Shown: positions 1 to 64,000 of the stretch, one piece after another
Position numbering within the stretch: position 1 is the first letter of the stretch
Layout: each line of letters opens with the position of its first letter
Assembly: GCF_000425705.1 (NCBI RefSeq)
Contig: NZ_AUDY01000008.1
Location: 248,001-312,000, forward strand
Direction of reading: 5' to 3'
Length of the DNA: 64,000 nt
DNA from: Halobacillus kuroshimensis DSM 18393
Lineage (GTDB): Bacteria > Bacillota > Bacilli > Bacillales > Halobacillaceae
Position numbers and translations under genes: made by a program
Notes under the pieces: generated by a model
Databases searched by the model: none
The model's input: only the letters and a program-made list of their open reading frames with translations
Told to the model about the DNA's origin: nothing

Positions 1-193
1 ACAGACAGACTCGATACGGCCGCTGCCTTATGCCCCTTTTTTTCTGGAAACGGAAAATATTGAAGAGACGTACCGGGAGTTAAAAGCAAAAGGAGTCAAA
101 GTCGATGATGTGGAGTCCTTCGGAGGTTCCATCTATGGTTGTCACTTTTATGATCCTGAAGGGAATCAGCTTTTAACGTGTTCCGTCGAATAA
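1..193 (+). CDS. VOC family (glyoxalase-like) protein, 3' end only
   Basis: This is the C-terminal part of a gene that begins before the window. The frame starting at base 2 reads without interruption to TAA at 191-193. The peptide ends with a FYDPEGN motif followed by a short beta-strand, which is the typical end of the second beta-alpha-beta-beta-beta module of vicinal oxygen chelate proteins (glyoxalase I, bleomycin resistance, extradiol dioxygenase fold). The Glu in PEGN is the usual metal ligand position in this family. The substrate cannot be told from this fragment. Confidence 0.8.
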   Translation, partial: QTDSIRPLPYAPFFLETENIEETYRELKAKGVKVDDVESFGGSIYGCHFYDPEGNQLLTCSVE

Positions 194-198
194 AAAGA

Positions 199-226
199 AC
201 CGTGACTGATAACAGTCACGGTTTAT
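199..226 (+). terminator. Hairpin terminator after the VOC gene
   Basis: Ten-base arms ACCGTGACTG (199-208) and CAGTCACGGT (213-222) are perfect inverted repeats with an ATAA loop. Only a short T-run (TTATT) follows, so it is a modest intrinsic terminator. The convergent minus-strand gene ends at 242, so it could serve both. Confidence 0.6.
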
Positions 227-241
227 TGGTATCCCTTATAC

Positions 242-421
242 TCAGCTTTCTGCAGGCATTAGAGAATGGTCGTTGTTTCCGCATTCCGGACATTGTGTCC
301 AGACGATGTAGGTTACTTTTTCGTCAAAGTTTTTCGGGACGATTTTAATAACTTTCAGCTGGTGGTGTAAACAGCTTGTACAGCGATCTTTAACCAACTG
401 TCCGACTTCCATTTTCATCAT
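242..421 (-). CDS. Small CxxC zinc-ribbon-like protein
   Basis: A 59-residue soluble protein with two cysteine pairs, RCTSC near the N-terminus and QCPEC near the C-terminus. This is the layout of a small zinc ribbon that binds one metal ion. The start is the first of two adjacent ATGs at 421: an AGGAG ribosome binding site lies 8 bases upstream (plus-strand CTCCT at 430-434), and the longer upstream reading frame has none. It is a single gene, convergent with the VOC gene. Function unknown; the family was not recognised beyond the zinc-ribbon pattern. Confidence 0.65.
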   Translation of the reverse strand: MMKMEVGQLVKDRCTSCLHHQLKVIKIVPKNFDEKVTYIVWTQCPECGNNDHSLMPAES

Positions 422-577
422 GTGTATCACTCCTGAACTCTTAAAGATTAGTACCGAAGCTTCAAGAGTTATTCCAGTATAACGTATCAGGAAGAGCAGC
501 GTCAAAGAAAGGGCAGTTTATGCTCGTTGGTTTGTACTAAAAGGTCCATAGACTGTGGAGGCTGTCCTGCATTTTTC

Positions 578-621
578 AAACGTAAAAGACCGCCCTCCTA
601 CGGGGGCGGTCTTTTACGTTT
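578..621. terminator. Long orphan hairpin
   Basis: Eighteen-base perfect arms (578-595 and 604-621) flank an 8-base loop. Each arm carries an A/T-rich base (AAACGTAAAAG) and a GC-rich tip (ACCGCCC), as in an intrinsic terminator. No gene that it would terminate is visible: the nearest coding sequence to the left runs the other way and starts at 421. It may end a short non-coding transcript or be a remnant. The rest of 422-1052 shows no convincing gene. Confidence 0.6.
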
Positions 622-1052
622 GCACTCTTGTCAGTGCGTTCTACCCTTTTTTCAAGGCCAGGGTATATACCTTTTTAGCACGGACAGCTGCATCCGGCTT
701 AAACCCTTCAAACCCGTGACAGGCTATCTGGGAACAAGTGGATTTCTATATTTACACCAGCTTCTGCATACTTTGTCACATTGGCTATCGTTTCTACTTC
801 GGAATGGGTTGAGCTGGCCGACGCAGGTATACGGATTAGGAAGGCGGCTCTAATCCGTTTCTTTTGCAGGGGCGGCATAAGAGGAACGTTTTCTGTTCCA
901 TGCAGAGGTCCAAGGTACATCTGCCATGATTTAGTAGTGAAGAAACAAGGAAAAGATTGGTGGGATATGACTGGGTGGATGGCTGAGAGGTTTTTTGTCG
1001 AACGAAAGGAGGTATAGAACCGAAGAGTCCGAAAAAATCCTGACAAACGGCA

Positions 1053-1081
1053 TTGACAGGTACGGGGGAGTGGGGTAGCAT
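1053..1081 (+). promoter_or_regulatory. Sigma-A-like promoter of the siderophore uptake genes
   Basis: A consensus -35 box TTGACA (1053-1058) is separated by 17 bases from TAGCAT (1076-1081), a 4/6 match to TATAAT. The Fur box just downstream fits a promoter blocked by iron-loaded Fur. Confidence 0.5.
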
Positions 1082-1098
1082 ATGAAATGTAATGAGAT

Positions 1099-1113
1099 TG
1101 AGAATCTTTATCA
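1099..1113 (+). promoter_or_regulatory. Fur box
   Basis: TGAGAATCTTTATCA matches the 7-1-7 Fur consensus TGATAAT-N-ATTATCA at 12 of 14 defined positions. It lies about 18 bases downstream of the putative -10 element and 72 bases before the start codon of the siderophore-binding lipoprotein, so repression under iron-replete conditions is expected. Confidence 0.7.
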
Positions 1114-1185
1114 TTTAGTTGATTTAAGGGTATAAAGGGAACTGGATGATGGATTCCGAATTGAATAAAAGAGAGGATGCTACAT

Positions 1186-2199
1186 ATGAAGAAGTTTTGG
1201 CTTTTTGCACTTATACTCGGCCTCGTTCTGCTGGCTGCCTGCGGCGGAGGAGAAGAGGAAGAATCAGCAGAGGATTCCTCCGGAGAGGAAAGCACAGAAG
1301 AATCCTCTTCTGATGAGAGTCGTTCTGTAACGATTGAGGATGCTTCAGGAGAAAAGACGATTGAAGGAACACCAGAAAACGTCGTCGTATTGGAGTGGAC
1401 CTATGCGGAAGATCTGCAGGCGCTTGGCATGGAACCTGTCGGCGTCGCTGATCTGGATGCTTATGGAGACTGGGTGAACGTCGGAATTCCATTCAGTGAC
1501 TCTGTCGAGGATGTAGGAACGCGTCAGGAGCCGAACCTTGAAGCTATTTCCCGTCTTGAGCCGGATTTGATCATCGGTGTCCAGTTCCGGCATGAAGCGA
1601 TCAAAGAAGAACTTGAGAAAATCGCTCCTACCGTCATGTTTGCTCCATACTCGGAAGAAGCTGCCGAGGATCAGTTCGCGAGCATGAAGGAAGAATTCAA
1701 TACAGTCGCGGAAATCGTTGATAAACAGGACAAAGCTGAAGAAGTTCTTACCAATATGGAAGATACGTTCTCCGAGCAGCAGTCCCGTTTAGAGGAAGCT
1801 GGCAAAGAGGGCATGAACTACGTGCTCAGCCAGTCCTTCACCCTGCAGGATACGCCGACACTTCGTTTGTTTACGGACAATTCCATGGCCGCTCAAGTGA
1901 TGAACAACCTGGGTATGACGAATGATCATGAATCCGAAGAACTGGAAGTATACGGGTACACGGAAACAACGGTGGAAACCCTGCAGAACTATCAGGACAC
2001 GAATTTCTTCTATATCGTACAGGAAGAAGATAATATCTTCGAAAACCAGCTGGCCGGCAACCCGGTTTGGGAAGAACTGGCCTTCGTAAAAGAAGACCGC
2101 ACTTACCAAATGCCGGGGGATGCCTGGACATTCGGTGGACCGCTGTCTGCGGAAGTGCTGGCTGAACAGGTCGTGAATGCGGCACTGGAAGAAGAATAA
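1186..2199 (+). CDS. Iron-siderophore ABC transporter substrate-binding lipoprotein
   Basis: A 337-residue class III (FhuD/BtuF-type) binding protein. The N-terminus is a lipoprotein signal peptide with lipobox LAAC, followed by an acidic Glu/Ser-rich linker of about 30 residues, then the periplasmic-binding fold from about residue 50 (VVVLEW, GVADL, PDLIIG motifs). It should be anchored to the outer face of the membrane and pass a ferric siderophore to the permease encoded next. ATG 1186 is chosen because AGAGGA sits 8 bases upstream, while ATG 1177 overlaps that site. A Fur box precedes the gene. Which siderophore is carried is not decidable; a hydroxamate is likely given the fused FhuB-like partner. 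Confidence 0.9.
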   Translation: MKKFWLFALILGLVLLAACGGGEEEESAEDSSGEESTEESSSDESRSVTIEDASGEKTIEGTPENVVVLEWTYAEDLQALGMEPVGVADLDAYGDWVNVGIPFSDSVEDVGTRQEPNLEAISRLEPDLIIGVQFRHEAIKEELEKIAPTVMFAPYSEEAAEDQFASMKEEFNTVAEIVDKQDKAEEVLTNMEDTFSEQQSRLEEAGKEGMNYVLSQSFTLQDTPTLRLFTDNSMAAQVMNNLGMTNDHESEELEVYGYTETTVETLQNYQDTNFFYIVQEEDNIFENQLAGNPVWEELAFVKEDRTYQMPGDAWTFGGPLSAEVLAEQVVNAALEEE

Positions 2200-2214
2200 A
2201 GTGAGTGTGTGCAC

Positions 2215-4239
2215 ATGAACACTACCATGAAGAACACAATAATGGCGGTCTCCACCTTCGGGGGTGGAGCCGCATTGTTGTGTCTTTTAACTTTTATACA
2301 TATCAATCAAGGAAACGTAGACCTTCCGTTTTCCACGGTGATGGATGCGCTTTTCCGTCCGGAGAATACATTGGAGCACCATACGGTTAGGACGCTTCGA
2401 TTACCCCGGGCCGTTATGGGGATTCTAGCCGGCGGAGCTCTTGCCGTTTCCGGTGTCATCCTGCAGACGGTCACGAAAAACCCGCTTTCTTCATCAAGTA
2501 CGCTCGGCATCCACTCCGGTACGTACTTCGCTGTTGTCGTCACAACGATTTTTCTGCCGGCTGCATTGGTGGGCAATGGCATTCTCACAGCCTTTCTGGG
2601 CGGGATATTGACATTCGGCTTTGTCTACGTTTTATCCGGAGGTGGAGATGCGACTCCGGTGCGTATGGTACTGGCGGGGATGATTGTCACCTTCTTGTTT
2701 TCCTCCCTGACATCAGTGCTTCAAATCTTTTATGAGAATGAAACACGTGGTCTCTTCCTGTGGGGATCAGGGACTCTCGTTCAGAACGACTGGGGCGGAG
2801 TGGTCTTTTCGCTTCCGCTAATAGCCGTGTGTATGCTGATTGTTCTCGCTTTTTCAGGAAAATTAGACACACTGACTCTCGGAGATGATGTGGCGACGGC
2901 TCTAGGGCAGAATGTGAGAAACGTGAAGCTCATCACCATCCTGGCTGCGGTGCTGCTGACGAGTGTGACCGTCAGCATTGTCGGGCCGATTGGATTTGTC
3001 GGTCTGATCGCCCCCCATTTAATGAAGCTGATCGGCTACAGGTCACATCTGCTGCTTATTCTCGGCTCCTTTTTGTGGGGAGGAAATGTGCTGCTGCTTG
3101 CTGATGTTCTCGCCCGTATCATCGATCCCTCTTTTTCTGAGCTTCCTGTTGGGGCGATCACGGCGCTTGTCGGTTCGCCATGGCTCATCTGGCTTGTCCT
3201 GCGGATGAAGCGCAGCAATTCTCAGGAAAGCGGAGCGGTGATGGCTGGCCGGAACTCCATCAGCATGCCTCTAGGAAAAGTGCTTCCTGTTCTGGCGGCA
3301 ATTATCCTGGTGACTGTCGGCGTCAGTCTCGTATCAGGGAACTACGGATTTGAGCCGCTCGTCGGTTTTCAGGCTTTCTTCGGGGAAGGCAGTACGTTTA
3401 TGCAGGACATGATCGTAAACTTGAGGCTGCCGCGGGCCCTCGTTGCCTTGTTCAGTGGAGCGGTCCTTGCATTGAGCGGCCTCATTTTTCAGGGGGTGCT
3501 GAGAAATCCACTCGCAGACCCGTCCGTCATCGGTATAACCTCCGGGGCCGGAGTAGGGGCGCTTATGACGATGTATTGGTTCAGTGTATCTGCCATCTGG
3601 ATCCCTGTCGGAGCTATGGCCGGAGCGGTGGTCTTTTTCATCATCGTGATGGTTCTCGGAGCAAAAGCCGAGTTTCAACCGACGGTGCTTGCTCTGCTCG
3701 GCATCGGTATTTCTGCTTTCGGGTCTGCGCTTATTCAGATCATGGTCGTGCAGGCTGATCTTGGTGTGGCATCTGCGCTTACGTGGCTGTCCGGAACAAC
3801 CTATGCAAAAGGGTGGGACGAGCTTATCCAGTATCTGATCTGGCCGATCCTGCTCCTTGTCCCTGTCCTTGCATTTTCGATTAAAACGCTTGATGTGTTA
3901 GGTCTTGGGGATGATACAGCCAAAGGGCTGGGCCTGCGTGTAGTGAATGTGAGGTTCCAAATGGCATTGATGGCTACACTTCTCGCAGCTTCCAGCGTGG
4001 CGGCTGTGGGTTCCATCGGTTTCGTAGGACTGATCGCCCCGCACCTGGCCCGGCTGCTGGTGGGAAGTGCCAATCAGAAGCTGCTGCCGGTCACCATGCT
4101 GATTGGAGGCGTGCTCCTAGTGACGGCGGATTTATTCAGCCGGACGCTTTTGGCACCTAACGAAATTCCATCAGGAATCCTGGTGGCCATCATCGGTGCC
4201 CCATACTTCCTTTGGTTGATGAAAAGAAGGGCTTCATGA
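2215..4239 (+). CDS. FhuB-like fused FecCD permease
   Basis: A 674-residue inner membrane permease made of two FecCD domains in tandem. Each half carries the arginine-containing LRLPRA motif (about residues 60 and 400) and a GFVGLIAPHL coupling loop (about residues 260 and 605). Each half alone is normally a separate subunit of about 330 residues, so this single polypeptide provides the whole channel, as FhuB does for ferric hydroxamates in E. coli. It starts 16 bases after the lipoprotein gene and is probably co-transcribed. ATG 2215 has AAAGTGAG at a normal distance; GTG 2209 is an alternative. No ATPase gene follows, so an ATPase encoded elsewhere must energise it. Confidence 0.92.
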   Translation: MNTTMKNTIMAVSTFGGGAALLCLLTFIHINQGNVDLPFSTVMDALFRPENTLEHHTVRTLRLPRAVMGILAGGALAVSGVILQTVTKNPLSSSSTLGIHSGTYFAVVVTTIFLPAALVGNGILTAFLGGILTFGFVYVLSGGGDATPVRMVLAGMIVTFLFSSLTSVLQIFYENETRGLFLWGSGTLVQNDWGGVVFSLPLIAVCMLIVLAFSGKLDTLTLGDDVATALGQNVRNVKLITILAAVLLTSVTVSIVGPIGFVGLIAPHLMKLIGYRSHLLLILGSFLWGGNVLLLADVLARIIDPSFSELPVGAITALVGSPWLIWLVLRMKRSNSQESGAVMAGRNSISMPLGKVLPVLAAIILVTVGVSLVSGNYGFEPLVGFQAFFGEGSTFMQDMIVNLRLPRALVALFSGAVLALSGLIFQGVLRNPLADPSVIGITSGAGVGALMTMYWFSVSAIWIPVGAMAGAVVFFIIVMVLGAKAEFQPTVLALLGIGISAFGSALIQIMVVQADLGVASALTWLSGTTYAKGWDELIQYLIWPILLLVPVLAFSIKTLDVLGLGDDTAKGLGLRVVNVRFQMALMATLLAASSVAAVGSIGFVGLIAPHLARLLVGSANQKLLPVTMLIGGVLLVTADLFSRTLLAPNEIPSGILVAIIGAPYFLWLMKRRAS

Positions 4240-4293
4240 TGGAATCATTTCTTTAACCATTCGTGAAGTGAAGTACGGGTGGTTGAATAGCAG

Positions 4294-4330
4294 GAAGACA
4301 GGGGATCAGCGACCCTGTCTTCTTTTTTTT
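4294..4330 (+). terminator. Intrinsic terminator of the siderophore uptake genes
   Basis: Nine-base arms AAGACAGGG (4295-4303) and CCCTGTCTT (4313-4321) are followed by C and eight T residues. This is a strong rho-independent terminator 55 bases after the permease stop codon. Confidence 0.9.
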
Positions 4331-4429
4331 GTTCACATCGGACTTTTTACAAAATTCAAACGCTCACTCTTCATTTCCGGGTGAAATATGCTAAGATAGG
4401 GAGAAAAAGAACGTGAAGGGGAGAGGTTT

Positions 4430-5398
4430 ATGAAGCTGCCATACATCAAATGCCACGGGTCAGGGAACGATTTCATCCTCATCGATGAAATGGAACACGA
4501 CCTTTCATTTACAGAAGAAGAACGAAGGAACTTGTCGCTGCTTTTATGTGAGAGGGGGACGGGGATCGGATCAGATGGCATTTTATTCGTAATGCCGAGT
4601 GAGAAAGCGGAAGGCCGTATGCGGATGTTCAACTCCGACGGATCGGAAGCGGAAATGTGCGGCAACGGGCTACGCTGTGTGGCGCGCCATATGATTGAAA
4701 AGCTCGGAAACACATCGATTGCCATCGAAACACAGGAAGCGGTCCTGCCTGTCAGCCAGGTGGCTGAAATTTTTCCGGATATTGATACGTTTTCGGTTCA
4801 GATCGAGCCGGTATCGTTTGCACCTGCTTCACTTCCAATGATTCATGATGGAGAGCAGACGGTGGACAGTGCTATCCCTGAACTTTCTGATAAACGGACA
4901 TTCACTGCCCTCAGCGTGCCGAATCCCCATATCGTCAGCCTGATGGATGACGTGGATCAGGCTGAGCTTGAACAAATCGGCCGCCGCGCCAACGAACTGC
5001 CTGAGGTTTTTCCGAACGGAGTGAATGTCAGCTTTGTCCAGGTGCTGGAGAAAAATAAAATCTTCGTCCGCACGTATGAACGAGGCGTAGGGCTGACGAA
5101 TGCCTGCGGTACAGCCATGTCCGCCTCGTCGCTCGTATCCACCATTCTGGGTCCGAACGACCTTGATACACCGATTGTTGTTATCAATAAAGGCGGTCTC
5201 GTCAACTGTGTTGTTGAAAAGAACGACGGACGTTTCTCCATCCAGCTGCGCGGGAATGGAACGAATGTATACGAAGCTGTGGCTGATGTCGATCTTGAAA
5301 ACAGCCGCTTCGAGGTAACAGGACAGACGTTTTTTGATAAGGAAAACGAAACGTATGAAAAACTGGAAGCCTATGCTGCTTCCGAAATTGGAGGGTAA
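4430..5398 (+). CDS. dapF: Diaminopimelate epimerase
   Basis: Cofactor-independent racemase that converts LL- to meso-diaminopimelate for lysine and peptidoglycan synthesis. The two catalytic cysteines are visible: Cys77 in the MCGNGLRC motif and Cys226 in NACGTA. The N-terminus has the family signature HGSGNDF. At 322 residues it is longer than the usual 275-285; the extra length is spread through the acidic middle and C-terminal part. A strong GGGGAGAGG site precedes ATG 4430. Its stop is 3 bases before the next gene, so the two are co-transcribed. Its presence argues for a meso-DAP cell wall. Confidence 0.95.
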   Translation: MKLPYIKCHGSGNDFILIDEMEHDLSFTEEERRNLSLLLCERGTGIGSDGILFVMPSEKAEGRMRMFNSDGSEAEMCGNGLRCVARHMIEKLGNTSIAIETQEAVLPVSQVAEIFPDIDTFSVQIEPVSFAPASLPMIHDGEQTVDSAIPELSDKRTFTALSVPNPHIVSLMDDVDQAELEQIGRRANELPEVFPNGVNVSFVQVLEKNKIFVRTYERGVGLTNACGTAMSASSLVSTILGPNDLDTPIVVINKGGLVNCVVEKNDGRFSIQLRGNGTNVYEAVADVDLENSRFEVTGQTFFDKENETYEKLEAYAASEIGG

Positions 5399-5401
5399 CT
5401 G

Positions 5402-5797
5402 ATGTTGAAGACGTTTCATGTACGCACAGATCATCATGACCAAATGATTGATGTGACCAGCCAGGTGCAGGACTGGGTCCGTGAAGAAGGCGTGAAGGAC
5501 GGCGTCGTCATCGTCTCTTCCATGCACACCACCGCCGGGCTCACGGTAAATGAAAATGCCGATCCCGATGTGAAAACTGATATGCTCCGCCGTTTCCGTG
5601 AAGTGTATCCGTGGAATCACACCGAAGATAAACATGCAGAAGGCAACACAGCTGCGCATATGAAAACGAGCACCGTCGGTCATGCTCAGACGTTGATTGT
5701 AGAAGACGGCCACCTTGTACTTGGCACGTGGCAGGGGCTGTACTTCTGTGAGTTTGACGGTCCACGCAGTCGTAAATTCGTAGCTAAAGTCTTATAA
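5402..5797 (+). CDS. YjbQ family protein (UPF0047)
   Basis: A 131-residue protein of the YjbQ/UPF0047 family, recognisable from [10 protein letters not shown], the HAEGN motif with nearby histidines, and the C-terminal GTWQG[10 protein letters not shown] signature. Members form trimers, and some have weak thiamine-phosphate synthase activity; the true role is uncertain. The ribosome binding site GGAGGG lies inside the end of dapF, showing tight coupling to that gene. It is about the full family length. Confidence 0.9.
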
Positions 5798-5800
5798 GGG

Positions 5801-5831
5801 AAAGAGCAGGCACCCAGCCTGCTCTTTATTT
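5801..5831 (+). terminator. Intrinsic terminator of dapF-yjbQ
   Basis: Eleven-base perfect arms AAAGAGCAGGC (5801-5811) and GCCTGCTCTTT (5817-5827) with a 5-base loop, followed by ATTT. Confidence 0.88.
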
Positions 5832-5867
5832 AGGTAGAAAAGCCTGTCACATTCGGGCAGCAGGCCA

Positions 5868-5876
5868 TGCTATAAT
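5868..5876 (+). promoter_or_regulatory. Extended -10 promoter of the holin-like toxin
   Basis: TGCTATAAT is a perfect extended -10 element. No good -35 box is seen, as is usual for extended -10 promoters. Transcription would begin near 5883, leaving a leader of about 70 nt before the toxin start at 5952. Confidence 0.6.
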
Positions 5877-5951
5877 TTAGTAAGGATAGTGGTTCCTGCC
5901 AGTTGAATAGGGTGTCGGCTGATCCCCGTGTCTCAAAGGTGGAGGGGGGTG

Positions 5952-6056
5952 ATGCCTCTGAGTATGTATGAATCGCTGATGGTGATGATCGCGTTCAGTT
6001 CCCTGATCGTGTCCTTGCTTGGTTTGATTGTAGCGATTTTACGCATAAAAAAATAG
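5952..6056 (+). CDS. Putative holin-like type I toxin
   Basis: A 34-residue hydrophobic peptide beginning MPLSMYESLMVMIAF, followed by one strongly hydrophobic transmembrane helix and ending in a basic RIKK tail. This matches the holin-like toxin family common in Firmicutes (relatives of TxpA/YonT/BsrG type I toxins), which insert in the membrane and are normally silenced by an antisense RNA. The ribosome binding site GGAGGGGGGTG (5941-5951) is exceptionally strong. An extended -10 promoter lies at 5868-5876. The stop codon lies inside the ascending arm of a bidirectional terminator hairpin, which fits the convergent toxin/antitoxin RNA layout. Toxicity is inferred from family resemblance only. 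Confidence 0.75.
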   Translation: MPLSMYESLMVMIAFSSLIVSLLGLIVAILRIKK

Positions 6057-6095
6057 ACTCCCTATTCTGACGTGAATGCGGGTGAGTCTATTTTT
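6049..6095. terminator. Bidirectional terminator at the toxin 3' end
   Basis: Twelve-base perfect arms (AAAAATAGACTC at 6049-6060 and its complement at 6084-6095) enclose a 23-base loop that can itself pair (CCTATTC with GAATGCGG). T-tracts follow the stem on both strands, so it can end the toxin mRNA rightwards and a leftward antisense RNA. Confidence 0.75.
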
Positions 6096-6186
6096 CATGT
6101 AGGCTGCGCCCTTTGGCAGACCAGCTATCCGTAGAGGGGATCACAGTGCCAGCTGTGGTCCCTTTTCTTATGTTTATCCTTTATCT
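6056..6186 (-). ncRNA. Candidate antisense antitoxin RNA
   Basis: A minus-strand extended -10 element TGGTATGAT (plus-strand ATCATA at 6193-6198 with the CCA next to it) could start an RNA near 6186. It would run left through the hairpin at 6137-6162 and end at the bidirectional terminator, overlapping the 3' end of the toxin mRNA. No convincing -35 box is seen. Existence and boundaries are inference from the known layout of TxpA/RatA-type loci. Confidence 0.3.
6137..6168 (+). terminator. Second hairpin downstream of the toxin
   Basis: GGGATCACAG (6137-6146) pairs with CTGTGGTCCC (6153-6162) with one G-U pair, and TTTTCTT follows. It may be a back-up terminator for the toxin transcript or part of the structure of the antisense RNA. 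Confidence 0.55.
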
Positions 6187-6242
6187 GCTTTTATCATACC
6201 ACATTTTCCGAAAAAAGAAACCTGAACGAGTGTTTCTGTCCA

Positions 6243-6363
6243 TGGCCCGGCTGCGGGATATCGGTCTTTTTTCGGTTATATCAGCCGAAACGGAGCAGAT
6301 ATCGGTCTTTTTGTGGATATATCGGCCAAATCCTCAGCATATCAGCCAAATCACCGATATATC
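6243..6363. repeat. Array of 20-nt ATATC-ended units (array 1)
   Basis: ATATC occurs at 6258, 6278, 6299, 6319, 6339 and 6359, with steps of 20, 21, 20, 20 and 20 bases. The units resemble each other, e.g. AGCCAAATCACCGATATATC (6344-6363) and GGTCTTTTTGTGGATATATC (6304-6323). A second array of the same family lies at 59302-59401. There are no unique spacers, so it is not a CRISPR array. It lies between the toxin locus and the 3' end of the YeeE gene. Function unknown. Confidence 0.8.
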
Positions 6364-6389
6364 GATCTTCACCTCCGACGCGGTCATAT

Positions 6390-6425
6390 AAAAATATCCA
6401 GCACGCCTGAACAAAGGCATGCTGG
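6390..6425 (-). terminator. Intrinsic terminator of the YeeE gene
   Basis: On the minus strand CCAGCATGCCT and AGGCGTGCTGG form an 11-bp stem with one G-U pair and a 6-base loop (plus-strand positions 6398-6425). ATATTTTTAT follows, 8 bases beyond the stop codon of the YeeE gene. Confidence 0.85.
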
Positions 6426-6432
6426 ATAGTAA

Positions 6433-7674
6433 TCAGCAGATCGAATCTTTCGGGTTCGGGTTTTTCAATCCGAACAATGGCCGCAGGAACAGGGCGAGAT
6501 ACGTTCCGATCAGCGCCATAATCATCCATACCCAGCCGTGCAGGCTGAAGGAGGCAATACCGCCGAAATACGCACCGATGTTACAGCCGAAGGCCAGGCG
6601 GGCGCCGTATCCCATAAGGATTCCACCGATGATGGAAGCGAAACCGATGCCGGGCTTGATTTTACCCGGCTTGAAGTTCCCTTGGGCACTGGCAGCGATA
6701 AAGGCACCAAGGATGATACCGAAGTTCATGACACTTGTAGAGTCTGCAAGCACCGTCTGATTAAGAGGAGCAGGGTTATCAGACCAGTACTGCCAGCTCG
6801 CCACATCGACACCGAACATCTGGATGAACTGGGATCCCCAAAGGGCAAATGCAGATGTAATGCCCCACGGGTTTCCGCGGACAGCAAGGGTGATGGCGTT
6901 CAATACACCGAGGGCGACAGCGGCGGCCAGCAGCGGCCACGCGCCACGCCACAGACGTTTAAGTCCGGTGGTCGTTTTTAATGGTTCCATGCGCGGCGGG
7001 TTCTTTTTCCTGGCGAACTTCACCGTCACACCGTAAATGCCAAGGAAGATGAGAAGCTGGAGAATCCACCCGCCGAAGTAGCCGAGTCCTGTGGATTCAG
7101 CAAGAGAAATTGCCGGAAGGGCCGGAGTTTCCCGCCAGAATCCGATGTGGTAGGCACCGAGGACAGAACCTGCGATAAAGCCGAGCAGAGTCAGAACCAT
7201 GGAAGACTTTCCTCCACCGACCGTATAAAGGGTACCAGATGCACATCCGGAACCGAGCTGCATGCCGATTCCGAAAATGAAAGAACCGAAAATGACACTC
7301 ACGCCTACAGGGAAAACGTATCCTTGTGGAGCGGTTCCGGTAAAGCTGAAGCCTGTACCTAAAATGATGGCAAAACCTGTTGTGGCGACAGCAAGCATCA
7401 GCATGTGTGACTGCAGTCCCTGGACGTTACCGACAGAAAGCAGTCTTCTGAAGGCTGATGTGAATCCGAAACGGGCATGGAGCAGTACGAGACCGAAGGC
7501 GAGTCCGATGATGAAGAGGACGCCCTGCGTGACATTGGTGATGCTGATAATCGTTATAAATAAAAGCAGGGATGCGATGATTCCAACCCACATGAATGGC
7601 TTTTGAACCGGATCAAGCGGGGCAGGAATTGTGGACCGGCTGGAAGCCGTCTGATGAACTGCTTGTTGCTGCAT
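6433..7674 (-). CDS. YeeE/YedE family sulfur-compound transporter
   Basis: A 413-residue polytopic membrane protein of the YeeE/YedE (TsuA, thiosulfate uptake) family. It consists of two homologous halves, each with a conserved cysteine loop: Cys144 in GSGCASG and Cys364 in FGCNIGAYFGG. In structurally studied relatives these cysteines relay thiosulfate through the membrane. AGGAGG lies 8 bases before ATG 7674. The TusA-like sulfur carrier that often accompanies this family is not next to it here. The upstream region contains an inverted repeat at 7741-7773 that could control it. Confidence 0.88.
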   Translation of the reverse strand: MQQQAVHQTASSRSTIPAPLDPVQKPFMWVGIIASLLLFITIISITNVTQGVLFIIGLAFGLVLLHARFGFTSAFRRLLSVGNVQGLQSHMLMLAVATTGFAIILGTGFSFTGTAPQGYVFPVGVSVIFGSFIFGIGMQLGSGCASGTLYTVGGGKSSMVLTLLGFIAGSVLGAYHIGFWRETPALPAISLAESTGLGYFGGWILQLLIFLGIYGVTVKFARKKNPPRMEPLKTTTGLKRLWRGAWPLLAAAVALGVLNAITLAVRGNPWGITSAFALWGSQFIQMFGVDVASWQYWSDNPAPLNQTVLADSTSVMNFGIILGAFIAASAQGNFKPGKIKPGIGFASIIGGILMGYGARLAFGCNIGAYFGGIASFSLHGWVWMIMALIGTYLALFLRPLFGLKNPNPKDSIC

Positions 7675-7740
7675 GTGCTATTCCTCCTAATTCCGATTTG
7701 TTTAATGAGCTTTAAACATTCTAACCGACGAGTCTTCTAT

Positions 7741-7773
7741 TTGTAAACCAGTTTGCATACAATGGTTGTACAA
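7741..7773. promoter_or_regulatory. Inverted repeat upstream of the YeeE gene
   Basis: TTGTAAACCA (7741-7750) and TGGTTGTACAA (7763-7773) are nearly perfect inverted repeats around a 12-base centre, about 70 bases upstream of the YeeE start. The arrangement suggests an operator. No regulator can be named from the sequence. The remainder of 7774-8072 contains no supported gene. Confidence 0.4.
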
Positions 7774-8072
7774 AGAGAACACAGATCAGTCTTTACGGAG
7801 ATTTAACACTATATGGCAGATACAAGTGGTACACTCAAAGTGTGGACAGGAAGATTGAATACAATTATTGGAGGGATGTCTTATACCTGTCGTTCGCTCA
7901 TATGTCACTCGCTGGTTTTTCTTTGTTTGTATAAACTCAAACCGAAGAACTTCTTGGCGTACATCAGGCGCACCTCCCCCTACATAAGATATAATGGAAA
8001 GCGGCGCGTACGCGTGGCTTTTTTTGCTTGATCTGCATAATTTTCATGCAGGAAAGGGAATTCTACGATTAG

Positions 8073-8101
8073 CAGACAAAAAAGCCGGGTAAGGGTACAA
8101 T
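8073..8101 (+). promoter_or_regulatory. Sigma-A-like promoter
   Basis: CAGACA (8073-8078, 4/6) and TACAAT (8096-8101, 5/6) with a 17-base spacer, 30 bases before the start codon of the small gene at 8132. Confidence 0.45.
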
Positions 8102-8131
8102 AATACGTCTACGTAGGAAGGAATGATTGGA

Positions 8132-8368
8132 ATGCCGAAAAAGAAGGAATGGCACGTTATATTCCTCCTCGACAGCAAGCGGGTCGTCACCCATGATCTT
8201 GAATTGAGTGAGGAAATGGACGAAAAAGAAACCTCCGAATTTATCGTCAAACAGCTGGACCGTGGCACTTGGTGGTTCCTTGAGGATGGTGTAGCACTTC
8301 ACACAAGCGGAGTGGAAAGCTTCTACCTTGACCGCTGTGCCCGACGCACACGTTTCAGCAGAGATTGA
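8132..8368 (+). CDS. Small hypothetical protein
   Basis: A 78-residue charged, soluble protein (KKKEWHVIFLLDS at the start; Cys-containing DRCARRTRF end). No family recognised. ATG 8132 is preferred because the AGGAAGG site lies 9 bases upstream; ATG 8123 directly abuts that site. It has its own promoter-like element upstream and a strong terminator downstream at 8418-8446, so it is a monocistronic unit convergent with the acetyltransferase gene. Confidence 0.6.
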   Translation: MPKKKEWHVIFLLDSKRVVTHDLELSEEMDEKETSEFIVKQLDRGTWWFLEDGVALHTSGVESFYLDRCARRTRFSRD

Positions 8369-8412
8369 CGCCCACCTTTCTAACTTATGGGGAAGGATTG
8401 GGAAGTATGATA

Positions 8413-8446
8413 AAAAGGACCGGATGATATTCATCCGGTCTTTTTT
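8413..8446. terminator. Bidirectional intrinsic terminator
   Basis: GACCGGATGA (8418-8427) and TCATCCGGTC (8431-8440) are perfect arms, preceded by five A and followed by six T residues. It lies between two converging genes and can serve both. Confidence 0.9.
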
Positions 8447-8967
8447 CATGTCTCCAGAAATGGCTGGGAGTAATGGACTGTGCCGTTAATGCCTTTCAGG
8501 GCGCCGGGCTGCAGTTCAAGAGCCATGAAATACTCTCCCGGTACTTCAAAAGGCGCTTCAATACCCCAGTGGGAGGCGGGGTGGAAACCGAATTTAGGAT
8601 AGTAATCCGGGTGACCGAGTACGATGACGGAAGAAAAGCCGAGCGCACCTGTTTTTTCCAGGCCGTGTTGAATGAGCTTTGACCCGATACCCTGCCGCTG
8701 CCTTTCCGGGGCGACGGATACCGGCGCAAGGGCGAGGGATACGTCTTCTCCAATCGTGATTTTGGTGAGCAGGAGATGGCCGATGATTTCACCGTCATCA
8801 ACGGCTGTCAAGGACAGTTCAGGAATAAAAGCTTCAGTGGTGCGCAGTCTTTCGACCAGCAGGTGCTCGGTCTGATCGCTGTGCTCTTCCAGCGCAAATG
8901 CGCGTTGAATAAGCTTTCCGACGGACGTTACGTCAGACGGCTGTTCCTGTTGAATACGTACAGGCAT
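8446..8967 (-). CDS. GNAT family N-acetyltransferase
   Basis: A 173-residue single-domain acetyltransferase of the YhbS-like GNAT group. The acetyl-CoA binding motif A reads PERQRQGIGSKLI near residue 90, followed by VIVLGHPDYYPKFGF, which is typical of this group. The substrate is unknown. ATG 8967 is preferred over the longer frame because GAAGGGAG lies upstream at a usable distance. That site lies within the descending arm of a terminator-like hairpin (8974-9002). Confidence 0.85.
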   Translation of the reverse strand: MPVRIQQEQPSDVTSVGKLIQRAFALEEHSDQTEHLLVERLRTTEAFIPELSLTAVDDGEIIGHLLLTKITIGEDVSLALAPVSVAPERQRQGIGSKLIQHGLEKTGALGFSSVIVLGHPDYYPKFGFHPASHWGIEAPFEVPGEYFMALELQPGALKGINGTVHYSQPFLET

Positions 8968-8973
8968 AAAAAA

Positions 8974-9002
8974 ACTCCCTTCATTATCTATAAGGGAGTT
9001 TC
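8974..9002 (-). terminator. Terminator whose arm carries the next gene's ribosome binding site
   Basis: On the minus strand AACTCCCTT and AAGGGAGTT are perfect arms with a 10-base loop, and the T-run continues to TTTTATG, the acetyltransferase start. The hairpin follows the 3D-domain gene stop (9029) and would end its transcript. The AAGGGAG of the second arm is the only Shine-Dalgarno candidate for the acetyltransferase. Confidence 0.65.
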
Positions 9003-9028
9003 TCACAATCGGCGCATTCATAAAAGGA

Positions 9029-9529
9029 TTATTCCAGAATTTCTACTTCGATCTGACGTCGGCCGTAATCAAAGGCATCCCTTTCCTCTGCCATAAATAA
9101 GTCAATCCGGTGACCTTCGATGTCTCCGCCGATGTCTCCGGCTGTGGCTGTTCCGTAGCCGGGAACCCGGACTGTTGAGCCGAGCGGGATGACGGAAGGA
9201 TCGACGGCTATGACTTTCTGATCGGGATTGGCGCGCAGGTCGATGCCCGTGTAGGTCGTTCCGCTGCAGCCTTCACAGAAAGCGGTATAGGCTGTCGCTT
9301 CAACGGCTACCGTACGCTTCACATCTTCCTTTTTGTCTTGGGACGCAAAGGAGGCCTTTTCATCTTCTTTATCTTCAAAGCGGGTGTGTTGGTCTTCTTT
9401 TTCATCAAGGGTGGTTACTTTTTTATCAACAGGCTGGGCCGTCTTATCGGTTTCCTCAGCACTTGAAATATGGTCGATTCCGGAAAACAGGGTAAGTATG
9501 ACAGCAAAGGATAGGAAAAATTTCATCAT
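9029..9529 (-). CDS. 3D-domain secreted protein (YocH/YuiC-like)
   Basis: A 166-residue exported protein: signal peptide (about residues 1-22), a charged Glu/Lys/Asp linker, then a C-terminal 3D domain of about 85 residues with its three aspartate motifs DPSVIPLG, AGDIGGDI and RIDLF. The 3D domain has the double-psi barrel fold of MltA-type lytic transglycosylases, so the protein probably acts on peptidoglycan. It lacks LysM or SH3 wall-binding repeats. The start is the first of two ATGs at 9529, with GAGGTGG 7 bases upstream. A WalR-like box lies upstream at 9603-9619. Confidence 0.85.
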   Translation of the reverse strand: MMKFFLSFAVILTLFSGIDHISSAEETDKTAQPVDKKVTTLDEKEDQHTRFEDKEDEKASFASQDKKEDVKRTVAVEATAYTAFCEGCSGTTYTGIDLRANPDQKVIAVDPSVIPLGSTVRVPGYGTATAGDIGGDIEGHRIDLFMAEERDAFDYGRRQIEVEILE

Positions 9530-9602
9530 GTCATCCACCTCTTTCGCATTAGATCTGAGAGCAGTATAACAGGCATGTCTGTGGATAAACAAATACAAAA
9601 TA

Positions 9603-9619
9603 CCTACAGAATGATTACA
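9603..9619 (-). promoter_or_regulatory. Possible WalR box
   Basis: On the minus strand TGTAAT-N5-TGTAGG matches the WalR (YycF) direct repeat TGTWAH-N5-TGTWAH at 10 of 12 positions. B. subtilis yocH, which also encodes a 3D domain, belongs to the WalR regulon. The second half-site is imperfect. Confidence 0.35.
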
Positions 9620-9738
9620 TTTCTATGACATTCGACGGGCGCCGATTTGCTTTTGGGAGACGGGACCGGGACGCAGGGAGCATTCGTGAAAAAAACGAAA
9701 AAAGGGACGATAGACGTTTACGAATCTATCAATGGTCA

Positions 9739-9747
9739 TGCTATAAT
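9739..9747 (+). promoter_or_regulatory. Extended -10 promoter
   Basis: TGCTATAAT with TATAAT at 9742-9747, 62 bases before the start codon at 9809. The -35 region is weak. Confidence 0.55.
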
Positions 9748-9808
9748 AGTTGAGGATTATGTACGATTCTGGATCACAAGAAAGCTGTGAAAAAAGGAGG
9801 ACCAGACC

Positions 9809-10960
9809 ATGATCACATGTCCTCAATGTAACCATGAAAACGCCGAGGGATCGCGTTACTGTTCCCAGTGTGGAGCATCCTTATCGGAAGAATCCCCGGC
9901 TGATGCTGAGCAGAAACGATCGTGGCTGCCCATTCTTACACCTGCGATAGTCCTTGTTGTGGTGGGGGCGGCCCTTTATTTTGTCTATGACCAGGAAGCA
10001 GGTATAAATGAAAATGTAGCCTCATGGAAGACGGAAGCGGAGGAAGCTGCGCTTGCCGGGGATTACCGTGAAGCAGAGAAGCTGCTTACGCGTGCCATCC
10101 AGGAACGTCCGGATGAAGAGGCGCTGCAGGAGGAGCTGAGCCACGTACAGAGTGTGCTCCGTATGGAAAAGGAACTGGAAGAAGTGTCCAAGCTGCTGGA
10201 AGAAGGCAGCCTGTCGAAAGCTGATAAACAGCTGTCTGAAGTCCAAACGGCATTACGACAGGAAAACGGCCGGCTCTATCAGACGCTCGTTCCAACAGTG
10301 AATGAGATGGATTCCAGATTTACTCTACAGGAAGTGAATGAGGAACTATCCAAAATTACAGATGTGGATGAACTGGCTGCCAAGCTGAATACCCTTTCTG
10401 ATTTGAATTTGGAAGAAGCTGCTAAGGTGCGGGAAAAGATATATGAGAAAATCGTCAACCGTTCCACGAAAACGGCAGAGGCAGCGGCTGAGAACAAACG
10501 ATACACCGAAGCCATCGCTCTGATTGATGAAGGGCTTCAGTACGTCTCGAACGATGAAAAGCTGATCCAGCTGAAAGAACGGGTGCAGCAGGAGAAGCAG
10601 GCGTTTGAACAGGCCGCTCAGGAACGTTTGGAAAGTGCGATGCAGCAGGCCGCCAAGGATGAGCTTCGTAATGAGACCGAGGCCTTGGAAGTAGTGGATA
10701 TCCAAATGGAAAAAGATGAATTCGGTGATTATAAAATCAGTGGCGAATTGAAAAGTCTGGCCACCCAGGTGATCAGCACAGTAAGTGTGAAATATGACAT
10801 TAAGACACAGGACGGAGAAGTCGTCCGTTCAGAATCCGCCAAGGTGTACCCTAACTATTTGAATCCAGGCAGTACAGGCAAGTTTGAGAAAATGTACTAC
10901 AACCTGGAAGAAGGGGAATACATGGTGGAAATGACAGAGCTGGAATGGTTAGTAGAATAG
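9809..10960 (+). CDS. Zinc-ribbon membrane-anchored protein
   Basis: A 383-residue protein. The N-terminus is a zinc ribbon with CPQC and CSQC pairs in the first 23 residues, followed by one transmembrane helix (about residues 42-60). Then comes a long alpha-helical, Glu/Gln-rich region with TPR-like and coiled-coil character (about 65-290), and a C-terminal beta-rich domain that resembles the FxLYD-type extracellular module. The ribbon should face the cytoplasm and the rest the cell surface. AAAGGAGG precedes the start. It lies 12 bases before the HtrA-like protease gene, so the two probably work together at the envelope. Exact role unknown. Confidence 0.8.
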   Translation: MITCPQCNHENAEGSRYCSQCGASLSEESPADAEQKRSWLPILTPAIVLVVVGAALYFVYDQEAGINENVASWKTEAEEAALAGDYREAEKLLTRAIQERPDEEALQEELSHVQSVLRMEKELEEVSKLLEEGSLSKADKQLSEVQTALRQENGRLYQTLVPTVNEMDSRFTLQEVNEELSKITDVDELAAKLNTLSDLNLEEAAKVREKIYEKIVNRSTKTAEAAAENKRYTEAIALIDEGLQYVSNDEKLIQLKERVQQEKQAFEQAAQERLESAMQQAAKDELRNETEALEVVDIQMEKDEFGDYKISGELKSLATQVISTVSVKYDIKTQDGEVVRSESAKVYPNYLNPGSTGKFEKMYYNLEEGEYMVEMTELEWLVE

Positions 10961-10972
10961 GAGGATGCGGCA

Positions 10973-12127
10973 ATGAAACGCTCCTGGATGATCAGCCTGA
11001 TCGTCTCTTTACTTATCGTCGGAGGCGGTACGGCGGGCGTTTTCTATATTCTGGACACGGTGCCGGAACAACTCGCGGTGTCGGCTGTGCTAAATCAGCC
11101 TCCTGAAGAAGATGAGAAAAACGCAGAAGTGCCAAAAGAAACACAGGACATTATCTATGAATCTCAAAAGCTTGTCGTCCAGATTGAACTTCCGGACGGC
11201 ACAATCGGCTCCGGCTTTTTATACAATGACAAAGGCGACGTAATTACGAATGCCCACGTTGTCGCCAATGCCGAAGAGGTCTCTGTTATTACGACGGACA
11301 GTAAAAAGATGCCCGGAGATGTGATCGGGGTCAGCCGAGATACGGATGTTGCGGTTGTCCGTGTACCCGGGCTTGAGGGGCGCGATCCGCTCCCGATCCG
11401 GACAGAAGGCTATGCCGAGCTGCTGGACGAAGTACTTGCGCTGGGAAGTCCGCTCGGTCTGCAGAATACGGTGACACGTGGTGAAATCAGCGGCGTGGAC
11501 CGGACGCTGGATATCGAGCCGTTCCATTACGAAAACATGTATCAGATTTCTGCGCCGATTTCCCCGGGAAACAGCGGAGGTCCGCTGCTTGACCGGAATA
11601 CGGGCGAAGTGATCGGAATCAATTCAGCCAAGCTGGATGAGGAAACAATCGGTTTCAGTATCCCGATTGCCGATGTGCTGCCGATGGTTGAGCGCTGGAG
11701 CGAAACGCCGATGGAGTCGCTGCCTGAATTCCCGGAGCTGAATGAACAGGTGCAGTCTCCGGTTACCGGTACAGATGCAGAACAGGCGACGTACATGGTG
11801 CAGTATTTTTATGACAGCATCAACCAAGGCGACTTTGTGACGGCCTATTCCCTGATCAGTTCAAGCTGGCAGGAGAAAACGTCGTTTGAAGAGTTCCGTT
11901 CGGGGTATTACAATACGCTGAGTGTATCCGTCGATAACCTTGTCGCTGATCCGAAGGACGATCAGGTTGTCGTGACCGCCTTCATCACCGCTGAAGAAAC
12001 CGTGGATGGAGAGGTCAAGGTAAAGAAATATAAAGTGGTGTATCCGATTCAGAAGGAAAACCAGTCGGTGAAAATCATGCAGGGATCCGGCGAGGAAATC
12101 AGTAACGAATCCAAAGAGGAAGAATAA
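10973..12127 (+). CDS. HtrA-like S1C serine protease without PDZ domain
   Basis: A 384-residue membrane-anchored trypsin-like protease. It has an N-terminal transmembrane segment (about 5-27) and a protease domain with the complete triad: His95 in TNAHVV, Asp125 in TDVAVV and Ser201 in PGNSGGP. In place of the PDZ domain of HtrA/DegP there is a C-terminal NTF2-like domain (about 260-365; YFYDSINQGDF) and an acidic tail. It should degrade misfolded or regulatory proteins outside the membrane. It is in an operon with the preceding zinc-ribbon protein, which may supply substrate or a signal. Confidence 0.88.
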   Translation: MKRSWMISLIVSLLIVGGGTAGVFYILDTVPEQLAVSAVLNQPPEEDEKNAEVPKETQDIIYESQKLVVQIELPDGTIGSGFLYNDKGDVITNAHVVANAEEVSVITTDSKKMPGDVIGVSRDTDVAVVRVPGLEGRDPLPIRTEGYAELLDEVLALGSPLGLQNTVTRGEISGVDRTLDIEPFHYENMYQISAPISPGNSGGPLLDRNTGEVIGINSAKLDEETIGFSIPIADVLPMVERWSETPMESLPEFPELNEQVQSPVTGTDAEQATYMVQYFYDSINQGDFVTAYSLISSSWQEKTSFEEFRSGYYNTLSVSVDNLVADPKDDQVVVTAFITAEETVDGEVKVKKYKVVYPIQKENQSVKIMQGSGEEISNESKEEE

Positions 12128-12132
12128 CGACG

Positions 12133-12167
12133 AAACCACCGCTCATGATGAGAGCGGTGGTTTCTTT
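12133..12167. terminator. Intrinsic terminator between converging genes
   Basis: Twelve-base perfect arms AAACCACCGCTC (12133-12144) and GAGCGGTGGTTT (12152-12163), then CTTTA. It lies between the protease gene and the convergent amine oxidase gene. Confidence 0.88.
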
Positions 12168-13632
12168 ATCGGGTATGGATTTCTACAGCGCCCCGGATGC
12201 CTGATTCAATGGCCCCTTCAATCCATCCGTGATAGGAGGATGTATGTTCGCCTGCGAAGTGGATGCGGCCTTCCGGCAGAGGGATGATGTCTTCCAAATC
12301 CCGGCTCTGTCCCGGAGTGAAAAGGGTGAAACAGCCGGCAGAGTAAGGGTTTCGACTCCAATTGTAGACGATGCTGGTCATGTACGTATCATAGACAACC
12401 CGTCCGTACACCTTGGCGAGGTCGCTCATCACTTCCTCTACGGCCTGTTTTTTACTCAGGCTGTTGAATAACAGCGCATTCTGTCCCCAAGTGTAGCTGG
12501 CAAGAAGAATACCCGGCCCTGGTTTTCCACCGTCATGGCTCGGCTGGTAAATGAAGCGGGAGGGATAATCGGTAACGATGTTCCCGACCGGGTATTGCTC
12601 CCAGAATTTATAAGAAAATTCTATGCCTATTTTCACCGCTGGAACATTGATGATTTCGTGGATGGCCGCCCATTTTTTTATGGAAATCGTGTCATACGGA
12701 CGGACTTCGATCCATTGGAAAGTCGTAAAAGGTATGGTCGTCAGGACATAATCTCCGGTCCAGGTCGAATAGCCTCCGGTTTTCTCATTTTTTGACACGA
12801 CCTGCACGCCGTCTTTGTAATGATTGATTGCAACGGCCCGTTCGCAGAAGTGGATGGAGGAGGAGAGGTCCGGGTAAAAGGCCCATGGCAGCCGGTCATT
12901 CCCGCCTATGATTTCCCTGAACTTCGTATCCCCTTGGAAAATCGGAAACGTGATGTCGGTGAGGATATTCAGAAATGCGAATTCGGGGAAGCCTTCGATT
13001 CCAAGCAGGACCTTGATTTTCCTCACAGCATTTAAGGACATGGAAGGTCCGTAGGGGTTGTTCCGTAAATATTCACTCATGGAAAGGTCCGAATAGCGGT
13101 CTCTGAGGTGTTCCTTTTCAGCATCACTGCTGTTGTTATACACATCGAGGAACGGCTGGACGGCCGACAGAAACAGTTCTTTGGCTGTTTTGCCCTCCTC
13201 CTCCGCATCTACAGGAAAATCGAGAATGGCGGGGTTTTGTTCATAAATGCGGTGGTACACTTTTTTTCCATTAATCAATAAGAGATCATCTTTCCGCGTG
13301 TTTTGAAAAGGATTGGTTTCCAGTCCGAATTTGTCGACATACGCATAAACGAGCTTATGATTGGTCGGTATCCGCATCGCCCCGACATCGAGGTAATTGC
13401 CATTCGTGAACGGGGCGCGGACCGTATAGACTCTTCCGCCCAGCCGGCTGTCAGCTTCAAGGATGGTCACCTTATGACCGGCATTGTTTAATAAACTCCC
13501 TGCCACCAGTCCTGCCATGCCGGCACCGATAATAATCACCCGCTTCTTTTGAGCAGATGATGTGAGACCATTATGAATGATACGGAGAAAATCATCTGGA
13601 TATGTAAAGCCCTCGGATTGATAATTCGTCAT
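12166..13632 (-). CDS. Flavin monoamine / L-amino-acid oxidase family protein
   Basis: A 488-residue FAD-dependent amine oxidase. The Rossmann dinucleotide motif IIGAGMAGLVAG is near residue 36, followed by the GGRV motif about 30 residues later. The C-terminal FAD signature FAGEHTSSYHGWIEGAIESG is complete. Such enzymes oxidise amines or L-amino acids to imino compounds with release of hydrogen peroxide. There is no signal peptide, so it is cytoplasmic. ATG 13632 has AAAGGGGG 9 bases upstream; an in-frame GTG at 13641 overlaps that site. It is monocistronic and divergent from the SIMPL gene. The substrate is not determined. Confidence 0.87.
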   Translation of the reverse strand: MTNYQSEGFTYPDDFLRIIHNGLTSSAQKKRVIIIGAGMAGLVAGSLLNNAGHKVTILEADSRLGGRVYTVRAPFTNGNYLDVGAMRIPTNHKLVYAYVDKFGLETNPFQNTRKDDLLLINGKKVYHRIYEQNPAILDFPVDAEEEGKTAKELFLSAVQPFLDVYNNSSDAEKEHLRDRYSDLSMSEYLRNNPYGPSMSLNAVRKIKVLLGIEGFPEFAFLNILTDITFPIFQGDTKFREIIGGNDRLPWAFYPDLSSSIHFCERAVAINHYKDGVQVVSKNEKTGGYSTWTGDYVLTTIPFTTFQWIEVRPYDTISIKKWAAIHEIINVPAVKIGIEFSYKFWEQYPVGNIVTDYPSRFIYQPSHDGGKPGPGILLASYTWGQNALLFNSLSKKQAVEEVMSDLAKVYGRVVYDTYMTSIVYNWSRNPYSAGCFTLFTPGQSRDLEDIIPLPEGRIHFAGEHTSSYHGWIEGAIESGIRGAVEIHTR

Positions 13633-13754
13633 GGAAAACACCCCCTTTTATGGCTATTCAGTCCAAGGGATGAACAGTACCGTTCTATGGATGTATCTTC
13701 CAACCTGCATATTCATGGCGGACGGTACATGAATTAATAAAGGGGGGATGGTCA

Positions 13755-14408
13755 ATGTATCAAACATTCCGACAGGACGGATCTGACAGGCAGATCCGTG
13801 TCCAGGGATCAGGAAGTGTTAAGGTGAAGCCGGATACAGCTGTTGTTCAGCTCGGTGTTGTGACGGAAGGGGCCGATCTCACTACGGTTCAGGATGAAAA
13901 TGCAGCGGTCACCAGTATGGTGAAGAATCAGCTGATGGCTGCAGGTGTGGAAGAGACGGACATTCAAACATCCGATTATTCCGTGTTCCCGCAGTACGAT
14001 TATGTGGATGGGAAACAGGTGTTCCGCGGATATCAGGTTTCCCATCTGCTGACCGTGACCGTAAATGATATTGAACAGACAGGCGCAGTCATTGATGCAT
14101 CCGTCCAAAGTGGTGCCAACCGGGTGACGAACATCGAGTTTACGGTGAGTCAGTCCTATTACTATTATCAAAAGGCCCTTCAAATCGCCCTCGGGCAGGC
14201 TCTTGCCACTGCACAGACGATCGCGAATACGATGAATGTGAGACTCGAACAGAAGCCGGTCCGCGTTGTAGAGGAAAAGAGTCCGGACGTTTCACCTCTA
14301 CAGCCTTATGCTAAAACACAGATGCTCAGTGAGAGCGCTGTGCCGATCGAGCCGGGGATGATGGAGATTACAGCCCGGGTGGATGTCTGGTTTCCGTTTT
14401 ATCCTTAA
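13755..14408 (+). CDS. SIMPL (DUF541) domain protein
   Basis: A 217-residue protein that is entirely a SIMPL domain: N-terminal IRVQGSGSVKVKPDTA, the central FRGYQVSHLLTVTV strand and the ANRVTNIEFTVS segment, ending with ITARVDVWF. Relatives such as BP26 form channel-like oligomers, usually outside the cell, but no signal peptide is visible here. AAAGGGGGG precedes ATG 13755. Role unknown, often linked with oxidative stress. It is monocistronic with its own terminator. Confidence 0.85.
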   Translation: MYQTFRQDGSDRQIRVQGSGSVKVKPDTAVVQLGVVTEGADLTTVQDENAAVTSMVKNQLMAAGVEETDIQTSDYSVFPQYDYVDGKQVFRGYQVSHLLTVTVNDIEQTGAVIDASVQSGANRVTNIEFTVSQSYYYYQKALQIALGQALATAQTIANTMNVRLEQKPVRVVEEKSPDVSPLQPYAKTQMLSESAVPIEPGMMEITARVDVWFPFYP

Positions 14409-14437
14409 AACACAGGGGTTGTTCCTGTGTTTTTTTT
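14407..14437 (+). terminator. Intrinsic terminator of the SIMPL gene
   Basis: AAAACACAGG (14407-14416) pairs with CCTGTGTTTT (14424-14433), followed by more T residues. Confidence 0.88.
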
Positions 14438-14533
14438 ATATGGAGATAAAGGTCTCGGTTTAAAATGTTGTGCCGAGGAAAAACATCCATTACAATGAGC
14501 AGTAAATGATGTTCGTAGTTAAGGAGAGGTCAC

Positions 14534-15334
14534 ATGGAAAACTTACTGCTCGCTTTCGGGCTTACCTTGTTTGCAGGGCTTGCCACCGGAGTAGGAAGCA
14601 TACTTGCATTTTTTACATCGACAACGAATACACGGTTTTTATCCCTGTCGCTCGGTTTTTCGGCTGGAGTGATGATTTACGTATCCATGATCGAAATTTT
14701 CTTCAAGGCTCAGGATTCGCTTGTAAGTGCGCTCGGAAATGAGATGGGCCAGTGGATTACAGTGGTGTCCTTTTTCGGAGGTATGCTGCTTATTGCCCTC
14801 ATCGATAAAGTGATTCCGAAAGCCGGCAATCCTCACGAAGTGAAAAAGGTGGAGGACATGACACAGGACAAGCAGAAGGACCGCGACCTTTTGAAGATGG
14901 GAACGTTCACAGCCCTCGCCATCGCGATCCACAACTTTCCAGAAGGGATTGCCACCTTTACCGCAGCGTTGAACGATCCGGCTCTTGGGATTGCTATTGC
15001 CACGGCGATTGCCATTCATAATATCCCGGAGGGAATTGCGGTTTCTGTACCGATTTATTTTGCCACAGGAGATAAGAAAAAGGCGTTCAATCTTTCCTTT
15101 TTGAGCGGATTATCCGAGCCGATCGGGGCTATTCTTGCCTATCTTGTGCTCATGCCGTTCTTGAATGATATGGTTTTTGGGATTCTTTTCGCCGGTGTCG
15201 CGGGCATTATGGTCTTTATTTCGCTTGATGAACTGCTTCCGGCCTCCAGAAGGTATGGGGAGCCTCACTTATCCATTTACGGCGTTGTCGCCGGAATGGC
15301 AGTCATGGCGCTGAGCCTGCTGTTGTTTATTTAA
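14534..15334 (+). CDS. zupT: ZIP family metal transporter ZupT
   Basis: A 266-residue membrane protein with eight predicted helices. Helices IV and V carry the metal-binding motifs HNFPEG and HNIPEG, characteristic of ZIP proteins of the ZupT/GufA group, which import zinc and other divalent cations. A hydrophilic loop (about residues 98-120) precedes the first motif, as in family members. AAGGAGAGG precedes ATG 14534. It is a single gene, followed immediately by a composite repeat region. No Zur box is evident. Confidence 0.9.
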
Positions 15335-15408
15335 TGGCTCTGTTATTTCTTGGTGTTGTTATTTAACATGTGAGCTCCTATCCCCCCTTTCTGTCATGGG
15401 ATTTGTAT

Positions 15409-15530
15409 GAGGCGGCCTTGGGAATGACTCCCTTTCCGTGGGGTACCGTGAGCCTCCTCAGGCTGCGCCTTCCGGGGTCTCACGATGCACCTTCATCCCA
15501 CAGGAGTCTCGCCATTCCCAAGGCCGCCTC
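15409..15530 (-). repeat. 122-bp Bacillaceae palindromic repeat, copy A
   Basis: Eighteen-base perfect terminal arms GAGGCGGCCTTGGGAATG (15409-15426) and its complement (15513-15530). Read on the minus strand, the core contains GAGACTCCTG, GTGAGACCCCGG and GAGGAGGCTCA, the landmarks of a repeat found between genes in many Bacillaceae. It shares core and length with copy B, but its terminal arms are a different sequence. Confidence 0.8.
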
Positions 15531-15586
15531 TTCAAAGAAGGGTAGTTAGAAAGGATATAACCGAAGTCCGTTACACCACTACGAAA

Positions 15587-15708
15587 GGGATGGCAGGGAA
15601 AACAGGTAGACTCCTGCGGGAAAAAGGAACAAGGTGAGACCCCGGAGAACGAAGTTCGAGGAGGCTCATCGTTCCCCGCGGAAAGCGGACGGTTTTCCCT
15701 GCCATCCC
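15587..15708 (+). repeat. 122-bp Bacillaceae palindromic repeat, copy B
   Basis: Seventeen-base perfect terminal arms GGGATGGCAGGGAAAAC (15587-15603) and its complement (15692-15708). The core contains AGACTCCTGCGGG, GTGAGACCCCGG, GAGGAGGCTCA and CCCCGCGGAAAG. It has exactly the same length as copy A, in the opposite orientation. Confidence 0.8.
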
Positions 15709-15806
15709 ATGCTCTGAGTAAACAACGGACCGGACCCCTACCAGACGGAAACGATTTAGTAATCGTTTAAAATATCAACCACAGACTTTAACAGAGCTTA
15801 TTTAAT

Positions 15807-15848
15807 AAAAATCCCCCGGCTGCCTGATGGCGCCCGGGGGATTTTTTA
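15807..15848. terminator. Bidirectional intrinsic terminator
   Basis: AAAAATCCCCCGG (15807-15819) and CCGGGGGATTTTT (15834-15846) form a 13-bp GC-rich stem with A/T tracts on both sides. The stop codon of the minus-strand YgjP-like gene overlaps the right arm. Confidence 0.9.
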
Positions 15849-16430
15849 ATACGTCTTTCCACTGTAAAGATCTTCAATGACACTTTGGATGGCCGCTTTT
15901 TTTCGCTGGATCAGCCGCCAGTTGATGGTGATGGATTCCTCCTGTCTGCTTCCAAGACGGGTAAGGTCATCCTCGACTTCGACCGTACGCGTGCTCAGTG
16001 CCTTGAATTTTTCAGCGGCTTTATCCTTGAGCCACGCTGTAATGTGCTCGTTCAACTGAGCTGTCTGCTCATCTTTGGAAGCGAGGGAGGTGCGGAATGT
16101 AAACTTTCCCTGCTGGAATGAAAAGGTCGTCTCTTCTGAGTCTGCCTGATCAAATAACAGCTTATAGGAGCGGCCGAGATAGGTGATTTTCTGTCCCTCT
16201 TCCAATGAAAAAGGTCCAAGGTAGAGGTCCTCGTGTGTTCTCTGCCAATGATTTATGATCCAGTCGGCTTTCTTTTCTACAAACGCATGAATTTTTTCCT
16301 CTGATTTTTCCTCAGGCGCCGTTACCTGTATCCCGTTTAGATCATCCAGATATATTTTTGTGAACTGCAGCTGCGGCTGTTTATGGACGGTATATTGGAT
16401 CGTTGTCTGATTATGCTGTAGGAGCGGCAT
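15846..16430 (-). CDS. YgjP-like (DUF45) protein lacking the zinc motif
   Basis: A 194-residue protein resembling the M48-related YgjP/DUF45 metal-dependent hydrolases: N-terminal beta-rich part, the KADWIINHW helix, YLGRSYKLL, and a C-terminal segment SITINWRLIQ that corresponds to the family's LNWRL. In true members an HELxHL zinc motif follows, but here the equivalent segment reads SVIEDLYSGKTY and the protein ends. It is therefore shorter than usual (about 230) and probably inactive as a protease, or a decayed copy. ATG 16430 has AAAGGAGG 7 bases upstream. It follows yfkAB by 74 bases. Confidence 0.7.
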   Translation of the reverse strand: MPLLQHNQTTIQYTVHKQPQLQFTKIYLDDLNGIQVTAPEEKSEEKIHAFVEKKADWIINHWQRTHEDLYLGPFSLEEGQKITYLGRSYKLLFDQADSEETTFSFQQGKFTFRTSLASKDEQTAQLNEHITAWLKDKAAEKFKALSTRTVEVEDDLTRLGSRQEESITINWRLIQRKKAAIQSVIEDLYSGKTY

Positions 16431-16504
16431 ATCAAGACCTCCTTTACATGTCGGTGTTGTTGTAAAAAAACAGTGCCCCTGAATAGAGGAGCACTGCTTA
16501 GAGG

Positions 16505-17629
16505 TTACAGGGTGATTTTCGCTTCCCGCTTCTGAAAATCGACGTCCTGGTAATACGAGTTCTTCACAAGAACGTTCGGACCGAGGCATTCCACTGCCGG
16601 GCAGTGACAGTTGAGGCTTTTCGCTGTATCGGTCTGCATCCACTGGTGGTATGCGTCTTCCAAGGAAGTGTCCTGGATGTTGCCAAGACCGGGCTCGTCC
16701 CCGAAGTCGGTGACGATAATGTCGCCGCTGAATATGTTGACATTCAAGCGGGAGCGCCCATCCGGGTCGTTTCTTACCGTCACATTTTTCGCGCTGTACA
16801 GGCGCTTCAGCATGTCCAGATCCTCGTCATTGGTGCTGCATGGATAGTAAGGAAGGGTGCCGAACAGCATCCACGTATCTTCATCACGGTGATCAAGCAG
16901 GCGGTTGATTCCTTTACGCATATCCTCAAGGCTCAGTGTTTCAAGTGCACTGGCGAAGTCCACTGGATACATCGGGTGGATTTCATGCCTTGCACACTTC
17001 ATTTCCTTCACATGATCGTGGATCGCTTCCAGGTAAGGGAAGGTGCGGCGGTTCAGCATCGTCTCCGCCGATACCATGACACCCTCATCCGCGAGACGCT
17101 GGGAGTTCTCCACCATCCGGTCGAAAAATTTCTTCCGGTTTTCCTCGGAAGGCTTGCGCTCCATCCGGGCAAAGCCGGTGTGGATGAATTCTTCAAGCGT
17201 TCCCCAGTTATGCGAAATATGTAAAACATCGAGATAGGGGATGATCGGGATATAGCGCTCATAAGGAAGCGTCAAGTTGGAATTGATCTGTGTGCGTACG
17301 CCGCGCTCATGGGCGTATTTTAACAAGGGGAGCACATAGTTTTCGACGGATTTTTTCGACATCATCGGCTCCCCGCCTGTGATGCTCAAAGTCCTCAGGT
17401 GAGGAATCTCGTCCAGCCGCTTCCGGATCAAATCCATCGGGAGCGCTTCAGGGTCCCTCTGCTGCAGGGTATATCCGACCGCACAGTGCTCGCAGCGCAT
17501 ATTGCACAGCGTCGTCGTCGTAAATTCAATATTGGATAACGTCATATGCCCGTGTTCCTTCACGTCCATGTAGGCTTCCCACGGGTCAAACTCAGGTGTA
17601 AGCTTCTGAAGCTTCATGTTGGTACTCAT
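16505..17629 (-). CDS. yfkAB: Radical SAM protein YfkAB
   Basis: A 374-residue radical SAM enzyme. The cluster-binding motif CNMRCEHC (Cys42, Cys46, Cys49) is followed by the SAM-binding GGEPM motif. The C-terminus has a second cysteine set (CHCPAVEC) that suggests an auxiliary iron-sulfur cluster, as in the radical SAM/CxCxxxxC family to which YfkAB belongs. The length equals the intact fused yfkA-yfkB gene of Bacillus. AAAGGAAG lies 11 bases before ATG 17629; the second methionine (residue 5) is an alternative. Substrate unknown. Confidence 0.88.
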   Translation of the reverse strand: MSTNMKLQKLTPEFDPWEAYMDVKEHGHMTLSNIEFTTTTLCNMRCEHCAVGYTLQQRDPEALPMDLIRKRLDEIPHLRTLSITGGEPMMSKKSVENYVLPLLKYAHERGVRTQINSNLTLPYERYIPIIPYLDVLHISHNWGTLEEFIHTGFARMERKPSEENRKKFFDRMVENSQRLADEGVMVSAETMLNRRTFPYLEAIHDHVKEMKCARHEIHPMYPVDFASALETLSLEDMRKGINRLLDHRDEDTWMLFGTLPYYPCSTNDEDLDMLKRLYSAKNVTVRNDPDGRSRLNVNIFSGDIIVTDFGDEPGLGNIQDTSLEDAYHQWMQTDTAKSLNCHCPAVECLGPNVLVKNSYYQDVDFQKREAKITL

Positions 17630-17828
17630 AAAATATGAAACTTCCTTTCTATTTGATTGATTCGGTCTTAACCTTTCCTATTCTAACATTATTCAAGCTC
17701 GAACTATACCATTCCTTCCTGTTGAACGTGAAAAAGCAGCAGGAAACGCTTGCACATCGAAAAAGGAGTTTCCCCGTGTGACAGCGAAAGGAAAAGGGTA
17801 GACGAATAGATAAAGGAGGAGACCATTG

Positions 17829-18713
17829 ATGCAGCCAACCGTTATTATTACCGGATCCTCCAGCGGATTCGGACAGCAGACCGCTGTGAAATGTGCAGAA
17901 AGAGGCTTCCGTGTGATTGCGACGATGCGGAATATGGAAAAAGCGTCGGTTTTCCAAAATGCAGACCTGGCGGAAGACGTGAAGCAGAAGATTGAAGTGT
18001 GGCAGCTGGATGTTACGGATGATCCATCCATTAAACGTTTTAAGGAAAAAGCAGAAAAACTGGAGCGGGTGGATGTTCTCGTGAACAACGCCGGCTATGC
18101 GGTAGGAGGGTTCCTCGAACAGGTTCCGCTTGAGGATTACCGCCGGCAGTTTGATACGAACGTCTTCGGTGTTATAGCCGTCACGAAGGCCGTGCTGCCC
18201 ATCATGCGGCGCCAAGGGTACGGAAAAATACTAAATGTCAGCAGTGTCAGCGGCTTGATTGGTTTTCCCGGTCTATCCGCGTATGTATCGTCCAAACATG
18301 CGCTGGAAGGACTTTCTGAAAGCCTGCGCTTTGAGCTGCAGCCGTTCGGCATAGATGTCGCCTTAATCGAACCTGGATCCTTCCAGACGAACATATGGTC
18401 TTCCGGAATGGCGCTTCCAGAAGAAGTGCACAATCCTTCATCTCCCTATGCCTCTTACATAAAAGGACTGTGGAGTGCCTTGAACGAAGAGTCACGGGCC
18501 CAGCCGGATTCGGTCGCCGACCTCATGACAGGACTGATCCAAAAAGACAAGCTGAAAAAACTGCGTTATCCTGTCGGGGCGGGCGTCCGTACCAACGTGC
18601 TTTTGAAACGGCTTCTTCCATGGGCATGGCTCGAGAAAACGGTATTAAAAAGAATCTTAGGTTCCAACAAGGCAGAAGGAGGAAAAACAGATGGCCGAGT
18701 ACAGCATTCTTGA
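17829..18713 (+). CDS. Short-chain dehydrogenase/reductase (SDR)
   Basis: A 294-residue classical SDR. The NAD(P)-binding motif TGSSSGFG occupies residues 8-15, NNAG follows about 80 residues later, and the catalytic Ser/Tyr152/Lys156 set is present (SAYVSSK). The C-terminal lid is longer than in minimal SDRs. ATG 17829 has AAAGGAGGAG upstream; the TTG one codon earlier is less likely. Its 3' end overlaps the esterase gene by 23 bases, so both are translated from one mRNA. Substrate unknown. Confidence 0.88.
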   Translation: MQPTVIITGSSSGFGQQTAVKCAERGFRVIATMRNMEKASVFQNADLAEDVKQKIEVWQLDVTDDPSIKRFKEKAEKLERVDVLVNNAGYAVGGFLEQVPLEDYRRQFDTNVFGVIAVTKAVLPIMRRQGYGKILNVSSVSGLIGFPGLSAYVSSKHALEGLSESLRFELQPFGIDVALIEPGSFQTNIWSSGMALPEEVHNPSSPYASYIKGLWSALNEESRAQPDSVADLMTGLIQKDKLKKLRYPVGAGVRTNVLLKRLLPWAWLEKTVLKRILGSNKAEGGKTDGRVQHS

Positions 18714-19437
18714 TGGGGCAGAGGAAATCAAATACGAGGGCAATGAGGTGGGGATTCTCGTTTCCCACGGGTTCACAGGGACGACCCAGAGCATGCGTCC
18801 GCTCGCTGAAGCCTACGCACGTGAGGGATATACCGTTTACTGTCCGCGGTTGAAAGGACATGGCACAGCACCGGAAGATATGGAGGCGACGTCCTATAAG
18901 GACTGGATTGAATCAGTGGAGAGCGCCTACCAATGGCTGAATGAACGGTGCAGCTCTATTTTTGTTGTCGGTTTATCCATGGGAGGAACGCTTGCCCTTT
19001 ATATGGCCAGTGAGCATAAGAGTGTCCAAGGGGTTATTCCGATTAATGCAGCTATCGATATCCCCGTGATGGAGGAGAGCGCGGCGACAGAAGAACGTTT
19101 TCTTGATGCCATCGGATCCGATATTAAAGACCCCGATCAGGATGAACTTGCCTACGACAAAACACCAGTCAAATCCATTACCGAAATCACGGTCTTAATG
19201 GATTATGTGAAAAAGCGGCTTGACACGATTCACTGCCCGATTCTGATTTTCGTCTCGGATGAGGATCACGTCGTCCCACCAAATAATTCAGAGGTGATCT
19301 TTGATTCGGTCTTTTCGGAGCATAAGGAGCTTGTCCATATGGAAAACAGCTACCATGTCGCAACTCTTGATTATGACCAGGATTTGATTGTCGAGCGCAG
19401 TCTGGAATTCTTCCAGATGTATACGAATACAAAATAG
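18691..19437 (+). CDS. Alpha/beta-hydrolase carboxylesterase (Est30-like)
   Basis: A 248-residue esterase close in layout to Geobacillus Est30 and B. subtilis YvaK. The oxyanion-hole segment is SHGFTGT, the nucleophile elbow GLSMGG (Ser96), the acid Asp lies in VSDEDHVVPP and the catalytic His in NSYHVATLDYD. It hydrolyses short to medium chain carboxyl esters in the cytoplasm. AAGGAGG lies within the end of the SDR gene, which it overlaps. An SDR/esterase pair suggests joint processing of an ester or ketone, but that is inference. Confidence 0.88.
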   Translation: MAEYSILDGAEEIKYEGNEVGILVSHGFTGTTQSMRPLAEAYAREGYTVYCPRLKGHGTAPEDMEATSYKDWIESVESAYQWLNERCSSIFVVGLSMGGTLALYMASEHKSVQGVIPINAAIDIPVMEESAATEERFLDAIGSDIKDPDQDELAYDKTPVKSITEITVLMDYVKKRLDTIHCPILIFVSDEDHVVPPNNSEVIFDSVFSEHKELVHMENSYHVATLDYDQDLIVERSLEFFQMYTNTK

Positions 19438-19461
19438 ACTCTATTGCCCGGGAAATAAGAT

Positions 19462-19489
19462 TTGTCATCGGAGAGAAGTTTGATATAAT
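19462..19489 (+). promoter_or_regulatory. Sigma-A promoter of thiT
   Basis: TTGTCA (19462-19467, 5/6) and TATAAT (19484-19489, 6/6) with a 16-base spacer, placing the transcription start just before the TPP riboswitch. Confidence 0.65.
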
Positions 19490-19522
19490 AGATGCATAGC
19501 AAGAAGAGTAATCGGTACAAAG

Positions 19523-19602
19523 CCTACAAGGGGAGCCTAGCGGCTGAGAGTGAACCTCGTTCAGACCCTTCGAACCTGTCAGTTAGTACTGGCGCAGGGA
19601 TG
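19523..19602 (+). promoter_or_regulatory. TPP riboswitch (THI element)
   Basis: The conserved thiamine pyrophosphate aptamer parts are all present in order: GGGGAGCC, GGCTGAGAG, GACCCTTCGAACCTG and GGCGCAGGGA. The arrangement matches the THI-box. It precedes thiT and is followed by a transcription terminator at 19620-19676, so thiamine pyrophosphate is expected to cause premature termination. Confidence 0.93.
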
Positions 19603-19619
19603 GCGGCTTTTTTGATGGT

Positions 19620-19676
19620 GCAATGCATTCGGGATCCCTCCATCAGGAAGCGTCCCTGTCTGCATTGCTTTTTTTG
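19620..19676 (+). terminator. Riboswitch-controlled terminator
   Basis: GCAATGCA (19620-19627) pairs with TGCATTGC (19661-19668), with further pairing GGGA/TCCC inside, and eight T residues follow. It lies between the TPP aptamer and thiT, the standard expression platform. Confidence 0.8.
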
Positions 19677-19704
19677 TGTCTTTTTTTAAAGGAGGAATGC
19701 TGGA

Positions 19705-20271
19705 ATGAGAAACCGCAGAGTCCTATTTTTAGTTGAAATTGCGATCTTTTCCGCATTAGCACTGCTACTGGATATCATCCCGTTTCTATCATTTAAATTG
19801 TGGGCCCAGGGCGGTTCCGTCTCGTTTGCGATGGTGCCGGTCTTCATTATGGCCTTCCGCTGGGGTGTCAAGGGCGGCGTAGCGACAGGGCTGCTGCTCG
19901 GCATCTACCAGATTTTAACGGGTGCCTATATCATCACTCCACTGCAGACGCTGCTCGATTATGTCGTAGCATTTGCCGTGATCGGTGCGGCCGGCATCGT
20001 TGCCAAACCGCTTTGGAATGCGATCCGTTCCAAGGAAACGAAAGCCCTCGTCGGCTGGATCATCACAGGCTGCTTTATAGGAAGTGTACTCCGCTTCTTC
20101 GGTCACTTTGCTGCGGGGATCATCTTTTACGGTGAATTCGCACCGGAAGGACAGCCGGTCTGGCTGTATTCCCTCGTTTATAACGGCGGATACATGCTGC
20201 CAGCGTTTATTTTGAGCGCCATCGTGATCAGCCTCTTGTTCATGCAGCGACCAAAGCTTGTGCTTCATTAA
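19705..20271 (+). CDS. thiT: Energy-coupled thiamine transporter ThiT
   Basis: A 188-residue membrane S component of an ECF transporter, formerly YuaJ. It has six hydrophobic segments, and the conserved WAQGGSVSFAMVP and GVKGG motifs near the N-terminus belong to the thiamine-binding ThiT family. It captures thiamine and works with the shared EcfA/EcfA'/EcfT module encoded elsewhere. Control by the TPP riboswitch upstream supports the substrate assignment. AAAGGAGG precedes ATG 19705. Confidence 0.95.
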   Translation: MRNRRVLFLVEIAIFSALALLLDIIPFLSFKLWAQGGSVSFAMVPVFIMAFRWGVKGGVATGLLLGIYQILTGAYIITPLQTLLDYVVAFAVIGAAGIVAKPLWNAIRSKETKALVGWIITGCFIGSVLRFFGHFAAGIIFYGEFAPEGQPVWLYSLVYNGGYMLPAFILSAIVISLLFMQRPKLVLH

Positions 20272-20275
20272 ATGG

Positions 20276-20313
20276 AAAAAAGCCTTCTGCCTGGCGGCGG
20301 AAGGCTTTTTTTT
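20276..20313 (+). terminator. Intrinsic terminator of thiT
   Basis: AAAAAAGCCTTC (20276-20287) pairs with GAAGGCTTTTTT (20300-20311), continuing in T residues. Confidence 0.9.
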
Positions 20314-20371
20314 CCATGTTTGAAACACCCCAGGGTAGTGAAAAGACAGGCAGAGAGCAGGGGGGATTGTA

Positions 20372-21817
20372 ATGAAAAAAATAAAGAGGTTAGCAGGGAA
20401 AAAGTGGGTCTGGCTGCTGCTTTTGATCGTGCTGATCCTTTCTGTCATGATTGCCTACCATACCTCATGGAAAGCGCTCCCGGAAGGCGTTTCCTACGAG
20501 GGGGATGTCCATCAGATGGAGGATATCGAGTTTTTCCGGGACCTTTCCTATGAGGATCCGGAAGGAAATACGGTTCATGACCTGCAGGTGTTTGAGGAAA
20601 TCTATGCCACCATAGGTGAGGCGGATGATTTTATTGTCGCTGATATGTTTCTTTTCAACGGCTACACGAACGGCAAAAATGAATTTCCTGAAATCAGCGG
20701 CCGTCTTGTGGATGCTGTATTAGAACGAAAAGAAGAGGTTCCTGACCTTGAGGTCGTGTTTATTACCGATCAGATCAATACTATCTACGGCTCCTATGAA
20801 TCGGAAACGATCCGGCGGCTGGAAGATGGCGGGGTGAACGTCGTCTTAACCAATCTTGATAAGCTGAGGGATTCCAATCCGTTATACTCGAGTGCGTGGC
20901 GTCTGATGTTTTCCTGGATGGGTACCGGAGGAGAAGGGTGGATCGGCAACCCGATTGCCAAGGAAGCGCCTGATGTTACTCTGCGGTCCTACATGAAGCT
21001 GTTGAATATTAAGGCGAACCACCGGAAGCTCCTCGTAACTGAGGATTCGGCGGTTGTTTCCACAGCAAACCCTCACGATGCCAGCGGGTATCATGAGAAT
21101 GTTGCTTTTAAAATGGAAGGGCCGATCATTGAAGATATTCTGGAAGCAGAAGAAGCGGTGGCCCGCTATTCCGGCGGGGAATTCATCGACTACAGCGGCT
21201 ATGAATGGGAGGAGCAGCAAGGGCCTCTCCAGACACAGTTCGTAACGGAAGGAAAAATCTATGATGCCGTTCTGGAACAGCTGGAAGCGGCCGGTGAAGG
21301 GGATGACGTCTGGATCGGGATGTATTACTTAGCCGACAAAAAGGTGACCGCCCGGATCGATGAAGCGGCCAACCGCGGGGCGGAAGTGCGCATCATCATG
21401 GACCCCAACAAAACCGCGTTCGGTCATGAAAAGCCCGGCCTTCCTAATCTACCAGTCGCTGCGGAGCTTAAGAATCTCGGGAATGAGAACATCCACCTGC
21501 GCTGGTATGATACGGAAGTTGAACAGTACCATACGAAAATGCTGTATGTCGATGGGCCCGATCATGATGCCATCGTCGCCGGTTCCGCCAACTATACGAG
21601 AAGAAACCTGTCCAACCTCAACCTGGAAGCGGATGTCGTCATCCAAGGTCCGGGAGAGGAGGAGGTCTTTCAGGAAGTCAACGACTACTTTACACGTATC
21701 TGGTCCAATGAAGAAGGCCACTATACGACGGAGTATGAAACCTATCAGGACAACCTGACCTCCATCCGTTATGCGACGTACTATCTGCAGAAGTGGACAT
21801 GGTTTACCACTTATTAA
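20372..21817 (+). CDS. Membrane-anchored phospholipase D-like protein
   Basis: A 481-residue protein with one N-terminal transmembrane segment (about residues 12-30) and two phospholipase D-type HxK motifs: NHRKLLVTED near residue 215 and YHTKMLYVDG near residue 386. The second motif is followed by the usual GSANYTRRNL segment. Both halves of the active site therefore look intact, as in cardiolipin synthases and PLD nucleases, but it lacks the two N-terminal helices of ClsA. The catalytic domain should lie outside the membrane. It is a single gene with its own terminator. Substrate unknown. Confidence 0.85.
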   Translation: MKKIKRLAGKKWVWLLLLIVLILSVMIAYHTSWKALPEGVSYEGDVHQMEDIEFFRDLSYEDPEGNTVHDLQVFEEIYATIGEADDFIVADMFLFNGYTNGKNEFPEISGRLVDAVLERKEEVPDLEVVFITDQINTIYGSYESETIRRLEDGGVNVVLTNLDKLRDSNPLYSSAWRLMFSWMGTGGEGWIGNPIAKEAPDVTLRSYMKLLNIKANHRKLLVTEDSAVVSTANPHDASGYHENVAFKMEGPIIEDILEAEEAVARYSGGEFIDYSGYEWEEQQGPLQTQFVTEGKIYDAVLEQLEAAGEGDDVWIGMYYLADKKVTARIDEAANRGAEVRIIMDPNKTAFGHEKPGLPNLPVAAELKNLGNENIHLRWYDTEVEQYHTKMLYVDGPDHDAIVAGSANYTRRNLSNLNLEADVVIQGPGEEEVFQEVNDYFTRIWSNEEGHYTTEYETYQDNLTSIRYATYYLQKWTWFTTY

Positions 21818-21821
21818 AAGA

Positions 21822-21853
21822 AAGCCCCTGCCGCTTGCGGCAGGGGCTTATTC
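21822..21853. terminator. Intrinsic terminator between converging genes
   Basis: AAGCCCCTGCCGC (21822-21834) and GCGGCAGGGGCTT (21837-21849) make a 13-bp stem with a two-base gap, followed by ATT. It lies between the PLD-like gene and yflT. Confidence 0.88.
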
Positions 21854-21855
21854 GT

Positions 21856-22206
21856 TCATGTCAGGACAGCCTGAGCCTTCGCTGGGTTGGTTATGATTAA
21901 AAGAACTTTCCCTTCATCCAGATCCTCTTCGTACTGTCCCGCTTCCTCTTTGGAGAATCCAATTTCCTGCATCTTTGTGCGGAGCTCATCGCCTTTTTTA
22001 CTGAAGATATTCGTAAGGACACTTTTCGCATCCTGCTCGGAAGCACCGATCGTATTCACATTCACACTTTTGGAAATCCGTTCTGTCCGGTCATCATCAT
22101 GGGAGAGGATGTAAATCTCTTCGTTATCAATGCCTTCGTTCTTCAGCTTCTCTACCATATCCTTCAACTGTTCATCATTTGTGTATTCACGTACAAGTGG
22201 TTTCAT
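21856..22206 (-). CDS. yflT: General stress protein YflT
   Basis: A 116-residue soluble protein of the heat-induced stress protein YflT (GSP17M) family. It begins with the PLVREYTNDEQL strand-helix unit and has the SHDDDRTERIS segment typical of the family; the end is LLIITNP. In B. subtilis yflT belongs to the sigma-B general stress regulon. A sigma-B-like promoter is seen here too (22250-22275). AAAGGAGCGG precedes ATG 22206. Biochemical function unknown. Confidence 0.88.
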   Translation of the reverse strand: MKPLVREYTNDEQLKDMVEKLKNEGIDNEEIYILSHDDDRTERISKSVNVNTIGASEQDAKSVLTNIFSKKGDELRTKMQEIGFSKEEAGQYEEDLDEGKVLLIITNPAKAQAVLT

Positions 22207-22249
22207 GTTTTACACCGCTCCTTTGTTTATAGAATGTTCTACAGTGAAA

Positions 22250-22275
22250 TTACCCGTTATTTTCCATCGTTAATC
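22250..22275 (-). promoter_or_regulatory. Sigma-B-like promoter of yflT
   Basis: On the minus strand GATTAA (22270-22275), a 14-base spacer and GGGTAA (22250-22255) each match the sigma-B consensus GTTTAA-N12-15-GGGTAT at 5 of 6 positions. The distance to the yflT start is about 44 bases. Confidence 0.6.
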
Positions 22276-22341
22276 AGAAAATAAGTAGAGAAGGAAATCC
22301 AAATGAGTTGTCGAAGGATAAGGATATTGGAGGGAAAAGAG

Positions 22342-23214
22342 ATGAACAATCAAATCATTGCTACATTTTCAATCGCCGCCTGTGAACCCGACCGCGGGGA
22401 ATGGGGCGTGGCGGTCCAGTCGAAATTTTTAGGCGTCGGCTCCGTCGTACCATGGGCGAAAGCAGGTGTGGGGGCGGTGGCCACCCAGGCTTTTGCCAAC
22501 CCCGCCTATGGTCCGGAAGGGTTGAAGCTCCTTGAGGAAGGTCTGTCTGCCGAGGAAGTCATCAAAAAATTAACGGACGCTGACCTTCAAAAAGAAGACC
22601 GCCAAGTCGGAATCATCGACAGCTCCGGCCGGGCAGCGACGTTTACCGGAAAAGATTGTTATGACTGGGCCGGAGGAGTCACAGGGAAGCATTATACCGC
22701 TCAAGGGAACATATTAGTAAATCAAGAAACAGTGACCCAAATGGGAGACACGTTTGAAAAAGCAGAGGGGCCACTGGCTGACCGTCTCATTCAAGCGATC
22801 CAAGCCGCGCAGGAAGCGGGCGGAGACAGCCGTGGAAAGCAGTCGGCGGCCGTCCTTGTCGTTCGTGATCAAGCAGGCTACGGCGGACTCAGTGATGTCG
22901 CTGTAGACCTCAGAGTAGATGATCATCCTGAGCCGATCAAGGAACTGGAGCGGATTTACCAGCTTCATCAATTGTACTTTGGTGAAACGAAGGATACGGA
23001 TATCCAGCTGATCGATGAAGATGTAAAAAGGGAAATCGCCGGCCATTTAGTCCGCCTTGGTTACCTCGAGAGTAAGGAAGTTGATGACGAGGTGTTCTAT
23101 GAATCCTGGACGACGTACCTGCATACCGAAAACTTCGAAGGGCGTGAGCTGGCCCGGGGGAAAGTCGATCGCAAGGTGCTGGATTTCATGAAAAGTCAGC
23201 CGGGGGAAATCTGA
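22342..23214 (+). CDS. DUF1028 protein with C-terminal peptidoglycan-binding-like domain
   Basis: A 290-residue protein. Residues 1-200 form the DUF1028 domain (ATFSIAACEP, WGVAVQSKF, VGAVATQAFANP), an Ntn-hydrolase-like fold of unknown activity. The remaining 80 residues resemble the small helical peptidoglycan-binding module that often follows DUF1028. No signal peptide. ATG 22342 has TTGGAGGG upstream, whereas the longer frame has no ribosome binding site. It is probably co-transcribed with the membrane protein gene 28 bases downstream. Confidence 0.85.
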   Translation: MNNQIIATFSIAACEPDRGEWGVAVQSKFLGVGSVVPWAKAGVGAVATQAFANPAYGPEGLKLLEEGLSAEEVIKKLTDADLQKEDRQVGIIDSSGRAATFTGKDCYDWAGGVTGKHYTAQGNILVNQETVTQMGDTFEKAEGPLADRLIQAIQAAQEAGGDSRGKQSAAVLVVRDQAGYGGLSDVAVDLRVDDHPEPIKELERIYQLHQLYFGETKDTDIQLIDEDVKREIAGHLVRLGYLESKEVDDEVFYESWTTYLHTENFEGRELARGKVDRKVLDFMKSQPGEI

Positions 23215-23242
23215 AGAGATTCGAGAAAGAGGGGGAAGCGTC

Positions 23243-23614
23243 ATGGAAATCGCAGCGATTACAGCAGCCATTCTATTTGGTCTTGTGGCTGTCTTTCAAG
23301 TGTTACTCGCATTCGGGTTTCCGCTTGGAGAAGCGGCCATGGGAGGCTCCCACCGCGTCCTGCCGGCGAATTTGAGAGCAGCAAGCGCACTGAATGCCCT
23401 GCTGCTGATTTTTATGGCCGGCATCGTTCTCCAGCATGCGTTCCAATTCTCTGATCTGCTCCGTTTTTTACCCACCACGATCCTCATGTGGGTGATCATC
23501 ATTTTTATGGGCATCAACACGTTAATGAACTTAATATCAAGAAGTAAAAAAGAACGTCTGATTATGACGCCTGTTTCCGGCCTGCTGTTCATCCTTTGTT
23601 TATGGGTGGTGTGA
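23243..23614 (+). CDS. Small membrane protein
   Basis: A 123-residue protein with four predicted transmembrane helices and a short loop containing GGSHRVLPANLRAAS between the first two. The family is common in Bacillaceae but has no assigned function. GAGGGGG lies upstream of ATG 23243. It follows the DUF1028 gene and ends at a strong terminator. Confidence 0.7.
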   Translation: MEIAAITAAILFGLVAVFQVLLAFGFPLGEAAMGGSHRVLPANLRAASALNALLLIFMAGIVLQHAFQFSDLLRFLPTTILMWVIIIFMGINTLMNLISRSKKERLIMTPVSGLLFILCLWVV

Positions 23615-23648
23615 TTCAAGGCGTCTCTTTGAGATAGGGGGAATGATC

Positions 23649-23692
23649 AAAATAAGGGTTCCGGCTATACCAGCAGCCGGAACCCTTATTTT
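23649..23692. terminator. Bidirectional intrinsic terminator
   Basis: Eighteen-base perfect arms from AAAATAAGGG (23649) to the complement ending at 23692, with an 8-base loop. A and T runs lie on the two sides, so it serves both the membrane gene on the left and the convergent gene on the right. Confidence 0.9.
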
Positions 23693-23730
23693 AAGAGAAA
23701 ACATTATACCTATGGTGCAGGGGAACAGAA

Positions 23731-23946
23731 TTAGGACGTCTCTTTGCGGATGTTTACGTATTTTTTTACATAGATCAACAAACTTAAAATAAACAAGGCT
23801 TGAATCAACCTAGTCAGCAGCCCGACAGAAATATGGGTGTTTATAGAGAATAGAATGAGTGATTTTTCTATATGAAAGCCTAATAGAATATGGAGAAAGG
23901 TGTAGATTCCTGTCAGTGAAATGAATACGATTAGTATTTTTCTCAA
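23731..23946 (-). CDS. Small two-helix membrane protein, TTG start
   Basis: A 71-residue protein with two hydrophobic helices and a basic C-terminus (YVKKYVNIRKETS). The start is taken as TTG at 23946 because GAAGGTGA lies just upstream; the in-frame ATG at 23964 has no ribosome binding site. No family recognised. Confidence 0.5.
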   Translation of the reverse strand: MRKILIVFISLTGIYTFLHILLGFHIEKSLILFSINTHISVGLLTRLIQALFILSLLIYVKKYVNIRKETS

Positions 23947-24134
23947 GTTTTCACCTTCGATCATGGTTTATAAAAGCAGGGATGAAAAGATTCAGAGCCA
24001 ATCAAAGTTAGAAAAGAAAGAATTGTAAGTACTGTAAAGAATTTTTCATCTTTATCATATGGTATCATTTACCTTTTTCGTATACTAGAGTATAGATAAG
24101 AGGGATCAGGATATATCTTTTTGGAGGTGGCTTG

Positions 24135-24347
24135 ATGGGCTTTTATTATTTCATTTTACTTGTCGTAGGTGTTGTTATAGGAGTAATGGGAGGAAAAAAA
24201 CTTTTCCATTCTTATACGAACCCTTCTGCATGGGCTCAAATGGTTATTGGAGTTGTGTTCGCTGTTTCGGCCATCGTTTTGTTTCAGCCGGGGAGCTCAG
24301 ATGTTATTTCACAGGTGCTGCTGAAGCTGCAAGACTTTTTCCTTTGA
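24135..24347 (+). CDS. Small membrane protein
   Basis: A 70-residue protein with two transmembrane helices separated by a KKLFHSYTNPSAWAQ loop. GGAGGTGG precedes ATG 24135 (a TTG one codon earlier is possible). Unknown function. It is monocistronic, and the 230 bases that follow contain no gene. Confidence 0.6.
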   Translation: MGFYYFILLVVGVVIGVMGGKKLFHSYTNPSAWAQMVIGVVFAVSAIVLFQPGSSDVISQVLLKLQDFFL

Positions 24348-24536
24348 AATACATGAAAAAAGAGAGATTTTTGTTTTGGAAATCGGTGTAGTTTTAGTAG
24401 AGGGGGAGTTTGAAAAACAAGCGCTGGTTTGTCAGAGGGATCGTAGACGGAGGGGCCATTTCTACTTAGTTAGGTAATGAAGGCTTGGAGATCGTGCAGG
24501 AAGCGCTCAAATGGTGGTGATTATAGCAAAGAAGAA

Positions 24537-24561
24537 AAGCAGCGTCTTAAGGACGCTGCTT
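24537..24561 (-). terminator. Intrinsic terminator of the dehalogenase-like gene
   Basis: AAGCAGCGTC (24537-24546) and GACGCTGCTT (24552-24561) are perfect 10-base arms. On the minus strand TTTTCTTCTTT follows. Confidence 0.85.
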
Positions 24562-24577
24562 GTATTTTACTTTTCTT

Positions 24578-25435
24578 TTATATGAACTTCTTGATTTCTG
24601 CACTGAATTCTTTCGGTGCTTCCTGAGGAACCCAGTGGGCGGACTCGTCAAACCTTACTAGTGTACTGTCAGGCAGATCTTTAATGAGTTTTTCTGCTGT
24701 TTCCACCGGCTGCCACTCATCTTTTGTTCCCCATAGTAAAAGAACGGGCTGCTTGATGGTGGAAAGCTTCGACGTAATCGCCGTCGTTTCATTTGTATTC
24801 AACGCTGCGGCGTTACGTACGAGGCTCAGCTTGCCTTCCTCATGCAGGTAAGGAGCCATGATGCCCTGTAAGAAGGTTTCGGTCAGCTGTTCCGGATGAG
24901 CGAACACTTTTTTATACGCTTTGGATAGAAACGCTTCAAATTCCTGCGTGGACTCATTCTTCTTGGAAGGGTGTCCCATCACGAGCATATCTTGAATCGG
25001 CCAGGAATCATAAGCGACGGAATTAGAAAGCACGAGCTTGTTAATGCGTTCCGGTGCTTGAAGAGCAAGAAGCAAACCAACGCCTCCGCCTATATCATGG
25101 GCAACAAGATTTACTTGTTCTAATTCCAATTCATCCATAAGCTTGAGTACCATATCCGCCTGTACGTGAAGAGAGCGGTCGAACTGGTCACGCTGATCAG
25201 ACTGTCCATAGCCGAGCAGGTCTGGAGCAATCACGCGGTAGTCTTCCTCCAGTTCAGGAATGACGCTCTGATATAAGTAGGACCAGGTAGGGATGCCGTG
25301 TAAAAGCATAACAGGCGTCCCTGAGCCTACATCCGTATAATTGATTTTAACCGGTTCTTCGACGATACCTTCCAACATAACAGATTGTTGTCTTTGTTTA
25401 AACGTTTCTTCATTCATAGTTGTCGTTTGGTTCAT
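24578..25435 (-). CDS. Haloalkane dehalogenase-like alpha/beta hydrolase
   Basis: A 285-residue alpha/beta hydrolase. The nucleophile is aspartate (Asp114 in VAHDIGGG) rather than serine, the oxyanion segment is HGIPTWSYLY, the acid lies near GTKDEW and the histidine in SAHWVPQEAP. Asp nucleophiles with the HGxPTxSYxYR-like signature are typical of haloalkane and haloacid dehalogenases and epoxide hydrolases. The halide-binding tryptophan next to the nucleophile is not present, so dehalogenation is uncertain. AGGAGG is 7 bases before ATG 25435. It follows the thioredoxin gene by 38 bases and is probably co-transcribed with it. Confidence 0.82.
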   Translation of the reverse strand: MNQTTTMNEETFKQRQQSVMLEGIVEEPVKINYTDVGSGTPVMLLHGIPTWSYLYQSVIPELEEDYRVIAPDLLGYGQSDQRDQFDRSLHVQADMVLKLMDELELEQVNLVAHDIGGGVGLLLALQAPERINKLVLSNSVAYDSWPIQDMLVMGHPSKKNESTQEFEAFLSKAYKKVFAHPEQLTETFLQGIMAPYLHEEGKLSLVRNAAALNTNETTAITSKLSTIKQPVLLLWGTKDEWQPVETAEKLIKDLPDSTLVRFDESAHWVPQEAPKEFSAEIKKFI

Positions 25436-25473
25436 TCTTATACCTCCTAGGATAAATCGTATGATTGAGTTAC

Positions 25474-25788
25474 TTACGCATGTTTTTCGGCAATACTGAC
25501 AATTTCTTCTTTCGGTTTGAAACCTACTGATTGATCGACAAGTTCACCATCTTTGAAGAATAAGAGTGTGGGAACGCTCATCACACCATATTTCTGAGCG
25601 GTTTCCATATTTTCATCAATATCTACTTTTACAATGTTCATTTGATCTCCTTGTTCTTCATCAATCTCTTCCAGAACAGGAGCGATCATTTTACAAGGAC
25701 CACACCATGGGGCACCAAGGTCTGCGATAACGAGACCGCTGCTTGTCTCCTGTGCAAATGTTTCGTCTGTGGCGTTTCGAATAGCCAT
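25474..25788 (-). CDS. Thioredoxin
   Basis: A 104-residue thioredoxin with the canonical WCGPCK active site (Cys29, Cys32), the cis-proline loop SVPTLLFF and the C-terminal GFKPKEEI helix. It reduces protein disulfides. AAGGAGG precedes ATG 25788. It is the first gene of a two-gene unit with the dehalogenase-like hydrolase and lies just behind a perfect palindrome, so it looks like an inducible second thioredoxin rather than the housekeeping TrxA. Confidence 0.9.
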   Translation of the reverse strand: MAIRNATDETFAQETSSGLVIADLGAPWCGPCKMIAPVLEEIDEEQGDQMNIVKVDIDENMETAQKYGVMSVPTLLFFKDGELVDQSVGFKPKEEIVSIAEKHA

Positions 25789-25814
25789 ATTCCATTCCTC
25801 CTTGCATTTTCAAT

Positions 25815-25840
25815 AACCACTAAATTAATATTTAGTGGTT
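25815..25840. promoter_or_regulatory. Perfect palindrome upstream of the thioredoxin gene
   Basis: AACCACTAAAT (25815-25825) and ATTTAGTGGTT (25830-25840) are perfect 11-base arms around TAAT, 27 bases upstream of the thioredoxin start. The A/T-rich centre and position in the promoter suggest an operator of a winged-helix repressor (ArsR or MarR type). The rest of 25841-26260 holds only short palindromes and no supported gene. Confidence 0.6.
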
Positions 25841-26261
25841 AGAAGATTACATCATGCTGAAACAGACGTCAACCGATGAGACATGGACAGATTCATAACC
25901 GGCGATGTTCCAGAGGAAATCGTTTGAGTGATCATAAAGAAAGAGCCTGTTTCATAAAAGGTGGTATCTTAATGGTTGACCATCCCGAACATTCTCTGAG
26001 GCGGCCTTTTCTTTTCACCTAAAATCAATGAGGGTCTCCTCCCACTGGTTTTGATTTTCAATTCACAATAGATATTCACAAGGGAGGACTTAAATAAAAC
26101 CTATTCAATGAACTTGAATGTTTCATGAAACCCAGAGGATCTCTCATTCATAACAGAGATTAAGGATAGAAGAAGAATTTTTTAGTGGGGTTTGTTACTA
26201 TGAAACTCTGCCAACAGGGGGAAGAGCGGTCCTCTTCCAGCAAAAGCCTGTAAATTATCCC

Positions 26262-26291
26262 TTGAGATATATAAGCATTTAATTATATAAT
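26262..26291 (+). promoter_or_regulatory. Promoter and ArsR-like operator of the ars operon
   Basis: TTGAGA (26262-26267) and TATAAT (26286-26291) with an 18-base spacer. An inverted repeat TATATAA (26268-26274) / TTATATA (26283-26289) covers the spacer and the -10 box. AT-rich imperfect dyads in this position are typical of ArsR/SmtB repressors, which would be released by arsenite or a thiol-reactive metal. Confidence 0.6.
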
Positions 26292-26401
26292 GATGCTGTA
26301 ATCTTTAAATGGTGATACCGAACGGAAGATGGAAGATCAAAAAAGCCGGCATCAGCATGCGTGGTTTAACATTTACGAACATTCCCAAGGAGGTTTTACA
26401 T

Positions 26402-26761
26402 ATGAGAAAGGTAGAAATTTTCGACCCGGCCATGTGCTGTTCCACAGGCGTCTGCGGACCGAGTGTCGACCCGAACCTGACCCGATTGGCTTCAGCCGTT
26501 TATTCATTGGAGCAAAAAGGTGTGAACATTAGAAGATTCAACCTTGGTAATGAACCAGAAGTTTTTGCTGAGAATGGAGCGGTAAACGAGGTACTGCAGG
26601 AAAAAGGGGCAGATGCTCTTCCTGTTACTCTTCTGGACGATCAGGTTGTTAAAGTAGGCGAATACCCGACGAATGAGGAGTTCAGTGAATGGCTTGAAAT
26701 GAAAGGAGAAGAATTGACGCAGAAACCGAAAGTCCGTGTTTCCATCAATATGGACAAATAA
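26402..26761 (+). CDS. arsD: Arsenic metallochaperone ArsD
   Basis: A 119-residue ArsD. The N-terminus has FDPAMCCSTGVCG, giving the vicinal Cys12-Cys13 pair and Cys18 that bind arsenite and hand it to ArsA. The C-terminal vicinal cysteine pairs of the E. coli plasmid protein are absent, as in many chromosomal forms. AAGGAGG lies upstream of ATG 26402; the longer reading frame is not needed. First gene of the ars operon here, 13 bases ahead of arsA. Confidence 0.92.
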   Translation: MRKVEIFDPAMCCSTGVCGPSVDPNLTRLASAVYSLEQKGVNIRRFNLGNEPEVFAENGAVNEVLQEKGADALPVTLLDDQVVKVGEYPTNEEFSEWLEMKGEELTQKPKVRVSINMDK

Positions 26762-26774
26762 AGGAGCTGTAATT

Positions 26775-28544
26775 ATGCATACATCCTACCAACCACGTAC
26801 ACATGTTCAAACGCCGTACTTGTTTTTCACTGGAAAAGGCGGAGTTGGAAAAACATCCGTCGCCTGCGCCACAGCGGTAAGCCTGGCGGATCAGGGGAAG
26901 AAGGTTCTGCTGGTGAGCACGGATCCTGCCTCCAATCTGCAGGATGTGTTTAATATGGAACTGACCCGTGAACCTGCAGTTGTTCCCAGTGTGAGCCATC
27001 TGTATGCCAGTAATATTGACCCGGAGGAAGCAGCAAGAGCCTACAGGGAAAAGACCGTAGGACCATACCGGGACAAGCTGCCTGAATCGGTCGTCAACCA
27101 GATGGAAGAGCAGCTTTCCGGAGCGTGTACCGTTGAAATTGCCGCCTTTGATGAATTTTCCCATCTGCTCGCAGACGATGGCATATTCAAGGACTTTGAT
27201 CATGTCTTGTTTGATACGGCGCCTACAGGGCACACGTTAAGACTTTTGACCCTTCCAACAGCATGGTCCGGATATTTGGAGGAATCGACGCATGGAGCTT
27301 CCTGTCTGGGACCGTTGTCCGGCCTCGGGGACAAAAAGAACATGTACCAGAAAGCAATGGATACTCTCTCCAATGGGGAGAAAACGACATTGGTCATGGT
27401 GGCAAGGCCGGAAGAATCCACCCTTCTGGAAGCATACCGGGCATCCGTTGAGCTTGGAAAGATCGGGATTGAACATCAAATGCTGGTGATCAATGGTGTC
27501 TTCCAGCCGTACGATGCCGGAGATGAAGTGGCGTCTGTCTTTTACAGTGAGCAGCAGGAAGCCTTAAAAGAGATCCCTGGCGCCCTTCAACAGATCCGCA
27601 CGTATTCTTTACCTTATGTTCCTTATTCTTTGACGGATATTCAGCACATGCGCCAGATTGTGAGTGAGTCGCCGGTGGCTGAGGTGGAGATTACAGAAGA
27701 AAGCGTGGATGTTGAGCCGCTTCCTTCATTAAAAGAGGTCGTGGACGACTTCTCAGCGAAAAACACGCGTGTCATTTTTACGATGGGAAAAGGCGGCGTC
27801 GGAAAAACATCGGTGGCTTCGGCAATTGCCGTTGGATTGACTGAAAAAGGTCACCGTGTCCACTTAACCACGACAGATCCTGCTTCTCATGTAGCTGATA
27901 TGTTCAAGGACAGCCGGGTCCATGAGAACCTTACCATCAGCAGCATCGATCCGGAAGTCGAAGTGGAAAACTACAAAGCCGAGGTCATTGCAAACGCTGG
28001 TGAGCTGAATGAAGATGAGCTTGCTTATCTGAAAGAAGACCTGGATTCACCTTGCACCGAAGAGATTGCCGTCTTCCGTGCCTTTGCCGATGTTGTAGAT
28101 TCTGAGGAGGAAATCGTAGTCATTGATACGGCGCCTACCGGTCATACGCTGCTTTTACTCGACTCTTCTGAAGCCTATCACAAGGAAATGAGCCGCTCCA
28201 CAGGTGACATACCAGAGAGTGTAACGAAATTACTGCCGAGACTTCGGAACCCGGAAGAGACAGGTGTAGTCGTCGTAACTCTCCCGGAAGCGACTCCCGT
28301 ATTTGAAGCAGGCCGTCTGCAGGAAGACTTGAAGCGGGCGGAAATTACTCCGAAGTGGTGGGTGATCAACCGTAGTTTATATGCGGCAGGAACGAAGGAC
28401 CCTGTTTTAGAGGCTCGTGCAGCCACGGAAAAACAATGGATCAGAAAGGTTCAGAACGAATTGTCTGCTCAAAGTGCGCTGATTCCATGGGGCGCAGCAA
28501 AAAATGCCGGATATGAACAATGGAAAGTCTACATTCAATCTTAA
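26775..28544 (+). CDS. arsA: Arsenite-stimulated ATPase ArsA
   Basis: A 589-residue ATPase made of two homologous halves. Each half has a deviant Walker A motif GKGGVGKTS (about residues 20 and 337) and the DTAPTGHT signature (about residues 146 and 450). Metal-site cysteines are present in GACTVEI and SPCTEEI. ArsA normally energises the ArsB arsenite pump after loading by ArsD. AAAGGAG lies 8 bases before ATG 26775. No arsB or acr3 gene follows, so the pump must be elsewhere or the ATPase has another partner. Confidence 0.94.
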   Translation: MHTSYQPRTHVQTPYLFFTGKGGVGKTSVACATAVSLADQGKKVLLVSTDPASNLQDVFNMELTREPAVVPSVSHLYASNIDPEEAARAYREKTVGPYRDKLPESVVNQMEEQLSGACTVEIAAFDEFSHLLADDGIFKDFDHVLFDTAPTGHTLRLLTLPTAWSGYLEESTHGASCLGPLSGLGDKKNMYQKAMDTLSNGEKTTLVMVARPEESTLLEAYRASVELGKIGIEHQMLVINGVFQPYDAGDEVASVFYSEQQEALKEIPGALQQIRTYSLPYVPYSLTDIQHMRQIVSESPVAEVEITEESVDVEPLPSLKEVVDDFSAKNTRVIFTMGKGGVGKTSVASAIAVGLTEKGHRVHLTTTDPASHVADMFKDSRVHENLTISSIDPEVEVENYKAEVIANAGELNEDELAYLKEDLDSPCTEEIAVFRAFADVVDSEEEIVVIDTAPTGHTLLLLDSSEAYHKEMSRSTGDIPESVTKLLPRLRNPEETGVVVVTLPEATPVFEAGRLQEDLKRAEITPKWWVINRSLYAAGTKDPVLEARAATEKQWIRKVQNELSAQSALIPWGAAKNAGYEQWKVYIQS

Positions 28545-28561
28545 TGATGAGGTGATGAAAC

Positions 28562-28843
28562 ATGAAAATTACAGAAAATGCAAAGAGTACATTACAGGGA
28601 ATGATTGAAGAAAATGGAGCGGAGGGAGTCCGTTTTTATTCCATGGGAGACGGGTGCTGTGGTCCACAACTCGGCATTTCCCTCGACGGACCGGAAGAAA
28701 ACGACGTTGTGAATGACATGGACGGCCTGAAGGTTTCCATTGATCAGGATGTCAAAGATACAGTGGATGGCTTAACGTTAGATCAGGAAGATACACCGGA
28801 AGGAGCACAGTTCGTCCTGCTTGGTATGGACCAGTGCTGCTGA
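28562..28843 (+). CDS. HesB/IscA-like small protein of ars operons
   Basis: A 93-residue protein with the HesB/IscA-type fold signature: N-terminal ITENAKSTLQGMI, then YSMGDGCCGPQLGISLD. Cysteines occur as a CC pair near residue 33 and a terminal CC. True A-type iron-sulfur carriers have a C-terminal CGC motif, so here the cysteines are arranged differently and may bind arsenite or another soft metal. GAGGTGATG precedes the start. It lies between arsA and the CoA-disulfide reductase gene, clearly in the same operon. Confidence 0.8.
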   Translation: MKITENAKSTLQGMIEENGAEGVRFYSMGDGCCGPQLGISLDGPEENDVVNDMDGLKVSIDQDVKDTVDGLTLDQEDTPEGAQFVLLGMDQCC

Positions 28844-28881
28844 GAAAAACATCAAGATAAAACCTGGAGGGTGACACCGAA

Positions 28882-30528
28882 ATGAAGATCATCATTATTG
28901 GGTCCGTTGCAGCAGGTACCTCTGTCGCTGCAAAGGCACGAAGAAACGACGAAAATGCAGACATTACATTATACAATGCGGATTACGATATCTCTTATTC
29001 CATCTGCGGGATTCCTTATTTTTTAGGCGGCGAAGTGGACGAATTAGAGACCCTTACACCAAGAAGTTCCGAATGGTTTAAGAAACGCTACAACGTAGAC
29101 ATTCACACCCGTCACGAAGTCGTAGAGATCAATCCGGATCAAAAAGTGGTCACAGTGAAAAATCTGAACACCAATGAAATCATCGAAGATCATTACGATA
29201 CACTGGTCTTTGCTACAGGAGCGGCTCCAACGACGCCACAGATCGACGGAGTGGAGATGGAGCATGTCTTCCATGTAAGGAACATCCAGAACACCGCTTC
29301 CATCCATTCGTATATGCAGGCCGAAAGTCCGGAAAAAGTGACGATTATCGGCGCAGGCTTCATCGGACTAGAGATGGCTGAGCAGTTGAAGCATAGAGGA
29401 CTGGATGTAACGATTGTCCAGCGCAGCAATCAAATTATGCCGCACTTGGATAAGGATATGGCCTTCCGGGTGGAAGAGCATTTGAGAGCAAACGGGGTCA
29501 ACCTATTACTCAATGAAGAAGCGGCAGCAATTTCAGAGACTTCCGTAGAAACAACCAAGGGAAGCGTCATCGATGCGGATATGGTCATTTTAGCTACAGG
29601 TGTACGCCCGAATACGAAGCTGGCTGAACAGATCGGTGTAGAATTAGGCGTATCCGGGGCCGTCCAGGTCAACGAAAAGATGCAGACGAATCTCCCTGAT
29701 GTTTATGCCGTTGGAGACGTCGCGGAGAGTTATTCCATCGTTACAGGAAACCCGCTCTATCGTCCGCTTGGGTCGACAGCGAATAAAATGGGCAGGATCG
29801 CCGGAGATGTCATCACCGGTGGAGATCTGGCCCACCGCGGTATTTTAGGGACAGGAATATTAAGAGTCTTTGACTTAGCTGTCGGCTATACCGGCTTAAG
29901 TGAAAAAGATGCGGTTATGGAAGGCTATGACATTGAAGTTCTTCACAATATTAAGCCGGCAAGAGCGGAATACCTGGGTGGTAAGGAAATGGTCATTAAA
30001 GCCATCGCCGATCGTAAAACGGGCCGGATTCTAGGTGTGCAGATTGTCGGGGAAGACGGCGTTGATAAGCGCATCGACGTGTTCGTGACGGCGATTTCCT
30101 TAAAAGCGAGTGCCGAAGATCTCTTCCATTTGGACTTAGCTTATGCGCCACCATTCAGTACCACTAAAGATCCGGTCATGTATACAGGTATGGCTCTTCA
30201 GAATGCGATGGACAAAAAGAACCGGATCATCACGCCGCAGGAACTGACGAATCGAATCCAGAACGGGGAGAAGATTCAAGTCATTGATACACGAGCGCCG
30301 AAGCAGTACGAAGTATCCAATGTGGAGGGAGCGGTCAACATTCCATTGGCTGAATTGCGCGCGGAAGCGAAACAGCTGGACCCTGCCATCCCGACAGTGA
30401 CCTACTGCAATAAGGGTGTAACGGGAAATGCCGCCCAGAACGTGCTGATCAACATGGGATTTGAGGAAGTTTATAACCTTTCCGGGGGAAATAAGAATTA
30501 CCAGAGTTTCTCTAAGGCTAACCAGTAA
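28882..30528 (+). CDS. CoA-disulfide reductase with C-terminal rhodanese domain
   Basis: A 548-residue flavoprotein. Residues 1-445 form a pyridine nucleotide-disulfide reductase with the FAD motif GSVAAGTS, the single redox cysteine Cys42 in SICGIPY (one-cysteine mechanism of CoA-disulfide reductases) and the GDVAE motif. The C-terminal 90 residues are a rhodanese domain with its cysteine in VTYCNKGVTG. Such fusions reduce CoA-disulfides, CoA-persulfides or polysulfides with NAD(P)H. In this operon it may keep low-molecular-weight thiols reduced during arsenite stress. It starts 38 bases after the HesB-like gene with CTGGAGGGTG upstream. Confidence 0.9.
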   Translation: MKIIIIGSVAAGTSVAAKARRNDENADITLYNADYDISYSICGIPYFLGGEVDELETLTPRSSEWFKKRYNVDIHTRHEVVEINPDQKVVTVKNLNTNEIIEDHYDTLVFATGAAPTTPQIDGVEMEHVFHVRNIQNTASIHSYMQAESPEKVTIIGAGFIGLEMAEQLKHRGLDVTIVQRSNQIMPHLDKDMAFRVEEHLRANGVNLLLNEEAAAISETSVETTKGSVIDADMVILATGVRPNTKLAEQIGVELGVSGAVQVNEKMQTNLPDVYAVGDVAESYSIVTGNPLYRPLGSTANKMGRIAGDVITGGDLAHRGILGTGILRVFDLAVGYTGLSEKDAVMEGYDIEVLHNIKPARAEYLGGKEMVIKAIADRKTGRILGVQIVGEDGVDKRIDVFVTAISLKASAEDLFHLDLAYAPPFSTTKDPVMYTGMALQNAMDKKNRIITPQELTNRIQNGEKIQVIDTRAPKQYEVSNVEGAVNIPLAELRAEAKQLDPAIPTVTYCNKGVTGNAAQNVLINMGFEEVYNLSGGNKNYQSFSKANQ

Positions 30529-30625
30529 AGGTAAGCGTTGAAAATCAATAGAAGACTGAAAGGTATTCGGTGTCGGTTTTTAAAAAGTGGATGCACGAAT
30601 GATCTTAAGAAGTTTTCCATAGCAG

Positions 30626-30668
30626 CAACCCCGGCAGAGTTTGTGAAAAGCTCTGCCGGGGTTGTTTA
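30626..30668. terminator. Terminator of the ars operon, bidirectional
   Basis: Fourteen-base perfect arms CAACCCCGGCAGAG (30626-30639) and CTCTGCCGGGGTTG (30651-30664) with an 11-base loop, followed by TTTA. The convergent EamA gene ends at 30672. Confidence 0.88.
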
Positions 30669-30671
30669 TGT

Positions 30672-31589
30672 TCAGGAACTGGAAGGGTCTGACTTATTGG
30701 TGAAGGCAAGGACCAGCGTCATTGCAATGATACAGAACATGCCGAGCCATTGGAAGGATCCAAATGGCTCTTTTAACCAGATGACCATCGTTAATACAGC
30801 AGAGAGGGGCTCCAGGTTACCAATCAGGCTGGTTTCCTTCGGAGAGAGGTGCTGCAGACTCTCAATGTAAAACCAGAAAGCGAACATCGTACCAAATAGG
30901 ACGACCATCACAAGATAAACATAGATTTCCATTGTAAAAGTGGAGAATGCTGCCTGCCAGGGGGGATGTATGAATCCAAGGGTAAATCCACCAATGACCA
31001 TCGCCCACCCTACTACATTAAGGGAATCGAACTTTTTGAGCAGGGGAATGGCATAGAGCGTATAAAAGGCTAGAGATGCCCCTGATAAGAGACCCCAAAA
31101 GATCGATATACCAGGCACGGATAATTCAGAGAGTGAACCATTGGTCAATAATAAACCGGTGCCGAGTAATGCAAGCGTCACAGTGAATCCATCACGCCTC
31201 TCAAAGGTCGTCTGTTTTCGTAAAAGCAGATAAACAATGATCATAACAGGTGCCAGGTATTGGAGTAATGTAGCTACAGCCGCATTCCCGTGGTTGATGG
31301 ATGCCATATAGGTATACTGGACAGCCAGCATACCCAGTAAGCCGAAAATGATCAGTGGAACAGCCGTCGTTTTATTCTTCCATATGCTGAAGATGGGAGA
31401 AAAACCTTTTCGGAAGACTTGTATGGCCAGTAATAGAATGCCGGCAAGGAGTAAACGGACCGTCACCAGCCAATTGACTTGGATGCCAAAATCCTGGAAC
31501 AGCTTTTGTGAAACGGTACCTCCAACGCCCCAGAAGATGGCCCCTGTTATTACAAGAAACAATCCTTTGCTTTTTTGAATGGTATTCAT
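30672..31589 (-). CDS. EamA/DMT family transporter
   Basis: A 305-residue membrane protein with ten predicted helices in two EamA repeats ([13 protein letters not shown] in the first; [19 protein letters not shown] in the second). The drug/metabolite transporter superfamily exports amino acids and other metabolites. ATG 31589 has GAGGTG 9 bases upstream; the in-frame GTG at 31601 lies inside that site. It is divergent from an AraC-type regulator, the usual arrangement for a regulator and its target. Confidence 0.88.
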
Positions 31590-31620
31590 AGTGTATATCA
31601 CCTCAATAATAAAACGATAG

Positions 31621-31629
31621 TGTTATAAT
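31621..31629 (+). promoter_or_regulatory. Extended -10 promoter of the AraC gene
   Basis: TGTTATAAT (TATAAT at 31624-31629) lies 67 bases before the AraC-type start codon in the 106-bp divergent region shared with the EamA gene. Confidence 0.5.
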
Positions 31630-31695
31630 AGCTGAGATGAAACCAGTAAAATACACAAATCGACTGAAAAAATATAAGGATATTGAGGTGGAACA

Positions 31696-32586
31696 ATGCA
31701 GATCTTTGATTTTGATCTGGACGGGAAATTACAGGAACTTACGGATCACCGGACGATTGAATTACCGGTGGCTTGTTATGAAACGACCATTTCCAAAAAC
31801 GTGAATGGCTATATCCCTCTTCACTGGCATGAGGAAGTACAGTTTGTCCTCATAACGGAGGGGGAGGGTGTTTTTCAAGTCAATGAAGAAAAAATAGAAA
31901 TAAAAGAAGGTGAGGGACTGTTTATAAACAGCGGCCGCCTGCATATGGCCGAAGAACAGGCACCATCAACGTGTGTCTATATCTGCTTGAATGTCTCTCC
32001 TCATTTCCTTGCCCCTCAGGAACTTTATCCCGCGTATGTCTATCCTTTTGTGAGACAAGCCAATGTGCCTTATATATTCATAGGGAGAGGTAGTGAATGG
32101 GGAAGGGATCTTTTGAAAGCCATCCGAGACGTTCACCACGTTATTGAGAGCGAGGCCTTTCATTATGAACTGGAAACATCTCTGTTGATCAATCAGATAT
32201 GGAAAGCGTTAATCGATCATGCACTGAAACCGGATGCCGCCGAGGGGGAGTCTGTCACACAGCGCAGGATGAAAAAGATGCTGAGCTTTATCCATCAGCA
32301 TTACAGTGAAAAGATCAGTCTGGATGCTATTGCGAAAGCCGGGCAGTTGAGCCGGTCGGAGTGCTGCCGATACTTCAAAAAGGTATTAAAGAAAACGCCA
32401 TTAACGTATGTCACAGATTATCGTATTCAGCAAAGTATTCATCTCCTTCAACACCCTGATTCGAATGTAACGGAAGTGGGGTATCAAGTGGGATTTAACA
32501 GTTCAAGTTATTTTATTAGTAAGTTCCGGGACCGGATGCTCAAGACTCCTCTGGCTTATAAGAAAGCGGTACTGCAGGAAGAATAG
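31696..32586 (+). CDS. AraC family transcriptional regulator
   Basis: A 296-residue regulator. The N-terminal half is a cupin-type sensor (PLHWHEEVQFVLI, EGEGLFINSGRLH) and the last 100 residues contain two helix-turn-helix motifs (ISLDAIAKAGQLSRSECCRYFKK and VTEVGYQVGFNSSSYF) in the AraC/XylS pattern. GAGGTGGAA precedes ATG 31696. It probably controls the divergent EamA transporter in response to a small molecule that is not identifiable. Confidence 0.9.
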   Translation: MQIFDFDLDGKLQELTDHRTIELPVACYETTISKNVNGYIPLHWHEEVQFVLITEGEGVFQVNEEKIEIKEGEGLFINSGRLHMAEEQAPSTCVYICLNVSPHFLAPQELYPAYVYPFVRQANVPYIFIGRGSEWGRDLLKAIRDVHHVIESEAFHYELETSLLINQIWKALIDHALKPDAAEGESVTQRRMKKMLSFIHQHYSEKISLDAIAKAGQLSRSECCRYFKKVLKKTPLTYVTDYRIQQSIHLLQHPDSNVTEVGYQVGFNSSSYFISKFRDRMLKTPLAYKKAVLQEE

Positions 32587-32747
32587 GGTGTGCAAAATAA
32601 TCTTCTCACACTGGTATTTTCTTTTTCATGAATGAGCAGAGTCAGGAGGCAAGTCCGGGTTTTTGGAAAATCAGTTGATCGTTTTCCCTTATTAAAGAAT
32701 GAGTGCAAACAGCCGCTCCTTTTGGAGAAATGCAGTAATACGGCGGG

Positions 32748-32764
32748 GTCAACCTTTGGTTGAC
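32748..32764. promoter_or_regulatory. Inverted repeat upstream of the XRE-ABC gene
   Basis: GTCAACC (32748-32754) and GGTTGAC (32758-32764) are perfect 7-base arms with a TTT centre, about 77 bases before the start of a gene whose product begins with an XRE DNA-binding domain. It is a candidate autoregulatory operator. The right arm contains TTGAC, which could be part of a -35 box. Confidence 0.5.
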
Positions 32765-32840
32765 TCTATCCTGTTGCTTTTTCACCGGATTTTTGGAATG
32801 TTAAGAAGGTAACTTGGACCGGAAAAGGAGCATGGAAATC

Positions 32841-33803
32841 ATGGATAATATTTTTGTGGGTGAGCGATTGACGAATTTACGGAAATTGAAAGGACGCACA
32901 CAGGCAGATGTGGCAGCTCAATTTGGAGTGAGCAAACAGGCAGTATCCAAATGGGAAAAAGGGTTGTCGATGCCCGATGTTTTAATCCTCCCTGATCTTG
33001 CTGCATATTTTGGCGTGGAGATTGGATACTTCTTTGATAAAGCGCATGAAGACTCTACTCGGGTTCCGCTTAAAAAAGAAAAGGTCGCTATTCAAGTACG
33101 TGACCTTACGAAAAGGTATAAAGGTGCCGATGCTCCTGTATTGAAGGGAATCAATATAGACATTTACGATGGACTATCAACAGCTATCATGGGGCCTTCC
33201 GGCTGTGGTAAGACGACGTTTGTGAATTGTATTTCCGGATTGGAAACCATTACGGGGGGCAGCGTGATCATGTTTGATCAAGACATTGCCAATCTCAAAG
33301 AACCTAAGTTGACGGAATTCAGAAGAACTCATACCAATTATATATTTCAGCAATATAACCTTGTAGATGTATTGAATGTTCTGGACAATATCAAGCTGCC
33401 TTACAAAACTTCGGGTCAGAAGATCGATCGTGCTCGGTTGAAAGAGCTGATTGAAAGATTGGGGCTGTCCGGCAAAGAGAAGATGATGCCGACGAAATTA
33501 TCCGGAGGACAGCAGCAGCGGGTGGCTATCGCCCGTGCCTTGCTTGGAAAAGGGAAGCTGATCCTTGCTGATGAGCCTACAGGTGCCCTGGATGTCAACA
33601 CGGGAAATGACGTACTGGAACTTTTGCTTGCAGGATCCAAGGAATTCGGCTCACCTGCTGTCATTATTACCCACGACAGCAAAGTTGCCGCAAAATGTGA
33701 TATTGTCCACTTTTTATTAGACGGGAACATTGTAAAAACATTGGAGCGTCCGGATGCGTCTGAAGTATCAAAGGTGATGGTGAGGTTGTCGGAGAATGTT
33801 TAA
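32841..33803 (+). CDS. ABC transporter ATPase with N-terminal XRE DNA-binding domain
   Basis: A 320-residue fusion. Residues 1-65 form an XRE/Cro helix-turn-helix (RTQADVAAQFGVSKQAVSKWE). From about residue 80 there is a complete ABC ATPase: Walker A GPSGCGKTT near 117, signature LSGGQQQRVAIARAL near 220 and Walker B LILADEPTGALD near 240. The ATPase is of the MacB/LolD/BceA type. The layout suggests a transporter that regulates transcription directly. ATG 32841 is preferred since AAGGAG lies 10 bases upstream; ATG 32832 abuts the site. It overlaps the permease gene by 8 bases. Confidence 0.88.
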   Translation: MDNIFVGERLTNLRKLKGRTQADVAAQFGVSKQAVSKWEKGLSMPDVLILPDLAAYFGVEIGYFFDKAHEDSTRVPLKKEKVAIQVRDLTKRYKGADAPVLKGINIDIYDGLSTAIMGPSGCGKTTFVNCISGLETITGGSVIMFDQDIANLKEPKLTEFRRTHTNYIFQQYNLVDVLNVLDNIKLPYKTSGQKIDRARLKELIERLGLSGKEKMMPTKLSGGQQQRVAIARALLGKGKLILADEPTGALDVNTGNDVLELLLAGSKEFGSPAVIITHDSKVAAKCDIVHFLLDGNIVKTLERPDASEVSKVMVRLSENV

Positions 33804-36189
33804 GTTATTAGTACATGACCTTCGTAAAAACCTTCCATTGTTCTTTGGGACTTTCCTTGCAATTATTGTCACGAGTTGTATCATCAGTGCCTGTCTCACC
33901 CTTGTATTTTCATCCGTGGCTGGTTGGGATTCGGGTAAACGGTTTGAAGGGATGGATCTTGTCGTAATGGCGGATCAAGACATTACAGTCTCCCACAAGG
34001 AAGAGGATGGTGATGTTAAAAAGGAATCAGAAAAATCCAATGGCAGAGTCCCACTAAGTCAAGAGCAGCTATCCTTTTTACAGGAGACCTATGATGCTGT
34101 TCCTGATTATACGTTTCATGTCGAAGTGGAAGGTGGAAATGATCTAAAATTGGCCGGGCATAACTTCCGGTCAATGGAGCTGAGTGATTTTCGTTTGAAC
34201 GGATCCCGCCCAGCGCCTGACCAAGTCGTAGTAGATGAAAATTTTGCGGAGAAACATAACCTCCAGATCGGAGATGACCTTCCGATTACAACGAAAAGTG
34301 AATCTAGAGAATTTCAAATTAGTGGGATTGCTCTAAGCGAGGTTCCAGGTATGTATGACCTGCAGAATTACATTTTCTTTGAAGACGCTGCAGCAGAGGA
34401 AAAGGCTGTAGGAAGCTTTAGTGCAGGAATTACTACCTCTTCCCCGGATGATGTGGAAACCTCACTCAAAAAAGATAACTATACCGTATTGAGTGGGGCA
34501 GATAAATCAGAGGCAGAGCTTCCGAACATCGCAGATGAAAATATATCGTTGATGGTCATTTTTATTACGATGGGTTCCGTCTGCCTTGTGATTAGTTTGT
34601 TTGTTATAAGCGGGACCGTCCAATTCTCCATTCAGAACCGCTTTCGAACCCTGGCCCTATTGCGCGTCATCGGGCTGAAAAAGAGCCAGGTCCAAATGGT
34701 GCTTGCTGGACAGGCATTGATCATTGGTTTTGCTGCATCCTTGATCGGCATTCTTCTTGGGATTCCTTTAGCAGAATGGATTGTTAAAGCCTATCAACGG
34801 CTGGGAATTGTTCAGGAAGGCTTTCAGGTGACGCCTATATGGATATGGGAAGGTGTCGTCCTATCCGGGATTATGGTGCTCTCCCTAATCGTTACACTTC
34901 TCACAGCAAAAAGACCTTTATCCGTGTCTCCCATTTCAGCCTTGAAGGAAGAAGGGGACTTTACTCGGAAAACATCCGCTGCCGGCACGATCACCGGTGT
35001 GATTTTGATATTAGGTGGAGCCGCCATTCTGATCTTCACACCCATGAGCGGTGGTATCGGTATAGGAATGGCCTTCTGCGCATGCTCCTTATTTCTCGGC
35101 GGGATCATGAGTCTGACACCATTGTTGATGAAAGCCTTTAACTGGATTCTTTCCGTGTTTTTCAGACGGCTGGGTAAAAGTTTAGGACAGGTCGCTTATG
35201 CAAATATTAAAGAGAAAGCTTCTAAATTTGCTGTTGCTTCTGTCTCGATTTCTATCATGATGACACTGGGTACCGTCATGATGCTGAATAATATCACTTA
35301 CATGGATGCTGTCACACAGCAGCAATATGATTTTGCAAAGGAGTATTCTTACGTTACAGAAAATATTGCTCCCTCTGAGATCGATGGAGGTGAAAATATT
35401 CTGGGGCTGACAAATACCGAAACACTCCTCCATCAAAAAGACGACCTGCTTGATCTGAATATGCTGGTCACTGTGGGGAACGTGCCGGACTTAAACATCA
35501 TTGAGGGAACGTCCACCATCTCTGGTGATTCGATTCTTCTATCCAACAGATTCAAAGAAGCTCAGCCGGGGGATACCCTATCTGTATTTCTTGAAGATGG
35601 CACACAAAAGAACCTGACCGTTAAAGGCATCTTTCAATCAGAGGGACTTAATGATGAAAGCTTTAATAGTGTGACTTCGTTTGAAACGGTGGAGGAAAGC
35701 CTCTACGATTATTCTTTAGCCTACGTTTATTCCGACACACCACTCCCGGGATCGGAAAGAAACAATTACGCTTATTATGCAGACGCGCCATCCTATGATT
35801 TACAGCTGGGGGCTTCCCTTCTTCTTGGGGTGATCGCATTGATCTTATCTATTGTCGCTTTGTTTAATACGTTTGCGGTGATTATGTCTGTAAGAAAACA
35901 GGAGTTTAATGGATTGAAGGTCATTGGCGCAAAGAAAAATCAAATAGTCAAGATGACATTCATTGAAGTCCTTATTGTGACTGTAACCGGTGTGCTTATT
36001 GGTTTGGCTGTTTTGGCTGCCTGTGTGGGTGCCTATTCCTATGCAACGACAGGAGTATTTGATTGGATCGTAGATACAAGAATATTTATCGGCGTCATCA
36101 TTCTGTCTTCTCTATTAGGACTGCTTGCGGGTCTCATCCCATCTTTTACAACAATCGGAAAACTAAAGCGGCAATTCCGTGTCGAGTAA
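33796..36189 (+). CDS. FtsX-type ABC transporter permease
   Basis: A 797-residue permease. An N-terminal helix is followed by an extracytoplasmic domain of about 200 residues (MacB-PCD-like, rich in Asp/Glu), a first FtsX core (three helices near residues 255-380), then a second extracytoplasmic segment and a C-terminal FtsX core (about 670-790, RKQEFNGLKVIGAKKNQI motif). This is the layout of LolE/MacB or peptide-efflux type transporters rather than nutrient importers. It overlaps the XRE-ATPase gene and must form the transporter with it. Substrate unknown; lipid, lipoprotein or antimicrobial peptide are possible. Confidence 0.88.
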   Translation: MFKLLVHDLRKNLPLFFGTFLAIIVTSCIISACLTLVFSSVAGWDSGKRFEGMDLVVMADQDITVSHKEEDGDVKKESEKSNGRVPLSQEQLSFLQETYDAVPDYTFHVEVEGGNDLKLAGHNFRSMELSDFRLNGSRPAPDQVVVDENFAEKHNLQIGDDLPITTKSESREFQISGIALSEVPGMYDLQNYIFFEDAAAEEKAVGSFSAGITTSSPDDVETSLKKDNYTVLSGADKSEAELPNIADENISLMVIFITMGSVCLVISLFVISGTVQFSIQNRFRTLALLRVIGLKKSQVQMVLAGQALIIGFAASLIGILLGIPLAEWIVKAYQRLGIVQEGFQVTPIWIWEGVVLSGIMVLSLIVTLLTAKRPLSVSPISALKEEGDFTRKTSAAGTITGVILILGGAAILIFTPMSGGIGIGMAFCACSLFLGGIMSLTPLLMKAFNWILSVFFRRLGKSLGQVAYANIKEKASKFAVASVSISIMMTLGTVMMLNNITYMDAVTQQQYDFAKEYSYVTENIAPSEIDGGENILGLTNTETLLHQKDDLLDLNMLVTVGNVPDLNIIEGTSTISGDSILLSNRFKEAQPGDTLSVFLEDGTQKNLTVKGIFQSEGLNDESFNSVTSFETVEESLYDYSLAYVYSDTPLPGSERNNYAYYADAPSYDLQLGASLLLGVIALILSIVALFNTFAVIMSVRKQEFNGLKVIGAKKNQIVKMTFIEVLIVTVTGVLIGLAVLAACVGAYSYATTGVFDWIVDTRIFIGVIILSSLLGLLAGLIPSFTTIGKLKRQFRVE

Positions 36190-36268
36190 TGCTTCCGTGG
36201 ATAAAAGGAATAGTTAAAAGTCAGGGCCTATGGGTTGTATGAATATATATATGAAATGTCTCGAAAAG

Positions 36269-36303
36269 AGCGGCTGCTTCCATTAAAGTGGCCGCTATTT
36301 TCC
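36269..36303 (+). terminator. Terminator of the XRE-ABC operon
   Basis: AGCGGC (36269-36274) pairs with GCCGCT (36291-36296), with inner CTT/AAG pairing, followed by ATTTTCC. It is a moderate intrinsic terminator. Confidence 0.65.
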
Positions 36304-36401
36304 ATAAAATAGTAATCATTTGAAACCTCCCTTTTCCTTATACGTACATATAAGGTGGAAGGTGAACCTTCTCTGAGATTTGAAGTATAGGAGGAGGTTT
36401 T

Positions 36402-36677
36402 ATGGTGAAAAAGATGCTTAGTGTCGGATCCATCCTGATCCCAACCGTTTTAACAATTTTGATTGTAAACTTTTTATTCGGCATCGTTCCTTTGAACATA
36501 CAGGGACTTCCGATTAACCTGCCGTTTATACTCTGTCCAATAGGAGCAGTCCTTGGTTTGATCGGCTATAAAATGAACCGGGACAACCTGGCACGGGCAG
36601 GGATGATTTTTAACATTGGTCTCTTCTTGTTCCCGATTGCTTTTAACATCATCGGGACACTGAGCGGAGGCGTTTGA
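36402..36677 (+). CDS. Small membrane protein
   Basis: A 91-residue protein with three hydrophobic segments and a cytoplasmic KMNRDNLARAG loop. GGAGGAGG precedes ATG 36402. No family recognised. It starts a run of small unassigned genes (36.4-42 kb) with short gaps and the same orientation. Confidence 0.65.
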   Translation: MVKKMLSVGSILIPTVLTILIVNFLFGIVPLNIQGLPINLPFILCPIGAVLGLIGYKMNRDNLARAGMIFNIGLFLFPIAFNIIGTLSGGV

Positions 36678-36722
36678 AGCGAATAATCATAAACCAACAT
36701 CCAGCAAAGAAAGGAGTTCTTC

Positions 36723-36959
36723 ATGGATCTTATTTTAGGTGCAGTCCTCATCCTTTGGGGTGTCTTTATCCTGTATGCGTCCATATTCAAGATGAAAGGA
36801 CAGATGGATTATGTAGATGATACCCGACTTGGATCAAGCGGATACCTGGAGTGGGAAAGTGTGGTGAAACTACTGAACAAACTTCCTTATCCTCTGGCAA
36901 AGAGTGTTGTCATGACTATAGGAAGTGGATTCATTTTGCTTGGTGCCTGGGTCATTTAG
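36723..36959 (+). CDS. Small membrane protein
   Basis: A 78-residue protein with an N-terminal and a C-terminal transmembrane helix flanking a charged loop (KGQMDYVDDTRLG). AAAGGAG lies upstream of ATG 36723. It follows the previous membrane gene by 45 bases and is likely co-transcribed. Unknown function. Confidence 0.62.
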   Translation: MDLILGAVLILWGVFILYASIFKMKGQMDYVDDTRLGSSGYLEWESVVKLLNKLPYPLAKSVVMTIGSGFILLGAWVI

Positions 36960-37036
36960 AAAAGTACTTTTCTATTTCAGCAGCACGATAAGATGTTTTG
37001 GGTGAATGATCTAAGCATTGATAAAGGAGGATCCTT

Positions 37037-37072
37037 ATGGACGTTAGGGGGTCATTCAAGGAGAAAAGCTGA
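37037..37072 (+). CDS. 11-codon leader ORF coupled to the next gene
   Basis: ATG 37037 with a textbook AAAGGAGG six bases upstream encodes MDVRGSFKEKS, and the TGA stop at 37070-37072 overlaps the ATG of the next gene (TGATG). The best ribosome binding site in the region thus serves the leader, and the following gene appears to be translated by coupling. Its own GGAG is weaker. Confidence 0.4.
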   Translation: MDVRGSFKEKS

Positions 37073-37356
37073 TGTACAATCCGGACTTGCATTTTCACAT
37101 TGGATATTATGAAGGGTATGACCTGGAGGTTGTCGCATACAAAAGAATCTGGGAACCTCTCTGGGATGTTTATGTTGATGATTCTGGACCTGGCACCTTA
37201 TATTCTCAGGTAATGAATAAAGGACTTGGGGTTTCTGTTGCCCATTATGGAATCCTCATTTTTTCCATTGATGATACAAAGAACTTTGAAAAGCAAGCTT
37301 ATCATTCGTTCGAAAAGTGGTTAAGACACTATAAATTGATAGACGTGGATGCTTAA
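37072..37356 (+). CDS. Hypothetical protein
   Basis: A 94-residue soluble protein rich in aromatic residues (YNPDLHFHIGYYEGYDLEVV, LWDVYVDDSGPG). No family recognised. A GGAG site lies 8 bases upstream, and its start codon overlaps the stop of an 11-codon leader ORF. It lies in the run of small unassigned genes; the size and context would suit a small immunity or accessory protein, but nothing in the sequence proves that. Confidence 0.55.
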   Translation: MYNPDLHFHIGYYEGYDLEVVAYKRIWEPLWDVYVDDSGPGTLYSQVMNKGLGVSVAHYGILIFSIDDTKNFEKQAYHSFEKWLRHYKLIDVDA

Positions 37357-37385
37357 GCAATTTGTTCAGCTTGGAGGTGCGGGAA

Positions 37386-37703
37386 ATGGAAGCGGTCCTT
37401 ACGTTTACCTCTCTTACCGCAGTCATCATCGCAAAGGTCATAAAAAACAAAAAACGCTTAGCGCAACTGACGGCCTTCCAAATGATCGGTGTGGGTGCAA
37501 CTTATGTGGTCAGCGTTTTTATCGGATTTATACTCATTTATTACGGAGGGAATTGGATAGCATCAAAGGTGCCGTATAAGATTTTAAGCACACTCGTATT
37601 TATTCTGATTGTGATTGCAGCGCTATCAGTATGTGTTTCTCTAATGAATAAGACTATATATAAAATCACGAACGGTCTTCTTCCACGTGAGGAGCATGAA
37701 TGA
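37386..37703 (+). CDS. Small membrane protein
   Basis: A 105-residue protein with three predicted transmembrane helices and a basic segment (KVIKNKKR) after the first. TTGGAGGTG lies upstream of ATG 37386. It is 29 bases after the previous gene and overlaps or abuts the next, so it belongs to the same transcription unit. Unknown function. Confidence 0.62.
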   Translation: MEAVLTFTSLTAVIIAKVIKNKKRLAQLTAFQMIGVGATYVVSVFIGFILIYYGGNWIASKVPYKILSTLVFILIVIAALSVCVSLMNKTIYKITNGLLPREEHE

Positions 37704-37725
37704 ACAGGTGAGAGGGGGAACTGGG

Positions 37726-38202
37726 GTGGAAACAACTGTGCTGTTTTACAAAATAGATAAGGAAGAGGTTGAGTCAGCTGATTACATTCTTTGGGCTTAT
37801 TCCATGATCGAGGCGGGGGTTTCCTCCCCTTCTCTTTTTATATTGGCTGCCTTTAGGAAAGATGCCAGCATCTTCGAAGTGGAAGACTATTTCAAAAGGG
37901 CCTGCCGTGAACTTCATGTGAATAACCGTCCTGATTTTGCTGCATGTGCTCGATCTTTTATGAAGGTGCTGGCCGATGATATAGCCAAGAGTGAGCATCC
38001 ATCCATTACGTTTGAGCTTGCCTCCCGTATGTTTCACATCGTAAGGGACCTGGAATATCCTAAGGACTTAATGGTCTGGTACGATATCAGCGAAAGCATC
38101 GATCTACTCGTATATGATCCTTTCCATTCTGACATGAATGAAGCTGACTTGATTTCACTAATAAAAAGAGAAGCGGCTTCTTATCAAGCGGGCAGCTCCT
38201 AA
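37726..38202 (+). CDS. Hypothetical soluble protein
   Basis: A 158-residue, mostly alpha-helical, acidic protein. The start is taken as GTG 37726 because GAGAGGGGG lies 7 bases upstream; ATG 37696, overlapping the previous gene by 8 bases, would add 10 residues. The segment SADYILWAYSMIEAGVSSP followed by LFILAAF recalls small helical proteins seen near contact-dependent toxins, but no family is firmly recognised. Unknown function. Confidence 0.6.
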   Translation: METTVLFYKIDKEEVESADYILWAYSMIEAGVSSPSLFILAAFRKDASIFEVEDYFKRACRELHVNNRPDFAACARSFMKVLADDIAKSEHPSITFELASRMFHIVRDLEYPKDLMVWYDISESIDLLVYDPFHSDMNEADLISLIKREAASYQAGSS

Positions 38203-38365
38203 TCTAAACTGTTCAAGGGGGTGGTCCCTTTCAAGCATCATTCTGATGAGGGAAAAAGTTTTTCATTCCGTGCAGGTCTCCATGCGCGTTCAGCAAGTTT
38301 GTGAATCATTTCAGTGTTTAAAACCTGGGTTTACTAACATTAAATCGATAAGGAAGGGTGGAAGA

Positions 38366-39409
38366 ATGGATCCATTGATGAAAAAGAAAGTGGAGTCATT
38401 GAGTGGAGAAGAAGTTCGTTCAATGGTTTTACAATCATGGTTGATGATGGAGTACGTGGACAGTGGCCATCTATCGCCAGATGAATATGTAGAACGGATA
38501 AAAGCCGTGAAAAAAAGTGTGGATCAGGTGTATAAACAGCAAATGAACCCTTTATCCAGCGACCAAAAAGATATGACAGAGGTTCATATCGTGTTTGGCC
38601 ACTCCGCATATGGGGCGCTCAAAAATACGCTTGAAAATCTTAAAAGAGACAATGACATGGTCATCAACCTCCCTTTGATGTTTTCTATCGGGCCGGTCCG
38701 GAATCTTGATCAGCCAGAAGGGCTGCAGGAACGCCTGGACTGGCTCTATGACCGCATTCACCTGGATGACGAAGAGATCTTCACTTATGTTCAGCAAAAC
38801 AAACAGGCCATGGAAGGCATCCGGAACATTCCTGATCATATCCAGACGACCATCTGGGTTGGAAATAATGCCCATGAACAGTTTGGCCTGCGTTTCGTTC
38901 TGCAGCTGCTGAAAGCATGGAACGGTCGTGTAAGGACAATCAACGTAAGTGAAAGTCACTTAAAACGTTCGACGGGATATCCCATCCATACGGGTGAAAT
39001 CTCTCCAGACCGGATCGGGGAAATGATTCATTATGCTTCAAGTGAACCCATTCCTTTTGAAGCGAGGGATCGTTTGGAGAAAGACTGGCTGCGGTTATCC
39101 TCAGAAAACAGCGAGTTGAGAATATGGGGTGAAGGGGTCTTTTCAAAAACGGTCGACTACTTTGATCCCATCATTATTCAAACCGTAAGAAGTCTTCATG
39201 AAGATGCCGGTTGTGTTGATTTTATTAAAGCAACCAGGATCATAGGAGAAGTGATCGGGCATTCGCGGCAGGTGATCGGTGATGCTTTTATCGAATACCG
39301 GTTGATTCAGCTGGTTCTTGAAAACAGATTGGATATCAAGGGGATTCCGAGAGGCATGCGGTACTTTGCCGTGAGAGTCAAAGAGGAAACAGATTGGGGA
39401 TGTTCATAA
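38366..39409 (+). CDS. DUF1835/DUF3658-like protein
   Basis: A 347-residue soluble protein. An N-terminal helical part (1-65) precedes a DUF1835-like domain (MTEVHIVFGHSAYGALKNTL, ILPLMFSIGP-type segment, then the IWVGNNAHEQFGLRF strand-turn) and a C-terminal DUF3658-like region ending with FIEYRLIQLVLENRLDIKGIPRGM. The biochemical role of these domains is unknown. ATG 38366 has AAGGGTGGAAG upstream; the longer frame starting 120 bases earlier lacks a site. A 94-bp piece of its 3' end is repeated 542 bases downstream. Confidence 0.78.
   Translation: MDPLMKKKVESLSGEEVRSMVLQSWLMMEYVDSGHLSPDEYVERIKAVKKSVDQVYKQQMNPLSSDQKDMTEVHIVFGHSAYGALKNTLENLKRDNDMVINLPLMFSIGPVRNLDQPEGLQERLDWLYDRIHLDDEEIFTYVQQNKQAMEGIRNIPDHIQTTIWVGNNAHEQFGLRFVLQLLKAWNGRVRTINVSESHLKRSTGYPIHTGEISPDRIGEMIHYASSEPIPFEARDRLEKDWLRLSSENSELRIWGEGVFSKTVDYFDPIIIQTVRSLHEDAGCVDFIKATRIIGEVIGHSRQVIGDAFIEYRLIQLVLENRLDIKGIPRGMRYFAVRVKEETDWGCS
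39273..39366 (+). repeat. Source copy of a 94-bp duplicated segment
   Basis: This segment of the DUF1835-like gene (FIEYRLIQLVLENRLDIKG region) is repeated without gaps at 39815-39908 with scattered substitutions. Confidence 0.8.
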
Positions 39410-39467
39410 TTACAAAGATCCTTATTGGAGTCAGCAGCAATTTTGTTAAGGAGAAGGAATTGACCTT

Positions 39468-39824
39468 ATGGAAGAATCAGAGTATATAACTAAATTTTAT
39501 ATATACATAGTCATCGGTGGAGTTTTGGTCGGTTTAATAACATTCCTGACTATCAAAGATATCATTAGAAAAAAACCTTTTGGTATCAGATTTACCCTCT
39601 ATTTAGTATTTACAATGAACTTCGGAATCTCAGCCATTCTTACGAGCATTTCCAGTATTAAATCCACTAAGGAAATCCTTGAAATCGATGGCAGCGGCGT
39701 TTTACTGAATCAGTTAAAGCCTTACAGTGTTAATCTCCCCGTATTTTATCTAATTGTTAGCATCTTAACCCTTTGCGGGTATGCTTTATCTCGCAGGGCG
39801 GAAAGTGACAAGGATGATCGGTGA
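39468..39824 (+). CDS. Small membrane protein
   Basis: A 118-residue protein with three transmembrane helices. AAGGAGAAGG lies upstream of ATG 39468. Its last residues (RRAESDKDDR) are encoded at and just inside the left edge of the duplicated DUF1835-gene fragment, so the present C-terminus was probably shaped by that recombination. No family recognised. Confidence 0.6.
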   Translation: MEESEYITKFYIYIVIGGVLVGLITFLTIKDIIRKKPFGIRFTLYLVFTMNFGISAILTSISSIKSTKEILEIDGSGVLLNQLKPYSVNLPVFYLIVSILTLCGYALSRRAESDKDDR

Positions 39825-39940
39825 TCGTTTTATAGAATACCGGTTGATTCAGTTAGTTCTTGAGTACAAATTGGATATTAAGGGGGTTCCGAGAGGGCTT
39901 GAGGTACTCTATCGTGAAAATCCAAGAGGAACCGGGAAGA
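39815..39940 (+). pseudogene. 3' fragment of a second DUF1835-like gene
   Basis: One frame reads IGDRFIEYRLIQLVLEYKLDIKGVPRG, nearly identical to the C-terminal end of the DUF1835-like protein encoded at 38366-39409. The rest of that gene is absent here. It is the remnant of a tandem copy, now cut off by the small membrane gene at 39468-39824. Confidence 0.75.
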
Positions 39941-39997
39941 GAATTTTGGTAATAAATGGATGTAAGGGTATAGAGATAGAAAAGGAGTGTGTGAAAA

Positions 39998-40249
39998 ATG
40001 CGTGCGTCTGTATCTTTACTCTGTATTGTAACTGCCTTCATCCTGATGATCATCAATCCTGAAGCTCCCGCCGGGTCTTTCATCGAGGAATACCGTCTGA
40101 TTTTTATCATGACGATGCTGCTTCCTGTCATCGGGTTGTTGATTGGCCTGAAGGCTCGGCGGTGGAAGACGTTTGTTCTTTTAGCGAACATCCTTGGCAT
40201 TTTGACGATTACCGTTGTCCATGTCATGGCTGTTCTTTCCTTTGCATGA
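39998..40249 (+). CDS. Small membrane protein
   Basis: An 83-residue protein with three hydrophobic segments separated by short loops (NPEAPAGSFIEEYR, KARRWK). AAAAGGAG lies upstream of ATG 39998. Unknown function. It is in the same orientation as its neighbours, behind the DUF1835 pseudogene fragment. Confidence 0.62.
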   Translation: MRASVSLLCIVTAFILMIINPEAPAGSFIEEYRLIFIMTMLLPVIGLLIGLKARRWKTFVLLANILGILTITVVHVMAVLSFA

Positions 40250-40287
40250 AAACGATAGAATCAAAAAGTTTCGTATAGAAGGGAAGT

Positions 40288-40581
40288 ATGTGGAACCAAA
40301 AGGAGGTGATGATTATCAAAGTTTTCGAGATTGTGCTGCTCCTCTCCGCTATAGCTGCCGTTTGTACATATCTTTTTTATAGAGCAGATTTTCTAGTATA
40401 CACAGCCCTGGCTGGTGGCATCGGTTATTCGGTCCTTCACCTTATCCGCACCTATGAAAGAAGGAAAAACGCTGTATTAGGACATCCGGACGCCAAATAC
40501 TACAATACTTTTGATTCCTATGATGACGACTATGTCCCGGGGGATCTTTTTGATGATATCAGCGATTATGACGGTTCTTGA
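40288..40581 (+). CDS. Small membrane protein with acidic tail
   Basis: A 97-residue protein: two hydrophobic helices, a basic stretch (RTYERRKN) and a strongly acidic C-terminus (FDSYDDDYVPGDLFDDISDYD). ATG 40288 has AAGGGAAG upstream. A perfect AAAGGAGGTGATG follows inside the frame with only a very close ATG at 40309, so the true start is uncertain. Unknown function. Confidence 0.55.
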   Translation: MWNQKEVMIIKVFEIVLLLSAIAAVCTYLFYRADFLVYTALAGGIGYSVLHLIRTYERRKNAVLGHPDAKYYNTFDSYDDDYVPGDLFDDISDYDGS

Positions 40582-40603
40582 TCCTATATACGGAGGTGAG
40601 TCT

Positions 40604-40792
40604 ATGTCCAACCATTCCAATGATGACCCGTCTTTTAATGACGGGATCGATCATCAAAAGAAAATCGAAGGGTATCCAAAACCGAGTGAGGGCGGACTGC
40701 CCGGCCCGATTAAATGGATTGGGTATGTTTTGTTCGGAAGTATTGCCTTGATGATGCTTTTTGCTCTTATTGGAAATTTCATATGGAATTAA
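40604..40792 (+). CDS. Small tail-anchored membrane protein
   Basis: A 62-residue protein with a charged N-terminus (SNHSNDDPSFNDGIDHQ) and one C-terminal transmembrane helix. GGAGGTGAG precedes ATG 40604. It is 22 bases after the previous gene and 13 bases before the acetyltransferase gene, so these are co-transcribed. Unknown function. Confidence 0.6.
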   Translation: MSNHSNDDPSFNDGIDHQKKIEGYPKPSEGGLPGPIKWIGYVLFGSIALMMLFALIGNFIWN

Positions 40793-40805
40793 AGGAGTCG
40801 GGAAC

Positions 40806-41303
40806 ATGTTCAGCTTTACAAAAGTGCAGGAGGCTCATATCCAAAAAGAGTGTAGGCTTCACAACTCAAACCCTGCCTACAATAAAATCGCTTATGATAA
40901 GGAACTTCTAACGGTGGATGACATAAGAGAGCAGTGGAAGGAAGCGGATGAACTCGGTAATGAAAGACATTTGGTTGGTTATGGTGAGAGTTTCATAGGC
41001 ATTATTGAATACGGCATGCAGTCGCCGAACTCCGGAAATCCATGGCTGAGTCTGCTGTTGATGGACAGTACCTATCATGGTCAGGGTTTGGGGAAAAAGG
41101 TGTACAGGGTTTATGAGGAACTTATGAAAAAGCGGCAGGCGGACGTGATTGAAATGGCTGTTCATGCGGACAACCTTCCTGCCGTAAAGTTCTGGACTTC
41201 TCTTGGTTATCTTAAATACAGAGAACGTTTTTATGAAAACAAACGGATGTATAGTTACTATAAGCTGCTGCATGGGAGAGGGGAGGAAACTGGGGATGAG
41301 TGA
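40806..41303 (+). CDS. GNAT family N-acetyltransferase
   Basis: A 165-residue acetyltransferase. The acetyl-CoA motif is visible as LLMDSTYHGQGLGKKVYRVYEE followed by EMAVHADNLPAVKFWTSLGY. AAAGGAG lies upstream of ATG 40806. Its stop overlaps the start of the next GNAT gene by 8 bases. The substrate is unknown. Confidence 0.85.
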   Translation: MFSFTKVQEAHIQKECRLHNSNPAYNKIAYDKELLTVDDIREQWKEADELGNERHLVGYGESFIGIIEYGMQSPNSGNPWLSLLLMDSTYHGQGLGKKVYRVYEELMKKRQADVIEMAVHADNLPAVKFWTSLGYLKYRERFYENKRMYSYYKLLHGRGEETGDE

Positions 41304-41781
41304 GGAAAGTAACGCTGTTTTAGAAACTCCGCGCTGTTATGTAAGACCTTTTACTTCCGTGGACATTGAGGCGTTCATGAGCTACCGGAATGATCTGGAC
41401 TGGATGAAATACCAGGGGTTCAAAGGATTCACCCGTCAGGTCTATGAAACGACCCTGCTGAATCCGCAGAGAGTGGAAGATGGTTCTCAGCTGGCTGTGA
41501 TAAGAAAAAAAGACCACGTGCTCCTCGGTGATGTATTTCTGCTGAAGAAGGAGGATGACTTCTGGGTGGGCTATACGATTGATCCTTCGTATAAGCGGCA
41601 GGGCTATGCGTATGAGATTGTCCAAGCCCTGACTCACTGGATCCAATCAAAAGGGGATTACATGATCAAGGCCGGTGTGGAAAAAGAAAACCTTCCATCG
41701 ATCAACCTGCTGGAGAAATCAGGATTTCGGAGGATGGAAGAGGAAGACGACGAATTCGTCTATGTATGGAGCGGTGGTTAA
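41296..41781 (+). CDS. GNAT family N-acetyltransferase (RimJ/RimL-like)
   Basis: A 161-residue acetyltransferase of the RimJ/RimL type: YVRPFTSVDIEAFMSYRND near the start and YTIDPSYKRQGYAYEIVQALTHW as the acetyl-CoA motif, followed by ENLPSINLLEKSGFRR. GGGGAGG lies upstream of ATG 41296 within the preceding GNAT gene, showing translational coupling. Two different acetyltransferases in tandem suggest modification of related substrates. Its stop overlaps by 4 bases that of the convergent gene. Confidence 0.87.
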   Translation: MSEESNAVLETPRCYVRPFTSVDIEAFMSYRNDLDWMKYQGFKGFTRQVYETTLLNPQRVEDGSQLAVIRKKDHVLLGDVFLLKKEDDFWVGYTIDPSYKRQGYAYEIVQALTHWIQSKGDYMIKAGVEKENLPSINLLEKSGFRRMEEEDDEFVYVWSGG

Positions 41782-42059
41782 GGAGTATCCATCATCATCC
41801 AAGCGGCGAAGATAAAGATGATACTGTAGAAAAAGGCCAGTACAGCAAAACCCGTGATAAGCAGATCTTTCTTATTCTGCGATCTCGAAAACGAGATGAT
41901 GGATAATGTGAGAGCGGCTGCCGGCAGCATCCAGTTGAACAGGAATAATACATTCTCGTGGAAGGAAACAGCATCCATCAGACTGAGATTCTGGACGATC
42001 AGAGATAGTATGATACATAGGATGGCCAAGTGTCTGAATCCCTTGTGATTGCCAGTCAT
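41778..42059 (-). CDS. Small membrane protein
   Basis: A 93-residue protein with three transmembrane helices and a basic loop (SRSQNKKD). AAAAGGAGG precedes ATG 42059; the longer frame to 42134 has no site. It converges on the second GNAT gene with a 4-base overlap of the ends and no terminator between. Unknown function. Bases 42060-42353 contain no supported gene. Confidence 0.62.
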   Translation of the reverse strand: MTGNHKGFRHLAILCIILSLIVQNLSLMDAVSFHENVLFLFNWMLPAAALTLSIISFSRSQNKKDLLITGFAVLAFFYSIIFIFAAWMMMDTP

Positions 42060-42353
42060 GGATATAACCTCCTTTTCTCTATTCATGTTAGCAGTGGGCG
42101 TTTGACGAGACAAGAAGGGGGCAGTTCCATTCACCTGTTCATTAACAGTTTCCCTGTCTGTAAAGGAGGCCGCTGTTTTCTTTTCGTAATTCTTATACCA
42201 AATTCCTATTCCTGCTAAATCAGTAATGGAAGCGCAGTCTGAGGCATGTTCAAAAACCCCTCTTAGCTTCGAGATGTTTTGTGTAGAGCGTTAGCGGTAA
42301 TACATGACTAAACAAAGCAAACTACACAACTTTTTATAAAGGAGAATTTGAAT

Positions 42354-43778
42354 ATGCGTACTATTTTGAAGCATTACATTAACGGTGAATGGGTGGAATC
42401 CACGGGAAATGACACCGAGGACGTCATAAACCCTGCCACGGAAGAAACGATGGGTCAAATTAGTCTGGGAACGAAGGAAGACCTGGATAAAGCTGTTCAA
42501 GCCGCCCGCGATGCTTTCCCGGGTTTCTCTCAAACTTCTAAAGAAGAGCGTATTGAAATGCTTGAGAATATAGCCGAAGCCTATGCCCGACGCAAAGATG
42601 AATTCATCGACGTGATGACGGATGAGTTAGGTGCACCTCTTGAAATTTCGGAGAAGATTCACTACAGCATGGGCTATAATCATTTTGCCCAAGCGGCCGA
42701 ATCTCTTAAAAATATTGAATTCATGGAGCATCGCGGCAACCATACGGTAGTCAAGGAATCTGTCGGGGTCAGCGGCTTAATCACCCCATGGAACTTCCCG
42801 ACAAACCAAGCTTCAACGAAAATTGCCAGCGCATTTGCAGCAGGAAGCCCTGTTGTATTGAAACCTTCGGAAATGACGCCGTTCGCTGCCATTATGTTAG
42901 CAGAGATCTTTGATGAAGTGGGCGTGCCTAAGGGAGCGTTCAACCTTGTTAACGGTACAGGCGAAACGATAGGTGATGGCATCAGCTCCCATCCTGATAT
43001 TGATTTTGTATCCTTCACGGGTTCCGCGGGCGTAGGAACGAAAATTATGCAGAATGCTTCTGAAACGATTAAAAACGTCGCTCTTGAACTCGGAGGTAAA
43101 TCTCCATTGATTGTTCTGGAAGATGCGGATATGAAAGAGGCGGCCCGGAATGCAGTAAGCAATATCGCCACGAATACCGGGCAGGTTTGTTCTGCTGCGA
43201 CCCGGATGATTGTTCCAGCTTCCAAGAAGGAAGAATTTGAACAGGCCGTCCTGGACGTTCTTCCTGAATTTCCGGTAGGGCATCCTCGTGAAGGAAATTA
43301 TGTCGGACCACTTGTATCCAAGAAACAGTGGGACACCGTTCAATCCTATATTGAAAAAGGGATGAACGAAGGTGCAAATCTGATTGCCGGTGGTACAGGA
43401 CTTCCAGAAGGACTGGAAAAGGGGTATTACGCTAAACCAACGATTTTCACTGATGTAACGAACGATATGGTCATAGCCCAGGAAGAGATTTTTGGACCTG
43501 TGATGAGTATTATTACGTATGACACCATCGATCAAGCCATTGAAATAGGTAATGATGTGGTGTATGGATTAGCAGGTTACGTCTATGGTAAAGATCCGGA
43601 AACACTTAGAAAAGTTGCCACATCCATTCGTGCCGGCCGTATCAAGATAAATGATGCCTCTCATGATTTCAATGCACCATTTGGTGGTTATAAGCAGTCA
43701 GGTATTGGTCGTGAGTGGGGCGATTATGGAATTGAAGAATATCTTGAGAAAAAAGCGATTCTTGGGTTCCCATCTTAA
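42354..43778 (+). CDS. NAD(P)-dependent aldehyde dehydrogenase
   Basis: A 474-residue aldehyde dehydrogenase. The catalytic cysteine is Cys279 ([11 protein letters not shown]) and the general base Glu245 lies in LELGGKSP. The cofactor motifs [10 protein letters not shown] and FTGSAGVG are intact. The nearest subgroup has broad aldehyde specificity (AldA/DhaS-like). AAAGGAG precedes ATG 42354. It ends at a strong terminator, so it is separate from the peptide cluster behind it, although its position suggests a related catabolic role. Confidence 0.9.
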
Positions 43779-43794
43779 TTGGTCGCTGATTTAA

Positions 43795-43838
43795 GAAGAG
43801 CTGTTCTCCTGGAAGGGGAGGACAGCTCTTCTTTTTTT
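43795..43838 (+). terminator. Intrinsic terminator of the aldehyde dehydrogenase gene
   Basis: GAAGAGCTGT (43795-43804) and ACAGCTCTTC (43822-43831) form a 10-bp stem, with CTCC/GGAG pairing in the loop, and seven T residues follow. Confidence 0.92.
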
Positions 43839-43946
43839 AGTAAGGTCCAACTGAATTTTATCAGAATCTTTATAAAAGAAGTCTTGAGCCATCTGAGCTT
43901 AAGGCTTCTTTTTATTTCGGTTCCCGAAAAAAGTCGGAAAAAGTAG

Positions 43947-43974
43947 TTGCAAAATGGTCATTTTGTGCTAGTAT
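43947..43974 (+). promoter_or_regulatory. Promoter of the IclR-peptide operon with overlapping palindrome
   Basis: TTGCAA (43947-43952) and TAGTAT (43969-43974) with a 16-base spacer. A perfect palindrome CAAAATG-GT-CATTTTG (43950-43965) fills the spacer, so a repressor bound there would block polymerase. Confidence 0.6.
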
Positions 43975-44001
43975 CATTAGTAATCATAAAATTCAGAATA
44001 T

Positions 44002-44020
44002 TGGTTCGATTATAGAACCA
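44002..44020. promoter_or_regulatory. Candidate IclR operator
   Basis: TGGTTC-N7-GAACCA is a perfect inverted repeat just upstream of the IclR gene start (44042). IclR-family regulators usually bind short dyads of this size and often repress their own gene. Confidence 0.5.
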
Positions 44021-44041
44021 CTTAGAAAGCGGTGAAGCCGA

Positions 44042-44830
44042 GTGAGTTCAAAAACCGTCGATAAGGCACTTCAGGTCCTTGATATGTTCACGCTGGAACA
44101 TCCGAAGTGGGGACTCCGGGAATTGTCCCGGGCGCTTGATATGAGTCATACCATTGTCCACCGGATGCTGACCACCCTCGAAGAACGGGGATATGTATAC
44201 CGCAGCGTGGATACGCAGAAATATGAGCTTGGCATTAAATTCCTTGAGCTCAGCAACATCGTCGAACAACATTTTCAAATCTCTGAGATCATTCATCCCA
44301 TCATGCATAAGATTGCTTCCGAAACCGGGGAAAGTGTCGTCATGACGCTTCTGGATAACGAGGAAGGGGTCTTCTCCAAGATTGTAGAAAGCAGCCGCCT
44401 TGTCCGCTTCGCCGGCTCGGTCGGCCGTCGTTCCCCGCTTTATGTCGGAGCTTCCCACAAAGTCATCCTTTGTCACCTGCCTAAAGAAGTTCAACGAAGA
44501 ATCGTTCATGAAGGGGCTGTCCAACACCCCGGCCTTATCCCGTCAGAAACTGATATGTTGAAAAAACTTGAGGACATCGAAAGGAAGCGGTGGGCGTATT
44601 CCTCCGGCGAAACGATCAGTGATGTAGCCGCGGTTTCCATTCCCTTGTTTGATTACGGCCATATGGTTCTCGGGTCGCTATCGATAGCCGGTCCCAGCTA
44701 CCGGCTCACTGAAGAAGTAGCGGAACACATTTTACCTGATCTCATCCGACACCGGGGAGAGCTCGATTCTGTTTTAAGCAAAGTTTGTTTTCCGACTAGA
44801 CGGAACTATCTGCTTGAAAGTCTTCATTAA
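44042..44830 (+). CDS. IclR family transcriptional regulator
   Basis: A 262-residue regulator. The N-terminal winged helix-turn-helix (WGLRELSRALDMSHTIVHRMLTTLEERGYV) occupies residues 20-60 and the effector-binding domain follows (HPIMHKIASETGESV, GRRSPLYVGASHKVILCHLP). GTG start with AAGCGGTGA upstream. It lies 15 bases before the dppD-like gene and is therefore the first gene of the peptide operon, which it probably controls together with itself. The effector may be a peptide or amino acid derivative, by inference from the neighbours. Confidence 0.9.
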   Translation: MSSKTVDKALQVLDMFTLEHPKWGLRELSRALDMSHTIVHRMLTTLEERGYVYRSVDTQKYELGIKFLELSNIVEQHFQISEIIHPIMHKIASETGESVVMTLLDNEEGVFSKIVESSRLVRFAGSVGRRSPLYVGASHKVILCHLPKEVQRRIVHEGAVQHPGLIPSETDMLKKLEDIERKRWAYSSGETISDVAAVSIPLFDYGHMVLGSLSIAGPSYRLTEEVAEHILPDLIRHRGELDSVLSKVCFPTRRNYLLESLH

Positions 44831-44845
44831 AGGAGGGGATCACAC

Positions 44846-45865
44846 ATGTTGAAGGTGGAAGGCCTCGTGACGGGCTACCAGGGAAAGGACGGGTTTGTCC
44901 GGGCGGTCGACGGGGTGAGTTTTGATATTGAAAAAGGAGAAACCGTCTGCATCGTCGGGGAATCCGGCAGTGGTAAAAGTGTCACATCGATGTCTGTGAT
45001 GAGACTGGTCGAGTTTGAAAATGGGGAAATCATAAGCGGGTCGATCGAGTATATGGGTGAAGAACTGACAACCAAAACGAATGAAGAAATGAGGAAGATC
45101 AGAGGAGCAGAGATCTCAATGATTTTCCAGGAGCCGTTGACCGCGCTGAATCCTGTCTTCACCATCGGCCAGCAGATTGTCGAAGCGATCCGTTATCATG
45201 AGCCGCTGAAGAAAAAGGAAGCGATGGACAAGGCGGAGGATTTGCTGACCCTTGTCGGGCTTTCTGAACCGAAAACAAGGTTGAAGCAGTATCCTCACGA
45301 ATTGTCGGGAGGGATGAGGCAGCGGGTCATGATTGCCATTGCACTCGCCTCCAAGCCGAAGCTTCTCATCGCAGATGAACCGACAACAGCGCTTGATGTC
45401 ACGATTGAAGCGCAGATCCTCGAGCTGCTCCGAAAATTGAGGAACGAAGAGGACATGTCCATCATGCTCATCACCCACGATATTGGTGTAGCGGCAGAGC
45501 TTTCCCACAGGATCATCATCATGTATGCCGGGAAGGTGATGGAGATTGCAGAGACGAGCGATTTGTTTGAACTCCCGCATCACCCTTATACAAAAGGACT
45601 GCTTGAATCGATTCCGAAAATGAGCGGGGCCAGAGGAGAGCTTCTTCCGACCATTGAAGGAACGATTCCAGGCGTGAACCAGATGCCTGAAGGCTGCCGG
45701 TTTGCGCCGCGCTGCAGCTTTGCCACAGAGAAGTGCCATCAGGAAGAACCTCCGCTTCAAAAAGTGGGCCGGCGTGACGTCGCCTGCTGGCATGTGGAAG
45801 AGTTCACTGCCTCTCAGGTTGACCCTTTTCACAGAAAGGAGGATCCCGTTGAATCAAATTCATAA
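44846..45865 (+). CDS. Peptide ABC transporter ATPase, DppD/OppD type
   Basis: A 339-residue ATPase. Walker A is GESGSGKS near residue 38, the signature [12 protein letters not shown] near 152, and Walker [13 protein letters not shown] near 172. The C-terminal extension has the oligopeptide/dipeptide transporter signature ([12 protein letters not shown] and [10 protein letters not shown]), including a cysteine group. AAAGGAGG precedes ATG 44846. It works with the DppF-type ATPase that overlaps its end and the DppBC permeases downstream. Confidence 0.93.
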
Positions 45866-46913
45866 AGAAAAGCTGTTGGAAATTCAGCATTTGAAGAAAT
45901 ACTTTGAGATTAAAGGAGGTGGGGCCTTAGGGAAGCGGAAGCAGACGCTGAAGGCGGTGGATGGTGTTTCTTTTGATATTTATAAAGGAGAGACACTCGG
46001 GCTTGTCGGGGAATCCGGCTGCGGGAAATCGACGCTCGGCAGGAACATCTTAAGACTTCAGGATCCGACGGACGGCCGGGTGCTTTATGGTGAGAGTAAT
46101 ATTCTTGAATATTCGAAGAAAGACATGCGCAGACTCCGCAAGGACATGCAGATCATTTATCAGGATCCGTTCGGTTCTTTGAACCCGCGTTTCACAATCG
46201 GGCAGATTATCGGGGAGATGTATGAGATTCATGGTCTTGCCAAAGGCGCAGAAAAAGAAAGAAAGGTTAAGGAATTGTTGGAGCTCGTAGGATTGGATGC
46301 GAGCCGTTATCACAGCTACCCTCATGAATTTTCCGGAGGGCAGAGGCAGCGGGTGGGCATAGCGAGGGCGCTTGCGCTTGAGCCGGAATTCATCGTTGCG
46401 GATGAACCGGTGTCCGCTTTGGATGTGTCGGTCCAGTCCCAGGTCATTAACCTGTTGATCCAGTTGAAGCGGGAGATGGGATTGACGCTTTTGTTCATTG
46501 CGCACGGACTGAATGTCGTCCGGCATATTTCCGACCGGGTGGGTGTGATGTACTTAGGAAAACTCGTCGAACTGTCGGATACGGATTCGATCTTCAATGA
46601 TCCTGCACACCCTTATACGGCAGCACTCTTGTCGACTGTACCGGAAGCCGATCCCGAAGCAAGGAAAGAACGTATCGTTCTTAAAGGGGAAGTGCCTTCA
46701 CCAGCATCTCCACCTTCAGGGTGCAATTTCCGGACGAGGTGTCCACTTGCAACAGAACGATGCAGTCAGGAAGTTCCAGCATGGCAGGAAACGCGAAACG
46801 GCCATTTCACGGCCTGTCATTACCCTTTGGAAAAAGGGCAGACGTTAAAAGAAGCTGTCGCTCAACGTCAGAAACCATCTGACAACAAAACTAATAACCT
46901 TATTATGGCATAA
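45849..46913 (+). CDS. Peptide ABC transporter ATPase, DppF/OppF type
   Basis: A 354-residue ATPase with Walker A GESGCGKST near residue 60, signature FSGGQRQRVGIARAL near 160 and Walker B FIVADEPVSALDVS near 180. The C-terminal part has the PEADPEARKERIVLKGEVPSP segment and the cysteine-rich GCNFRTRCP motif of OppF proteins. TTG 45849 is the start because AAAGGAGG lies 8 bases upstream; ATG starts further upstream lie inside the dppD-like gene. It overlaps that gene by 17 bases. Confidence 0.92.
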   Translation: MNQIHKEKLLEIQHLKKYFEIKGGGALGKRKQTLKAVDGVSFDIYKGETLGLVGESGCGKSTLGRNILRLQDPTDGRVLYGESNILEYSKKDMRRLRKDMQIIYQDPFGSLNPRFTIGQIIGEMYEIHGLAKGAEKERKVKELLELVGLDASRYHSYPHEFSGGQRQRVGIARALALEPEFIVADEPVSALDVSVQSQVINLLIQLKREMGLTLLFIAHGLNVVRHISDRVGVMYLGKLVELSDTDSIFNDPAHPYTAALLSTVPEADPEARKERIVLKGEVPSPASPPSGCNFRTRCPLATERCSQEVPAWQETRNGHFTACHYPLEKGQTLKEAVAQRQKPSDNKTNNLIMA

Positions 46914-46942
46914 GAGGTAAATAAAAGGAAGGGGAATATCCT

Positions 46943-48163
46943 TTGGCTGAACTCATTCAAAAAGGCAACCAAAAAGTCTATGACGGCTATAAGTCTTTTC
47001 AATATCTTGAAGCGGGCGTCGATTATAAATCTTACACTCTTGCAAAAGAAGTGGACCGTGTCCCGAGCTTTTCCTATCCTGTGACAAATGAGCAGGAAAA
47101 TGAGGTCCAGACGATCCTGGAAGAGGATTTGATGATTTCCATGCATGAGCATACGTTCATTGCACCGGAAGATCTTAATCAGTTTTACGAATTCCGCCGG
47201 CAGGGCAGGGACTTCACAGCCTTTGAAGCCCTGAGCCGTTCAGGTCTTGATGTCATTTTTGAGAATTTCATGGACGGAACAGCGATGATCACCTCACTCG
47301 CAGGGTGGAAATGGTCGGATGTCATTCACGACCTGGGTATCCGCTTCAGCGACATCGCCCATCAGGATATGGTGATTAAAGCTGAGCGTATTGAGGACTT
47401 GTCCAGGGCGAAAAGAGAAGGGAAAATCGCTTTTGTCGGAGCCTTGGAATCGGCATCCATGATTGAAAATGAGCTGGACCGTCTTGATGTGTTGTATGGC
47501 TTCGGCATCCGGACGATGGGTGTCTGCTACTCTGAATCCAATATGCTGGGCTCGGGCCTCCGTGAACCGAAGGATGCCGGCCTTTCCGTTTTTGGAAAAC
47601 AGGCGGTTGAACGGATGAACAAGCTCGGCATCACTGTGGATGTTTCTCACGCCGGTGATCAAACGGCACTTGATACGATTGAAACGAGTACAAAGCCGGT
47701 CACCATCAACCATGCCGGTGCCCGTGGTGTATGGGATACGAAGCGTATGAAGCCGGACAGTGTCATCCGATCCTGTGCTGAAAAGGGCGGGGTGATAGGA
47801 ATTGAGGCAGCTCCGCACTCCACCATATCGGAAAATCATCCGCACCACAATATCGATTCGTTCATGGAACACTTCGAATATACGGCGAACCTGGTAGGGA
47901 TCGAGCATGTAGCCTTTGGGCCGGACACCTTATTCGGTGACCATGTCGGCCTTCATGATACACTAGCCGGTCAATTATCCATCAAAAGTGCTCAGAAATC
48001 CTCGATGGAGCGTGTCGATTATGTCAAAGGATTGGAAAACCCGGCGGAATGCTTTCCGAACATCGTCCGCTGGCTTGTCGCTAAAGGATACAGTCGGGAA
48101 GACATCCGTAAAGTTACCGGCGGCAACATTATGCGTGTGCTGAAAGAAACGTGGGCGAAATAA
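46943..48163 (+). CDS. Membrane dipeptidase family (M19) protein
   Basis: A 406-residue zinc dipeptidase of peptidase family M19 (renal dipeptidase-like). Recognisable segments are ISMHEHTF (metal-binding strand, HxH rather than the usual HxD), VGALESA with the bridging glutamate, ITVDVSHAGDQT, TINHAGARGV and EHVAFGPD. Such enzymes cleave dipeptides, often tolerating a D-residue at the C-terminal position. There is no signal peptide, so it is cytoplasmic. TTG start with AAGGAAGGGG upstream. Its place between the transporter ATPases and the binding protein suggests that it cleaves the imported dipeptides. Confidence 0.87.
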   Translation: MAELIQKGNQKVYDGYKSFQYLEAGVDYKSYTLAKEVDRVPSFSYPVTNEQENEVQTILEEDLMISMHEHTFIAPEDLNQFYEFRRQGRDFTAFEALSRSGLDVIFENFMDGTAMITSLAGWKWSDVIHDLGIRFSDIAHQDMVIKAERIEDLSRAKREGKIAFVGALESASMIENELDRLDVLYGFGIRTMGVCYSESNMLGSGLREPKDAGLSVFGKQAVERMNKLGITVDVSHAGDQTALDTIETSTKPVTINHAGARGVWDTKRMKPDSVIRSCAEKGGVIGIEAAPHSTISENHPHHNIDSFMEHFEYTANLVGIEHVAFGPDTLFGDHVGLHDTLAGQLSIKSAQKSSMERVDYVKGLENPAECFPNIVRWLVAKGYSREDIRKVTGGNIMRVLKETWAK

Positions 48164-48182
48164 TAAGAGAGGGACGATGACG

Positions 48183-49805
48183 ATGAATAAAAAATGGTGG
48201 GTCTTTTTATCAGCTGCACTTATGGCGTTGTTCCTGGCAGCCTGTTCCTACGGAGGGGAAGAGGAGGCAGAGGGAGAAGCGACAGCGTCTTCTGAAGAGG
48301 CCGTCTCCGGCGGAAAGGTATCGATTCCGATTGTCGCTGATCCAACCTTTAATCCGTGGCACCCGAGTGCCTATGCAGAGTCCAATGTCATTAACCGTGT
48401 CATATTCGACGGTTTGACGAAGCCGGGGAAAGATCTGGTGCCTGCACCGGATCTGGCTGAATCGTGGGAGACGTCCGAGGATGGCCTGACCTGGACCTTC
48501 CAGCTCCGTGATGATGTCACATGGCATGACGGCGAACCGTTTACATCAGAGGACGTTGTGTTTACGTTCAATGATATTACATTGAATGAAGAGCTTGGAG
48601 CGAACAGTGCCTCCTATTTCGGACAGGTGGAAAGTGTTGAAGCAGATGGTGATTACACCGTTATGTTCAACTTATCGAGCCCGGTTGCCGCCCTTCCGGC
48701 TTACCTGAGTTTTAATACAGAGATTATTCCTGAGCACATTTTCCAAGGAGAAGATCCATGGGATTTGACGAGCTTTAACAAGGAGAACCCTGTTGGAACA
48801 GGACCTTTCAAGCTTAAATCCTATACTTCCGGACAGAGCGTCGTGCTGGAGCGGAATGAAGAGTATTTCGGCGATGCTGCGAACCTGGACGAAGTGGAAT
48901 ACAAAATTCTTCCTGATGCCAATACCCACGTGGCGCAGCTGTTGAGCGGCGAACTTTCCATCTTCGCTCTGGATGACACCTCTGCGGTTGAACGTATTGA
49001 GAGTGCGGACGGCGTTGATGTGGACGGACGTGATACGAACCGTTTCTTCTGGCTGATCGTCAACCAGCAGGAAGAAAGGTTCCAGGATGTGAAGGTACGC
49101 CAGGCGATGGAACATGCGCTTGACCGTCAGAACATCATCGATACCGTCCTTCAAGGGTATGGAACGATTGCAGATGCCGGAATTACGCCGGCGTTGTCGG
49201 AGTATTACACCGATGATGTGAAGCAGTATCCATTCGATCCGGAAGAAGCGAAAAAGCTCCTTGCTGAAGCGGGATGGGAGGATACGAACGGTGATGGTTT
49301 TGTCGATAAGGATGGAGAAAACTTCGAAATCATCTTTGACATCGGTATTCAGGGGGATTTAGAAGCGATTGCCCAGCTTGTTCAGCAGTACTTGATTGAT
49401 GTCGGGCTGGATGTGCAGTTGAATACGATGGACTGGAATACGATGATCGACAAAGTCGTCATCCAAAGGGATTATGCGATGACCTTGAACTGGTGGCGCT
49501 ATCCACCGGATCCGGATTTGAAGGCGTACATGCACTCTGATTTTGCTGAGCAGGGGAACAACATCCCGGCTTATCAAAATGAAGAAATGGACAAGCTTCT
49601 GGACGCCGGTGCGGAAACGAGCGATGTAGAGGAGCGGAAGGAAATCTACACAGAAGCCCAGAAGCTGATGGCTGAAGAGCTTCCGTACATGTTCCTCTGG
49701 TACCCGCAGGAAGTACAGGTGAAGCGCTCGGATATCGACGGCGTACCTGAACTGGCCTTTGGAGATACGCTTCACTATATCCAGGAATGGTATATGGCGG
49801 AGTAA
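48183..49805 (+). CDS. Peptide-binding lipoprotein, DppA/OppA type
   Basis: A 540-residue solute-binding protein of family 5. It has a lipoprotein signal with lipobox LAAC, an acidic linker, and the DppA signature segment (LAESWETSEDGLTWTFQLRDDVTWHDGEPFTSEDVVFT pattern, near residue 85). It captures peptides outside the cell for the DppBC permease. ATG 48183 is preferred to ATG 48177 because GAGGG is then 9 bases away. A central part of the peptide operon. Confidence 0.93.
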   Translation: MNKKWWVFLSAALMALFLAACSYGGEEEAEGEATASSEEAVSGGKVSIPIVADPTFNPWHPSAYAESNVINRVIFDGLTKPGKDLVPAPDLAESWETSEDGLTWTFQLRDDVTWHDGEPFTSEDVVFTFNDITLNEELGANSASYFGQVESVEADGDYTVMFNLSSPVAALPAYLSFNTEIIPEHIFQGEDPWDLTSFNKENPVGTGPFKLKSYTSGQSVVLERNEEYFGDAANLDEVEYKILPDANTHVAQLLSGELSIFALDDTSAVERIESADGVDVDGRDTNRFFWLIVNQQEERFQDVKVRQAMEHALDRQNIIDTVLQGYGTIADAGITPALSEYYTDDVKQYPFDPEEAKKLLAEAGWEDTNGDGFVDKDGENFEIIFDIGIQGDLEAIAQLVQQYLIDVGLDVQLNTMDWNTMIDKVVIQRDYAMTLNWWRYPPDPDLKAYMHSDFAEQGNNIPAYQNEEMDKLLDAGAETSDVEERKEIYTEAQKLMAEELPYMFLWYPQEVQVKRSDIDGVPELAFGDTLHYIQEWYMAE

Positions 49806-49863
49806 GTCATGGGAGAAGTGCACCACCGCGTGCACTTCTCTTTTATAAAAAGGGGGGACCTGT

Positions 49864-50814
49864 GTGATTCGATTTTTACTTAACCGCTTTGGACAAAGCA
49901 TCATTTTATTGTTCATTGTGACTGTCATTACCTTTTTTCTCATCAACCTCGCACCAGGTGGGCCCACAGGGGTCATGCGGATGGATGCATCACCCGATGA
50001 GCGTCAGGCGGTAATCGAACGTCTCGGCCTGGACCAGCCGGTGATCGTCCGCTATTTTGAGTGGGTGGGGAATGCAGTCACCGGTGATCTGGGCACATCA
50101 TTCAACTCTAGTGAAGCGGTCGTGGAAAGGATAGCTGAACGGCTGCCTTACACGATGGAACTTACCGTATTCACGATCATTTTTTCCGTTATTGCAGGCA
50201 TCATCCTTGGGGTCATCTCCGCCTTGAAACGAGGAAAAGCAGCGGATCATGTGATCAACTTTTCGAGTGTCATCGGTTTGTCGGTTCCTTCCTTCTGGCT
50301 CGGGCTCATGCTGATTCTCTTATTTTCTGTTGAACTTGGCTGGCTGCCATCGTCCGGTGTCGGACCCAGGGGCGCGGACTTTGACTTTGGGGGCTGGATG
50401 GCTCACTTAGCCATGCCGGTACTGATTTTATCGACGACCGTGCTTCCGAATATCGTCCGCTTCACGAGATCATCGATGCTGGAAGTCATTTCACAGAACT
50501 ATATCCGTACCGCCCGTTCCAAAGGGGCGAAGGAATTCGTCGTGTTGTATGTGCATGCGCTTCGTAATGCGATGATTCCGATCATCAGCATCATTGGCGT
50601 GCTGATTCCGAGACTGCTGAGCGGTGCTGTGATCACCGAAGCGATTTTTGGATGGACAGGAATCGGGACGTTGATTATTGAAGCAGCCAATGGCCGTGAC
50701 TATCCATTGATCATGGGCATTACCGTTGTCATTACGCTTGTCGTTATCATCAGCAATCTGCTTGTCGACATCATTTATTCTCAAGTCGATCCGCGTGTGA
50801 AAAACATGGCATAG
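49864..50814 (+). CDS. Peptide ABC transporter permease, DppB type
   Basis: A 316-residue permease with six helices. The N-terminal RFLLNRFGQSIILLFIVTVITFFLI and the PGGPTG loop mark the DppB/OppB subfamily. The EAA coupling loop is RTARSKGAKEFVVLYVHALRN near residue 215. GTG start at 49864 with AAGGGGGG upstream. Together with DppC it forms the channel for the peptide importer. Confidence 0.93.
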   Translation: MIRFLLNRFGQSIILLFIVTVITFFLINLAPGGPTGVMRMDASPDERQAVIERLGLDQPVIVRYFEWVGNAVTGDLGTSFNSSEAVVERIAERLPYTMELTVFTIIFSVIAGIILGVISALKRGKAADHVINFSSVIGLSVPSFWLGLMLILLFSVELGWLPSSGVGPRGADFDFGGWMAHLAMPVLILSTTVLPNIVRFTRSSMLEVISQNYIRTARSKGAKEFVVLYVHALRNAMIPIISIIGVLIPRLLSGAVITEAIFGWTGIGTLIIEAANGRDYPLIMGITVVITLVVIISNLLVDIIYSQVDPRVKNMA

Positions 50815-50825
50815 GAGGGGACCGA

Positions 50826-51719
50826 ATGTTAGGAGCTTCTATAAAAGAAGATATGGAAGAGCAGCACCGGAAAAAGGAAAAGCGGCGCTTCGTATTACTT
50901 ACAAGATTGAAGCAGAACAAAGTAGCGTTTTTATCATTATGGTTTTTAGTCGTTGTCCACGCCGTCGTCTTTATCGGTCCTGTCCTGTGGCCGATTACTC
51001 CGGATGAACTGACCGATGCAGGGGCCCTTGCCGGCTGGACGCTGCAGCACCCCTTCGGAACAGACGACCTGGGCAGGGATGTTTTCGCACGCATGCTTCA
51101 CGGCGGGCGGGTGACGCTCTTGGTCGGATTATGTGCGATGCTTTTCTCCTTGATCATCGGGACGATCATAGGCGCCTGCGCCGGATTTTTTGGAAAAGTG
51201 GTCGAAGCTGTCCTCATGCGCATTACCGAAGCAATGATGGCGATTCCGAACTTTTTCTTCGTCCTTGTCGCCCTTACGGTGCTTGGGACGACGCCATTCA
51301 TGGTCGTGCTCGTCATCGCACTGACCGGCTGGGTGGAAATTGCCCGGGTCGTATACGGAGAAACGTTGAAGTGGAAAGAATACGAGTTTGTTGAAGCGGC
51401 CAATGCGGCCGGGGCTTCTGCTAAAAGGATTCTCTTAAAATATGTCGTTCCGCAGATTCTTCCCTCGATCATTGTCTCCGGAACACTCGCTATTGCCTGG
51501 GCCATTCTCACAGAAAGTGCGATCAGCTATCTGGGATTAGGCATCCAGCCACCCACACCGACATGGGGGAACATGCTACAGAATTCCCAACAGTACATCT
51601 GGACAGCTCCAATTTTAGGTGTGCTTCCGGGTGTAGCAATTACCATCGTTGTACTGGCTTATAATTTTCTCGGTGATGGACTGAGAGATGCCCTGGATCC
51701 GCGTTTTGCGAAAAAATAA
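50826..51719 (+). CDS. Peptide ABC transporter permease, DppC type
   Basis: A 297-residue permease with six helices. It has the DppC/OppC N-terminal pattern, the motif HPFGTDDLGRDVFARMLHGGR and the EAA loop (YEFVEAANAAGASAKRILLKYVVPQ) near residue 190. TAGGAGGGG precedes ATG 50826. It is 11 bases after dppB and completes the transporter. Confidence 0.93.
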   Translation: MLGASIKEDMEEQHRKKEKRRFVLLTRLKQNKVAFLSLWFLVVVHAVVFIGPVLWPITPDELTDAGALAGWTLQHPFGTDDLGRDVFARMLHGGRVTLLVGLCAMLFSLIIGTIIGACAGFFGKVVEAVLMRITEAMMAIPNFFFVLVALTVLGTTPFMVVLVIALTGWVEIARVVYGETLKWKEYEFVEAANAAGASAKRILLKYVVPQILPSIIVSGTLAIAWAILTESAISYLGLGIQPPTPTWGNMLQNSQQYIWTAPILGVLPGVAITIVVLAYNFLGDGLRDALDPRFAKK

Positions 51720-51734
51720 AGAGGAGGAAGCGCC

Positions 51735-52583
51735 TTGTTCATGAACGTGAATGACAATGAGTTGTATTATGAAGTCCATGGAAATCCCGAGGGAGAGGTG
51801 ATTTTCTTCATCCACGGAGCTCCGGGTCTGGGAGACTGCCGGGGTGATATCAAAGCCTTTTCCGCCTTGGGAGATACGTACAAGCTCGTTTTTATGGATA
51901 TGAGAGGTTCAGGAAGATCGGAGGGACGTCCCCCTTTTACTCATGAGCAGTGGACGGCGGATATTGAAGCTGTCCGCCTGGAGCTTGTCGGCGGTCCGAT
52001 CACCATTTTAGGCGGATCGTACGGCGGATTTCTAACGCTCGAGTACGCCATCCGCTACCCTTACAGTGTCACCCGCGTGCTGTTGAGAGATACCGCAGCA
52101 AGCAGTGACTTTGATTACCTCTCCATTGACCGGGCCCTTGAGAGTGGGATTGACGGCATTACCGAAGAAAACATGACCCGCCTCTTTGAAGGGAAGGTAC
52201 ACTCCGACGAAGATTTGAAAGAGCTGTTCACTTTGATCCAGCCGCTGTACACGGTGGAATATGATGAAGAAGCCGTCCGTCAGCGCCTCGACCAGATTTA
52301 CTACAGGCACGAAACCCATAACTTCGCTTTCCGGCATAATAAACCTGCGTTTAATCTGGTTGATCAATTAGCCGGGATCAACGTACCGACGCTGGTAACA
52401 GTCGGAAGGCACGACTGGGTCACTCCTGTGATCTGCTCGGAGACCATTGCGTCGTGTGTTCCGAATGCTGAGCTTGTTATCTTTGAAAACAGCGGTCACT
52501 CTCCCCAGCTGGAGGAGAATGAAAAATACGTAGAACTGGTCCGTCGTTTTCTCCAAGAACATAGAGCTGTACAGATTCTTTAA
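51735..52583 (+). CDS. Proline iminopeptidase-like alpha/beta hydrolase
   Basis: A 282-residue S33-type hydrolase. The oxyanion motif reads HGAPG (usually HGGPG), the nucleophile elbow is GGSYGG (Ser95), the acid lies in GRHDWVTP and the histidine in NSGHSPQLEE. The pattern DMRGSGRS is typical of proline iminopeptidases. It would release N-terminal residues from imported peptides. TTG 51735 fits the AGAGGAGG site; ATG 51741 is an alternative. It is the last gene of the peptide operon, ahead of a terminator. Confidence 0.85.
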   Translation: MFMNVNDNELYYEVHGNPEGEVIFFIHGAPGLGDCRGDIKAFSALGDTYKLVFMDMRGSGRSEGRPPFTHEQWTADIEAVRLELVGGPITILGGSYGGFLTLEYAIRYPYSVTRVLLRDTAASSDFDYLSIDRALESGIDGITEENMTRLFEGKVHSDEDLKELFTLIQPLYTVEYDEEAVRQRLDQIYYRHETHNFAFRHNKPAFNLVDQLAGINVPTLVTVGRHDWVTPVICSETIASCVPNAELVIFENSGHSPQLEENEKYVELVRRFLQEHRAVQIL

Positions 52584-52618
52584 AAAGAAGTATGAGACGA
52601 CTGTAAAATATAGAGATG

Positions 52619-52659
52619 AAAGAGTGTCAGATTCTATCTGGCACTCTTTCCTTTTTTTG
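52619..52659 (+). terminator. Terminator of the peptide operon
   Basis: AAAGAGTGTCAGAT (52619-52632) and ATCTGGCACTCTTT (52636-52649) form a 14-bp stem with one G-U pair, followed by CCTTTTTTT. Confidence 0.9.
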
Positions 52660-52831
52660 AAGTCTACAAGCGCTATAATCGGCGGGTGGAAAAAGATAGC
52701 GGCAATTTGGAACCAAACTCCAAATCTGTTTATCAATCATGGATCCCGGGTGATTACAGCAAGCTTAGTCATGCGCTGAGTCTAGTATTCCATTTTTCCC
52801 TTTATATCATTACAATGAAGAATTCTCTCAT

Positions 52832-52856
52832 GGATGATAGATTTACACTATCATCC
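52832..52856. promoter_or_regulatory. Perfect inverted repeat before the PH-domain gene
   Basis: GGATGATAG (52832-52840) and CTATCATCC (52848-52856) are perfect 9-base arms with a 7-base centre, 57 bases before the start codon at 52913. It may be an operator or a leader hairpin. The region 52660-52831 contains no supported gene. Confidence 0.4.
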
Positions 52857-52912
52857 CTATCGTGTGAAACTTTCTTGGATAGGCATACGTAAAGGCAGGG
52901 GAGGTGAGAAAT

Positions 52913-53365
52913 ATGTACTTTCCATCCAAAAGAGACCCGTTGTTTTCATTTATGTACGGAGGAATCATTGGAAGCATTGCTCTACTCTATTTATTTGGGG
53001 GAGAAGCGGGTGGTCGGCAGTTGATTACATATAAAAGCGTGCCGGGATACCTTCTCAGTGCAGGTATCATAGAGATCGTTTTATGGATTTGGTTTTCGAC
53101 CGGATACAAAATTGAAGCGGGCATTCTGCACATCCGATTTGGTCCGATGAGAAAAAAGATCCGCATAGAAGATATTCGTAGGGTGGAGCAGAGATACAGT
53201 CCGTTTGCCGCTCCTGCATTGGCAGTGAAGCGTCTGGAGATCTATTGGTCCGAGCATACCATCACACACATTTCCCCAAAAGATGAGAAATCTTTTATCC
53301 GCCTTTTATACAAGGAGAATCCAAATATTGAAATTAACCGGACGTTGACGGAGGGTTGTGAATGA
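52913..53365 (+). CDS. PH-domain membrane protein
   Basis: A 150-residue protein with two N-terminal transmembrane helices (about 15-35 and 48-65), followed by a bacterial PH-like beta domain (YKIEAGILHIRFGPMRKKIRIEDIRRVEQ). This is a common Gram-positive family of unknown role. GGGGAGGTG lies upstream of ATG 52913; the GTG at 52904 is an alternative. It overlaps the next gene by 4 bases (ATGA). Confidence 0.75.
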   Translation: MYFPSKRDPLFSFMYGGIIGSIALLYLFGGEAGGRQLITYKSVPGYLLSAGIIEIVLWIWFSTGYKIEAGILHIRFGPMRKKIRIEDIRRVEQRYSPFAAPALAVKRLEIYWSEHTITHISPKDEKSFIRLLYKENPNIEINRTLTEGCE

Positions 53366-53619
53366 GTTTGAAGAAGAGAATCATGGCCGTCCTTCTAATG
53401 TGGACGATATTGATCCCTTTTTCTATTTTCCTCGGGTATGCGAATGATAATAGGATTGATTCGAATCATTTAATTGGTATGCTGATTGCAGGTTTTGTCA
53501 TTGGTTTCTGGTTTGTCCCCCTCAGTTATCGGAACGGGAAAAGAAAGGGGAAAAATGATAAAAAAAGATGCTGCATTTCTGTTTTAAAATCCTCATCGAA
53601 AAACAAGGGATGGAGTTAA
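53362..53619 (+). CDS. Small membrane protein
   Basis: An 85-residue protein with two hydrophobic helices and a very basic tail (GKRKGKNDKKRCC). Its ATG overlaps the stop of the PH-domain gene (ATGA), so it is translationally coupled. No family recognised. Confidence 0.6.
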   Translation: MSLKKRIMAVLLMWTILIPFSIFLGYANDNRIDSNHLIGMLIAGFVIGFWFVPLSYRNGKRKGKNDKKRCCISVLKSSSKNKGWS

Positions 53620-53701
53620 ACCATCTGTCCATAACCTTCATCCTAGTACTTATAGATAGTGCAGAGTGGAGCGAAAAGGATTCTCTCCTGGTACTTGAAT
53701 A

Positions 53702-53741
53702 GAAGAAAAAAACGGGTGTCATGATGACAGTCGTTTTTCTC
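53702..53741. terminator. Intrinsic terminator
   Basis: The stem combines AAAAACG/CGTTTTT and TGTCAT/ATGACA between 53702 and 53741, ending in TTTTTCTC. It closes the PH-domain unit. Confidence 0.7.
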
Positions 53742-53764
53742 TTAGTGTCCAACGGAATATATGT

Positions 53765-53793
53765 ATTGCATTATGTAACTTATATGTTACATT
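53765..53793 (+). promoter_or_regulatory. Promoter with palindromic operator of the XRE gene
   Basis: TTGCAT (53765-53770) and TACATT (53788-53793) with a 17-base spacer. A perfect palindrome ATGTAAC-N6-GTTACAT (53773-53792) covers the spacer and the -10 box. It is a natural binding site for the small XRE repressor encoded 23 bases downstream. Confidence 0.65.
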
Positions 53794-53815
53794 GATAGGG
53801 AAGGGATAGATAATT

Positions 53816-54016
53816 ATGGAAAATAAAGTGAAGGTAGCGCGTGTCAGCTACGATTTAACCCAACAGGAGCTTGCAGAGAGGGTTGGTGTAACGCGTCAGA
53901 CGATCAGCTTAATTGAAAAAGGCCGTTACAACCCAACGTTGAAGCTGTGTCTGGAGATCTGCTATGCCGTTAATAAAACGTTGGATGAGGTATTCTGGCA
54001 GGAACGAAAGGAGTAA
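53816..54016 (+). CDS. Small XRE family repressor
   Basis: A 66-residue protein that is almost entirely a helix-turn-helix (LTQQELAERVGVTRQTISLIEKGRYNPTLKLCLEICYAV). This is the common stand-alone Cro/XRE type (YgzD/YozG-like), usually paired with a membrane protein of unknown function, as here. AAGGGA lies upstream of ATG 53816. The palindrome in its promoter suggests autoregulation. Confidence 0.9.
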   Translation: MENKVKVARVSYDLTQQELAERVGVTRQTISLIEKGRYNPTLKLCLEICYAVNKTLDEVFWQERKE

Positions 54017-54021
54017 AAGAA

Positions 54022-54441
54022 ATGGAAAAAATTAAAGATGAACGTCTGCAGTTGAAAAATTTAAAGAACATCAGAATTACATTTATTGTTCAGACTTTAG
54101 GAATTATGGGGGTCCTGCTTTATGATTTGATTAACCATGGGATGGACGGGATGACGGATAACCCTGTCTGGTTTGTTTTCATTATGACAGGAGTGGTCAA
54201 TGCCTACCTTTCCATGACGATCAGTGTGGAGCATGAGAAAACAAAGGGGTCACCCGTCAAGCGATTGTACATAGCTCTCGGGATAATCACATTGATTTCT
54301 CTTTTATTTGTTACTTTCATCGCCTTGACGAATGGGTACAACGTGATGGACGGTTTGCTGGTTGGTGGTATCGTTTTTGTCTGTTCGGTCATTCCCGCTT
54401 TTTATATGTACGGTCTTCGGCAGAAAGAGCGTGAGGAATAG
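54022..54441 (+). CDS. Membrane protein paired with the XRE repressor
   Basis: A 139-residue protein with four transmembrane helices in two pairs. It starts 5 bases after the XRE gene, with AAAGGAG upstream, and must share its mRNA. Families of this size next to XRE repressors are widespread in Firmicutes, but no function is established. Confidence 0.75.
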   Translation: MEKIKDERLQLKNLKNIRITFIVQTLGIMGVLLYDLINHGMDGMTDNPVWFVFIMTGVVNAYLSMTISVEHEKTKGSPVKRLYIALGIITLISLLFVTFIALTNGYNVMDGLLVGGIVFVCSVIPAFYMYGLRQKEREE

Positions 54442-54471
54442 TCCTTTCTTGTACGGTTTCTCCAAAAAGGA

Positions 54472-54500
54472 TTGAGGTTCCAGGGGGATTTTGGAATAAT
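54472..54500 (+). promoter_or_regulatory. Sigma-A-like promoter
   Basis: TTGAGG (54472-54477) and AATAAT (54495-54500) with a 17-base spacer, 22 bases before the start codon at 54523. Confidence 0.5.
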
Positions 54501-54522
54501 AAGGCCGTAAAGGAGGATAGTC

Positions 54523-54861
54523 ATGAAAGAATTAACGACCAACATGTCATTATTAATTGTAGGCGCCTGCATCTTATCAGGAGCGATTATTCTTTCCAAC
54601 GCCCTCACGCAGAGCTCCCAGGAGTCTGGTGAACAGGTTATAGTCCGCGATCAGCATAAGAATCCTCAGCTGATGAGTTATTTAGAACTTCAGGATTACC
54701 TGGGCCTCAGTGACGAGCAGATAGAAAAGGTTCTTCCGAAGAAAGAGGGGGATGTTGTGAAGAGTCAGATCCCTTATGTGAAAATCGGCTACGAATATTA
54801 TTTCCCTGTCAAAGCTGTCGACAAATGGCTGGCCGAAACCGAAACCGCCACTTTTCGCTGA
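54523..54861 (+). CDS. Membrane-anchored excisionase-like protein
   Basis: A 112-residue protein. An N-terminal transmembrane helix (about residues 8-28) is followed by a linker and a C-terminal domain, MSYLELQDYLGLSDEQIEKVLP to KAVDKWLAE, which resembles the small winged MerR/excisionase fold. With the helix inserted from the N-terminus, the domain would more probably face outside, so DNA binding is doubtful. AAAGGAGG precedes ATG 54523. Confidence 0.7.
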   Translation: MKELTTNMSLLIVGACILSGAIILSNALTQSSQESGEQVIVRDQHKNPQLMSYLELQDYLGLSDEQIEKVLPKKEGDVVKSQIPYVKIGYEYYFPVKAVDKWLAETETATFR

Positions 54862-54910
54862 TTGAGATTGAAGTGTTTCATCAGGAAACAAAATGGAGCG
54901 GAGGAAACCG

Positions 54911-55954
54911 ATGAGAATACATAAAGAGCTGCCCGAAATGATCCATGATAAAAGTAAGGACATAAACTTTTCCGGAGTCGTCTATGTAAAGGACAGGGAA
55001 CAAGTGCTTTTGAAGAAGGCCTATGGTTACGCAGACAGAGCAGAGAAAAGGCTGAATACATACAACACCCGTTTCGGAACAGCCTCCGGAAGCAAGCTGT
55101 TCACCGCTATGGCCGTGTGCCAGCTTGTGGAAAAAGGACAGCTGGAGTTTGATACACCACTGGCCGACTGTCTGGCGATTGAATTCCCTTATTTTGATAA
55201 GGATGTAACCATTCATCACCTGCTGACGCATACGTCCGGCCTGCCGGATTATTTTGATGAAGAAGTGATGAAGAATTACGAGGATTTATGGACGGATGTG
55301 CCTGTCTATAAAATCGAAACGCTCAAGGATTTTCTGCCCCTTTTTCAAAAGAAACCGATGAACGGCGGTCCTGGGGAGCGGTTCCACTACAACAATGCGG
55401 CCTATATTCTGCTTGGGTTGATCATCGAGCAGCAAACAGGAGAGGCGTATACCGATTATGTACAGTCGGAGATTTTTGAGCGCTGCGGGATGTATGACTC
55501 CGGGTATTTTTCTCTCGATCAGCTCCCGGTCAATACAGCCTTTGGCTATATTGATGAAAAGGAAAAGGGCACATGGCGGACGAATGTTTATTCCATTCCA
55601 AAGCAAGGAGGATCCGATGGCGGGGCGTTTTTATCTGCTCCGGATATGGGGAAGTTCTGGGAAGCGTTATTCCGATATGAACTGCTGAGCGAAGAGATGA
55701 CCAGCAGACTTCTGCAGCCTTATGTGCAAGTGAATGAGGCGATTCATTACGGGTACGGGATTTGGATGAATCAAAAAGAGGAGCATATATACAAATACCA
55801 CGTCATGGGCTATGATCCCGGTGTCAGCTTCCGCTCCTCTTATTATCCGGATGCAGGCCTCATCACAGTTGTTCCTTCCAATCAGGAATCCGGACCGTTC
55901 GAAGTCACGAATGTCATCGAGGATTTCCTGCTGGGATGGAATAGCGGAAAGTAA
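54911..55954 (+). CDS. Class C beta-lactamase-like serine hydrolase
   Basis: A 348-residue hydrolase of the beta-lactamase class C/esterase group. The nucleophile motif is S59-G-S-K62, the YxN motif appears as HYNNAAY, and LLTHTSGLPDY is the typical family segment. There is no signal peptide, so it is cytoplasmic and more likely an esterase or peptidase than a beta-lactamase. GCGGAGG lies upstream of ATG 54911; the ATG 18 bases earlier overlaps that site. Substrate unknown. Confidence 0.87.
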   Translation: MRIHKELPEMIHDKSKDINFSGVVYVKDREQVLLKKAYGYADRAEKRLNTYNTRFGTASGSKLFTAMAVCQLVEKGQLEFDTPLADCLAIEFPYFDKDVTIHHLLTHTSGLPDYFDEEVMKNYEDLWTDVPVYKIETLKDFLPLFQKKPMNGGPGERFHYNNAAYILLGLIIEQQTGEAYTDYVQSEIFERCGMYDSGYFSLDQLPVNTAFGYIDEKEKGTWRTNVYSIPKQGGSDGGAFLSAPDMGKFWEALFRYELLSEEMTSRLLQPYVQVNEAIHYGYGIWMNQKEEHIYKYHVMGYDPGVSFRSSYYPDAGLITVVPSNQESGPFEVTNVIEDFLLGWNSGK

Positions 55955-55959
55955 AACCA

Positions 55960-55968
55960 TGCTATAAT
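55960..55968 (+). promoter_or_regulatory. Extended -10 promoter of the DUF2200 gene
   Basis: TGCTATAAT (TATAAT at 55963-55968), 38 bases before ATG 56007. Confidence 0.55.
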
Positions 55969-56006
55969 ACAGATACAGATCCTGTGAAAAAGGAAGGTGT
56001 CGTGGA

Positions 56007-56357
56007 ATGACCAAACATAAAATCTACAGTATGAGTTTCGCAAGCGTTTATCCTCATTACATCACGAAAGCTGAGAAAAAAGGACGCACCAAGGAGGAAG
56101 TGGATGAAATCATCCGCTGGCATACCGGACTGTCTCAGGCACAGCTGGAGGAGCACTTGGAAGAAAAGACGGATTTTGAAACTTTTTTTGAGGAAGCGCC
56201 TGAGCTTCATCCGTCACGTAATCTGATCAAAGGGGTCGTCTGCGGTGTCCGGGTGGAAGACATTGAAGAACCGATCATGCAGGAAATCCGCTATCTGGAT
56301 AAGATGGTGGATGAATTGGCGAAAGGCAAAGCTATGGAAAAAATACTGCGAAACTAA
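56007..56357 (+). CDS. DUF2200 protein
   Basis: A 116-residue soluble protein that matches the DUF2200 family over its whole length ([34 protein letters not shown] pattern and [38 protein letters not shown] pattern). Function unknown. AAAGGAAGG lies upstream. It is monocistronic between its own promoter and terminator. Confidence 0.88.
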
Positions 56358-56390
56358 AAAACGCCGCTCTGGAAAGGAGCGGCGTTTTTT
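56356..56390 (+). terminator. Intrinsic terminator of the DUF2200 gene
   Basis: AAAAAACGCCGCTC (56356-56369) and GAGCGGCGTTTTTT (56377-56390) are perfect 14-base arms. Confidence 0.92.
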
Positions 56391-56437
56391 GATGAGGCGG
56401 GATGTATTGTTATATAAGAGATTGAAGGAGAAATGGG

Positions 56438-57334
56438 TTATCCATTTTCTTTTATATATTCCTCCGTGAGTGTAATGAAAGCCTGAAGGGCAGGGGACAT
56501 CCATTTATTTTTATGCCAGAAGAGCTGCTGTTGGATGTTAAAGGCAGGCCCGTTCCAGTTCAGCTTGGAGATGGTTTTATCTGCTATTTCTTTCTGGACG
56601 GCGATTTCCGGAAGCACGGCTACACCAAGACCAGCCTTCACACATTCTTTGATTGCAGATATATCCCCGATTTCAAGCTTACTGTTTGGTGCTGTACCAG
56701 ATTGAATCAGAGCATTTTCGAAAGAAGTCCTGTAATCACATGCTTCTGTCAGCAGGAGCTTCTCCTGCGCCACATCGTAAGGGGTCACTCCACCTTTATC
56801 CCTTAAGGGGTGGGCTGGATTGGATATAAGCGCGACTGGTTCTTCTTTCAATTCCTTTACTGTGAAGGAGCTGGATGTCAGAGGATGCATGGATAGCAGA
56901 CCAACGTCGATCTGCCCCTCGGACAACAAATGCAGAATATCCTTTTCGGCCACGGCCGGCCTGAATATCAGTTCAATGTTCGGGTATTTTTCCTGAAAGG
57001 CCTTTAAAATGTGGGGGAGTCTGTACGTGCAGTGGGTTTCGGATGCGCAGATCCGCAGCATTCCTCCTGGGTTTTGATTTTTACCTCCGGTTACATAAAC
57101 AGCTTCTTCTGTTAAACCAAGGATTTTATCCGCATAATCAAGAAGTTGTTCTCCTGCCTTTGTTAAAAACACCCTCCTGCCCAGCCTTTCAAAAAGTGGG
57201 GCGCCGATTTCTTCTTCCAGGGCATAAATATTCCCTGTAATGCTGGATTGGGCATAGCCGAGAATCTGGGCGGTTTTAGTGAAATTCAACTCTATGGCTG
57301 CGGTTTGAAACATCTTTAACTGCTTCATTTCCAT
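56438..57334 (-). CDS. LysR family transcriptional regulator
   Basis: A 298-residue LysR-type regulator. The N-terminal helix-turn-helix (LNFTKTAQILGYAQSSITGNIYALEEEIGAPLFERLGRRVFLTKAG) is complete and the substrate-binding domain covers about 90-290. AGAGGA lies 9 bases before ATG 57334. It is divergent from the iron-containing alcohol dehydrogenase gene, and three TGATCA sites lie between them, so that gene is its likely target. Confidence 0.92.
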   Translation of the reverse strand: MEMKQLKMFQTAAIELNFTKTAQILGYAQSSITGNIYALEEEIGAPLFERLGRRVFLTKAGEQLLDYADKILGLTEEAVYVTGGKNQNPGGMLRICASETHCTYRLPHILKAFQEKYPNIELIFRPAVAEKDILHLLSEGQIDVGLLSMHPLTSSSFTVKELKEEPVALISNPAHPLRDKGGVTPYDVAQEKLLLTEACDYRTSFENALIQSGTAPNSKLEIGDISAIKECVKAGLGVAVLPEIAVQKEIADKTISKLNWNGPAFNIQQQLFWHKNKWMSPALQAFITLTEEYIKENG

Positions 57335-57352
57335 ACGTGTTCGTCCTCTCTC

Positions 57353-57402
57353 TGATCAATTCTCCCGATCGTTTTGATCATTAATTTTCTGTAGATTGAT
57401 CA
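57353..57402. promoter_or_regulatory. Three TGATCA sites with 22-bp spacing
   Basis: TGATCA occurs at 57353-57358, 57375-57380 and 57397-57402, exactly 22 bases apart, in the 191-bp region between the divergent LysR and alcohol dehydrogenase genes. Two turns of DNA between sites place them on one face, as expected for a LysR tetramer with recognition and activation sites. The third copy touches the -35 region of a possible promoter (TATGAT at 57415-57420). Confidence 0.6.
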
Positions 57403-57525
57403 TAACAATTTTTATATGATGGAGACAGTCCCAAATAAACGAAAAATTTTGAACTTGCAGCTGGGAAAGACTACCTTATATTTTTAAGGCCAATGAACAA
57501 AGAGCTTGAACAGGAGGGATTGGAT

Positions 57526-58695
57526 ATGCATTTTGACTACTACTGCCAGACTAAAATTGTGATGGGACCTGGACGTTCCAAGGAAGTACCGGGACTGCTG
57601 AAGGAGATGACAGAGCCAGGGGCAACCGTGATGGTCGTGAGCGATCCAGGTGTGAAAAAGGCTGGAATCGTGAAGCCTGTTTTAGATTCTCTTGAAGATG
57701 CGGGCTATCGGGTGGTGGATTTTGACCAGGTATCTCCGAATCCGCGCGATACCGAATGCCTGATAGGAGCGGAAGTGTTTCAAAAAGAAAAAGCTTCCGC
57801 TGTCCTTGGGATTGGCGGTGGAAGTCCCATCGATACCGCAAAAGCGGTAGCGCTTCTTGGACCGAACGGCGGCCGTCCAGAAGACTATGTAGAAGGGAAA
57901 AGGGCTTATACGAATGCAGCACCGATCCTCTGTATTCCAACTACGGCCGGCACCGGATCAGAAGTTACCCGCTCTTCGGTCATTACACTCGCGGACTCGC
58001 ACCGGAAAATCACGCTGAAGCACGCGATGCTCCGTCCGGTAACAGCCGTACTGGACCCAAAACTGACGTTAACGGTACCAAAGGACGTAACGGCAGCAAC
58101 AGGAGTCGATGCCCTTGTCCATGCTATCGAGGGATATTCGTGTAAGGTGACGAACCCTGTATCACAGGCGATGGGAGCAAGAGCGATGGAGGTCATTGTC
58201 GAGCATCTTCCTCAAGTGTTTGAACACGGAGCAGATCTGGAAGCACGGGCGAAAATGCAGGAGGGAAGCCTGCTTGCGGGTCTATGCTTTGGGTCAGCGG
58301 ATGTAGCGGCTGTCCACTGCTTGGCGGAAGCGCTTGGAAGCTTCTATGATACTCCGCACGGCGTAGCGAATGCCATATTCCTTCCTCATGTCATGGAGTT
58401 CAACGCGCAGGAAAACGTGCCGCTGCACGCGGAAATGGCCCGGCTAATGAAGATGGCAGAAGATAACGATCCGGATGAGGAGGCAGTAGAGAAATTCGTC
58501 CGTAAAATCGATGCGTTCACAAAACAGCTGGATATTCCTCTTTTGAGTGAAATACCTTCTGTTCAAGAAGAAGATTTCCAGCGTATGGCTGAACTTGCGG
58601 AACGCAACAACTCGACCCCGAGCAATGCCCGGACGATTACGAAAGAAGATTATCTGCAGATATTAACGACGGCCTTTCAATCTCCGATTCTTTGA
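57526..58695 (+). CDS. Iron-containing alcohol dehydrogenase
   Basis: A 389-residue group III alcohol dehydrogenase. The NAD motif GIGGGSPIDTAKA is near residue 90, the PTTAGTGSEVT motif near 140, and the metal-binding residues lie in GVDALVHAIEGY, the VHCLAEALGSFYDTPHG segment and its histidines. It interconverts an alcohol and an aldehyde or ketone. CAGGAGGG precedes ATG 57526; the upstream in-frame ATG 57493 lacks a site. Its divergent LysR neighbour probably regulates it. Confidence 0.9.
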   Translation: MHFDYYCQTKIVMGPGRSKEVPGLLKEMTEPGATVMVVSDPGVKKAGIVKPVLDSLEDAGYRVVDFDQVSPNPRDTECLIGAEVFQKEKASAVLGIGGGSPIDTAKAVALLGPNGGRPEDYVEGKRAYTNAAPILCIPTTAGTGSEVTRSSVITLADSHRKITLKHAMLRPVTAVLDPKLTLTVPKDVTAATGVDALVHAIEGYSCKVTNPVSQAMGARAMEVIVEHLPQVFEHGADLEARAKMQEGSLLAGLCFGSADVAAVHCLAEALGSFYDTPHGVANAIFLPHVMEFNAQENVPLHAEMARLMKMAEDNDPDEEAVEKFVRKIDAFTKQLDIPLLSEIPSVQEEDFQRMAELAERNNSTPSNARTITKEDYLQILTTAFQSPIL

Positions 58696-58742
58696 GAATC
58701 AATGCATAGAAGGATAGAATGGGAGAGAAGGGAGTTGTTACC

Positions 58743-59204
58743 ATGAATGAAGAACAGGTATTTCAACAAATTGCACTCGTTAGAAAAGCGACATTGAAAA
58801 TGCTGGATGGAATTACGGAGGAACAGGCAGACCTCCAGCCGAAAGGATTTGCGAACAATATCCGGTGGAATCTTGGTCATATTGTTGCTGCTCAAAATGG
58901 GATGGTGGCTAAGTTTGCCGGTACACCGGTCGAAACACCTCCGCGCTTTTTCCAATTATTCGCTCCAGGAACGAAGCCGGCGGATTGGGAAGGTAACGTC
59001 CCCAGCCTTGATGAATTGAAAAAACACCTGGAAGAGCAGCCGGCACTCCTGCAGGAAGCTCTCACGGGCAAACTTGATGACGAAGCAGCAGAAGAGTTTC
59101 TATCCATGAAAACCGTTGGTGAAATTCTGAATTTCACGCTGTATCACGAAGGGGTACATACGGGAACAATAAAAGCGATCAAAGCACAGACCGATCAAAA
59201 GTAA
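58743..59204 (+). CDS. DinB family protein
   Basis: A 153-residue four-helix protein of the DinB/YfiT-like superfamily. The three histidine ligands of the metal site lie in RWNLGHI and YHEGVHTG. Related enzymes are thiol-dependent transferases, some of them using bacillithiol. GGGAGTTG lies upstream of ATG 58743. It follows the alcohol dehydrogenase by 47 bases and may share its transcript; a terminator follows. Confidence 0.85.
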   Translation: MNEEQVFQQIALVRKATLKMLDGITEEQADLQPKGFANNIRWNLGHIVAAQNGMVAKFAGTPVETPPRFFQLFAPGTKPADWEGNVPSLDELKKHLEEQPALLQEALTGKLDDEAAEEFLSMKTVGEILNFTLYHEGVHTGTIKAIKAQTDQK

Positions 59205-59211
59205 GAAGCAG

Positions 59212-59237
59212 ACCGGCCGGATTTCCGGCCGGTTTTT
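59212..59237 (+). terminator. Intrinsic terminator of the DinB gene
   Basis: ACCGGCCGGA (59212-59221) and TCCGGCCGGT (59224-59233) with a TT centre, followed by TTTT. Confidence 0.88.
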
Positions 59238-59301
59238 GCATAGGATGAGAGGTAGAAGTATGGATGATAACGTATTCGAATAATTAGCGGAAAAGGATGT
59301 C

Positions 59302-59401
59302 AATTTTTTTCCGGATATATCAATTATTTTTGCGATATATCGACTAAATCTGTAATATATCGATTTTTTTCTGATTATATCAGTCAAATCTGGGATATAT
59401 C
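59302..59401. repeat. Array of 20-nt ATATC-ended units (array 2)
   Basis: Five units of exactly 20 bases, each ending in ATATC (at 59317, 59337, 59357, 59377 and 59397). Units alternate between T-rich (GATTTTTTTCTGATTATATC) and AGTCAAATCTGGGATATATC types. The same two types occur in array 1 at 6243-6363. It lies between the DinB terminator and the DUF2254 gene. No unique spacers. Function unknown. Confidence 0.85.
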
Positions 59402-59514
59402 GATAAATCGCGTCACCCACCATAAAGAATTATAAGAAATCAGGTTAGCAGCTACCGTTCAAGGGAAGGAATTAGAAGAATTCCAATACTTAAGAACAGA
59501 ATGGTGTGCCGCGT

Positions 59515-60939
59515 ATGAGTTTCTTCTACTATATAAAAAAGTACTTCAAAATGAGCCGGCGTCAACGCAAGAGTGAGCTGAAATCCACGATCTGGTTTAT
59601 GCCGTTCTGGTATATTCTCGGGGCTGTCGGATTATCGGCGTTCACCTTTTACCTCGATTATATCGTGGACGTCAGCTTGTACCTGCCGGCGCCCATCGGT
59701 TTCAGCGGACAGACGCTGCAGGTGCTGCTGAGTGCGCTCGTCGGAGGCGTTCTTACTTTGAGCGCGTTTACAATCAACTCGCTGCTTGTTGCCTTAACTA
59801 CGTTCAGCGGGCAGTTTTCATCCAAAATGCTCGTCAACTTTGTCAGTGACCGGGCCACTCAACATGTGCTCGGCATTTTCAACGGAAGCTTCATTTATGT
59901 GCTGTTAAACTTCCTGTATGTGACGCATGAGGAAGAGGAGTACATCGCCGCAACGCCGGTTCTGTCAATTCTGACGGCGATTATTGCCGCTGTCACCTTC
60001 ATCTATTTTATCAACCATACGACGACATGGATGCAGGTGCACAATATCAGCTACAATATGAACGCCAAGTCCCAGTCTGTTCAGACCGCTTTGGAGAAGG
60101 AGCTGGCTCCTTTTCATCTCAACAAGGAAATCGAACCGACTTCACTTCCTGCTGATGACGAGGGGAAGGTGCTGAAATCACATCAGTCCGGTTACCTTCA
60201 GGTGGCAGATTTTGCAAAGCTCGTCAAGACGGCCTCACGGGAGGATGCTCTCCTGAGGTTTGATGTAAGGATCGGTGAGTTTGTTGTGGAGGGGACCCCG
60301 CTTCTCACTTATTGGGAAAAGGGCTCCAAGATTCATCCGGAGCGTTATTTTAAGTCGATTGAAATTGGTGTAAAGCAGACAGAAATTCAGGACCTCGAAT
60401 ACGGGCTGATCAAGCTTGCAGAGGTAGCCATCAAAGCGCTCGGTCATAACGACCCGCTGACGGTGACGAATACCATCCATCAGATTACGGATCTCTTGAA
60501 GCGCATCGGCCAGTCCACCAATTTCTCTCCCTACCTTTTTGACCAGGAACAGCAGCTGCGGGTGATTTTGAATCAGAAGGATTTCCGTTATTATCTTCAT
60601 AAAGGATTCGCGTCGATCCGGGAATACGCCAACCAAAATTCAACGATTATGACGGAACTGCTGACGATGATTTCCCTGCTCAGCAAAACGATGGACGAGG
60701 ACGTTCACGAGGATCTGTGGGAATTCGCGCGTCAGACGATTCTTGGCTTCGATAATTACAGTCTCTATGAAAATGACTGCCTGTACATTATTGAACAGCT
60801 TTCCGAGCTTTCCAAGAATACAGGTCATCAGGAGGATTACCTGTTTCTACTCGAATATATGCTGCAGCGTGTCAGTTCAAAAAGTGCAGCAACGGTACCT
60901 CAGAAAGCATCCGGAGAGTATGAGCAGGAGCTTTCTTAA
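59515..60939 (+). CDS. DUF2254 membrane protein
   Basis: A 474-residue membrane protein of the DUF2254 family. Four transmembrane helices lie within the first 180 residues, with the LSALVGGVLTLSAFTINSLLVALTTFSGQFS pattern characteristic of the family, followed by a large soluble C-terminal part (YLQVADFAKLVKTASRED, an SH3-like segment, then helices). Function unknown. ATG 59515 is chosen, but no good ribosome binding site precedes it, so translation is probably weak or controlled in another way. The periodic ATATC array lies 114 bases upstream of the start. Confidence 0.85.
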   Translation: MSFFYYIKKYFKMSRRQRKSELKSTIWFMPFWYILGAVGLSAFTFYLDYIVDVSLYLPAPIGFSGQTLQVLLSALVGGVLTLSAFTINSLLVALTTFSGQFSSKMLVNFVSDRATQHVLGIFNGSFIYVLLNFLYVTHEEEEYIAATPVLSILTAIIAAVTFIYFINHTTTWMQVHNISYNMNAKSQSVQTALEKELAPFHLNKEIEPTSLPADDEGKVLKSHQSGYLQVADFAKLVKTASREDALLRFDVRIGEFVVEGTPLLTYWEKGSKIHPERYFKSIEIGVKQTEIQDLEYGLIKLAEVAIKALGHNDPLTVTNTIHQITDLLKRIGQSTNFSPYLFDQEQQLRVILNQKDFRYYLHKGFASIREYANQNSTIMTELLTMISLLSKTMDEDVHEDLWEFARQTILGFDNYSLYENDCLYIIEQLSELSKNTGHQEDYLFLLEYMLQRVSSKSAATVPQKASGEYEQELS

Positions 60940-60981
60940 CACGAAAAAGGCTTATCCGATTTTGGATAAGCCTTTTTCGTG
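60940..60981 (+). terminator. Intrinsic terminator of the DUF2254 gene
   Basis: Eighteen-base perfect arms from CACGAAAAAGG (60940-60957) to CCTTTTTCGTG (60964-60981), directly after the stop codon. Confidence 0.9.
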
Positions 60982-61081
60982 CTGCGGACCATCTGTCGTT
61001 TTGAAATACTTGATATGCAGAGGGTTATCTATTAAAAAGGGAGACGGCCGGAAATCCAAAAGGATTCCCGGCGTGCCCAGG

Positions 61082-61279
61082 TCATGTAGAAAGGAAATAA
61101 GTTTGCGAATGATGTTGGTCTGAACAAATTAAGTACGGATTTCGCTCCATCGGAAAGTACTTCACTGTCGTTGGTTTTAACTCCATAAAGAGTAAAAGCT
61201 GCTCGTTAGAGGCGAAAGCCCCCAGATCACAGCAGACAGGTTTGTTATATTCGTTGTGAAAACTTATTCCAGTATACAT
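61082..61279 (-). CDS. Possible small minus-strand protein
   Basis: A 65-residue frame starting MYTGISFHNEYNKPVC with a GGGGGGG run just upstream of ATG 61279. A hairpin (61047-61072) lies beyond its stop, on the same strand. No family is recognised and the protein could be a remnant. The rest of the gap 60982-61512 shows nothing supported. Confidence 0.3.
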   Translation of the reverse strand: MYTGISFHNEYNKPVCCDLGAFASNEQLLLFMELKPTTVKYFPMERNPYLICSDQHHSQTYFLST

Positions 61280-61512
61280 TTCCCCCCCTAAGGAATTGGA
61301 GTAATTCCATTTTAAATTCCCCCTCAGAACATGCATTCCCGTCACTGAGTCTCATAAACATTTTTGAGAAATAATTTTAATTACTATCTTATGATATTTA
61401 TTGGCTGCTTGTAGGAGCTATTATTTAAGGGAAATCGTGAGAGGCTTTACATTGCTCTGATTTAGGGTGTGTACAAAACTTTTCATGACCGGTATGAGAG
61501 AGGGGGACTGTA

Positions 61513-61677
61513 ATGGAGACGGTTATTTTAGCTGTTGTTATAACCATTCTTGTAGTCGCAGGATGGGGAGGAATCATGCTGAAAGATCTGCCTGTGAAGC
61601 TGAATGGACAGTGGATGTATGTGGCCACTGCGGTATTGAGTGGATTTCTTTTGATTTTAATCGCTCTCAATTTTTAG
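61513..61677 (+). CDS. 54-residue membrane protein
   Basis: A short frame with a strong ribosome binding site (GAGAGGGGGA) before ATG 61513. It encodes two transmembrane helices joined by a LKDLPVKLNGQW loop and ends in TAG at 61675. Unknown function. It precedes the oligoendopeptidase gene by 80 bases. Confidence 0.6.
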   Translation: METVILAVVITILVVAGWGGIMLKDLPVKLNGQWMYVATAVLSGFLLILIALNF

Positions 61678-61757
61678 AACATTCATTGTTTTTTGAGGAA
61701 AATAATTCCAATTTATATTACAATGAAACCAGCTTATTTACATAGGAGGGTTTTTGG

Positions 61758-63536
61758 ATGAGGGTGAAAACAACCCAATGGGATCTGGAATCTGTCCGCC
61801 CAGGTGGGCGGGAAGTGGCGCTGGAGGAACAGATGGAGCAAATCGTTCATCAGCTTGAAAGAAGAAAGAGCGAGTTGGAGAAAGGGAATGAAGATACGCT
61901 AATAGAGGAAGCTGTTGAAAACATTCTACATGTACAGGAACTTCAAACAAAGATATTCGAATTGGATGAATATATCATCTGCCGGCAGTCCACAAACGTT
62001 ACAGATGCAAAATGGCGCGATATGGCCGGGCGGTGCAGCTTTTTAAAATCTAAATTTAATACGATGATGGTTTCGTTCCGCCTGTTCCTGGCAAAGGTTT
62101 CGATCACTCAATGGGAACAACTCGTAGAACATCCGGAGGTTCGATCCGCCCGATTTTATTTAAATGAAGAAAGAAGAAAAATGGAGGACCAGCTTTCTCC
62201 TGAGATGGAAGCACTTATTCATGACCTTGCTGTGGATGGGTTTGATGGGTGGGAAGATCATTACGAGCAGGAATTATCGAACCTCCGCGTAAGGGTGGAA
62301 GCGAACGGAGAAGCTCAGAGTATTCCTTTCAGCCAGGCTTTTGTACAAGCGGCCTTTTCTCACGATCGTCGTGTAAGGAAAGCTGTAGGTGAAGAAATCT
62401 TAAACACCTGTGAAGCGAATGCCGATCGGTTTGCTTCTATTTTCAATCACTTTGCTGGATTTCGAAACGAGCTTTACCGAATTCGTGACTGGTCTAATCC
62501 GTTGAAGGAAATGCTGGATCAAAACCGCATACGTGAAACGACCATCTCGAGTTTGATGAACACTCTGCATGAACATAAACACTTGCTGCATCAATTTTTC
62601 CAAAGAAAAGCTGAATTGAGTAAGGTCGATAAGCTGACATGGTATGACACGCAGGCGCCGACGTATACCTCAGAAACATCGCTCACCTATGACGAAGCGG
62701 CACAAATTATTATTCGTCAGTTCCACTCTTTCAGTGAAAAACTGGGGGTGTTTGCTGAACGCGCATTCGAACAGGGGTGGATTGATGCAGAGCCTTCTGA
62801 ACATAAACGTCATGGTGCCTTTTGTGCATCACTTCCGGCGGCTGAAGAAAGCCGCGTGCTTCTGTCGTTTACAGGCAGTTATCAGGATGTGGTCACGCTT
62901 GCCCACGAACTGGGGCATGCCTACCATAATTTAATCCTACATGAACAGCCGGGTTTTGCCAGACAGATTGGTACAGGACTTGCAGAAACAGCTTCTACAT
63001 TCCTTGAAAATCTTGTCCTTGATGCAGCAATTGAACATGCGGAAACAAAAAATGATCAACTCTCTCTTTTGGAGATGAAAATTACTAATGGACTGAAGTA
63101 TACCGCCTTTATCCCGGCAAAGTTTGAGTTTGAAAGAGCTTTTTATGAACGTCGGAAGCATGGGGCCCTTTCAGCTGATGAACTCGTTCAATTGAATACT
63201 GAAAAAGAAGAGGAGTGGTTCAAAGGCACCTTGGCGGATGTAAATGGATATACATGGATGACGATTCCACATTTCTATAGTACAGAAAAGGCCTATTATA
63301 ACCTTCCGTACACGATAGGTTACTTGTTCAGTAACGGTCTATATTCGATGTACTTAAAGGAACGGGAGGGCTTTCCAATAATGTATGACCAACTGCTTGA
63401 GAATTCTGGAAAGCGTACGATGGAAGAACTGGGAAGGGAATTTCTGAATGAGGATTTGACTGGATCAGACTTCTGGGAAGCTTCTTTAGAACCTTTAAAG
63501 GATGCAGTAGAAAAGTATATAAAACTTACAAAGTGA
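61758..63536 (+). CDS. M3 family oligoendopeptidase
   Basis: A 592-residue zinc metallopeptidase of the PepF/oligoendopeptidase F family. The zinc motif HELGH (His383, Glu384, His387) is intact, followed about 25 residues on by the third ligand region GTGLAETASTFLENLV. The N-terminal helical part is complete. It cleaves short peptides in the cytoplasm and complements the peptide import system earlier in the window. AGGAGGG precedes ATG 61758. Confidence 0.92.
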   Translation: MRVKTTQWDLESVRPGGREVALEEQMEQIVHQLERRKSELEKGNEDTLIEEAVENILHVQELQTKIFELDEYIICRQSTNVTDAKWRDMAGRCSFLKSKFNTMMVSFRLFLAKVSITQWEQLVEHPEVRSARFYLNEERRKMEDQLSPEMEALIHDLAVDGFDGWEDHYEQELSNLRVRVEANGEAQSIPFSQAFVQAAFSHDRRVRKAVGEEILNTCEANADRFASIFNHFAGFRNELYRIRDWSNPLKEMLDQNRIRETTISSLMNTLHEHKHLLHQFFQRKAELSKVDKLTWYDTQAPTYTSETSLTYDEAAQIIIRQFHSFSEKLGVFAERAFEQGWIDAEPSEHKRHGAFCASLPAAEESRVLLSFTGSYQDVVTLAHELGHAYHNLILHEQPGFARQIGTGLAETASTFLENLVLDAAIEHAETKNDQLSLLEMKITNGLKYTAFIPAKFEFERAFYERRKHGALSADELVQLNTEKEEEWFKGTLADVNGYTWMTIPHFYSTEKAYYNLPYTIGYLFSNGLYSMYLKEREGFPIMYDQLLENSGKRTMEELGREFLNEDLTGSDFWEASLEPLKDAVEKYIKLTK

Positions 63537-63714
63537 CTTTTTAGAGTGAATGCCTCATAATTCCGTCGATTTCGTACATCTGCGGAGGATTGTCTATCGA
63601 TAATTTCATTGATCTTTCTGGACTTATTGTGATGTCTAATCCTAAATTACTTCATGAGGACCATGGATTAATCAGAGGAACCACAAATGACTGAAAAACG
63701 GAAGGCAGGGTACT

Positions 63715-64000
63715 ATGACAAAAGCCATCATTTTTGATATGGACGGAACACTATTTCAAACGAATCAAGTCCTGGAAGCCTCTCTTGAAGATACTTTCCA
63801 GAAGTTGAGGAAAATCAACAAATGGGAGGGAGATGCCCCGCTGGCTGAATATCAGCAGATTATGGGGGTACCTCTTCCAAAAGTGTGGGAGACACTGCTG
63901 CCTGAGTTTACTCCATACGAAAGAAACGAAGTGGACGCGCTCTTTTTAGACAGGCTCATCAGCCATATTCGAAACGGCAGAGGCGCCTTGTACCCCGGTG
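63715..64000 (+). CDS. HAD family hydrolase, 5' end only
   Basis: The gene runs off the window. The first 95 residues show the haloacid dehalogenase motif I FDMDGTL with the nucleophile Asp8 and acid/base Asp10, followed by a helical cap region. This is the phosphoglycolate phosphatase/beta-phosphoglucomutase-like branch of the superfamily. GGAAGG lies upstream of ATG 63715. Substrate unknown. Confidence 0.85.
   Translation, partial: MTKAIIFDMDGTLFQTNQVLEASLEDTFQKLRKINKWEGDAPLAEYQQIMGVPLPKVWETLLPEFTPYERNEVDALFLDRLISHIRNGRGALYPG

Follow-up and report, generated by a model that had tools for sequence, protein, structure and literature searches.

In REPIN-RAYT (TnpA-REP) systems, short repeats lie beside a partner gene and are also dispersed extragenically, and the types of repeat and protein co-vary (PMC3116915, PMC8266576). 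The system described here is similar in that a chromosomal nuclease-type gene has its own short repeats adjoining it (46 of 58 loci), that the same repeats are dispersed extragenically (13 arrays in the genome studied here, with two other cores likewise dispersed) and that the kind of repeat varies with the kind of protein. The differences lie in the enzyme and in the repeats. REPIN-RAYT enzymes are Y1 HUH transposases, whereas the partner found here carries a NERD (nuclease-related, PD-(D/E)XK-like) domain and a winged helix; Pfam searches with four partner proteins returned NERD and not a Y1 transposase, and the E, D and E-x-K residues are conserved. REPIN-RAYT repeats are palindromes that fold as single strands or hairpins, whereas the repeats here are direct, double-stranded units of about 20 bp. 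Since both the enzyme and the type of repeat differ, we have not filed this system under REPIN-RAYT.

CRISPR and CRISPR-like interspersed arrays (PMC10910872) likewise combine repeats and variable spacers with a neighbouring nuclease gene. In contrast to them, the arrays here have units of 20/21 bp in all, spacers of about 8 bp, a short dispersed layout and no sign of RNA structure. Identification as a CRISPR array, with near-identical repeats of CRISPR length and spacers of similar length, was rejected, the conserved part of the unit being about 12 bp and the spacer about 8 bp. PMC10910872 contains the term NERD once, as an abbreviation in a figure legend on putative CRISPR auxiliary genes, and in PMC12802215 a single NERD gene is named as a neighbour. 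Our literature search, whose coverage excluded most subscription journals, found no paper joining NERD proteins with tandem arrays; within the literature covered, the gene-array system appears to be new. We speculate that NERD-linked 20-bp arrays may be mistaken for CRISPR arrays by repeat finders.

Plasmid iterons and ParR-type centromeres also consist of several direct repeats of about 20 bp that are read by a DNA-binding protein. The arrays described here differ from these in being chromosomal and dispersed and in having a nuclease-winged-helix partner, and none was found on plasmids with the queries used, one record that looks mislabelled aside (see below). The bcr repeats of the Bacillus cereus group are short interspersed chromosomal repeats in Bacillaceae. 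We know of no 20-bp tandem design or NERD link for them, and we set them apart by description, not by sequence.

The array family and its units

The window (the whole stretch of DNA analysed, 64 kb) contains two arrays of one family. The features needed here are given in window positions:

59297-59408, forward strand: array 2, the feature under study; six units, with core words at 59297, 59317, 59337, 59357, 59377 and 59397 and steps of exactly 20
6258-6370, forward strand: array 1, of the same family as array 2; six units, with core words at 6258, 6278, 6299, 6319, 6339 and 6359
58719-59204, forward strand: DinB-superfamily gene, the upstream neighbour of array 2
59515-60940, forward strand: DUF2254 gene (PF10011, 5.4e-99), the downstream neighbour of array 2

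The core word of array 2 is ATGTC at 59297 and ATATC at the other five starts, and array 1 has steps of 20, 21, 20, 20 and 20, with a single 21-bp step. The five perfect 20-base steps that the earlier note reported for array 2 were confirmed, the six units spanning 59297-59408, and the two 20-mer unit types it quoted for arrays 1 and 2 are correct; its count of 11 units over both arrays should read 12 (6 + 6).

Within the window, a loose pattern gave 13 matches against 7.73 expected, a number that was reached by 7 of 100 shuffles and is not significant. Unlike this window-only test, the genome-wide test was decisive and shows the array family to be genuine. An exact two-unit pattern matched 16 times on the forward and 15 times on the reverse strand of this genome, and its backward reading matched on neither strand; a three-unit pattern with at most 3 mismatches matched 33 and 27 times, against 1 and 0 for its control. 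Over the 3.85 Mb of this Halobacillus genome we count 13 arrays, which occupy 12 sites; the array on contig C10 is a weak one. Thus the proposal in the earlier note that arrays 1 and 2 are related members of a dispersed element family, and not a chance microsatellite, is upheld; the finding it had named as counting against this, an absence of further arrays in this genome, is the opposite of what was observed.

A three-unit pattern was found in at least 114 stretches in named genomes, mostly of Bacillaceae, and the genera among the matches listed include Halobacillus, Robertmurraya, Metabacillus, Neobacillus, Cytobacillus, Rossellomorea and Alkalihalobacillus. Fourteen of the 114 listed stretches are non-Bacillaceae and look like chance or simple repeats. 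Non-Bacillaceae loci were therefore excluded, 11 from an early gene-pair count (n=81) and 14 from the end-pairing, column-covariation, flank and later gene-pair analyses. Across the order, 33/299 genomes match with one mismatch allowed, against 1/299 for the reversed control pattern. Within the genus, ATATC arrays occur in 10/22 genomes (at most 2 mismatches; control 0), and in a tree of 19 DUF2254 proteins, 8 of whose 16 inner branches are unresolved, the array-bearing genomes fall into three groups.

In each unit ATATC is followed by two purines, one pyrimidine, a base that varies and three A/T positions; the spacer then usually closes with purine-A-T. The letters following ATATC come in genus-specific dialects. 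Among 100 arrays with four or more units, a small number of which overlap or derive from other taxa, 45 have exactly six. This usual number is greatly exceeded by three arrays of Alkalihalobacillus sp. BA299 (L077, L111 and L143), with 18, 17 and 30 units. Terminal inverted repeats of a MITE-like kind were considered and rejected: in 93 arrays, pairing between the two ends was no stronger than between mispaired ends; inverted ends were seen in single cases (the first array of L041; L197). Unit columns co-vary only with near neighbours. At columns 10-11 either AA or TT is accepted, an exchange that fits the reading of double-stranded DNA shape.

A role as RNA, whether as terminator, regulatory RNA or guide, has in its favour the AUAU palindromes, which fold slightly and do so on both strands. 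But the mean folding z of -0.99 and -0.96 on the two strands (43 six-unit arrays) lies near that of shuffles, Rfam gave no match to the arrays of the window or of the 16 loci searched, covariation is confined to neighbouring columns and the orientation of the arrays to genes varies. We regard an RNA element as most improbable. Elsewhere in the stretches searched, Rfam matched riboswitches and a tRNA only; a TPP riboswitch lies at window positions 19519-19617 (RF00059, 59.4 bits).

The partner protein and the arrays beside its gene

Clustering of array-adjacent genes identified one protein family at five loci in four genera. The partner is a protein of about 320 amino acids with a NERD domain, a zinc ribbon and a C-terminal winged helix; relative to other NERD (PF08378) proteins, the zinc ribbon and winged helix are added and cognate arrays are linked. 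Four of the proteins match PF08378 at 69.8-77.2 bits against a cut-off of 22.1. Nuclease-type residues are near-invariant (E93 in 57/57 proteins, D80 in 56/57, E48 in 54/57 and K95 in 54/57). In a structure model with a mean pLDDT of 85.6, residues of about 40-190 resemble PD-(D/E)XK nucleases and residues 228-319 resemble winged-helix DNA-binding domains; a sequence search of solved structures gave nothing convincing. One copy was found in this genome:

G000:C2:409388-410329, reverse strand: the only partner gene copy found in this genome (G000); it lies beyond the window and is flanked by arrays on both sides

A profile, A1, was built from the five array-adjacent proteins. Across the order it matches 231/299 genomes, frequently more than once, with up to about 7 candidates scored per genome; in the genus it matches 19/22. 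A score of at least 344 bits was obtained in 10/10 genus genomes with ATATC arrays and in two of the 12 without them, a concordance that is not an independent test because A1 was built from array-adjacent proteins. In those two, G017 (where the gene is broken by a stop) and G006, arrays with other cores adjoin the gene.

A fixed detector found an array of units of about 20/21 bp on at least one side of the gene in 46 of 58 partner loci and none in 12. Among the 46 array-bearing loci the array lay at the 3' side in 27 and at the 5' side in 24, with 5 having both. Control flanks gave 0/56 segments; a second control gave 26/594, a value that is too high because its loci had been chosen for holding arrays. 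All ten further usable Halobacillus copies have a 3' array (10/10), these being twelve copies minus one with N runs and one repeat of L312. Where the array is of the ATATC type, it lies 3' of the gene in nine genomes (G000, G014, G007, G016, G002, G013, G018, G175 and G043) and 5' of it in four (G021, G303, G164 and G073), and its strand is opposite to the coding strand of the gene in 13/13 comparable genomes.

Paralogs lie beside arrays of other words, including TTCGGTCTAA, TTTTCCGGCC, GATTGGGCC, GCGCGCGTTC, GGCGCGACT, GCGAGCGCTCAA, ATCGATCAAA, GTCCGAAT and more, and a genome can hold several paralogs with different cores. Two of the other cores were also found to be dispersed. The core GGCGCGACTCG is dispersed in 5/22 genus genomes (control 0), among them G011 and G008, where it also adjoins the gene. 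A 21-bp core, TTATCRGT, is dispersed in 6/22, with 8 to 50 overlapping matches in each (control 0); the latter core, too, adjoins a partner gene in G011 and G008. Some dialects occur in genomes where no cognate gene was found among the gene copies inspected, namely TTATCRGT in G002, G007, G013 and G016 and ATATC in G011 and G008. We read these gene-less dispersed dialects as relics of earlier specificities. The element that the earlier note described is thus real as a family, but its scope was drawn too narrowly, for what is found is a gene-plus-array system with many different cores.

Based upon these observations, we consider it likely that a chromosomal system of two parts, a NERD nuclease-like protein matched with cognate arrays, has the array as one of its dispersed target sites. 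The first part would be the NERD nuclease-like, zinc-ribbon and winged-helix protein of about 320 amino acids, and the second the tandem array, often of six units of about 20/21 bp, which its winged helix would read. One array would adjoin the gene, 3' or 5', and others would be scattered across intergenic gaps. Twenty bases correspond to two helical turns, so proteins bound to successive 20-bp units would align on one helix face. We predict with good confidence that the protein binds the units in this way, two turns per unit, and it would then assemble over the array.

Switching of the winged-helix end together with its array

The locus orthologous to this genome's gene carries different arrays in different species. 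The type is AATT in G000, RGTC in G014, AGYATTT in G013, GGCT/AATT in G007, G002 and G016, and the 21-bp TTATCRGT in G011 and G008. Thirty-six protein pairs were compared; N-terminal identity was at least 77% in 16 of them, and the other 20 (50-66%) say little. In the four same-array pairs of these 16, identity in the C-terminal part (zinc ribbon and winged helix) was within -3 to +2 points of that in the N-terminal part, whereas in the twelve different-array pairs it was 20 to 32 points lower. For G013 and G008 the N-terminal identity was 81 and the C-terminal identity 49, against 98 for a background protein. The pairs are not independent and reflect at least three switches.

The DNA around the locus follows the same pattern. 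Between G000 and G014, identity is 64% in the last 160 bp of the gene and 66% in the array, against 91-98% in the flanks on either side. For three further pairs, identity is already reduced to 72-74% farther upstream in the gene (-600 to -300), drops to 43-59% in the gene end and array and recovers to 84-96% at 150-500 bp past the stop; over these pairs together, identity at that distance is 84-98%. Same-array pairs at this locus show no drop, with 89-92% in the winged-helix part and 83-94% in the array. Over the 46 array-bearing loci, array similarity correlates with C-terminal identity when N-terminal identity is given (partial r 0.32, p 0.0005), the reverse partial being 0.17 (p 0.0025). 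From these genomic comparisons we conclude that, at one orthologous locus, the winged-helix end of the gene and the adjacent array have switched as one block.

Switches of specificity are also what an arms race would produce, and the system could be one of defence or conflict, its NERD nuclease attacking the DNA of invaders or rival elements and its arrays marking, tethering or titrating that nuclease. The presence of multiple paralogs with different cores in a genome, the rapid switching of reading end plus array and the occurrence of NERD domains in defence proteins would all suit this. The matches to PglW, MkoA and MADS6 are weak, however, being restricted to the NERD region and far below the family cut-offs. 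The array words were absent from viral contigs (one pattern searched), two array queries had no match in plasmids, one had none in phages, and at 1e-10 the partner protein was found in neither phages nor plasmids. Another array query gave a single plasmid match, to NZ_CP100662.1 (pZL222, labelled Pseudomonas fluorescens; L197), where a six-unit array has an inverted repeat of about 14 bp at its ends; in our judgement this record may be mislabelled, as its gene names and accession style resemble B. cereus-group DNA. We therefore find a defence role unlikely.

Placement and turnover of the arrays

Gene pairs holding an array were convergent in 26 of 65 cases, codirectional in 36 and divergent in 3. 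Among 177 pairs that lack an array and have a gap of 150-700 bp, the corresponding numbers were 27, 112 and 38. The arrays are thus enriched in convergent gaps (p 8.6e-5) and depleted in divergent ones (p 0.0016); under other ORF rules the counts for array-holding pairs were 33, 45 and 3 of 81. Their orientation relative to neighbouring genes is variable. These results bear on the gene 3' of array 2, which had been named correctly as DUF2254. A special tie between it and the array finds no support, as arrays are depleted in divergent (promoter) gaps, orientation to neighbours varies and, among the 11 orthologous DUF2254 loci displayed, an array is present only in this genome and its sister G014. 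We do not think that the DUF2254 gene is part of the system; it appears to be a mere neighbour.

Comparisons at fixed sites show that an array may persist, lose units, disappear or give way to another at the same position. At the site of array 1, an array in the same orientation is present in G007, G016, G011 and G013, with flanks 78-81% identical and spacers much changed; G008 and G002 have an array there as well, and one core remains in G014. The dialect at this site differs in G013, whereas its sister G008 retains the common one. Array 2 has six units in this genome and three in G014, the flanks being nearly identical, and the array at C2:160.7 kb of this genome is missing in G014. At L039, L040 and L044 the arrays are conserved about as well as their flanks. 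Over 188 pairs of orthologous units, conservation was 0.965 in the core against 0.768 in the spacers, although the former value is partly built in because the array rules require the core.

The excess of arrays between convergent genes and their rarity between divergent ones, together with their persistence at the same sites across species despite changed spacers, could point to an element of chromosome architecture or a transcription boundary. A protein would coat the array as a roadblock or topology site, above all between convergent genes, and the nuclease domain would be secondary or regulated. Against this, half or more of the genus clades are without ATATC arrays (12 of 22 genomes), the gaps at gene ends are where any insertion would be least harmful, and the nuclease-type residues are nearly invariant. 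We consider this explanation doubtful, yet to be kept in view.

The preference for gene-end gaps, with the insertion/absence difference between sister species, would equally be expected of passive mobile repeats of unrelated origin, the NERD genes merely settling in the same gaps. That reading is disfavoured and we hold it to be improbable, because the 3' end of the gene and the adjacent array switch jointly, the cores are paralog-specific and adjacency is far above that in the controls.

A two-part system of protein and target arrays remains the reading that we prefer. It is possible, and we suggest it tentatively, that the nuclease takes part in the turnover or spread of the arrays, which would make the system resemble a REPIN-RAYT pair in its behaviour. 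Shared spacers among the arrays of one genome, which would indicate copying, are not seen as a rule, and this is the main obstacle to a simple copy-paste process. The arrays of L221 (G011) and L042 (G000), which belong to two species and stand at different sites, share one unit with its spacer in 15/15 letters, a hint that arrays may undergo exchange with one another.

Taken together, genomic evidence establishes that the gene and arrays are adjacent, that cores are paralog-specific, that three of them are dispersed and that gene end and array switch jointly. We lean towards the view that these are the traits of a new chromosomal gene-repeat system, made up of NERD nucleases with modular DNA-reading ends, each with dispersed arrays of its own targets of about 20 bp, that diversifies by exchanging a cassette of reading domain plus target. 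If so, it would be a nuclease-based counterpart of REPIN-RAYT and would offer a natural series of protein-DNA specificity pairs. Dozens of natural pairs place a winged-helix end beside its presumed DNA target, so that a recognition code would become readable and testable. The system would also be a second, independent origin of a genome-resident system like REPIN-RAYT, and the question of why such systems persist would thereby become testable. For the Bacillaceae, the intergenic arrays of about 20 bp would gain both an explanation and a partner protein.
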